Positions 1 to 34,224 of a stretch of 34,224 nt of DNA are shown piece after piece. Position 1 is the stretch's first letter; every line of letters starts with the position of its first letter. Under the pieces are notes generated by a model. That model was not told where the DNA came from. It was given only the letters and a program-made list of their open reading frames with translations, and searched no databases. A program made the translations under genes and the position numbers. This DNA comes from Acidobacteriota bacterium (lineage in GTDB: Bacteria; Acidobacteriota; Vicinamibacteria; Vicinamibacterales; UBA8438), in assembly GCA_021296515.1 (NCBI GenBank), contig JAGWAH010000008.1:7151-41374 (forward strand). Reading direction: 5' to 3'.

Positions 1-259
1 CTAGCCTCGCTAGTGCGGAGCACTCCTGGCTCGTCGGCGCGTTTCGCGACGCGACGCCAGCTCGCCATCCCGCCGAATGGGAAGGAAGCGGGACGGACGC
101 CGACCGGACGCAACCGGGTCCCGGCACCGACGAAACGGCCTGGCCGGCAAGGCGTTTTTCGTGGCGGCGCTGCTCCGGCCGGTGGTATCGTGAACCGCTG
201 GCGTCGGGCGATACCCGCGAGCGAAGCGCGCGCGAAGTCGATGTGAGGGGAGACCAGAG
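1..259. other. Non-coding stretch upstream of the FAD oxidoreductase
   Basis: I see no convincing gene here. Short open frames exist on both strands, but their translations are arginine- and proline-rich low-complexity sequence typical of spurious frames in GC-rich DNA. The last bases carry a purine-rich Shine-Dalgarno-like stretch (GAGGGGAGA, about 246-254) that serves the ATG at 260. No clear -35/-10 pair was recognised. Confidence 0.5.
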
Positions 260-2341
260 ATGGCGAAGAAGCGCATCAGCGACGGCGACGATCCACATCT
301 CGAGCACGAGAACGAGCAAGGTGTCAGCCGGCGGGACTTCGTCAGGACGGGAGCCGCGGCCGGGCTGGGCGCCGGCGCGCTGCTGACGCCGGGCCCGGCT
401 CAGGCGCAGGAATCGGCCTCGGGCGCCGAGGACGTGACCTGGGACTACGAGGTGGACGTGGTCATCGCGGGCGGCGGTTGCGCCGGCCTGACCGCGGCCA
501 TCCGCGCGCGGGATCTCGGCGCCAGCGTGCTGGTGGTGGATCAGAACTTCGACCTCGGCGGCCGGATGCTGCACAGCGGGGCCTTCGTCTCGCTCGGCGG
601 CGGCGACCCGGTCCAGCAGCGGGACATGAAGGGCGAGAAGGACAAGGAGGGATTGATCACGGTCGATCCCGCCGAGGAGCCGGAAGAGCTCGACGACAGC
701 GTCGACCTCCTGTTCACGGACATCACCGACTGGTCGGTGGTCGACCCCAAGGGCCAGAGCCCCTACCGCTACAACGAGCGGGAGCTCGCCCGCGCGTGGG
801 CGGAGAACTGCCCGGCCACGCGGCAGTTCATGATGGACAACTACGTCCGGTTCACGCGCGTCAGCGGCACGCACGGCGGCGGCGGCCTCTCGCGCGCGCG
901 GGGGGCGCGCTGCTTCCTGATGCTCGGCGACAAGACGGACATCAAGGCGGGCACGATCACGGCGGAGGATGCGGGCGTTGCCGATCCCGAGCGCACGAGC
1001 GCGTTCGCGCCGCAGCAGATGAACGACGCGCGCCGCCTGGTCGGGCCCAACGCGGTGAGCAACGGCGCGGCCCTCTCCCGTTGCCTGGAGTTCTCGGCGC
1101 GGGAGAAGGGCGTCGAGTTCATGCTGCACCGCCGGTTCACCGACCTCATCCGCGAGCAGCCGTTCGCGGGCCGGGTGGTAGGCATCCGGGCCCACTACTC
1201 GCCGCGGCACCACCCCGAGACCGGCGACCTGCTGCAGAGCTTCTGGCAGAACGGCAACGTCGACGAGCGGCGCGAGACTGTGACCATCCGTGCCCGCCGG
1301 GGCATCATCCTGGCCAGCGGCGGCCACGCCGGCAACCCGCAGGTCCGCAGCATGTTCTACCCCGCCATGCGGGAGCCCGCCTTCCCGACCAGCGGCGTCG
1401 CCCTGCAGGGCCCCCACGGCCAGGACGCCAGCGCGCTTGTCGCCGGCCTGCGGGTGGGCGCCAACCTGGCGGGGATGCACCAGAACCTGTCGTATCCCAC
1501 GACGTTCCACATCTCGAACGCCTATACGACCATGATGCCCGGGCACCCGACGTTCGGCTTCCGCCGCTCCGCGGGGGTCAACGTCGGCAGCGCCGGCTTC
1601 GAGGAGTTCATCGCAGTGAACCAGGTCGGCAAGCGCTTCTTCAACGAGGTCCGCCTGCCGGCCCGGCCGGGCGGCAGCCGCTACCCGGGCGACGGCGCCG
1701 CCCCCGGCCAGGGGCTGGAACACAAGCCGCTCGACTGGCGCAACTGCGAGAAGAAGTGGATCCGGGAGTCGTACGACTACGACCACGGCCTCGACGCGGC
1801 GCTGGCCATGAACGAGGGGTCGAAGGCGCCGGACTACTACTCGGGGCCGCTGTGGGCCGTCTTCGACCAGGAGGCGGTGGAGCGCACCGGATGGGAGCTC
1901 CGCTACCCGTACGTGGCCGACAACGGCTACTCCTTCCAGGCCGACACCATCGAGGAGCTGGCCGAGAAGATCGCGGCCGGCCACGAGTTCCAGCGGGTGC
2001 CGCTGCGCTACCTGGCCGAAACCGTGGCCAAGTGGAACGATTACGTGGACGCCGGCGCCGATCCCGAGTTCGAGCGCCACGCGGATGCCCCGATGTTCCG
2101 CATAGACCGGCCGCCGTTCCATGCGCTCTCGATCATGGTGATCTGGCACGACTCCTACGGCGGCCTGCGGGTCGACGGGCGCCAGCAGGTCGTGGACATG
2201 CAGGGAGAGGTCATTCCGGGCCTCTATGCCGGCGGCGAGGCGGTCGGCGGGTTCAACAAGCACGGCCTCGGCAAGGGCCACGTCCACGGCTACATCGCCG
2301 GCACGCATGCCGCGGACAAGCCCTCCGAGACAGAGGGATAG
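260..2341 (+). CDS. Tat-exported FAD-dependent oxidoreductase (fumarate reductase / 3-ketosteroid dehydrogenase-like flavoprotein)
   Basis: This 693-aa protein belongs to the FAD_binding_2 flavoprotein superfamily. The N-terminus has a twin-arginine motif (SRRDF, Arg24-Arg25) followed by an Ala/Gly-rich stretch ending near AQAQ (about 47-50), so export as a folded flavoprotein is expected. The dinucleotide-binding GGGCAG motif is at residues 71-76, just after the strand VVIAG. The C-terminal part has the family signatures HDSYGGLRVD and GLYAGGEAVGG, the latter contacting FAD. The start is ATG with GGGGAG upstream. It is followed after 13 bp by a small accessory gene and then by a diheme cytochrome c, so the electron acceptor is probably that cytochrome. 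The substrate cannot be read from sequence. Fumarate reductase, steroid dehydrogenase and other alkane or alcohol oxidising roles all remain possible. Confidence 0.88.
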   Translation: MAKKRISDGDDPHLEHENEQGVSRRDFVRTGAAAGLGAGALLTPGPAQAQESASGAEDVTWDYEVDVVIAGGGCAGLTAAIRARDLGASVLVVDQNFDLGGRMLHSGAFVSLGGGDPVQQRDMKGEKDKEGLITVDPAEEPEELDDSVDLLFTDITDWSVVDPKGQSPYRYNERELARAWAENCPATRQFMMDNYVRFTRVSGTHGGGGLSRARGARCFLMLGDKTDIKAGTITAEDAGVADPERTSAFAPQQMNDARRLVGPNAVSNGAALSRCLEFSAREKGVEFMLHRRFTDLIREQPFAGRVVGIRAHYSPRHHPETGDLLQSFWQNGNVDERRETVTIRARRGIILASGGHAGNPQVRSMFYPAMREPAFPTSGVALQGPHGQDASALVAGLRVGANLAGMHQNLSYPTTFHISNAYTTMMPGHPTFGFRRSAGVNVGSAGFEEFIAVNQVGKRFFNEVRLPARPGGSRYPGDGAAPGQGLEHKPLDWRNCEKKWIRESYDYDHGLDAALAMNEGSKAPDYYSGPLWAVFDQEAVERTGWELRYPYVADNGYSFQADTIEELAEKIAAGHEFQRVPLRYLAETVAKWNDYVDAGADPEFERHADAPMFRIDRPPFHALSIMVIWHDSYGGLRVDGRQQVVDMQGEVIPGLYAGGEAVGGFNKHGLGKGHVHGYIAGTHAADKPSETEG

Positions 2342-2354
2342 CCGCATCCCGACG

Positions 2355-3041
2355 ATGGCTCGGCAGGAGGACACGCAGGGCGCGCTCGACGTGAGCCGCG
2401 ACGCGGCGTCACCGGGCGAGGCCGAGGTTCGCAACGACGAGCCGCACGCCACGCGCGTAGTCGTCTGGGACACGCCGCCGGCCGTCGAACGCGGGACGCG
2501 CTTCGCCGTCAGGCTCGGGGTTTCGTGCTCCGCCAAGTGCAGGACGGCCGGCTGGACGGTGGAGGTGCACGACCACGACGGCTCGAAACGGGCGACGACC
2601 ACGCTCGGCGACGACCCGTGGCCCGGCACCGACGCGCTGTACCACGCCGAGGTCGCCCTGGTGGCTCCGGACACCGAAGGCCTGTACACGTGGCAGGCCG
2701 CAGCGCAGACAGGCGATACGGCTGTCGTCCACACCGACGGGAGCGCCTCGTTCCGCGTCCGTATCGTATCCGCCCCGGCCTGCCTCGTGACGGTTGTCGC
2801 CGCAGACGCGGAAAGCCGGGCCCCGGTGGAGGGCGCACGGGTGGTTGCGCACCCCTACCGGGCCGTCACCGACGAGCACGGCGTGGCGCAACTGCGGGTT
2901 CCGGCCGGCGAGTACCGCTTGTTCGTGTCGGGGCAGGGCTACGTTCCCTTCCGCTTCGACGGGGAAGTGAAGGCCGACACGACGATGCGCGCCGAGCTCG
3001 TGCAGGATGTGGAGCTCTCGGATGCCGATATCTGGTCCTGA
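2355..3041 (+). CDS. Accessory protein with C-terminal carboxypeptidase-regulatory-like (beta-sandwich) domain
   Basis: This 228-aa protein shows no signal peptide or membrane segment. The first 30 residues are charged and look disordered. Residues about 35-140 look like a beta-rich fold carrying two close cysteines (SCSAKC). Residues about 145-220 match the carboxypeptidase regulatory-like pattern: APVEGARVVAH, TDEHGVAQLRVPAGEYRLFVSGQGY. Start ATG 2355 was chosen because the open frame extends upstream only inside the flavoprotein gene. It lies between a Tat-exported flavoprotein and an exported cytochrome c. Lacking its own signal, it might ride out of the cell bound to the folded flavoprotein, as known for other Tat hitchhikers; this is inference. 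The function is unknown. Confidence 0.75.
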   Translation: MARQEDTQGALDVSRDAASPGEAEVRNDEPHATRVVVWDTPPAVERGTRFAVRLGVSCSAKCRTAGWTVEVHDHDGSKRATTTLGDDPWPGTDALYHAEVALVAPDTEGLYTWQAAAQTGDTAVVHTDGSASFRVRIVSAPACLVTVVAADAESRAPVEGARVVAHPYRAVTDEHGVAQLRVPAGEYRLFVSGQGYVPFRFDGEVKADTTMRAELVQDVELSDADIWS

Positions 3042-3075
3042 TCGCCGGCGCCGACAAGACGAGGGAGTCAGTCCG

Positions 3076-3837
3076 ATGCGGAACTTCGTGGTCGGTGGTC
3101 TGATACTCGGCTGTGTTCTCCTCGCGTGCGCCATGAACGCCGGCGCCGCGCAGGTCGACGACGCGGCGCGCTTCGAGCAGGGGGAACAGCTCTACGAGGC
3201 GCGCTGCGCGCGGTGCCACGGCGCTACCGGCGAAGGCAGCCCCCCGACGTTTCCGGCCCTGAGCGGCAACGACCGGCTCGCGGACGCCGCACGGATTGTC
3301 GGGATCCTGCGCGACGGCTCGGGAAACATGCCGCCGTTCCCCACCCTGACCGCGGCCGAGACCTCGTCGCTGGCGAGCTACGTCCGCAACGCCTGGACGA
3401 ACGACTTCGGAGGCGTCACGACCGGCGAGGTGGCCGCGCTGGCGGACGCGTCCGCGGACGCGGTGTCTACGGCGTCGGTGTGGGACGGCGTCTTCACCGC
3501 GGCGCAGGCGGCGCGGGGCCGGCTGGCGTACTCCGGGGGCTGCGGCTTCTGTCACGGCCGCCGCCTGAACGGCGCACCGGACGATCCCGACATGCGCTCC
3601 ACTCCCCCGCTGGCGCGGGCGAGATTCCTCCGCGAGTGGGACGGACGTTCGCTCGCCTCCCTCTACGAGTACACGCGGCTGACGATGCCCGAGGACAACC
3701 CGGCCTCCTTCACCGACGAGGAGTACGCCGACGTCATCGCCTACATGCTCTCCGTCAGTGGGATGCCGGCCGGCGACGAGGAGCTCCCGCCCGATTCGCA
3801 GACCCTCGCGCGCATCGTGATCCGGCCGCGCCAGTAG
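3076..3837 (+). CDS. Diheme c-type cytochrome, exported
   Basis: This 253-aa protein has two cytochrome c domains. An N-terminal hydrophobic signal (about 1-25) precedes either a lipobox-like LLAC at Cys18 or a Sec cleavage after NAGA; the sequence does not decide which. The first haem motif is CARCH (Cys44, Cys47, His48), with a likely axial Met85 in GNMPPFP. The second is CGFCH (Cys156, Cys159, His160), with a likely axial Met204 in LTMPED. Start ATG 3076 has GAGGGAG about 8 bases upstream. It sits 34 bp after the accessory gene and is the natural electron acceptor for the flavoprotein at 260. Together they look like a periplasmic dehydrogenase-cytochrome unit feeding the respiratory chain. 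Confidence 0.88.
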   Translation: MRNFVVGGLILGCVLLACAMNAGAAQVDDAARFEQGEQLYEARCARCHGATGEGSPPTFPALSGNDRLADAARIVGILRDGSGNMPPFPTLTAAETSSLASYVRNAWTNDFGGVTTGEVAALADASADAVSTASVWDGVFTAAQAARGRLAYSGGCGFCHGRRLNGAPDDPDMRSTPPLARARFLREWDGRSLASLYEYTRLTMPEDNPASFTDEEYADVIAYMLSVSGMPAGDEELPPDSQTLARIVIRPRQ

Positions 3838-3950
3838 CCGGCGGTTCACCCCTCGAGTTGCACCGGACGATGTCTCGTCTCGCTCTCAGTTTCTCCGATT
3901 GCCGTTGCCGCATCCTTGGCAATCCCACCGTGCGGCGGGAGGTGAAGACC

Positions 3951-6074
3951 ATGACCATCCGGAGCACGCTCCGACCCGGACACCGGCGGCACTTCGACAC
4001 GCTGCGGCTCGGCGGCTGTCTGCTGCTCGCGTTCCTGCTCGCAGCAGCCACCGCGACGGGCCAGTCGGCGGTCACCGCGACCGGCCCGGACGCCGGCAAA
4101 CGCCACCTGGAGCTCGAGGACTATCTCTCGTGGGAGACCGTCAACGATCCGCAGGTCTCGCCGGACGGCGCGACCGTCGTCTACGAGCGGCGCTTCGTCG
4201 ACGCAGTGGCCGACAACATCCGCACCGAGTTGTGGGTCATCGGCGCCGACGGCTCCCGGAACCGGTTCCTCACCGAGGGCGGCGGCGCCCGCTGGTCGCC
4301 CGACGGAACCCGCATCGCGTTCACGCGATCCGCCGAGCCCGGCGGGGCCCAGATCTTCGTCCGCTGGATGGACGCCGAGGGTGCGGAAAGCCGGATCACC
4401 CGGCTGGAGAACCCGCCGTCGCAGATCCGGTGGGCGCCCGACAGCGGTTCGCTCGCCTTCCGCGCGGTGGTCGCTCCCACGCCGGACCCGGAGTGGAGCA
4501 TCGACATGCCCCGGGCGCCGGACGGCGCAGCGTGGACGGCCCCGGCCCGGATCGTGACGCGGCTCAACTACCGGCGCGACGGATCGGGATTCGTCCCGGC
4601 CGGACACCGTCACATCTTCGTGGTCGGCGCCGCCGGCGGAACGCCGCGGCAGGTGACCGGCGGCGACTTCCACCACGACGACCCGCGGTTCACGCCCGAC
4701 GGCGACGCCATCGTCTTCTCCGGCCTCCGCGAACCGGACGCCGACTACGCCTGGCGGGAATCCGAGGTGTACCGGGTGGACCTGGCGACCCGCGAGATCA
4801 CCGCCCTGACCGGCCGGGAAGGCCCGGACGCCAACGCCTTCCCCTCCCCCGACGGCCGCGCCATCGCCTACACGGGCATGGACCACACGACGGACACCTA
4901 CCGCGAAGAGGGTCTGTACGTGATGGCCGCCGACGGTTCCGGCTCCCGCGTCATCGCCACCGAGATGGGCCGGCGCCCCGGCATCGTGGGCTGGGCCGCC
5001 GACGGCAGCGGCGTCTACCTGAACGCGCAGCTCAGGGGAACGAGCAACCTCCACTTCGCGTCGGTGGACGGCGAGGTGCGCCCGGTCAGCAGCGGCAACC
5101 ACATGCTCTCGGTCTCCTCGGTCAGCAAGAACGGCGTCGCCGTCGGCGTCGTCTCCAGCTACCACGTCCCCGGCGATCTGGTCGCCTTCGACGTGGACGC
5201 TCCCGACGCGCTGCGCACGCTGCACCGGACCAACGCCGGGCTGCTCGCCGACGTCCGCCTGGGCGAGGTCGAGGAGGTCTGGTACGAATCTCCCGACGGC
5301 CTCGACATCCAGGGCTGGATCGTCACGCCTCCGGACTTCGATCCGGACCGGAAGTACCCGCTCATCCTCCGCATCCACGGCGGACCGCATTCGATGTACA
5401 ACGCCGGCTTCGACTTCAAGAACCAGGATCACGCCGCGAACGGCTACGTGGTCCTGTACACGAACCCGCGCGGCAGCAGCGGTTACGGCAGCGTGTTCGG
5501 CAACGAGATCAAGAACGCCTACCCCGGCAAGGACTACGACGACCTGATGGCCGGGGTCGACGAGGTGCTCTCCCGCGGCTACATCGACGAGCGCAACCTG
5601 TTCGTCTACGGCGGCAGCGGCGGGGGCGTCCTGACGTCGTGGATCGTCGGGCGGACCGGCCGCTTCACCGCCGCGGTGGTCAAGGCGCCGGTCACCAACT
5701 GGCTGAGCTTCGTCGGCACCACCGACGGGTCGGGCTGGTACCGCAACTTCGAGAAGCTCCCCTGGGAGGACCCCGAGGAGCACCTGCGGCGGTCCACGCT
5801 GATGTACGTCGGCAACGTCACCACGCCCACTCTGCTGATGACCGGCGAGCGCGACCTGCGGACGCCGATGGAGCAGACCGAGCAGTACTACCGCGCGCTC
5901 AAGCTGCGGAAGGTGCCGACGGGGATGATCCGGCTGACCGACGGCTGGCACAGCCGCAGCCTGCCGCCCACGAACTTCCTGCGCGTGCAGCTCTATCTCA
6001 GGCTGTGGTTCGAGCGGTTCATGGTCGAGGGGAACCCGGCGACCGACCAGGAGGGCCAGGAGTCTGCGCCGTGA
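3951..6074 (+). CDS. S9 family serine peptidase (prolyl oligopeptidase / acylaminoacyl-peptidase type), exported
   Basis: This 707-aa protein has a signal peptide (about residues 15-38, LLLAFLLAAATATGQ), which places it in the periplasm or outside. Residues about 50-420 show repeated PD40/TolB-like propeller blades (QVSPDGATVVY, RWSPDGTRIAF, RFTPDGDAIVF, FPSPDGRAIAY). Residues about 440-700 form the alpha/beta hydrolase domain, with nucleophile Ser556 in GGSGGG, Asp635 in GERDLRTP and His667 in DGWHSRS, a complete triad. Start ATG 3951 has GGGAGGTG 7 bases upstream. An in-frame ATG at 3870 lacks a ribosome site and would bury the signal peptide. The role is peptide degradation for nutrition. 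It ends 80 bp from the convergent ABC exporter, with no clear terminator between. Confidence 0.93.
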   Translation: MTIRSTLRPGHRRHFDTLRLGGCLLLAFLLAAATATGQSAVTATGPDAGKRHLELEDYLSWETVNDPQVSPDGATVVYERRFVDAVADNIRTELWVIGADGSRNRFLTEGGGARWSPDGTRIAFTRSAEPGGAQIFVRWMDAEGAESRITRLENPPSQIRWAPDSGSLAFRAVVAPTPDPEWSIDMPRAPDGAAWTAPARIVTRLNYRRDGSGFVPAGHRHIFVVGAAGGTPRQVTGGDFHHDDPRFTPDGDAIVFSGLREPDADYAWRESEVYRVDLATREITALTGREGPDANAFPSPDGRAIAYTGMDHTTDTYREEGLYVMAADGSGSRVIATEMGRRPGIVGWAADGSGVYLNAQLRGTSNLHFASVDGEVRPVSSGNHMLSVSSVSKNGVAVGVVSSYHVPGDLVAFDVDAPDALRTLHRTNAGLLADVRLGEVEEVWYESPDGLDIQGWIVTPPDFDPDRKYPLILRIHGGPHSMYNAGFDFKNQDHAANGYVVLYTNPRGSSGYGSVFGNEIKNAYPGKDYDDLMAGVDEVLSRGYIDERNLFVYGGSGGGVLTSWIVGRTGRFTAAVVKAPVTNWLSFVGTTDGSGWYRNFEKLPWEDPEEHLRRSTLMYVGNVTTPTLLMTGERDLRTPMEQTEQYYRALKLRKVPTGMIRLTDGWHSRSLPPTNFLRVQLYLRLWFERFMVEGNPATDQEGQESAP

Positions 6075-6154
6075 CCAGCGGGACTTCCGCGGGCGCACCG
6101 CCTACCGGATGGCCGAGGGCTCGAAGCGGCGCAACGGCATGCTCCACCGTCCGC

Positions 6155-8059
<1,905 letters not shown>

Positions 8060-8086
8060 GACCTTCCATGGTAGTAGACTTCCGCC

Positions 8087-9184
8087 GTGACCCTGCCCGC
8101 GCGCCGGATCATCCACGTCGACATGGACGCGTTCTACGCGTCGGTGGAGCAGCGCGACCGGCCCGAGTTGCGCGGGTTGCCGGTGGCGGTCGGCGGCCGT
8201 CCCGAGGGCCGCGGCGTGGTAGCCGCGGCGAGCTACGAGGCGCGCGAGTTCGGGGTGCGCTCGGCGCTGTCGATGGCCAAGGCGGTGCGGCTCTGCCCGG
8301 AGCTGAAGATCGTGCCCCCCGACTTCCACAAGTACCGCGCGGTCTCTCAGCAGGTGTTCGACCTCTTCCGTTCGGTCACGCCGGCCGTCGAGCCGCTGTC
8401 GCTCGACGAGGCCTACCTCGACGTGACGGAGAACGCCTGGGGAGAGCCGCTCGCCACCACCGTCGCGAAGCGTCTCAAGGCGCGCATCCTGGAAGAGACC
8501 GGTCTGACCGCCTCGGCCGGCGCCGCCCCGAACAAGTTCCTGGCCAAGATTGCCTCTGCCTGGCGCAAGCCCGACGGACTGACGGTGGTGGCCCCGGAGA
8601 GGATGGAGAGCTTCCTGCAGAAGCTGGCGGTCGACGCCCTGTGGGGAGTCGGACCGGTGACCGCGCGGCGGCTGCGGGCGGCCGGAATCGAGCAGCTCGT
8701 CGACGTCCGGACCGTCGACGACGAGACCCTGCACGGCCTCGTCGGACGCCAGGCGGACTGGCTGAAGCGGCTCGCGCAGGGGATCGACGAGCGGCCGGTG
8801 GTCAGCGACCGCGAGCGGAAGTCGCGCAGCTCCGAGCACACCTACGCCGAGGATCTCCGGGAGATCGACAGGATTCGCGCGGAGATCGACCGCATGGCGG
8901 CCGGGGCCGCCGACTGGCTGCAGCAGGCCGAGGTCGCGGCCCGGACCGTGACCCTCAAGGTGCGCTACCACGACTTCAAGACAGTCACCCGCAGCGACAC
9001 CCGGCCGGTCGCCACCGTCGACGCGGCGGACATCACGCGCCGGGCGCGGGCGCTGCTCGACCGTACGGACGCCGGACGGCGACCCGTCAGGCTGCTCGGC
9101 GTCGGGGTGCACGGCCTGCGGCCCCGGTCCGAACCGGAGAACGCGCGCGAGCCGCTGCTGTGGGACGCGGCGCCCGGCGCATGA
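8087..9184 (+). CDS. dinB: DNA polymerase IV (Y-family translesion polymerase)
   Basis: This 365-aa protein has the full Y-family layout: palm/fingers with HVDMDAFYASVE (metal ligand Asp12, steric gate Tyr17) and LSLDEAYLDV (Asp107, Glu108), thumb helix-hairpin-helix region (LWGVGPVTARRL), and C-terminal little finger. It performs error-prone bypass of DNA lesions in the cytoplasm. The start is GTG 8087; no ATG precedes the conserved N-terminus and no Shine-Dalgarno is seen. A TAGACT hexamer ends 7 bases before the GTG, so a leaderless transcript is possible. It is followed 13 bp later by rsgA. No LexA-type operator was recognised in the 27-bp divergent gap. Confidence 0.95.
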   Translation: MTLPARRIIHVDMDAFYASVEQRDRPELRGLPVAVGGRPEGRGVVAAASYEAREFGVRSALSMAKAVRLCPELKIVPPDFHKYRAVSQQVFDLFRSVTPAVEPLSLDEAYLDVTENAWGEPLATTVAKRLKARILEETGLTASAGAAPNKFLAKIASAWRKPDGLTVVAPERMESFLQKLAVDALWGVGPVTARRLRAAGIEQLVDVRTVDDETLHGLVGRQADWLKRLAQGIDERPVVSDRERKSRSSEHTYAEDLREIDRIRAEIDRMAAGAADWLQQAEVAARTVTLKVRYHDFKTVTRSDTRPVATVDAADITRRARALLDRTDAGRRPVRLLGVGVHGLRPRSEPENAREPLLWDAAPGA

Positions 9185-9197
9185 GAAAGCGACACGC

Positions 9198-10262
9198 ATG
9201 ACACTCGGAGAGATGGGCTGGGACGACGGCTTCGCGGCGGCCTTCGATGCGCTCGGAGACGGCGGCCTCGTCCCGGCGCGGGTCGGGATCGAGCACAACC
9301 ACTTCTATCGCGTGCTTACCTCCGGGGGCGAGCTGGTGGCCCAGGCGGCCGGGCGGCTCCGGCACCGGGCGGCCGGTCAGGACGACCTCCCGGCGGTGGG
9401 CGACTGGGTGGCGGTCACCGTCAACCGCCACGACGGCGCCGGGACCATTCGCGCCATCCTGCCCCGCCGGAGCAGCTTCGCCCGCAAGGCGGCCGGCGAC
9501 CCGACCGCGAAGCAGGTGGTGGCCGCCAACATCGACGTCGTGCTGGTGGTGGCCGGGCTCGACGGCGACTTCAGCCCGCGCCGCATCGAACGCTACCTGG
9601 TGGCGGCGGCCGACAGCGGGGCGCGGCCGGTCGTGGTGCTGAACAAGGCCGACCTCGAAGAGAACGTGGCGTCGTGCATGGCGACGGTGCGCGCGGCGGC
9701 GCCGGACGTCCCTGTCCACGCGACCTGCTGCAAGTCCGGCCAGGGGCTCGACGACCTCGCCGCCTATCTCGCGCCGGGCCGGACGGTGGCCCTGCTCGGT
9801 TCGTCCGGGGTCGGCAAGTCGACCATCATCAACCACCTGCTCGGCGAGTCGCGGCAGAAGACGCAGGCGGTCCGCGCCGCCGACAGCCGGGGCCGGCACA
9901 CGACGATCCACCGCGAGTTGATCGCGGCGCCGGGCGGCGGCATCATCATCGATACGCCGGGCATGCGCGAGCTGCAGCTCTGGGACAGCGACCGCGCTCT
10001 CGAGGATGCGTTCGCCGAGATCGACGTGCTCGCCGCCGACTGCCGGTTCCGGGACTGCCTCCACCGGCAGGAGCCGGGGTGCGCGGTCCGCGCCGCGGTG
10101 GACGCCGGCCGCCTGCCCGCGATCCGCCTGACGCACTACCTGCGCCTCGACGACGAACGGGCGCACCTGGTTCGGCGGCGCGACGAGCTGGCGCGTCTCG
10201 AAGAGAAGAAACGCACCCGGGTCATGCACCGCGCGCTGCGCAAGATTTCCACCTCATCCTGA
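9198..10262 (+). CDS. rsgA: Ribosome small subunit-dependent GTPase A
   Basis: This 354-aa circularly permuted GTPase acts in late 30S subunit maturation. An N-terminal OB-fold (about 35-105) is followed by G4 NKAD (149-152), then P-loop GSSGVGKST (201-209) and G3 DTPG (252-255), the permuted order that defines the family. The C-terminal zinc site is CRFRDCLHRQEPGC with Cys282, Cys287, His289 and Cys295. All key residues are present. Start ATG 9198 has a weak GAGAAAG upstream. It lies 13 bp after dinB and 12 bp before the amidohydrolase, so the three are probably co-transcribed. Confidence 0.95.
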   Translation: MTLGEMGWDDGFAAAFDALGDGGLVPARVGIEHNHFYRVLTSGGELVAQAAGRLRHRAAGQDDLPAVGDWVAVTVNRHDGAGTIRAILPRRSSFARKAAGDPTAKQVVAANIDVVLVVAGLDGDFSPRRIERYLVAAADSGARPVVVLNKADLEENVASCMATVRAAAPDVPVHATCCKSGQGLDDLAAYLAPGRTVALLGSSGVGKSTIINHLLGESRQKTQAVRAADSRGRHTTIHRELIAAPGGGIIIDTPGMRELQLWDSDRALEDAFAEIDVLAADCRFRDCLHRQEPGCAVRAAVDAGRLPAIRLTHYLRLDDERAHLVRRRDELARLEEKKRTRVMHRALRKISTSS

Positions 10263-10274
10263 AAGGACCCTCTC

Positions 10275-11507
10275 ATGTCTGCACGCCGCATCCGGCGCCC
10301 GGCGCTGCTCGCCGCCGTGCTCGCGATCGCCGCGACCGGCATCGGCCTCGCCCAGGAGGAGGCGCCCGTCACCATCCGCGCGGGGCTCCTGATCGACGGC
10401 ACGGGCGACACCCGGTCGAACGCGCGCCTCTTCGTGAACGGCTCGGAGATCACGCGCGTGGACGGCCTGCGCGGCTCCGTGGACTACGACCTCTCCGAGC
10501 TGACGGTCATGCCCGGCCTGATCGACACGCACGTCCACCTGACGTCGCACTTCGAGGCCGACGGGCGGCTGCACCAGGCGGGAAGCACGGAGACCCCCGC
10601 CCAGACGATGCTGCACGCGGTGGGCAACGCCTACCGCACCCTGATGGCAGGGTTCACGACGGTGCAGAGCCTCGGCCACCCGCTCGACGCCGACCTGCGG
10701 GATGCGATCGACCGCGGCGACGTGCCCGGTCCCCGCGTGCTGACCTCGTTGCGCGCGGTGACCAGCGCCACCGGCGACGCGGACGCCATCCGGGCCACCG
10801 TCCGGCAGCTCAAGGCGGACGGCGCCGACGTGATCAAGGTCTTCGCCTCCAGCAGCATCCGCGAGGGCGGGGTGCGGGCGCTGAGCGACGAGCAGATCGA
10901 GGCGGCCTGCGACGAGGGCCGGGCGCAGGGACTCCGGGTCGCGGTGCACGCCTACGGCTCCGAGGTCGTCAGCTCGGTCATCCGCGCCGGGTGCAACTCG
11001 GTCGAGCACGGCAACCGCTACGACGACGAGACCCTCGCCCTGTTCGCCGACCACGGGACCTTCCTCGGCTTCCACGTCGGGCTGCTGTGGGACAACTACG
11101 CGGAGAACCGCGAGCGCTTCATCGGCATCGGCAACTACACGCCCGACGGGTTCGCGCGGATGAGCCAGGCCCGCCGCATCGGCATGCGCCGCTTCCGCGA
11201 GACGCTCCGGAACCGCGACGTGCAGATCGTGTTCGGGACCGACGCCACGGCCGGCGCGCACGGCCGCAACGCCGAGGAGCTCGTCGTCCGCATCGACGAG
11301 GGCGGCCAGAACCCGATGGACGCCATCGTCTCGGCCACGTCGCGCGCCGCGCGCTCGCTCGGCCTGGGGGAGGAGCTGGGCACCGTGGCCCCCGGATTCA
11401 CCGCGGACCTGGTCGCCGTCGAGGGCAACCCGCTCGAGGACGTCACCGCGCTGCGGCGGGTCCGCTTCGTCATGAAGGACGGCGTGGTCCACCGTTACGA
11501 TCCGTAA
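10275..11507 (+). CDS. Exported amidohydrolase family protein (imidazolonepropionase / prolidase-like)
   Basis: This 410-aa protein has a signal peptide ending near GIGLAQ (about residue 27), so it is probably periplasmic. The metal-dependent amidohydrolase core is complete: His86 and His88 in DTHVHL, carboxylatable Lys188 in DVIKVFAS, His225 in AVHAYGSE, His245 in SVEHGNR and Asp323 in FGTDATAGAH. The C-terminal GTVAPGFTADLVAV closes the small beta domain typical of this group. It hydrolyses amide or related C-N bonds; relatives act on dipeptides and cyclic amides. The substrate is not determined. It follows rsgA by 12 bp with GAAAGGAC as a possible ribosome site. Confidence 0.9.
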   Translation: MSARRIRRPALLAAVLAIAATGIGLAQEEAPVTIRAGLLIDGTGDTRSNARLFVNGSEITRVDGLRGSVDYDLSELTVMPGLIDTHVHLTSHFEADGRLHQAGSTETPAQTMLHAVGNAYRTLMAGFTTVQSLGHPLDADLRDAIDRGDVPGPRVLTSLRAVTSATGDADAIRATVRQLKADGADVIKVFASSSIREGGVRALSDEQIEAACDEGRAQGLRVAVHAYGSEVVSSVIRAGCNSVEHGNRYDDETLALFADHGTFLGFHVGLLWDNYAENRERFIGIGNYTPDGFARMSQARRIGMRRFRETLRNRDVQIVFGTDATAGAHGRNAEELVVRIDEGGQNPMDAIVSATSRAARSLGLGEELGTVAPGFTADLVAVEGNPLEDVTALRRVRFVMKDGVVHRYDP

Positions 11508-11556
11508 CCGCGCCAGCGTATCCAAGGATGGTATCCGGAAGCGCAAGGAACGACGC

Positions 11557-11733
11557 GTGACACAACAGCAACTTCCGACATTCGAGGATCTGCTTTGGCC
11601 AACTCTCAAGGTGTTGGAAAAGCACGGTGGTTCTGCATCAATTCAGGAACTCTCGGAGTACGTGGCCAGCGAGTTGGCCTTATCCGATGAGGTCCTCGAT
11701 GTACGGCACCAGGATAGGATGTGTACGGGGTGA
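11557..11733 (+). pseudogene. Orphan Mrr-type N-terminal winged-helix domain (truncated restriction-system protein)
   Basis: A 58-aa frame starts at GTG 11557. Its translation (LPTFEDLLWPTLKVL, then HGGSASIQELSEYVASELALSDE) matches the Mrr_N winged-helix domain found at the start of Mrr-family type IV restriction endonucleases. The frame stops at 11731 and no catalytic Mrr domain follows, because the next gene is hipA on the other strand. Base composition is distinct: the line 11581-11640 is 50% GC, against roughly 70% in neighbouring genes. I read it as a remnant of a restriction gene broken by recombination. A stand-alone small DNA-binding protein is the less likely alternative. Confidence 0.6.
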
Positions 11734-11764
11734 GTCCATTTGACTTGCCAACCGCGCTCAATTC

Positions 11765-12991
11765 TCATGCGATCGGGATCGTTCTCAGATGCGTGTCGAT
11801 GGCCCGGACCGCATCGGCGGGCAACGGAAGATGCGTCTTCTCGGCGCGCCAGTGCTGGTGAAACAGGGTGACGGTCTCGCGGGCCGTGTCGAGAACGAGC
11901 CGCTCCGGGAGCATGGCTTTGGCGGCGAGATGGGAGAGCTCGTCCTCTGAAAACTCGGAGAACAGCCTGGTCCGGCTGAACTTCAAAGCGGCGGTGCGGT
12001 CCGGGATATAGGCAATCGTCGCAACGAAGTCGTACGCCGGCGCCAGGGCCGCGTGTCGCCGGTCAGGATAGATCAGTGACCAGTTCTTCAGGTGCATGTC
12101 GGCATTGCCAATCAGCGTGTTGAAGGTCAGGCGACGGATGAACTCCGCCATGTCGATGTCCTGGCACTCCGCTCCAAGGACCCGGGCAATGCTGCGAGCG
12201 CTTGCGTTCTCGTACTTCTGCTCGGGATAGACGCCGAATACTTGCGCGAAGTCCTCCATGTGAACAGGGGCTCCGTCGGGAAGCCGGTCGAAGCGCTCAA
12301 CGGCGAGCGCTTCTCTTCCGAGGGCCCCGACACCTTCCGGCAGATTTCCGATCGTGTTGATGGCTATGAGTCGTGTCGCTGGCACGTCCATTCCAATCAG
12401 CCGGGCCAACGTCATCATCGAGAATTCGTTCTCCGGGAGCCCCTCGAACTCGCGCGACGGAAGCTTGACTATCCACGAACCACCGATGCCGCGGGCCGGA
12501 ATGGTCAGTCCTCCCCTCGGCTCGTTCAGCGCCGAGAACTTCAGTTGTACACCGGCCAGCGAGAAGCGCAGGGCATGTTGGCGGCGGTCGTTCCCGCTCT
12601 CGTCGACATCGGCGTGCATGTGAGACTGCGGAGGCCATGCGCCTCCATCGGTCGGTTGAATCGTGACGGCGCCAGGCAGATCCATCCCGAGCACCCAGAG
12701 CAGGAAGAACTCGCGTACGGGATCCACCCCCGCACGCTCCGCGAGATAGGCGCGCATGTGCCCTTCCGGGAGCAGATTCGAAAAGAACGGCAGCAGACGC
12801 GTCCGAGTCGGCCCGAATTCGGTGATCAATTCTCCGAATCGATCCTTGAAGCCGAGTCCAAGAGCAGCGCGGCTGTCGTTCGCAACGTAGGCATCTGCGA
12901 AGCCGAAGATCGTTCTATCGCCGTCGATATGGGTGAGCGTGCCGACAGGCTCACCGTGAAGCAAGACCTCGAGAACCCGGACATCAGCCAT
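11765..12991 (-). CDS. hipA: HipA-type serine/threonine kinase toxin
   Basis: This 408-aa kinase is the toxin of a type II toxin-antitoxin pair; the E. coli relative phosphorylates glutamyl-tRNA synthetase. The N-terminal subdomain 1 (about 1-110) includes FFSNLLPEG. Ser144 in FSLAGVQLK aligns with the autophosphorylated Ser150 of E. coli HipA. Lys176 in WIVKLPS is the ATP-binding lysine, NADMHLKN gives catalytic Asp298 and Asn303, and Asp321 in PAYDF is the metal ligand. All key residues are intact, so it is probably active. Start ATG 12991 overlaps the end of hipB by 8 bases; an upstream in-frame ATG would lie inside hipB. Local GC is lower (60% over 12361-12420) than in the chromosome around it. 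Confidence 0.9.
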   Translation of the reverse strand: MADVRVLEVLLHGEPVGTLTHIDGDRTIFGFADAYVANDSRAALGLGFKDRFGELITEFGPTRTRLLPFFSNLLPEGHMRAYLAERAGVDPVREFFLLWVLGMDLPGAVTIQPTDGGAWPPQSHMHADVDESGNDRRQHALRFSLAGVQLKFSALNEPRGGLTIPARGIGGSWIVKLPSREFEGLPENEFSMMTLARLIGMDVPATRLIAINTIGNLPEGVGALGREALAVERFDRLPDGAPVHMEDFAQVFGVYPEQKYENASARSIARVLGAECQDIDMAEFIRRLTFNTLIGNADMHLKNWSLIYPDRRHAALAPAYDFVATIAYIPDRTAALKFSRTRLFSEFSEDELSHLAAKAMLPERLVLDTARETVTLFHQHWRAEKTHLPLPADAVRAIDTHLRTIPIA

Positions 12992-13574
12992 CGTCGTCGT
13001 CGTCAAGCGTGTAGGCTGGGGGCGCGGACGAGGCGGTGTCACCCGCAGTTCGGCCATGCGCGAGTGCATCACGCAGTCTGCGAAGCTGCAGGGACGACCG
13101 ACGAACGGCGTCGCAAGAGCGCGGGTCGCGCATCAAGGCCTTGACCGCTTGCGTAGCTTGCCGAATGACCTGTTGATCGAGCAGCGAGGGCCGGAAGCGC
13201 TGCAGTGCACGTACCTGGTGCCGAAGCTCCGTCAACTCGGTCTCGGACGACAGCTCTTCCGACAGATCATCCATTGCGCGTTGAAGACGCGCAAACTCCC
13301 GCCGAACCTGCCGAGCAACCCTGCGATGTTCGGCCGAGAGCGCAGCGCTGCCGGCAATCGACCGAACCGCTGCAACGGATCTGCGAGGCACGAGCACCAA
13401 CTCCAGGTCGAGGGCACGGGCGAGTGCCACCAGACTCGACAGCCTGAGATCGACGGCCCCGCTCTCGATCCTGGAGATGTGACCTTGGGCTACCGCCGCG
13501 TCGGCGCTCAGCTCGCGCTGGCTGATGCCCTTGGCTTCACGGGCATTTCGCAGCGCATCGGCCAACTGACTCAC
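12984..13574 (-). CDS. hipB: HipB-like antitoxin with helix-turn-helix domain and long C-terminal extension
   Basis: This 196-aa protein has an N-terminal XRE/Cro helix-turn-helix (about residues 5-60; GISQRELSADAAVAQGHISR). It represses its own operon and neutralises HipA in known systems. E. coli HipB is only 88 aa. Here about 130 further residues form a basic, probably helical region (AEHRRVARQVRREFARLQ onward) and end in five aspartates and a glycine. The start is GTG 13574. The stop overlaps the hipA start, implying translational coupling. The upstream 60 bases are extremely AT-rich and hold short palindromes that could be operators. Confidence 0.82.
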   Translation of the reverse strand: MSQLADALRNAREAKGISQRELSADAAVAQGHISRIESGAVDLRLSSLVALARALDLELVLVPRRSVAAVRSIAGSAALSAEHRRVARQVRREFARLQRAMDDLSEELSSETELTELRHQVRALQRFRPSLLDQQVIRQATQAVKALMRDPRSCDAVRRSSLQLRRLRDALAHGRTAGDTASSAPPAYTLDDDDDG

Positions 13575-13640
13575 GAGATTTATAATAATGCATTAGTACA
13601 ACATTTAGATATATTTTTACGAATCGTATATCAGAACCCA
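13575..13640 (-). promoter_or_regulatory. AT-rich promoter/operator region of hipBA
   Basis: Bases 13581-13640 are only 25% GC (15 of 60 counted). On the minus strand a TATTAT/TATAAA element lies within 10 bases of the hipB GTG, suggesting a short or absent leader. A perfect 10-bp palindrome TAATGCATTA occupies 13586-13595, and a further inverted repeat ACGA-A-TCGT occupies 13619-13627, flanked by GATATA and TATATC. These are plausible HipB-binding operators, but the family consensus was not matched. Confidence 0.45.
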
Positions 13641-13690
13641 AACCGCGCTCGACCCGGAAACACCCTGAACTGCAAGGAAGAACGACTCGG

Positions 13691-14263
13691 TCAGTGCACG
13701 GCGCCGGTGCCGCCCTGCTGCAGGAACGACGGATCGGCCCCCATGCGGCGGATCACCGCTTCCCACATGTCGTCGGGGCGCGTGTCGAAGACGATGTCGA
13801 GGTCGACGTCGGCGTGCAGCCAGCTCGACGCGGCGAGCTCCGCGTCGAGCTGTCCGGCCGCCCACCCCGCGTAGCCGGTGAGCAGACGCGTGCGCGGCGG
13901 CGGCGGCGATTCCAGAAGCCGCCGCAGGAGTCGCGGCGACGTGGAGAGGAAGATCCCGTCGCATACGCGGACCGACTCGACGTCGCCGGGCTCGGCGCCC
14001 ATCAGGATCCAGCCGCGTTCGGGCTCCACCGGTCCGCCGATCCAGAGCTCCAGGTTGCTGCCGGAAGACACCGGGGGAGTCAGCCGGACGACCTCGGACG
14101 CCGGGGTCGTCGTGCGCTGGTTGAGGACGAGGCCGAACGCGCCGCCCTCACCGTGCTCGCAAAGCAGGATGACGCTCCGCTGGAAGTTCGGATCGTCGAG
14201 CTGCGGCATCGAGACCAGCAGGGACGGGGCGAGCGAGGGAAAGGACTTCTCGGGTTGGTTCAT
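13691..14263 (-). CDS. yqgE: YqgE/AlgH family protein (UPF0301)
   Basis: This 190-aa protein has the conserved UPF0301 N-terminus (PSLLVSMPQLDDPNFQRSVI) followed by CEHGEGGAFGLVLN and a central WIGGPV motif. The length is normal for the family. The family is widespread and its biochemical role is poorly defined; the name AlgH comes from a link to alginate regulation in Pseudomonas. No signal peptide is present, so it is cytoplasmic. Start ATG 14263 lies 61 bp after queG on the same strand. It is the last gene of the minus-strand run before the hipBA promoter. Confidence 0.9.
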   Translation of the reverse strand: MNQPEKSFPSLAPSLLVSMPQLDDPNFQRSVILLCEHGEGGAFGLVLNQRTTTPASEVVRLTPPVSSGSNLELWIGGPVEPERGWILMGAEPGDVESVRVCDGIFLSTSPRLLRRLLESPPPPRTRLLTGYAGWAAGQLDAELAASSWLHADVDLDIVFDTRPDDMWEAVIRRMGADPSFLQQGGTGAVH

Positions 14264-14324
14264 CGCGAGCGCCGGAGTCGAGTGCCGTGTCTATTCTCTC
14301 ACGACCGGCGGCGTGGCAGCGGCC

Positions 14325-15407
14325 TCAGCCGTCGTCGCCGGTTTCCGCCGCCGGAGCCGACGACTGCGCGGCGAGGCGGCGGCGCGCCCAGCCGACGTGC
14401 TCCGCCACGATGGGGTCTCCTCGCGCCGGCGTCGCGGCGGAAACAGGCTCGGCGAGCGCCGCAGCCGACGCCACCGTGGAGCTGTTGCCGAGCGCGACGG
14501 CCACGTTGCGTCGAAGTCCCTTCAGCCTGGCCCGCGACATGGCGCTGCGCCCGAGCAACGACTCCAGGCTCTCGTCGGACTGCCTCCAGAGCGCCGACAA
14601 CCGGGGCTGGTCCAGCTCCGGCGCCGGTTGCCACGCCGGGTCGTCCGATCGCAGCGGCGCCGCGTTGTAGGGACAGACTTCCTGGCAGATATCGCAACCG
14701 TAGACGCGCGTACCGACGTCGGGCCGCCGATCTTCCGGAATCGCCCCGCGGATCTCGATGGTCAGATACGACAGGCAGCGCGTGGCGTCGAGCACGCGCG
14801 GCTCGGGAAACGCGCCGGTCGGACACGCCTCGAGACACAGCGTGCACGTGCCGCACTGGTCGAGTTGCGGCGCGTCGGGCTCGAGGGGCAGGCTCGTGAT
14901 GATCTCAGCCAGGAAGAACCACGACCCCTGCTCCGGGTTGATGAGGCAGGTGTTCTTGCCGATCCAGCCGAGTCCGGCGTGCTGCGCGTACACGCGTTCC
15001 TGTACCGGCCCGGTATCGACGTAGCAGCGAGCCGAGAAAGGCTCGCCGGTCGCCGCTCGCATCCGCTCGAGCAGGGCCTCGGTACGCCGGCCGACGACGT
15101 CGTGGTAGTCCTCGCCCCAGGCGTAGCGCGAGATGAGCGCGGCGTCCGGATCGTTCACCTCGGTCGAGTAGGGGCGGTCGGTGTTGTAGAGCGTGCCCAG
15201 CGAGATGACGGAGAGCGCCGACGGCACCACCTCGCGCACGTCGGATCGCCGCCGCGCGTTTCGAGCCAGGTACCGCATCTCGCCTGCGTAGCCGCGCTCG
15301 AGCCAGTCGTCGAGGAACCGGAGCTCCGGAAAGGCCTTCGCCGGCGCGATGCCGCACAGGTCGAACCCGGCTTCCCGCGCGAACGTCTTCACGTCGTCGG
15401 CGTTCAT
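14325..15407 (-). CDS. queG: Epoxyqueuosine reductase
   Basis: This 360-aa enzyme performs the last step of queuosine tRNA modification, reducing epoxyqueuosine with a cobalamin cofactor. The catalytic acid is probably Asp131 in YVDTGPVQER. Two [4Fe-4S] clusters are visible: Cys185, Cys188, Cys191 and Cys195 (CGTCTLCLEACP), and Cys238, Cys241 and Cys245 (CDICQEVCP), with Cys211 available to complete a set. LGWIGKNTCLI is a family signature. The C-terminal part is HEAT-like (NVAVALGNS). Start ATG 15407 has GGAG upstream. It is 32 bp downstream of the TonB-dependent receptor and may be read through from it. Confidence 0.94.
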   Translation of the reverse strand: MNADDVKTFAREAGFDLCGIAPAKAFPELRFLDDWLERGYAGEMRYLARNARRRSDVREVVPSALSVISLGTLYNTDRPYSTEVNDPDAALISRYAWGEDYHDVVGRRTEALLERMRAATGEPFSARCYVDTGPVQERVYAQHAGLGWIGKNTCLINPEQGSWFFLAEIITSLPLEPDAPQLDQCGTCTLCLEACPTGAFPEPRVLDATRCLSYLTIEIRGAIPEDRRPDVGTRVYGCDICQEVCPYNAAPLRSDDPAWQPAPELDQPRLSALWRQSDESLESLLGRSAMSRARLKGLRRNVAVALGNSSTVASAAALAEPVSAATPARGDPIVAEHVGWARRRLAAQSSAPAAETGDDG

Positions 15408-15439
15408 GCTCCACTCCCTGGCGGCGCGCCGGCCGAAGC

Positions 15440-18400
15440 TCAGAACACGAAGCGCAGGCCGAACTGCATCTCCCGCGCGTTCAGCGCGCTGAAGATGCGG
15501 CCGAAGTTGGGGGACCCGAAGAAGCGGTTCGGCAGGTCGAAGTTGGCGCGATTGAGGACGTTGAAGACCTCCCAGCGGAACTCCAGCCGGCTGCCGTTGT
15601 CCAGCGGCCAGTTCTTGGCCAGGGCCATGTCCACGTTGGCGTAGCCGGGGGCGAAGACGGGGTTGCGGGGGGCGCTGCCGTAGGAGAAGGGCGCCTGCAG
15701 GGCAAACGCCCCGGTGTCGAACCAGCGCTCGACGGTGCGCTCGCCGCGCGGCAGGTTCGGGTCGCGCAGCATGTCCGGACGTTGCGCCGGTCCGGCCCCG
15801 ATGTTGGCGCGGTCGTCGGTGAGGTTCACGGTGAACGGCGCGCCGGACTGCACGGTGACGATGCCGTTGAGGCGCCAGTGGCCGAGCAGCCCCTCCCGCC
15901 AGCCGCCGGCGTCGCGCTGGAACGGAAGCTCGTAGGTGGCGCTGCCGACGAGCTGATGGCGGTGATCGAAGCTCGACAGCGCGTTCTCCCCGGGAAAGAT
16001 GTTGCGCACGTCCTGCGGCAGGTTCGACTCGAAAGCGGTCGCGCCCGGGCTCGACGCGTCGTCCTTCGACTGCGAAAGCGTGTAGGCGACGTCGAATGCG
16101 AAGTCGTTGCGCAGGCGACGAACGGTCTTGAAGGTCACCGCGTGGTAGATCGACTTGCCGTCGAAGCGGATCGCGCGAATCCCGGCGAGCTGCGGTATGG
16201 CGCGCCGCCCGCTGATCGAGCCGGGGCCGGGCACCGGCACGTTGTGCACCGTCGAGTTGTCGGCGCCGATCGTGTACGACCCCATGTAGAACATCTCAAA
16301 CGCGGTGCCGGGCCGGATCTCGGTCTGCACGCCGCCGCTCCACGTCTGCGTGTACTCGACCTGGAAGTCGTAGTCCATGATGGACCCGCCGATGCTGCCG
16401 GTCGGGTCCGCGGCCAGGATGGACCGGGTGTCCCAGGCCGGCACGAACTGCCCCGCCGGGACGTCGACCTGCTTGAGGAAGAAGAACGGCAGGTTGCGCG
16501 CGAACGCCGTCTGGACGCTGTAGGCCCACTGGTTGAGGAAGATGCCGTAGCCGCCGCGGACGACCGTGCTTCCGGCGTCGTCCGCGAGCCAGGCGAATCC
16601 GAGTCGCGGCGCGAAGCGCGTCTTGCTGGGCCGCAGCAGGCTGCGGTCCCAGCCGGCCTCGGCCGAGGTCACCCACGGGATCGGGATCAGTGGCAGCAGC
16701 TCGTTCGCGGCGGGCGAGATGTTGCCGGCCGCGTCGCTGGCGATGACGTAGCGCCCCCCGGGCACCGACACGTCGATCGTCGACAGGCGGTTGTCGACAT
16801 CGCGCATGTGCTGGTTGATCTCGTAGCGCAACCCGATGTTGACGGTGAGATCGTCGTTGACCCGCCAGTCGTCCTGCGCGTACAGGTGCAGCCAGTTGGT
16901 CCGCGCGTCCTCGCTGCCGCGGCCGCCGATGCCCGAGCGCGCCTCGACCGGGTAGCCGAGGAGGAAGTCGGCGAACGGATTCCCGCTGAAACGGCCGGTG
17001 TAGCGGAAGCGGCCGCGCGCCGTATCCGGGTTCTCGGGCCGGAACCGCAGGTGGAACCAGTAGCCGCCGAACTTCAGGTGGTGGGCGCCGCGGTCGATCA
17101 GGAAGTTGTTGTAGAGCTCGAAGTGCTCGTTGCGCCGGAACACGAAGCTGGTCGGGTCGCCCATCGCGCTGTAGAGCCCGGCGGTGTCGATCTGCGGGTA
17201 GCCGACGTCGCGCGGATCGCGGGTGACCCCGAGCAGCCCGGTCGACTGCGCGAAGTCGATGCCGCGGCGCAGGCTCTCCTGGCCGCCGTCGACGCTCATC
17301 CAGCCGAAGCGCGTCTCGTTGAGCATCGCCGTCCCGATCGTGCGGGTGTAGCTTGCGGCAAGGTTGCGCGTGCGGGTCGAGAGCGTGCGCCCGAAGCCCG
17401 GGATCAGCGCCTCCTGCTGCACGCTGGTGCCGAACGGCTGCAGATCGTGGGCGTCGAACGTGCTGAACCGCAGGAACATCTGGTCGCTCGCGCCGACGCG
17501 GTGATCCAGGCGGGCGCTGAACTGATCGACGTCAGACTCGGACCGCTCGACCGACGTCAGGTTCTGCACCTCGCCGCCCGCGTTCGGCAGCGGCACCTGC
17601 TCCAGGAAGGCGGCGGCGATCGGATCGATGCGGCCGGAGGGGATCCGGTTGCCCGCGAACGGGGACCCGCACGCTCCGGTGGCGGCGTCGCGGGTCAGCG
17701 GATCGCAGAGCGGGTCGAGTCCCGTGAAGTCGCCGCCGCGGACCGCCGCCGACGGCACCGAGAAGGTCTTCGTCAGCGAGCGCGTGCTGCGCTGCCCTTC
17801 GTAGCTGAGGAACGCGAACGTTCGATCCCGGACGATGGGACCGCCGAACGTTCCGCCGAACTGGCCCTGGTCGAGCGGCGGCACCGGCTCGTCGCGCGGG
17901 GCGAAAAAGTTGTGCGCGTCGAATCGCTCGTCGCGGACGAAAGTGAACACGCTGCCGTGGTACTGGTTCGTGCCCGCCTTGGTGGCGACGTTGATCAGGG
18001 CCGACGCCTTGCCGCCGAACTCCGGCGGGTACATCGACTTCTGGATCTTGAACTCCTGGATGGAATCGACCGACGGGTTGATCACCAGGTTGTTGAACAG
18101 CTCGTCGGTCACCTTGACGCCGTCGAGCAGGTAGATGTTGTGGCCGGCGCGCTGGCCGCCGATGTTGGGCAGCGGACCGGCCTGCTGCAGCGCCGCGCCG
18201 CGGGTGCCGCCGGGCGGGATCACGACCGCGTCGCTGAGCTGCGCGAGCTGCAGGAACTGCCGCCCGTTCAGGGGAATCTGCTCGACCTCGTGGCCGGCGA
18301 TGACGTCGCTGATCTCGGCGTTGTTCGTCTGCAGCAGCGGTGCGTCGGCCGTCACCGTCACCTCTTCGCTCAGCGCCCCGAGCGCAAGCTCGAACGGCAG

Positions 18401-18736
18401 GTCGAGCTCGCGGCCGATGTCCAGGAACACGCCGGTCCGGACGACGCGCCGGAACCCGGGCAGCTCGGCCGTAATCTCCCAGGCGCCGATCGGCAGCGAC
18501 GCCATGAAGAAGCGCCCGTCCGCATCCGTGACGCGCTCGACCGAGAAGCCGGTGTCGACGTGCGTCGCCACGATGGTCGCGCCCGGCAGCACGGCTCCCG
18601 ATTCGTCGCGCACCACGCCGCCGAGACCGCCGGTGTTCGCCTGACCGGCGGCGGACGCCGCCCAGCCGGCCAGCAGAAGAGCGAGCAGGATCGGTCGGCT
18701 CGTTTTCGCTGCTGCACGCATCGCCAATTCAGTCAC
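15440..18736 (-). CDS. TonB-dependent receptor with N-terminal carboxypeptidase-regulatory domain (Oar-like)
   Basis: This protein of about 1,098 aa is an outer-membrane transporter of the type expanded in Acidobacteriota. The order is a signal peptide (ILLALLLAGWAASAAGQ), a carboxypeptidase-regulatory beta-sandwich (about 35-110; GAVLPGATIVATHVDTG), a plug domain (EEVTVTADAPLLQT, then IPLNGRQFLQLAQLSD, about 120-230), and a large beta-barrel ending in FGLRFVF with the usual terminal aromatic. The transported substrate cannot be told. The start is ambiguous: GTG 18736 lies one base after GGGGGAGG (too close), whereas ATG 18721 is 16 bases from it. The signal peptide is intact with either. It is 72 bp downstream of lpxB. 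Confidence 0.92.
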   Translation of the reverse strand: MTELAMRAAAKTSRPILLALLLAGWAASAAGQANTGGLGGVVRDESGAVLPGATIVATHVDTGFSVERVTDADGRFFMASLPIGAWEITAELPGFRRVVRTGVFLDIGRELDLPFELALGALSEEVTVTADAPLLQTNNAEISDVIAGHEVEQIPLNGRQFLQLAQLSDAVVIPPGGTRGAALQQAGPLPNIGGQRAGHNIYLLDGVKVTDELFNNLVINPSVDSIQEFKIQKSMYPPEFGGKASALINVATKAGTNQYHGSVFTFVRDERFDAHNFFAPRDEPVPPLDQGQFGGTFGGPIVRDRTFAFLSYEGQRSTRSLTKTFSVPSAAVRGGDFTGLDPLCDPLTRDAATGACGSPFAGNRIPSGRIDPIAAAFLEQVPLPNAGGEVQNLTSVERSESDVDQFSARLDHRVGASDQMFLRFSTFDAHDLQPFGTSVQQEALIPGFGRTLSTRTRNLAASYTRTIGTAMLNETRFGWMSVDGGQESLRRGIDFAQSTGLLGVTRDPRDVGYPQIDTAGLYSAMGDPTSFVFRRNEHFELYNNFLIDRGAHHLKFGGYWFHLRFRPENPDTARGRFRYTGRFSGNPFADFLLGYPVEARSGIGGRGSEDARTNWLHLYAQDDWRVNDDLTVNIGLRYEINQHMRDVDNRLSTIDVSVPGGRYVIASDAAGNISPAANELLPLIPIPWVTSAEAGWDRSLLRPSKTRFAPRLGFAWLADDAGSTVVRGGYGIFLNQWAYSVQTAFARNLPFFFLKQVDVPAGQFVPAWDTRSILAADPTGSIGGSIMDYDFQVEYTQTWSGGVQTEIRPGTAFEMFYMGSYTIGADNSTVHNVPVPGPGSISGRRAIPQLAGIRAIRFDGKSIYHAVTFKTVRRLRNDFAFDVAYTLSQSKDDASSPGATAFESNLPQDVRNIFPGENALSSFDHRHQLVGSATYELPFQRDAGGWREGLLGHWRLNGIVTVQSGAPFTVNLTDDRANIGAGPAQRPDMLRDPNLPRGERTVERWFDTGAFALQAPFSYGSAPRNPVFAPGYANVDMALAKNWPLDNGSRLEFRWEVFNVLNRANFDLPNRFFGSPNFGRIFSALNAREMQFGLRFVF

Positions 18737-18808
18737 GCCTCCCCCGCAAAATCGTCGGTATCCTGCGGACCAGGTGAACCCCTCCCTGTCGGGATCCCGG
18801 TCAGCGAA

Positions 18809-19993
18809 TCATTGTAACGACTCGGCGCCGTCACCGGGCAAGCACCCGGATCCGGGGCCGCGCCCCGCAACCGACAGGATGCGCTCGGCCGTCCGTCGGC
18901 TCGCTCCCGCCGACCCGAGGCGCGCGCGCACTTGCCCCAGCGCCGTCCGGGTCCGCTCGGCCCGTGCGGAGTCCGTGAGAAACGAGACGACCTCGTCCGC
19001 CACCGCGGCCGGGGTGAACGCGTCCTGAATCAGCTCCGGCACGACCGGTTCGCCGGCGATCAGGTTGGCCATGCCCGCGTGCCGCACGTGCGAGAAGGTC
19101 TTGACGATGCGGTAGGTCAGAGCCGACAACCGGTACACGATCACCATCGGCCGCCGGTGAATGGCGGTCTGGACCGTCGCCGTGCCGGACGCGGTGACCA
19201 CGACGTCGGCGGCGGCCAGGACGTCGTCCGTGCGTCCCTCGACCACCACCGCCGCGCCGGATTCGACCAGAGGGCCGACCGGAGCCAACAGAGCGTCGTC
19301 CAGGTTCGGGGCGCGCGCCACGACGAACTGCGCCGCCGGGATCCTCTTGCGCACGAGACCCGCGGCACGCGCGACATCCGGCAGAATCGCCCGCAGCTCG
19401 TTCGGCCGGCTGCCCGGCAGCAACGCAATCGTGGGCAGCGCCGGGTCGAGCTCCAGCGACCGGAGAAAGTCCGCCCTGCCCTCCGTCGCGCTCGACAGCT
19501 CCAGCAACGGGTGGCCGACGAACTCCACCGGAATGCGCGCCTCGCGGTACAGCGCCTCCTCGAACGGGAAGATGACCAGCGCAAGATCGACGAGGCGCCG
19601 CATCGTCTGGATGCGCCGCCGCCGCCACGCCCAGAGCTGCGGTCCGATGTAGTACACGACCGGGATGCCGAGCCGGCGCACCGCGGCCGCGACCCTGAAG
19701 TTGATCTCCGGAAAGTCGACCGCGACGAACACGTCCGGACGCTCTGCGCGGGCGCACGACACCAGCTCCCGGTATACGGCGTACGAACGGGGCAGCACCG
19801 CGAGCGCCTCGGAGAGGCCGGTAGCGGCCAGCCCCCGGTAGTGAGCCACGAGCTCCGCCCCGCCGTCACGCAGGTGGTCTCCGCCCAGGCCGAAGACACG
19901 GGCGCCTGTATCCAGATCGCGCAGCGCGGCGGTCAGCGCACCGGCATAGAGGTCGCCGGACGGCTCCCCGCAGGAGATCAGGATCCTGGCCAA
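18809..19993 (-). CDS. lpxB: Lipid-A-disaccharide synthase
   Basis: This 394-aa GT-B glycosyltransferase (family GT19) joins UDP-diacylglucosamine and lipid X to form the lipid A disaccharide on the cytoplasmic face of the inner membrane. Diagnostic motifs are the N-terminal GEPSGDLYAGAL, YYIGPQLWAW, FVGHPLLE, LLPGSRPNEL and ASGTATVQTA. It shows that the organism makes lipid A and is therefore Gram-negative. The start codon is TTG 19993 (TTG-GCC-AGG-ATC), required to keep the conserved N-terminus; AGGG lies about 9 bases upstream. Other lpx genes are absent from the window. It follows the inactive M16 subunit by 34 bp. Confidence 0.95.
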   Translation of the reverse strand: MARILISCGEPSGDLYAGALTAALRDLDTGARVFGLGGDHLRDGGAELVAHYRGLAATGLSEALAVLPRSYAVYRELVSCARAERPDVFVAVDFPEINFRVAAAVRRLGIPVVYYIGPQLWAWRRRRIQTMRRLVDLALVIFPFEEALYREARIPVEFVGHPLLELSSATEGRADFLRSLELDPALPTIALLPGSRPNELRAILPDVARAAGLVRKRIPAAQFVVARAPNLDDALLAPVGPLVESGAAVVVEGRTDDVLAAADVVVTASGTATVQTAIHRRPMVIVYRLSALTYRIVKTFSHVRHAGMANLIAGEPVVPELIQDAFTPAAVADEVVSFLTDSARAERTRTALGQVRARLGSAGASRRTAERILSVAGRGPGSGCLPGDGAESLQ

Positions 19994-20027
19994 CTATTCG
20001 GACCCTGGGACAGACGTCACGAAACCT

Positions 20028-21527
20028 TCAGCGGCGGAACCGGGAGGCGCGGCGAAAATCCGCCGCCGCCAGGTCGAGATCGGCCAGCGGAACCACCTCG
20101 ATCCGGTCGAAGCCGACGCCGGGGAGATCGCGCAGGAAGACCGAGGCATCGCCCACCAGCACCATCGACAGGTTGGCGGGCTGCAGCCAGGTCTCGGCCA
20201 CGCGCTCGATGTCGCGCACGGTGACGGCGTTCACCCGCTCCGGGTAGTCCTCGAGCCCATCCAGGTCGAGGCCGTAGAGGATGGCCTCGAGCACCTGTGC
20301 GGCGATGGCGTTCGGCGTCTCGATGGTAATCGGGAAGCTGCCGGCCAGGTAATCCTGCGCGCTTCGCAGCTCGCGCTCACGCACGCGCTCGCGCCGCAGG
20401 CGGGCGATCTCGTCCACGGTCAGGCGCAATGCCTCGGCGGTGGCGGGCGACCGGGTGTCGGTCTTGGCCATGAAGTCGCCCGCGATCTGCCGTCCCGCGA
20501 TGTCCGCGGAGGCGGCGTAAGTCAGCGACCTCTCGGTGCGCAGGACGCTGCCGAGCCGGTTGCCCCCCTCGCCACCCAGGATCTTGATCGCCACGTCGAA
20601 CGCCAGGTAGTCGGGGTGCGCCCGCGGCAGGGCGACGTGACCGGCGTGAATGACGGTCTGCACGGCTCCCGGCTGGTTGACCACGACGAGCCGCCGCGTC
20701 GGCGACGGGATGTTGTCGGCGGTCGCCGCCGGCGCGAGCGGACCGCGCCGCCAGTCGCCGAGGGCGCGCTCGACCCCGGTGAACGCTTCCTCCGCGGTGA
20801 CGTCCCCCACAACGGCCAGCACAGCGTTGTTGGGCAGATAGTGCGTGCGGTGGAACGCCACCAGGTCGCCGCGGGTTATGGTGCGGACGGACCGCGGCGT
20901 GCCGCCCTGGGGCATGCCGTAGGGATGGAAGCCGTAGACCAGCCGGTTGAAGACGACGTTGGCGACGTACGCCGGATCGTCGTAGCTGACCTGCAGGCCC
21001 GACAGCACCTGGTTGCGCTGCCGTTCTATCTCGTCCGGCGCGAAGGCCGGGCGCCGCGCCACGTCGGCGAGCAGATCGAGGGCGAAGTCGAAGCTGTCCT
21101 TCATCACGAGGACGTCGACGAACCCGAGGTCGCGGGCCGTGCCTACGCTCAGGGCGCCGCCGATGCTGTCGATGCCACCGGCTATCTCCTGGGCCGTGCG
21201 CGTCGTCGTCCCCTGGTCGAGAAGTTGCCCGACGAGTGACGCGACGCCGGGCTGACCGGGCGGGTCGGCGGCCGCGCCGGCCCGCAGGATCATCCGCACG
21301 TTCACCGCGGGCTGCTCGTGATGACCGACGTAGACAACCCGCAGGCCGTTGTCCAGGGACCGGATCTCGTAGTCCGGAAAATCGACGTGGCGTCTCAGGA
21401 GCGGCGGCGGCGGCTGTTCGCTCGGCCAGTCGATTCGCTGCGCGGACGCCGGAGAGGCGAGCCACGGACCGCCCACGACCGCCGCCAGCACCAGTGCACC
21501 GACCCGCGCCGCAAGGGCCCTCCTCAT
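20028..21527 (-). CDS. M16 family peptidase subunit lacking the zinc motif (non-catalytic partner)
   Basis: This 499-aa exported protein has a signal peptide ending near SPASAQ (about 30). It has the two-lobed M16 (pitrilysin) fold, but the HxxEH motif is replaced by SLVGQLLDQG at the expected place, so no zinc site can form. The C-terminal lobe keeps the Arg/Tyr type motif (NRLGSVLRTERSLTYAASAD) that positions substrate in heterodimeric M16 enzymes. It therefore probably pairs with the active subunit encoded 20 bp upstream. Start ATG 21527 has GGGGAGG about 7 bases before it. The pair should cut peptides in the periplasm. Confidence 0.9.
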   Translation of the reverse strand: MRRALAARVGALVLAAVVGGPWLASPASAQRIDWPSEQPPPPLLRRHVDFPDYEIRSLDNGLRVVYVGHHEQPAVNVRMILRAGAAADPPGQPGVASLVGQLLDQGTTTRTAQEIAGGIDSIGGALSVGTARDLGFVDVLVMKDSFDFALDLLADVARRPAFAPDEIERQRNQVLSGLQVSYDDPAYVANVVFNRLVYGFHPYGMPQGGTPRSVRTITRGDLVAFHRTHYLPNNAVLAVVGDVTAEEAFTGVERALGDWRRGPLAPAATADNIPSPTRRLVVVNQPGAVQTVIHAGHVALPRAHPDYLAFDVAIKILGGEGGNRLGSVLRTERSLTYAASADIAGRQIAGDFMAKTDTRSPATAEALRLTVDEIARLRRERVRERELRSAQDYLAGSFPITIETPNAIAAQVLEAILYGLDLDGLEDYPERVNAVTVRDIERVAETWLQPANLSMVLVGDASVFLRDLPGVGFDRIEVVPLADLDLAAADFRRASRFRR

Positions 21528-21547
21528 GACATGCCTCCCCGTCACCG

Positions 21548-22921
21548 TCACTGCCCGGCCCGCCGCGACCCGCGCGGCAGGATGGTCAACACCAGCCGGT
21601 TGTCGTCGCGCAGGTAGGTGCGGGCGACCCGCTGCACGTCCTCGCGCGACACGTTCATGAAGATGTCGAACTCGGCGTCGGCCGTCGTTATGTCGTCGTG
21701 GATGACCTGCGCGTGGGCGAGGTGCATCCCCTTCTGCTCGATGCTGATGCGGCCGATCACGTAGTCGCGCGCGAACTGGTTCTTGGCGCGCTGCAGTTCG
21801 CCGTCGCCCGGCGGCTCGGCCTTGGCGCGGTCGAGCTCGGCGATCAAGGCCGCCGCGACCGCTTCCGGCGTGCGTCCCGGCTGCACCAGGGCCACCGCGT
21901 AGAAGAGGTTCGGATCCTCGATGATCACGCCCTGTCCGAAGGCGGAGACTGCCACCTGCTGCTCGTAGACCAGGCCGCGGTGAATCCGGGCGCTCTGCCC
22001 GTCCGACAGGATCTTCGACAGGATGTGCAGCGGATAGGCGTCCGGATGCCCGTCGTAGGTGATGGGATGCGCGACGACAACGGCCGGCAGCGGCCAGTTG
22101 TCGGCCTCCACCGTCAGCCGGCGGCTCCGGGTCACGGGGGGCTCGCGCGGCAGGTTGCGCGGCACCGGCTTCTTCGCCTTCGGCACCCGGCCGAAGTAGT
22201 GCTCGACCATCTGCAGCGCGTAGTCCGTCTCGAAGTCGCCGACGAGGGTCAGGGTGGCGTTCTCCGGGACGTAGTAGGTGTCGAAGAATTCCTGCACGTC
22301 CTCGATCGACGCCGCCTCGATGTCCTCCATCGAGCCGATCGTCTGGTGCTTGTAGGGATGGGTGGTGAACGCCTCGTCGTAGAGGATCTCGGACAGCAGA
22401 CCGAACGGCTGGTTCTCGTACCGCCAGCGGCGCTCCTCCTTGACCACCTCGCGCTCCGAATCGAGCGTGCGCTGGCTGATGCGGAGCGTGGCCATCCGAT
22501 CCGCCTCGAGCCAGAGCACCAGCGGCAGGTACTGCGCCGGCACCGTCTCGAAGAAGACCGTGACGTCCTCGGTCGTGTAGGCGTTGCCGGTCCCGCCGAC
22601 GCTCGAGATCATCGACAGATGCTCGTCGGAGCGCACGTTGTGCGAGCCCTTGAACATCAGGTGCTCGAACAGGTGCGCGAAACCGGTGCGGCCCGCCGGC
22701 TCGTCCTTCGACCCGACGTGGTACCACATCTGGAGGTTCACGATCGGCGTGGAGTGATCCTCGGACAGGATCACGGTCAGGCCGTTGTCCAGCGTGGTGA
22801 TGTGGTAGTCGAACTTCGTCGGCCGCACCGCGGCGCCGACGGGCGCCGCGACGGCAGCAGCGGCGCCGAGGGCCAACGCGACGAGGGCCACACACCGACG
22901 TGCACGATGGGTGGATCGCAT
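21548..22921 (-). CDS. M16 family zinc metallopeptidase, catalytic subunit, exported
   Basis: This 457-aa protein has a signal peptide (VALVALALGAAAAVAAPVGA, about 11-30). The inverted zinc motif HLFEH is at residues 83-87, and the third ligand is a glutamate in VVKEERRWRYE (Glu162 or Glu163), at the usual distance. The second lobe begins with NWPLPAVVVAHP. It forms an operon with the inactive M16 partner 20 bp downstream, matching the well-known bacterial active/inactive heterodimer. No Shine-Dalgarno precedes ATG 22921. Instead a promoter-like element ends 7 bases upstream, so the message may be leaderless. Confidence 0.93.
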   Translation of the reverse strand: MRSTHRARRCVALVALALGAAAAVAAPVGAAVRPTKFDYHITTLDNGLTVILSEDHSTPIVNLQMWYHVGSKDEPAGRTGFAHLFEHLMFKGSHNVRSDEHLSMISSVGGTGNAYTTEDVTVFFETVPAQYLPLVLWLEADRMATLRISQRTLDSEREVVKEERRWRYENQPFGLLSEILYDEAFTTHPYKHQTIGSMEDIEAASIEDVQEFFDTYYVPENATLTLVGDFETDYALQMVEHYFGRVPKAKKPVPRNLPREPPVTRSRRLTVEADNWPLPAVVVAHPITYDGHPDAYPLHILSKILSDGQSARIHRGLVYEQQVAVSAFGQGVIIEDPNLFYAVALVQPGRTPEAVAAALIAELDRAKAEPPGDGELQRAKNQFARDYVIGRISIEQKGMHLAHAQVIHDDITTADAEFDIFMNVSREDVQRVARTYLRDDNRLVLTILPRGSRRAGQ

Positions 22922-22927
22922 GCCGCG

Positions 22928-22936
22928 ATTATGTCA
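22928..22936 (-). promoter_or_regulatory. Extended -10 element for the M16 peptidase operon
   Basis: On the minus strand this reads TGA-CATAAT, an extended -10 (TGn plus a TATAAT-like hexamer). Six bases separate it from the ATG at 22921, so transcription would begin at or next to the start codon. No good -35 was found, which is usual for extended -10 promoters. Confidence 0.4.
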
Positions 22937-22960
22937 CAGCGCCGCCGTCGCACTGCCTCG

Positions 22961-23851
22961 TCAGTCGACGACGAAGCGGAACTCCCAGCGGGTCCAGCGG
23001 ATCGGACGCCGCACGAAGATGTCGGGGTCGACGCGCCGTTCCCGGCCGATCAGGATCTCGCCCGCGCCGGCGCTCCCCCGGAACCGGAGGCCGAGGTGCG
23101 CGGAACCGCCGTACAGGTACTCGCGCCCGAACATGCTCTCGTCGGTCAGCACCGCCGACCCGTCGAGCTCGGCAATGAGCGAGACGCGCCCGGTCAGCGG
23201 ACGGAGCACGCGCAGGTGGGCGTTGGCCTCCTGCTCGTAGTCGACCTCCGAGCTGGTGATGGTGCCGAGCCACCGTCCCATCAACTCGACGTCGAACGTA
23301 CGGAAGCGCAAGCGGTCCCCGTAGGACAGGCCGAGCATGTTCCAGGACGGCGAGCCGGGGTGCTCCCGGTCCGCGCGGTGGCGCGAGATGTGATGGAACG
23401 TGACGCCGAACTCGCCGCGCGGCAGGCGGGTGAACACGGACAGGTCCATCGTGTAGTTCGTCTGGGTCGGATCGATCGCGCGCCGCTCTCCACCGACGCC
23501 CGTCTCCAGGTTGAAGAACACGTTGCCGCGCGCGAAGAGCAGGTCGAACACGTCCATGTCGACCCCGAGATCGGTATCCCAACCGAACTGCTCCTCGCCT
23601 ATGCCGGCCAGGCCGGCAGCCTGGGTGTGGACGTGGTAGCGGGTCAGAAAGCCGAGCTCGCGATCGGCGGTCTGCGCGGGCCGCGGCCCTCCGATGACCT
23701 GCGCGGTCACGGACTGCGCCGGTACGAACAGGATCGGAAGCAGGAAGAGCAGGGCGACGGAAGAACGGCTCGTCCGACGGCGGGGCTGCAGCCCCGAGGG
23801 GAAGGCCGCTGAAACGGCGACCACGCCCGGCCGGCCCCGGCTCCTCGTCAT
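22961..23851 (-). CDS. Unidentified exported protein, probable outer-membrane beta-barrel
   Basis: This 296-aa protein is of no family I recognise. A hydrophobic signal (SVALLFLLPILFVPAQSVTAQ, about 31-51) follows an unusually long basic N-region. The mature part is made of alternating hydrophobic/polar strands with paired aromatics (GVTFHHISRHRAD, LRFRTFDVELMGRWLG, HLGLRFRG), and the last strand is WEFRFVVD. This suggests a small outer-membrane barrel of 10-14 strands. Start ATG 23851 overlaps the stop of the upstream gene by one base (TGATG), implying translational coupling; GTG 23824 is an alternative. Two small palindromes lie inside the N-region. The M16 peptidase operon starts 39 bp downstream. 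Confidence 0.7.
   Translation of the reverse strand: MTRSRGRPGVVAVSAAFPSGLQPRRRTSRSSVALLFLLPILFVPAQSVTAQVIGGPRPAQTADRELGFLTRYHVHTQAAGLAGIGEEQFGWDTDLGVDMDVFDLLFARGNVFFNLETGVGGERRAIDPTQTNYTMDLSVFTRLPRGEFGVTFHHISRHRADREHPGSPSWNMLGLSYGDRLRFRTFDVELMGRWLGTITSSEVDYEQEANAHLRVLRPLTGRVSLIAELDGSAVLTDESMFGREYLYGGSAHLGLRFRGSAGAGEILIGRERRVDPDIFVRRPIRWTRWEFRFVVD
23781..23818. repeat. Perfect 16-bp palindrome plus a second short hairpin (REP-like)
   Basis: CGGGGCTGCAGCCCCG (23781-23796) is a perfect palindrome. It is followed by GCCG-CTGAAA-CGGC (23805-23818). Both fall in the part of the barrel protein gene that encodes the odd basic N-region ahead of the signal peptide. Two adjacent GC hairpins of this form resemble dispersed extragenic palindromes. 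Whether this one is repeated elsewhere in the genome cannot be seen here. Confidence 0.5.
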
Positions 23852-24744
23852 CAACGCCGTCGAACCGCCATCCGCTCGACGAACGGCGCCAGGTAGTCCA
23901 GGCCGAGCTTGGCGGCGACGTCGCGCACGTGCCCCGCCCGCTCGTCCGGGTGCAGGTCGAGAATGCCGCGCAGCTCCCCGAGCGGCTCGCTCGCCCGCGT
24001 GCGCCATTGCACGTGCGCGAGGCCGTGACGGGCGCCGCGCCAGGCCAGCAGATGCCCGACGGCCAGGAACCCGAAGTAGTAGCCGATCACGTTCGGCCCG
24101 GGCACGAAGAACAACAGGCCGAGGAGCAGGGCCAGGACCGACGAGGTGAACAGCCGGCGCAGGTGATGCTCGGCGTCGCGGCCCAGCCGGCGGCGCGCAA
24201 CCTCGAGGGCCTTGTCGCCGTCCAGGTCGGCCGGATGCACGAGCTCGAGGGCGGTCTGCTTGCGCAGGTGCCACAGCAGGCGCCACTCGGCGAGAGCCTC
24301 CGCCACCCAGCCGACGACCGTGTTGCGAATCCGTATCGGCCATGGCTGCTTCGCGGCCGGGTCCGCCGGCACCTCCGCCAGCCGCCGGGCCCGCCGCTGT
24401 TCCTGCACCTCGGCCATCATCCGGCGGAACCGCGCGTAGAGCCGATCCCCGCCGTAACCCTCCTCCAGCGGATCGATGTCCTCGCCCTCGGCCGATTCGC
24501 AGAACAACTCGTACCCGGCGGAACCGAGCGGGACGAGATAGACGTCGGCGGGTCTCAAGGCCGAAACGATACCATCGGCGGGGTTGGCGGCGGGCGCGCC
24601 GGAGGCTGGCGCGGGCTGCGGGCCGAGCATGTACGCCCGGCGCGGAGCCGCGTCGTCTTCGATCACGGTCAACGGATCAACGATACCATCGACGCGGGCG
24701 ATCGTGCAGCGTCCCCCCGGGCGCACCGCGTAGCGGTTTGGCAC
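23851..24744 (-). CDS. Unidentified membrane protein with C-terminal hydrophobic hairpin
   Basis: This protein of up to 297 aa is of no family I can name with confidence. The first 60 residues are low-complexity and may not be translated. The recognisable body begins at about residue 66 (DVYLVPLGSAGYELFCES). It continues with a charged, probably coiled region (about 100-125), a tryptophan-rich helix pair (VVGWVAEALAEWRLLWHL), and a hydrophobic hairpin split by Pro-Gly-Pro (about 201-235), likely two membrane helices. The GTG at 24744 lies inside the predicted actA promoter, so the true start may be ATG 24630 or TTG 24558. It is coupled to the barrel protein gene and divergent from the ACIII operon. 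Confidence 0.65.
   Translation of the reverse strand: MPNRYAVRPGGRCTIARVDGIVDPLTVIEDDAAPRRAYMLGPQPAPASGAPAANPADGIVSALRPADVYLVPLGSAGYELFCESAEGEDIDPLEEGYGGDRLYARFRRMMAEVQEQRRARRLAEVPADPAAKQPWPIRIRNTVVGWVAEALAEWRLLWHLRKQTALELVHPADLDGDKALEVARRRLGRDAEHHLRRLFTSSVLALLLGLLFFVPGPNVIGYYFGFLAVGHLLAWRGARHGLAHVQWRTRASEPLGELRGILDLHPDERAGHVRDVAAKLGLDYLAPFVERMAVRRR
24565..24691. repeat. 13-bp direct repeat (two copies)
   Basis: AACGATACCATCG occurs at 24565-24577 and again at 24679-24691. On the minus strand each copy contains GGTATCGTT, and both lie in the doubtful N-terminal part of the unidentified membrane protein gene, near its likely promoter. They could be binding sites for a regulator of that gene or of the divergent ACIII operon. 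Exact identity over 13 bases at this spacing is notable, but this is only two copies. Confidence 0.4.
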
Positions 24745-24766
24745 AAGCGGCGGAGCGAACTAGAAT
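24738..24766 (+). promoter_or_regulatory. Sigma-70 type promoter of the ACIII operon
   Basis: TTGGCA (24738-24743) and TAGAAT (24761-24766) are separated by exactly 17 bases, a close match to the -35/-10 consensus TTGACA-17-TATAAT. It points toward actA, whose ATG is at 24856, leaving a leader of about 80 nt. It is the best promoter-like sequence seen in the window. Confidence 0.6.
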
Positions 24767-24855
24767 ACGCGGGTAGGTTCTGCTAGGAGCTTGCGCGGCG
24801 GAGGTGGCGCCGTCGCGGACGACGTTGGCCCAGGCACATCCTCTCCCGGACAACG

Positions 24856-25440
24856 ATGACTCGAGGTCGCACGGCGCGACGGTGGATTCATGCGGCTCTG
24901 ACGCTGATGGGCGTCACCCTGGCGGTGGCGATGGCGGTGGTCTGGAACGGCGCCGCAGCCCAGGAGCAGGACGGCACACAGGAGCAGGACGGCACAGCGG
25001 CAGCCGGACCGCTCGACGCCGTGACGCCGGGAGAGCAACCGATCGCTTTCAGCCACGCCCGGCACGTCGAGCAGGCGGGCGTCGACTGCCAGTTCTGTCA
25101 TGCCTACGCGCGGCGCGGGCCGGTGGCCGGTATCCCGTCGGTCGAACGGTGCGTCGGCTGTCACCGCAGCATCCTGACCGAACGGCCGGAGATCGCGAAG
25201 GTGCTCGACTACTGGGAGCGGGAGACCCCCATCCCTTGGATCCGGATCCACAATCTGCCGGACTACGTTCGCTTCAGCCACAAGGCGCACGTCCGCACCG
25301 GCATCGACTGCGCCGAATGCCACGGCGACGTCGGGCGCATGGATATCGCCGCCCAGGTGGAATCGCTGTCGATGGGCTGGTGCGTCGACTGCCACACGGC
25401 GCGTGAGGCCTCCCGCGACTGCCTGGTGTGCCACTACTAG
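24856..25440 (+). CDS. actA: Alternative complex III pentaheme cytochrome c subunit ActA
   Basis: This 194-aa periplasmic subunit is anchored or exported by an N-terminal hydrophobic segment (about 12-35). Five CxxCH motifs are present: CQFCH (78-82), CVGCH (99-103), CAECH (152-156), CVDCH (176-180) and CLVCH (189-193). ActA carries electrons from the iron-sulfur clusters of ActB toward the ActE cytochrome or the acceptor. The order actA-B-C-D-E-F downstream confirms the assignment. A perfect 18-bp tandem duplication just after the signal doubles the hexapeptide QEQDGT. The gene lies 25 bp before actB and behind the predicted promoter at 24738. Confidence 0.93.
   Translation: MTRGRTARRWIHAALTLMGVTLAVAMAVVWNGAAAQEQDGTQEQDGTAAAGPLDAVTPGEQPIAFSHARHVEQAGVDCQFCHAYARRGPVAGIPSVERCVGCHRSILTERPEIAKVLDYWERETPIPWIRIHNLPDYVRFSHKAHVRTGIDCAECHGDVGRMDIAAQVESLSMGWCVDCHTAREASRDCLVCHY
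24961..24996 (+). repeat. Perfect 18-bp tandem duplication inside actA
   Basis: CAGGAGCAGGACGGCACA occurs twice head to tail (24961-24978 and 24979-24996). It is in frame and duplicates QEQDGT in the low-complexity segment between the signal and the first haem domain. Complete identity suggests a recent slippage event. Confidence 0.9.
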
Positions 25441-25465
25441 CGGTCAGACTCGCAGACTGGATCAC

Positions 25466-28400
25466 ATGGTGAGTGAGACGTCCCCGGACCCCAGCGCACT
25501 GACGGAGACCGTGGGCCGCCGCACCTTTCTCAAGGTGCTCGGCGGCGCGGGACCGGCTGCGGCGGTCGCCGCGTGCTCCCCGGTGCCGACCGAGACCATC
25601 ATTCCCTACGTCGTGCCGCCGGACGACGTCGTTCCGGGCGTGGCGACGTGGTACGCGAGCGTCTGCGGCGAGTGTCCGAACGGCTGCGGCACCCGGGTGC
25701 GCACGCGCGAGGGAAGGGCGGTCAAGATCGAGGGCAACCCGGCGCACCCGGGGAACCAGGGCGCCCTCTGCACGCGCGGGCAGGCGGCCCTGCAGGGGTT
25801 GTACAACCCGGACCGCTTCCGCGGCCCGCAGCGGCGGCGAACGACCAACGCCGCCGCCGGTCAGTCGGTCTTCGAGCCGTTGGGCTGGGAGGAAGCCGAA
25901 ACCGAGCTGGCCGAGCGCATCCGCGCCCTGGTCGAGGCGGGCAACGCGGATCGCATCGCGGTGGTCACGCCACTCCTGTCGGGGACCCTGGACGCCCTGG
26001 TCGACCGCTGGGCCGCAGCCGTCGGCGGAGCGCGCCGCCTGCGGTACGAAGCCTTCGCCTACGAGCCGCTGCGGGCCGCCAACCGCATCCTGTTCGATCG
26101 CCCCGCGGTGCCCTCTCACGACTTCGGCGGCGCGGATCTGATCGTCTCGTTCGGGGCGGATTTCCTGGAGACATGGCTGTCCACCGTGAGCCAATCCCGC
26201 GCGTTCGCCGACGCCCGGCGCCCGGAGAACGGGGGGACGGTGCGCGCCGTCCACTTCGAACCGCGGCTCTCGCTGACCGCGTCGAGCGCCGACGAGTGGA
26301 TCCGCATCGAGCCGGGCGCCGAAGGGGCCGTGGCCGCGGCGATGGTGCGGACCATCGTGGAAGAAGGCAGGGTGCAGGCGGCAGGCATCACCGGCAACGA
26401 CCTCGCCCGTATCCGCGCCCTGGTCGCCGACTCGACGCCGGAGGCGGCCGCCGCGCGCAGCGGGGTATCCGCGGGCCGCATCGTCCAGCTCGCACGGGCG
26501 TTCTCGGATCCGGGAGCGGGACCCGGCCGCACGCTGGCCGCGGGCGGCGGCGTCGCCGTCTCGGGCCCCGACGCCACCGCGACCCAGGTGGCCGTCGGCC
26601 TGCTCAACTACGTCGCGGGCAACATCGGCGAAACCGTACGGTTCGCGCAGGACGGCCTGTGGGACAACACCTCGACCTGCGCCGACCTGCTCGACCTGGC
26701 CGGCGCCATGCGCGACGGGTCGATCGAGGTGCTCGTTCTGCACCAGGTCAATCCCGTGCACACGCTGCCCGCCGCCGCCGACTTCGCCGGGGCGCTGGAC
26801 GCCGTGCCTTTCGTCGCCGCGACGTCGAGCTGGCCGGACGAGACGACGGCCCGCGCCGATCTCATCCTGCCGTCGCACACTCCGCTGGAGTCGTGGGGCG
26901 ACCACCGCCCGGCCGCGGGCCAGTACGGCCTGATGCAGCCGGCGATGCGGCCGGTGTACGACACGCGGCACCTGGGCGACATCCTGCTCGGGACCGGACG
27001 CGCGGCGCTCGCCGGCGCGGCGGAGGCAGGCGCCGGAACGCCGGACGGTGCACCGGCCCTCCCCGAGGGCGAGTTCTACGACGTGCTGCGGGACGAGTGG
27101 CGCGCCATCAAGGCCGCGCTGGACCCGCCGGAAGAGCCGGCGAACGACCCGGAGCCGGCGGACGAGACGCAGCCGCAGGATCCCGCTGCGGCCCGGCGCG
27201 CGGCGGCTGCGGCCCGGCGCGCGGCGGCTGCGGCCCGGCAGGCGGCCGAGGCCGAGTTCGAGGGATTCTGGGCGGACGTCGTGCGGCAGGGCGGACGGTG
27301 GTCTCCGGTCGAGCCCCAGCCGGTGGCGCTCGGCGCGGGACTCGGCGAGATGGACTTCGCGGGGCTCGGCGCCCCCGGTGACGAACGGCGCGCGCTGACG
27401 CTGGTCGCCTACCCGTCGCTGCACTTCCTCGACGGGCGGGGCGCCAACCGGCCGTGGCTGCAGGAGATCCCCGATCCGCTGCTGAAGACCGCGTGGGGCT
27501 GCGGGGCGGAGATGACGCCGGAGACCGCGGCCGCCGTCGGGGCGCAGGACGGGCAGCTCGTGACCCTGGAATCGGACCATGGCACGGTCGACGCGACGGT
27601 GGTCCTGAACCCGCACCTGCACCCGGGGATCGTGGCGATCCCGATCGGCCAGGGCCACAGCGACTTCGGCCGCTACGCCACCGGCCGCGGCGTCAACCCG
27701 GCGGTGCTGCTCGACCCGGCGCCGGAAGCGGCGTCCGGCGGACCGCGTTGGGCCGGCACGCGCGTCGACGCGACGCCACGCGAGCTGCATCGCCCCCTCG
27801 CGCGCCTGCAGCAGACGTTCGATCAGCAGGGACGCGGGATCGCCCAGGCAGTCTCGCGCGCGGCGCTCGAGGCCGGCGACGTGCACCCCGAAGAGGAACA
27901 TTTCAGCCTGTATCCCGAGCACGAGCATCCGACGCACCGCTGGGGCATGGCCATCGACCTGAACGCCTGCAACGGCTGCAACGCCTGCGTCGCCGCCTGC
28001 TACGCCGAGAACAACGTGCCGGTGCTGGGCGCGGATCGGATGGTGCGCGGCCGGACCATGTCGTGGCTGCGCATCGAGCGCTTCGTGGAGACGGAGCCCG
28101 CCCCGAACGGCGGCGCGCGCGTCGACTCGCGCTTCCTCCCGATGCTGTGCCAGCACTGCGACCACGCGCCGTGCGAGTCGGTGTGCCCGGTCTATGCGAC
28201 CTACCACAGCGAAGAGGGCCTGAACGCGCAGATCTACAACCGCTGCGTCGGCACCCGCTACTGCTCGAACAACTGCCCCTACAAGGTGCGGCTTCCCGGA
28301 GCCGCTGAACCTGCAGCTCAATCCCGACGTGACGGTCCGCAGCGCCGGCGTCATGGAGAAGTGCACCTTCTGCGTGCAGCGGATCCAGGACGGCAAGGAT

Positions 28401-28610
28401 CGCGCGCGCGACGAGGATCGCCCGGTGCGGGACGGGGACGTCACCCCGGCCTGCGCCCAGACGTGTCCGGCGCAGGCGATCGTCTTCGGAGACCTCAACG
28501 ATCCGCAGAGCCGCGTTTCGCAGCTCTCCGCCGCCGACCGCGGCTACCACGCGCTCGGCGTCCTCAACACGCGGCCCGCAGTGACCTACCTGAAGAAGGT
28601 GACTACGTGA
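25466..28610 (+). CDS. actB: Alternative complex III iron-sulfur subunit ActB, interrupted by a short out-of-frame deletion near 28292
   Basis: ActB is the large periplasmic Fe-S subunit of ACIII, related to molybdopterin oxidoreductases. The N-terminus has a Tat motif (GRRTFLK) and lipobox VAAC. The B1 domain carries CGECPNGCG with a later Cys, and VTPLLSG/HTPLESW-type family sequence. An acidic then Ala/Arg-rich linker (about 27130-27260) precedes the B2 ferredoxin domain: CNGCNACVAAC, CQHCDHAPCESVC, CVGTRYCSNNC. After CPYKVR (to 28291) the frame is lost. The proper continuation FPEPLNLQLNPDVTVR starts one base out, at 28293, and runs to the stop at 28610 through MEKCTFC and CAQTC. About 7-8 codons normally found between KVR and FPEP are missing. 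Start ATG 25466. The stop overlaps the actC GTG. Either assembly error or true inactivation. Confidence 0.88.
27185..27247 (+). repeat. 21-bp tandem repeat, three copies, in the actB linker
   Basis: The unit GCTGCGGCCCGGCGCGCGGCG is perfect at 27185-27205 and 27206-27226, with a diverged third copy at 27227-27247. It encodes an Ala/Arg-rich heptad-like stretch (AAARRAA repeated) between the molybdopterin-like and ferredoxin domains of ActB. The copy number probably varies between strains. Confidence 0.85.
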
Positions 28611-30284
28611 GCGTGGCGGACCACGCGATCAACTACGGGCGGATCGACACCGACATCCTGCGGACGATGCAGCCGCCGGGGCGGGCGTACTTCGCCTCGC
28701 TGGCCCTGATCCTCGGCGGGCTCGCCCTGGGCGCCTACGCGTTCTCGGTGCAGTGGCGGCTCGGCCTCGGCGTGGCGGGCTACGAGCACCCGATGCTCTG
28801 GGGCATCTACATCACCAACTTCGTCTTCTGGGTCGGCATCGCCCATTCCGGCACCCTCATCTCGGCGGTCCTGTTCCTGTTCCGGGCCAAGTGGCGCACC
28901 TCCGTGGCGCGGGCGTCGGAGGCGATGACGGTCTTCGCGGTCATGACCGCGGGGCTCTTCCCGATCATCCACATCGGGCGGCCGTGGTTCTTCTACTGGC
29001 TCATCCCCTATCCGAACGAGCGCCAGCTCTGGGTGAACTTCCAGTCGCCGCTGGTCTGGGACGTCTTCGCCATCACCACCTACCTCACGGTGAGCGCGAT
29101 GTTCCTGTTCCTGGGACTGATCCCGGACGTCGCCGCCGCCCGCGACCGCTGCACCGACTGGCGCAAGCCGATCTACCGCGCCCTCGCCCTCGGCTGGCGC
29201 GGCTCGACCCGGCAGTGGATCCACTACGGCGCGCTGTACGGCTTCTTCGCGGCCCTGGCCACGCCGCTCGTCGTCTCGGTCCACAGCGTCGTCTCGTGGG
29301 ACTTCGCCATGTCCATCCTGCCGGGGTGGCACAGCACGATCTTCGCCCCCTACTTCGTCGCCGGCGCCATCTTCTCGGGCCTGGCGATGGTGATCACGCT
29401 GCTCATCCCGCTGCGCAAGCTGCTGGGGATCGAGGAGTACATCACCATCCGGCACTTCGAGAACCTGGCCAAGCTGATCATCGTCACGTCGCTCATCGTC
29501 GGCTACGCCTACCTGACCGAGTTCTTCGTCGCCTGGTACAGCGGCAACCCGTTCGAGCAGGGGACGTTCTACAACCGCATGTTCGGCGAGTACCGCCTTT
29601 TCTCCTGGGGCATGCTCACGTGCAACGTCGTCATTCCGCTGCTGCTCTTCTTCAAGCGCGTGCGGACGAACCTGGCCGCTCGGGATGTGGCTCGAGCGCT
29701 TCGTCATCATCGTCACGTCGTTGTCGCACGACTTCGATCCGGCCAACTGGACCGGCCTCTACGAACCGACCTGGGTGGAGGGAGCCATCACCGTCGGCAG
29801 CTTCTCGCTGTTCTTCCTGCTGTTCCTGCTGTTCATCAAGAACTTCCCGGCGGTGTCGATCACGGAGATGAAGGAGGGCTCGGCGCACGCCGAGGTCTTC
29901 GACGACAGCCTGGCCCGGTGCCTTTCGAGGCACGGGTTCCTGGACCGCTTCTACGAGCTGTTCCTGGCCTCGAGCCCGCGGGTCCGGGAGGCGTTCCGGC
30001 ACACCGACTTCGCCCACCAGAAGAAGATGCTGGCCGACTCGCTGTCGCTGATGACCGCCATGTCCGGCGCGCCGGCTGACGAGCTCGAGGAGCTGGACCG
30101 GGTCGCGCGCCGGCACGGCAAGCACGATCTCGACATCGGACTCGACCTGTACGACCTGTGGCTGGAGTCGCTGATGCAGACCGTCCGCGAGTTCGACGGG
30201 CACTTCGACCGCGACGTCGACCGCGCCTGGCGCAACGTGCTGGCCGAGGGCATCGAGTTCATGGAGTCGCGGCACGAGCGTTGA
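28607..30284 (+). CDS. actC: Alternative complex III membrane subunit ActC (NrfD-like), with a short out-of-frame deletion near 29678 and a C-terminal globin domain
   Basis: ActC is the NrfD/PsrC-like quinol-binding integral membrane subunit. GTG 28607 overlaps the actB stop (GTGA). Hydrophobic helices run from FASLALILGGLALGAYAF through MLWGIYITNFVFWVGIAHSG, FPIIHIGRPWFFYWLIPYP and LFSWGMLTCNVVIPLLLFF. After RVRTNLA (to 29677) the frame shifts. The true continuation LGMWLERFVIIVTSLSHDF starts at 29679, with about 10 codons of a conserved helix missing. The last helix (FSLFFLLFLLFIKNFP) and SITEMKE normally end ActC. Here the frame continues with no stop into a globin domain (29877-30284). 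Both the lesion and the fusion need confirmation on raw reads. Confidence 0.85.
29877..30284 (+). other. Globin domain fused in frame to the end of ActC
   Basis: This 135-residue segment looks like a complete single-domain bacterial globin. Counting from Gly1 at 29877, FYELFLASSPRVREAF (25-40) is the B/C region, with the C2 proline (Pro34) and CD1 phenylalanine (Phe40) spaced as in myoglobin's LF..P.....F. TDFAHQKKML follows, with a likely distal Gln48. The proximal F8 histidine is His80 (ARRHGKHDLDIG, codon 30114-30116). Then come YDLWLESLMQTVREFD and AWRNVLAEGIEFM, typical G and H helices. No ATG, GTG or TTG lies between the AAGGAGGG at 29871-29878 and the domain, so as written it can be translated only as part of ActC. 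Expected function: haem binding with O2, NO or redox sensing (inference). Confidence 0.75.
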
Positions 30285-30299
30285 GGAGGCGAGAGCACG

Positions 30300-30797
30300 A
30301 TGCGGATCCTGGGGGTGTACGACGAGCCGGCGAAGGCCTCGGTGGCGGTGGCGACGGCGCAGGACGCCGGGCTGGCCCGGGTCGACGCCTTCTCGCCGGC
30401 CCCGGACCATACCCTGGAGCAGCTCATGGGGGCGCGCGTGAGCCCGGTGCGTCTGTTCACGCTGGTCGGCGCGCTGCTCGGCTGCACCGCCGGGTTCTCG
30501 CTGCCGATCTATACGGTCTCGGCCTGGCCGCTCATCACCGGGGGCAAGCCGCTGTTCTCGATTCCGGCGTTCGTGGTGATCGCGTTCGAGCTGACGATCC
30601 TGTTCGGCGCCATCTTCGGCATGCTCGGCTTTCTTCTGCTGGCCGGGCTGCCGCGGCTCAGGCGCAGACACCTCGGCGACCCGCGGTTCAGCAACAACTG
30701 CTTCGGCGTGGAGATCACCTGTGACGAGGAACAGGCGGCGGCGGCGCGTTCGCTGCTCGCGGACGCCGGCGCGATCGAGGTGCGAACCGATGATTGA
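30300..30797 (+). CDS. actD: Alternative complex III subunit ActD (DUF3341)
   Basis: This 165-aa protein has a soluble N-terminal ferredoxin-like part (ILGVYDEPAKASVAVATAQDAGLARVD), then two transmembrane helices (about 52-75, LFTLVGALLGCTAGFSLP; and about 92-118, FVVIAFELTILFGAIFGML), then a C-terminal segment with the family motif DPRFSNNCFGVEI. It is a structural membrane subunit that packs against ActC. Start ATG 30300 has GAGGAGGCGAG upstream. It lies 15 bp after the ActC-globin stop and overlaps actE by 8 bases. Confidence 0.92.
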   Translation: MRILGVYDEPAKASVAVATAQDAGLARVDAFSPAPDHTLEQLMGARVSPVRLFTLVGALLGCTAGFSLPIYTVSAWPLITGGKPLFSIPAFVVIAFELTILFGAIFGMLGFLLLAGLPRLRRRHLGDPRFSNNCFGVEITCDEEQAAAARSLLADAGAIEVRTDD

Positions 30798-31368
30798 GAG
30801 CACAGGCCGGCGGGCGGGAATCGGTCACGGGTTCCCGAAGCTCCTCGCGGCGGCGGCGCTGCTCGTCTCCTTCGGCGCGGCGGCCTGCGCCCCCGCGGAC
30901 GCACCGCGCGATCCGGACGCGCGCACCTGGATCCGCAACATGTGGACCGGGCCGGCCGTCCTGCCGCAGACCGAGGCGCGGGCACTGCCGGAGCGTTCTA
31001 TGGCGGTGGACGCGCCCCGCATCATGAACCGGCGCGAGGCGCGCACGGCACTGACCAACCCGCTCGACGAGACCCCGGAGATCATCGCCGAGGGCGAGGC
31101 GCTGTACGACGCGTACTGCGCGCTCTGCCACGGCGACGAAGGCGACGGAGACGGCGAGCTGGCCCGCCACTACCGGCGGATGCCGCCGCTGACCGCGCGG
31201 CACGTCCTGAACTACCCCGACGGGTTCGTCTACAGCATCATCCGCGAGGGGGGCCGCAACATGCCGCGCTTCGGCGACGCGTTGAGCGTCGACGAGCGCT
31301 GGGCGCTGGTGCACTTCCTGGGCACGCTCGGCTCCCCGGAGCCGCAACCGGAGGCGGCATCACGGTGA
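30790..31368 (+). CDS. actE: Alternative complex III monoheme cytochrome c subunit ActE
   Basis: This 192-aa protein has an N-terminal hydrophobic signal (KLLAAAALLVSFGAAAC) with a possible lipobox cysteine at Cys33, so it is likely a periplasmic lipoprotein. It has one haem motif, CALCH (Cys110, Cys113, His114), and a likely axial Met158 in GGRNMPRFG. The N-terminal part has the ActE-typical MWTGPAVLPQTEARALPE and ALTNPLDETPE stretch. It passes electrons from ActA toward the terminal oxidase or a soluble cytochrome. Start ATG 30790 overlaps the actD stop. The gene's own stop overlaps the actF GTG, so translation is coupled through the operon. Confidence 0.92.
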   Translation: MIESTGRRAGIGHGFPKLLAAAALLVSFGAAACAPADAPRDPDARTWIRNMWTGPAVLPQTEARALPERSMAVDAPRIMNRREARTALTNPLDETPEIIAEGEALYDAYCALCHGDEGDGDGELARHYRRMPPLTARHVLNYPDGFVYSIIREGGRNMPRFGDALSVDERWALVHFLGTLGSPEPQPEAASR

Positions 31369-32612
31369 ACGGCGTGTCGCTCGCGTCTCCGGCGGCGGAC
31401 CCGCTGCTGCCGCCCGGCATCCGGCGTTTCCTGCTCGGCCTGGCGGCCCTCGGCGGCGCCGCCTTCCTGGCCGGCCTCCTGCTCGACGGCGTCCGCGCGT
31501 GGCAGGCGCTGCTGGTCAACTTCCTTTTCTTCGGCGGGCTGGCGCAGGCCGGCGTGGTGCTCTCGTGCATCCTGCAGGTGACCTCCGCCCGCTGGGGCCG
31601 CCCCCTCAAGCGCGTCGCCGAGGCGACGGTCGCGTTCCTGCCGGTAGCGTTCGTGCTGCTGCTGGTCCTGCTGGCAGGCACCGCCGCCTGGGCGCCGTGG
31701 GTGCATGAGCCGGTCGCGGCGAAGGCTCCCTGGCTGAACATCCCCTTCTTCGTGACCCGGGAGCTGCTGGCGTTCCTGGTGCTGAGCGGCTTCAGCCTGC
31801 GCTACGTCTACCGCTCGGTCCGACCGGACATCGGCATGCTGCACGAGTCGGGGGAGCGGCCCGCCACCGGCCTCGCGGCACGGCTCATCGCCGGCTGGCA
31901 GGGCATCGACTCCGAGCGGGCGACCGGGCAGCGCCGGCAGAGCCGCTGGGCCGTGGCGGTCCTGGTGGCCTACGGCTGGGTGTTCACCCTGATCGCCTTC
32001 GATTTCGTCATGGCGCTCGACCCGCACTGGTTCTCGACGCTGCTCGGCGGCTACTACTTCATCGGGAACCTGCTGATCGGCCTGGCGTTCCTGGCCGGCG
32101 TCACGGCCGTGGGACGCCGGCGGCTCGGCATCGCGGGCTACGTCGGGCGCCACCAGATGCACGACCTCGGCAAGCTGCTGTTCGGGTTCTGCATCCTGTG
32201 GGCGTACCTGTTCTGGTCGCAGTACCTGGTGATCTGGTACGGCGACCTCGCCGAGGAGACCGAGTTCGTCTACCACCGGATGCACGGGGCCTGGGAGCCG
32301 GTGGCGCTGGCCGTGTTCGCGATGGCGTTCGCCGTTCCGTTCGTCGTGCTGCTGAGCCGCGCCGTCAAGACCTGGGCGCCCGGGCTGACGCTGGTGGCGG
32401 CCGTCGCCTTCACCGGCATGTGGCTCGAACGCTTCATCCTCGTCGCCCCGTCGCTGTGGCACGGCGAAGGCGTGCCGCTCGGCCTGGTGGAGCTCCTGGT
32501 GACGGCGGGCGTACTCAGCCTGTTCGTGGTCGCCTACACGACCTTCCTCGACCTCTTCCCCACCCTGCCGGTGTCGGATCCCCGACTCGCGCCCGCCGAG
32601 ACCGAGCACTGA
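31365..32612 (+). CDS. actF: Alternative complex III membrane subunit ActF (NrfD-like)
   Basis: This 415-aa integral membrane protein is the second NrfD-like subunit of ACIII, a paralogue of ActC. About ten hydrophobic segments are visible, for example FLLGLAALGGAAFLAGLLL, VAFLPVAFVLLLVLLAGTAA, FTLIAFDFVMALDPHWFSTLLGGYYF and LLFGFCILWAYLFWSQYLVIWYG, the last two being conserved in the family. The start is GTG 31365, overlapping the actE stop by 4 bases (GTGA), with GAGG upstream. It is the last gene of the operon; no actG-like or oxidase genes follow. The convergent hydrolase gene ends 91 bp away. Confidence 0.92.
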   Translation: MNGVSLASPAADPLLPPGIRRFLLGLAALGGAAFLAGLLLDGVRAWQALLVNFLFFGGLAQAGVVLSCILQVTSARWGRPLKRVAEATVAFLPVAFVLLLVLLAGTAAWAPWVHEPVAAKAPWLNIPFFVTRELLAFLVLSGFSLRYVYRSVRPDIGMLHESGERPATGLAARLIAGWQGIDSERATGQRRQSRWAVAVLVAYGWVFTLIAFDFVMALDPHWFSTLLGGYYFIGNLLIGLAFLAGVTAVGRRRLGIAGYVGRHQMHDLGKLLFGFCILWAYLFWSQYLVIWYGDLAEETEFVYHRMHGAWEPVALAVFAMAFAVPFVVLLSRAVKTWAPGLTLVAAVAFTGMWLERFILVAPSLWHGEGVPLGLVELLVTAGVLSLFVVAYTTFLDLFPTLPVSDPRLAPAETEH

Positions 32613-32703
32613 GCTTCTCGAAGTCGGTCACCGATCCCGCGTGCGAGCACGTGCGGCGCGCCGCTCTTCGCCGCGGTAGTCCCACATGGCCGCCTTCATC
32701 CCG

Positions 32704-33603
32704 TTATTGGCGAGCCGGCAGGTAACGGTCGAACCACGCGATCATGGCGCCGATGTAGTCCGGCGGATTCACCGCGCCGGGGAAGGTCGGCCCGTGCCCG
32801 GCGCCGGGGACGCGCAACAGCTCGACCGGGACGCCGGCCTCCTCCAGGGCCGCCTGCATGACCTCGGCGTTCTCGTAGGACACGACGTCGTCCGCATCGC
32901 CGTGGATGAGCAGCACGGGCGGATCGTCGGCCGTCACATGGGTCACCGGCGATGCGGCGACGAAGCGCCGGTGCTCGACCGAGTCCTTGCGCGCGGAGCG
33001 GCGGAAGCCGAACAGCGGGTGGACCCGCCCCGGCGCAGCGAGGGTGAGATCCGTCGGCGCGGCGCGGGCGACGACCACCTGCACCTTGGCGCTCTCCCGA
33101 TTCACCGGGCTCGCGTCGTCGGCGGCCTCCTTGTCGTCGAGGACGCCGAGCAGGCCGGCGAGATGGCCGCCGGAAGATCCGCCCATCGCCCCGATGCGGT
33201 CGGGATCGATTCCGAACTCGCTCGCGTGGTGGCGCACGAAACGCACCGCGCGCTGCGCATCCTCGAGATGGGCGGGATGCCGGAAGCGGGGCGAGGCACG
33301 GTGATTGATCCCGAACACCGTGTAGCCGGCCGCGGCCAGGGGTACGGCGTAGATATCCTCCTGCCCGCTCTCCTTCAACGGCGTGGCGTCGAGGCCGAGC
33401 TCCCGCGTCCAGCCGCTTCCCGAGATGAACACGATGCCGTAGCCGTTGGGGTTTTCCGGGTGGTACACGTCCATCAGCAGCGCGAGCCCGGAGTACATGC
33501 CGAACACGACGTTGCGCTCCACGCGCCCCTCGGCCCCGGCCCGGTCCGCCAGGCTGCCGATCAGGACCACCGCCAGGGCGACGACGAGAATCCGTTGCGT
33601 CAT
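32704..33603 (-). CDS. Exported alpha/beta hydrolase (esterase/lipase-like)
   Basis: This 299-aa protein has a signal peptide (ILVVALAVVLIGSLADRAGA, about 4-24). The alpha/beta hydrolase fold has nucleophile motif GGSSGG, acid Asp in HGDADDVV and His in GAGHGP. The usual oxyanion motif HGGGW appears here as ISGSGW, with Ser in place of His, a variation worth noting. It probably hydrolyses carboxyl esters or similar bonds outside the cytoplasm; the substrate is unknown. Start ATG 33603 has AAGGAG about 9 bases upstream. A longer start 14 codons before would precede the signal peptide with basic residues and is less likely. Confidence 0.88.
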   Translation of the reverse strand: MTQRILVVALAVVLIGSLADRAGAEGRVERNVVFGMYSGLALLMDVYHPENPNGYGIVFISGSGWTRELGLDATPLKESGQEDIYAVPLAAAGYTVFGINHRASPRFRHPAHLEDAQRAVRFVRHHASEFGIDPDRIGAMGGSSGGHLAGLLGVLDDKEAADDASPVNRESAKVQVVVARAAPTDLTLAAPGRVHPLFGFRRSARKDSVEHRRFVAASPVTHVTADDPPVLLIHGDADDVVSYENAEVMQAALEEAGVPVELLRVPGAGHGPTFPGAVNPPDYIGAMIAWFDRYLPARQ

Positions 33604-33659
33604 TCTCCTGCTTCTCCTTTTCTGCTTCCCGCCTGCGCAGGCCACCGGGTTCGCTGCCG

Positions 33660-33677
33660 CCGGCGCCTTCGCGCCGG
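33660..33677 (-). terminator. GC hairpin between the propeller dehydrogenase and hydrolase genes
   Basis: CCGGCGC-CTTC-GCGCCGG forms a perfect 7-bp stem with a 4-base loop. It starts 27 bases downstream of the stop of the propeller gene on the minus strand. No T-run follows, so it is at best a weak or factor-assisted terminator, or an mRNA-stabilising hairpin. Confidence 0.35.
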
Positions 33678-33703
33678 TCGAACAGGCCGGGCCCGCCAGC
33701 CGC

Positions 33704-34224
33704 TCACTCGACCTCGTCGGCCACCGTGAACACGAAGATACCGTGCCCGCCGGCGGGACGCTGCTTCTCCGGCGTCAACTGCCCCGAGATGCCGCTCCAC
33801 AGCGAAGGGTCCGTCCCGACCGGAATCGCCAGGTACTGCCGCCCCTCCACCGCGTAGGTGATGGGAAACCCGGAAACGGAACTCGGCATCCGGGTACGGA
33901 ACAGGATCTCCCCCGAACGCGCGTCGTGCACGTACAGGTTCCGGTCCCAGTCGCCGACGACCACCAGGCCGCCGCCCGTCGTCAGCGCGGCACTGTCGAT
34001 GGCGGTACGGGTCCGGTGACGCCACAGCACGTTGCCGTCGACGTCGATGGCGACGAACTCGCCCACGCCGTCCGGCCGCTCCGGGTGCATCAGGTGCGCG
34101 CGGCGCGAGATGCCGACGCCACCCCCGCCCTCGACGAGCTCCGGTCCCGGCCCGAAGGTGGTCCGCTCGCAGCTCACGAGCAGCGGCACGTAGAACGCCT
34201 GCGTGTCCGGGTGGTAGGCCATCG
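33704..34224 (-). CDS. PQQ-type beta-propeller dehydrogenase, C-terminal part (5' end outside the window)
   Basis: About 173 codons are visible, and the gene runs off the right edge. The sequence GDWDRNLYVHDARSGEILF followed by GFPITYAVEGRQYLAIPVG is the typical last propeller blade of quinoprotein alcohol dehydrogenases, with the W-motif pattern seen also in VAIDVDGNVLWRHRT. The protein ends at FVFTVADEVE with no C-terminal cytochrome c domain. It would oxidise an alcohol or sugar in the periplasm using PQQ, but the catalytic residues lie in the missing part, so enzyme identity is inferred from the family only. Confidence 0.8.
   Translation of the reverse strand, partial: MAYHPDTQAFYVPLLVSCERTTFGPGPELVEGGGGVGISRRAHLMHPERPDGVGEFVAIDVDGNVLWRHRTRTAIDSAALTTGGGLVVVGDWDRNLYVHDARSGEILFRTRMPSSVSGFPITYAVEGRQYLAIPVGTDPSLWSGISGQLTPEKQRPAGGHGIFVFTVADEVE

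Follow-up and report, generated by a model that had tools for sequence, protein, structure and literature searches.

Three closely spaced genes at positions 260–3837 of a 34 224-nucleotide stretch of acidobacterial DNA (the window) raise the question of whether a flavoprotein, a small accessory protein and a cytochrome c act together and, if so, in which direction the electrons run. The initial annotation had placed a Tat flavoprotein, a beta-sandwich protein and a diheme cytochrome c here, and all three genes were confirmed by the open reading frames and Pfam searches. The genes and every feature given below are on the + strand, with gaps of 13 bases between F and A and 34 bases between A and C. 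F (260..2341) is a Tat-type FAD_binding_2 flavoprotein of 693 amino acids (PF00890, E 8.8e-31, and fold search), A (2355..3041) is an accessory protein of 228 amino acids characterised by PF13620, alignment and hydropathy, and C (3076..3837) is a diheme class I-like cytochrome c of 253 amino acids with a Sec-type signal peptide (Pfam and CxxCH motifs). A putative ribosome binding site, GAGGGGAG (245..252), lies 7 bases 5' of the ATG of F. The listed open reading frames of A and C begin further 5', at 2226 and 3007 respectively. For A, the ATG at 2355 was taken as the start because close homologues begin there too. For C, the ATG at 3076 was chosen because it follows GAGGGAG (3061..3067), which also resembles a ribosome binding site, and because a hydrophobic signal peptide would open there. 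A promoter and terminator scan gave no match.

The reading we prefer, with a probability of about 0.6, is that F, A and C constitute a cytochrome c-coupled flavin dehydrogenase located in the periplasm, whose role is probably catabolic. Conservation of the gene order was examined first among relatives of F. Places scoring below 400 bits or with fewer than 480 matched residues were dropped, removal of duplicates by the last 300 residues reduced 128 F places to 105, and exclusion of 14 with less than 2.2 kb downstream left 91. These showed F-A-C in 47 places, F-A in 26, F-C in six and neither partner in 12, so the loss of the trio among relatives that would have spoken against the initial annotation did not occur. 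The 91 places are not independent: a sequence scan supplied 80 loci as its top hits, and the rest come from one order, some having been fetched for a matching A. Locus L091, called F-A by the script, was recounted as F-A-C after reading; L117, with A about 3 kb downstream, was counted as F alone; and L090, where A is split over contigs, was kept as F-A. The start codons assigned to homologues come from a script and may be inaccurate. No F-A fusions were noticed among the open reading frames of the F loci.

The trio was found in Vicinamibacterales (Acidobacteriota), in Gemmatimonadota (three of five rows) and in many alpha-, beta- and gammaproteobacteria, including alphaproteobacterial isolates of Rhodobacterales, Devosia and Nitratireductor. 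A restriction to Acidobacteriota, considered as a candidate distribution, is ruled out by these carriers in Pseudomonadota and Gemmatimonadota. Plasmid records gave one weak hit, in Salipiger, at 28.8% identity. The proposed search of Acidobacteriota for the trio bore out conservation within the window's order but not beyond it: among 396 genomes from across the phylum, A was present only in this order, in six genomes, one of them a partial match. Within the order, with a threshold of 100 bits for A, F lay no more than 3.6 kb upstream of A in all 43 loci with readable upstream DNA; 39 of the distances were at most 230 bases, four exceeded 1.2 kb, and five more copies of A were at contig ends.

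The idea of one three-part complex stands as far as the trio is a conserved unit, but the full trio is not required. Six of the 91 places have F and C with no A between them; one is in genome G153, which belongs to the window's own genus and has an F 94% identical. In the F1 branch a cytochrome c stands beside F in 60 of 79 places, while the background is 10 of 299 genes having CxxCH and a hydrophobic N-terminus. In the second F-A branch, F2, an adjacent cytochrome occurs in two of 26 places and is absent from the other 24, which means that A does not serve cytochrome coupling exclusively. Pearson correlations of distances were 0.63 for F1-A, 0.75 for F1-C and 0.76 for A-C, against highest values in 1000 permutations of 0.28, 0.35 and 0.31, a control in which shared ancestry remains; the rank correlation for F1-A was only 0.46.

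F is a predicted Tat-exported protein by virtue of its N-terminal twin-arginine motif SRRDFV (residues 23–28, 326..343), and RRx[FL] is found in 101 of 105 distinct homologues. Its whole-protein score for PF00890 FAD_binding_2 was 107.9 bits versus a cut-off of 20.4. Three-subunit dehydrogenases of the GMC type act on gluconate and fructose, and no GMC oxidoreductase family was among the 14 Pfam families matched by F up to E 1; nor was Amino_oxidase PF01593, the family of NicA2. Strong likeness to a known enzyme with another partner was the other finding that could have unseated the initial annotation. Among the best 25 of 97 NCBIfam matches (E ≤ 1), F was below the cut-off of every curated model, and for these matches the candidate explanation that F is an already known enzyme was rejected. 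The flavocytochrome c model TIGR01813 scored 131.7 against 285.45 bits and the 3-ketosteroid dehydrogenase models NF009478 and NF005882 scored 116.9 against 789 and 96 against 788 bits. The predicted structure of F is mediocre (pLDDT 70). Its nearest folds are ketosteroid dehydrogenases, urocanate and fumarate reductases and cyclohexanone dehydrogenase, with Z about 32–35 and an rmsd of 12–16 over 380–430 residues in most rows; urocanate reductase 6t85 superimposed with an rmsd of 3.3 over 301 residues. Tyr422 is conserved in 77 of 79 F1 and 26 of 26 F2 sequences.

C is assigned to the class I cytochromes c by two CxxCH motifs and by domain scores over cut-off, PF13442 matching in two stretches (89 versus 27 bits, E 2.6e-25) and PF00034 scoring 66.1 versus 21.3 bits. 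The first heme site, CARCH (residues 44–48, 3205..3219), is accompanied by a conserved M85, a possible sixth ligand, and the second, CGFCH (residues 156–160, 3541..3555), by a conserved M204. The second heme domain is the one kept in single-heme homologues. A hydrophobic N-terminus was present in 52 of 57 homologues of C. Class I cytochromes with a conserved methionine are usually of high potential.

The model of A (pLDDT 89) supports a two-domain beta-sandwich protein. Domain 1 (residues 31–139, 2445..2771), identified by model, fold search and alignment, is Ig/macroglobulin-like, matching a complement C3 chain with Z 11.8 and an rmsd of 2.5 over 94 residues; its C58 is invariant across 39 aligned rows. 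Domain 2 (residues 142–218, 2778..3008), identified by Pfam, model and fold search, is transthyretin-like, of the CarboxypepD_reg type. It matches carboxypeptidase D domain II with Z 13.4 and an rmsd of 1.3 over 76 residues, and A passed the PF13620 cut-off (35.8 versus 32.3 bits, E 1e-8) over its C-terminal residues 151–212. The C-terminal tail SDADIWS (3018..3038) contains a Trp, and a Trp close to the C-terminus is shared by the majority of the 39 aligned rows. Fold-search rows spanning both domains had an rmsd of 12–16, therefore the domain arrangement of A is without a good match to any solved structure among the matches listed. A PHROGs search with A gave no match. The initial annotation spoke of a periplasmic module. 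F with its Tat motif and C with its signal peptide agree with this, but in A of the window no signal peptide is visible. A hydropathy cut was passed by two of 80 homologues of A and in both, by eye, the stretch resembles a strand of a folded domain. A periplasmic location of A is therefore something that we infer, the likeliest route out being co-export with F in the manner of a Tat hitch-hiker subunit.

A challenge to the direction of electron flow is that F might be a respiratory reductase that is supplied with electrons by C and acts on an oxidised or unsaturated compound in the periplasm, as do urocanate reductase and the flavocytochrome c fumarate reductase FccA. Such reductases are the best profile matches to F among solved structures and tie in fold with the ketosteroid dehydrogenases (Z 33–34 versus 34–35). 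F1 proteins also keep histidines at FccA H365, where H429 (1544..1546) is at least 97% conserved, and at H504, aligned with H630 of the pair H630-D631 (2147..2152), which is His in 77 of 79 F1 and 25 of 26 F2 sequences; close to the site of FccA R544, F1 retains Lys or Gln. The two FccA arginines, R402 and R544, which we take to be the catalytic and carboxylate-binding residues, have no conserved Arg counterpart in F, as judged by sequence alignment rather than by side-chain superposition. The R402 position is P467, with Pro in 54 of 79 F1 sequences, and R544 falls at about K667, which is Lys in 51, Gln in 24 and Met in four of the 79. K667 opens the motif KHGLGK (residues 667–672, 2258..2275), whose H668-G669 is present in all letters read (79 F1 and 24 F2). 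A nearby Arg, R465, found in 51 of 79 F1 sequences, could substitute for a missing arginine. Urocanate and fumarate reductases are partnered by low-potential multihemes, unlike C with its class I fold and a conserved Met in each domain. The neighbouring genes for pseudoazurin-like and LysR proteins and the COX1 gene described below also fit oxidation better than reduction, and we regard the reductase as unlikely. That F is an oxygen-dependent oxidase, with C a bystander of the same regulon, appears very improbable. Flavoproteins can react with O2, and 38 of the 91 places have F but no C (26 F-A and 12 F), but the adjacency of a cytochrome to F1 is far above background, the distances of F1 and C correlate, and C is kept in the six places where A is missing.

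The role of A is a separate matter. SdhE and the TorD-like proteins are assembly or proofreading chaperones for other enzymes, and A might similarly assist F in the cytoplasm, during Tat export or the loading of FAD, and not be a subunit at all, leaving only F and C in the periplasm. The lack of a visible signal peptide would be explained, and A follows F in all 43 readable places of the order and is present in branches with and without C. The profile of A also gave a weak match (E 0.018, in domain 2) to the hydrazine dehydrogenase assembly factor kustc1130 (6HIF chain Y), and a few fold matches of domain 1 (Nir2 and protein 4.2) are intracellular proteins. However, the fold matches listed for the two domains are mostly proteins that are secreted or displayed on the surface, such as complement, pilins, adhesins and carboxypeptidase D. 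A is also absent from some F-C loci, therefore it is not a universal maturation factor. A purely cytoplasmic A is thus conceivable but doubtful.

Under the preferred reading of a cytochrome-linked dehydrogenase, F would fold and bind FAD in the cytoplasm before leaving via the Tat system, most likely carrying a bound A along with it, while C would be exported by Sec and receive its hemes in the periplasm. The substrate of F would be a small organic molecule, oxidised most probably in the way used by the structural relatives of F, in which a hydride and a proton are taken from adjacent carbons next to a carbonyl or carboxyl group. The FADH2 formed would pass electrons one at a time to C, with the conserved second heme domain as the presumed point of entry, and from C they would reach the aerobic chain. 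A COX1 gene is present in the window's genome and the window itself contains the ActD gene of alternative complex III.

The surroundings of other F-A-C loci (among L125–L204) were inspected using a simple GC-frame open reading frame caller, with long frames trimmed to their first 500 amino acids. Among 130 flanking genes, and the first 25 of 118 families, the commonest were TctC receptors (seven) and LysR regulators (six), with three of PF00144. The 130 genes gave no shared pathway that would point to a substrate. By eye, six alphaproteobacterial loci have a LysR gene as the first one upstream, in divergent orientation, which suggests induced catabolism. Two Copper-bind (Pfam) genes were also found among the 130; at Devosia loci L198 and L200 they lie immediately after C and are read as pseudoazurins.

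More tentatively, and with rather less confidence than in the dehydrogenase itself, F-A may define a class of Tat-exported dehydrogenases in which the signal-less A rides out with F and docks interchangeable c-type acceptors (diheme C, single-heme C and possibly others), the F1 form having passed from phylum to phylum as a complete oxidation cassette whose substrate is commonly available. No description of the trio was found in a literature search made mostly outside subscription papers. If the reading is correct, several phyla share a widespread and seemingly unnamed route by which an organic compound is oxidised outside the cytoplasm, with cytochrome c receiving its electrons directly. Although many of the carriers are metagenome bins, isolates exist, hence the substrate question is open to knock-out and metabolomics, and A would be a clear test case of Tat co-export.

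Comparison with known systems shows partial likenesses. The 3-ketosteroid dehydrogenases (KSTD; 4AT0 and 4C3X) top the fold list of F with Z 34–35, tied with the reductases, but differ in the NCBIfam score noted above, and we know of no A or C partners for them. The flavocytochrome c3 fumarate and urocanate reductases are like F in fold and in the two active-site histidines in register in F1. They are exported to the periplasm and have a c-type electron partner whose hemes are fused or multiheme. The protein kustc1130 resembles A in being a small companion of a redox enzyme, but the homology is not significant, and A differs in its additional sandwich domain and in being paired with a flavoprotein; our literature search found no paper on kustc1130. 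Cyclohexanone dehydrogenase (CDH) of Alicycliphilus denitrificans K601 (8AM3), which is reported to desaturate ketones using Tyr195, Tyr376, Tyr570 and Gly574 as catalytic residues (PMC10966990), shares with F an FAD_binding_2-like fold, with Z 31.8, an rmsd of 12.9 and about 22% identity over 419 residues, and aligns to it through an SRRxF leader. With such a leader in a relative of F in fold, the earlier statement that this flavoprotein family is usually cytosolic or membrane-linked was inexact; NicA2 aligns to F through an SRRxF leader as well. In the accessible part of the work on the nicotine oxidoreductase NicA2 and on Pnao of Pseudomonas putida S16, the cytochrome CycN is their electron acceptor, Pnao being oxidised quickly by CycN and slowly by O2, and no counterpart of A is mentioned (PMC9396064). 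Both flavoproteins are members of the amine oxidase family and F is one of FAD_binding_2, and CycN is described as having a fold like bovine cytochrome c whereas C has two heme domains. As far as that source extends, the NicA2/Pnao-CycN system is nevertheless like F-A-C in combining exported flavoproteins and a cytochrome c in one operon (PMC9396064).

The module consists of three adjoining plus-strand genes. The first, F (260-2341), encodes a flavoprotein of 693 residues that combines an FAD_binding_2 domain (E 8.8e-31) with a leader carrying the twin-arginine motif SRRDFV. The accessory protein A (2355-3041; 228 residues) has a C-terminal CarboxypepD_reg domain (E 1e-8), and C (3076-3837; 253 residues) is a class I cytochrome with a signal peptide and two CxxCH sites. 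In the window the gaps are 13 bases (F/A) and 34 bases (A/C). The trio's neighbours on the contig, an upstream Ysc84-domain gene and a downstream S9 peptidase, gave no functional hint.

F was present in 29 of 162 genomes of the window's order (E 1e-60); of the 28 genomes listed for its family, 22 had it. A was found in 44 of the 162 at 1e-5, the weakest matches spanning just the CarboxypepD_reg part of large frames. Among 396 genomes spread across the phylum A occurred in six, all in the window's order and one a partial match to the CarboxypepD_reg part. The F alignment, scanned against named genomes, found 378 relatives. The 80 best came from Acidobacteriota, Gemmatimonadota and alpha-, beta- and gammaproteobacteria, with single Deinococcota, Myxococcota and Armatimonadota bins. 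F-bearing isolates include Roseicyclus mahoneyensis, Roseibacterium, Roseobacter, Devosia nitrariae, Nitratireductor aestuarii and Histidinibacterium aquaticum. Four loci titled Bordetella parapertussis (L177, L178, L180, L199) are metagenome bins which tree with other betaproteobacterial bins and look mislabelled.

Removal of duplicates left 105 distinct F places. At the 91 of them followed by 2.2 kb or more of sequence, the gene order was F-A-C in 47, F-A in 26, F-C in 6 and F alone in 12. In loci of the window's order, F lay upstream of A on the same strand for 43 of 48 A genes (A at least 100 bits), at a distance of 230 bases or less in 39 of the 43; the other five A genes were at contig ends. 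The three-gene module proposed in the initial annotation is borne out: F-A-C is a genuine gene cassette, conserved and of a generally known kind, of which our searches found no description in the literature.

The F tree has two branches, F1 with 79 rows including the window and F2 with 26. A accompanies both. A cytochrome c lies beside F in 60 of the 79 F1 rows versus 2 of the 26 F2 rows and 10 of 299 background genes. Distance correlations for F1-A, F1-C and A-C were 0.63-0.76, with shared descent uncontrolled. Pseudomonadota and Gemmatimonadota rows are interspersed among Acidobacteriota in F1, the closest being 71-83% identical to the window, which suggests transfer between phyla, as far as a quick tree and metagenome bins can indicate without amounting to proof. 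The window's genome has one F1 and one F2 copy. Its second flavoprotein-accessory pair is on another contig (L067, 9035-11464); the F2 flavoprotein there reads in two frames and is therefore a pseudogene or an assembly error.

The model of F was mediocre (pLDDT 70, rmsd 12-16 in most alignments). The nearest solved folds were consistent (Z 32-35): 3-ketosteroid dehydrogenases, urocanate reductase (Z 33.9, rmsd 3.3 over 301 residues), flavocytochrome c3 and cyclohexanone dehydrogenase. Complex II flavoproteins ranked lower (Z 20-26), and F fell far under the cut-offs of the 25 NCBIfam models listed among its matches. H365 and H504 of the fumarate reductase FccA align with H429 (F1 only) and H630 of F, R402 aligns with P467 and R544 with K667 or Q, while H630-D631 and H668-G669 are near-invariant in F. 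On these aligned residues, F has an active-site signature of its own.

The model of A was good (pLDDT 89). Fold comparison gave an Ig/macroglobulin-like sandwich for residues 31-139 (Z 10-12; complement C3 chain Z 11.8, rmsd 2.5 over 94 residues; CARDB domain Z 10.9, rmsd 3.5 over 106) and a transthyretin-like domain for residues 142-218 (carboxypeptidase D, Z 13.4, rmsd 1.3 over 76 residues). Some homologues are extended at the N-terminus by what may be one more sandwich. Against solved structures the A profile matched mainly in the second domain, best to a TonB-linked receptor (E 3.7e-6). A weak match to the hydrazine dehydrogenase assembly factor kustc1130 (E 0.018) hints that A-like domains may be able to serve redox complexes.

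RRx[FL] was present in 101 of 105 F homologues, the other four being truncated at a contig start or frame-broken, and a Sec-like hydrophobic stretch in 52 of 57 C homologues. Only 2 of 80 A homologues had a hydrophobic stretch, both resembling domain strands, and none was seen by eye in the in-frame DNA upstream of the window's A. The placing of A in the periplasm by the initial annotation was therefore less apt: A is either exported together with F by the Tat system or retained in the cell. We favour co-export, since the folds matched by its two domains belong mostly to secreted or surface proteins (intracellular exceptions were Nir2 and protein 4.2).

At all 21 listed places with a single-heme C, the match starts no earlier than position 98 of the 250 in the profile; the second heme domain alone is thus retained, which makes it the likely partner of F. 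A gene read as pseudoazurin directly follows C in two Devosia loci, and further cytochrome genes surround the trio in three alphaproteobacterial loci (L189-L191). Read by eye, ORFs combining a CarboxypepD_reg-like stretch with a single CxxCH lie beside F in L078 (6832-8517) and L111 (8391-10364, followed by propeller-like repeats); in L081 and L097 they stand upstream of it. These are possible alternative electron acceptors. Elsewhere in the window, a cytochrome with five CxxCH sites, an ORF of 1558 aa carrying molybdopterin, 4Fe-4S and NrfD domains, and ActD (24856-30797) form an alternative complex III cluster with ActB-like and ActC-like parts in one open frame. On the minus strand at 11765-13574, a HipA-like kinase (HipA_C E 9.1e-47) follows a small helix-turn-helix-like ORF, the two making a HipBA-like pair; a pair of similar look lies near the trio in L164.

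F is best read as a periplasmic flavin dehydrogenase that would pass its electrons on to cytochrome c, a likely role on which the initial annotation was right; we infer the direction from F to C. Inducible catabolic use is suggested by LysR genes at six alphaproteobacterial loci, where they were read as lying divergent to the trio. In L147 and L150, genes near F look by their N-termini, read by eye, like those of a cyclase-family enzyme and an alpha/beta hydrolase, and in L073 and L151 like that of a cytochrome P450; these are possible substrate hints. Counted against this reading are the places with F alone, the lack of any pathway common to the trio neighbourhoods, the F2 flavoproteins mostly without a cytochrome alongside, and the F-C loci missing A, one of them in the window's genus (L088; F 94% identical, C about 160 bases after it). 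The last two also mean that, with the trio conserved, a three-part complex had been claimed too firmly.

The export of F was made to seem more unusual than it is, as cyclohexanone dehydrogenase and the nicotine oxidoreductase NicA2 each align to F through an SRRxF leader. Both serve as precedents for the mechanism: cyclohexanone dehydrogenase desaturates ketones (PMC10966990), and NicA2, like Pnao, uses the cytochrome CycN, with Pnao oxidised rapidly by CycN and slowly by O2 (PMC9396064).
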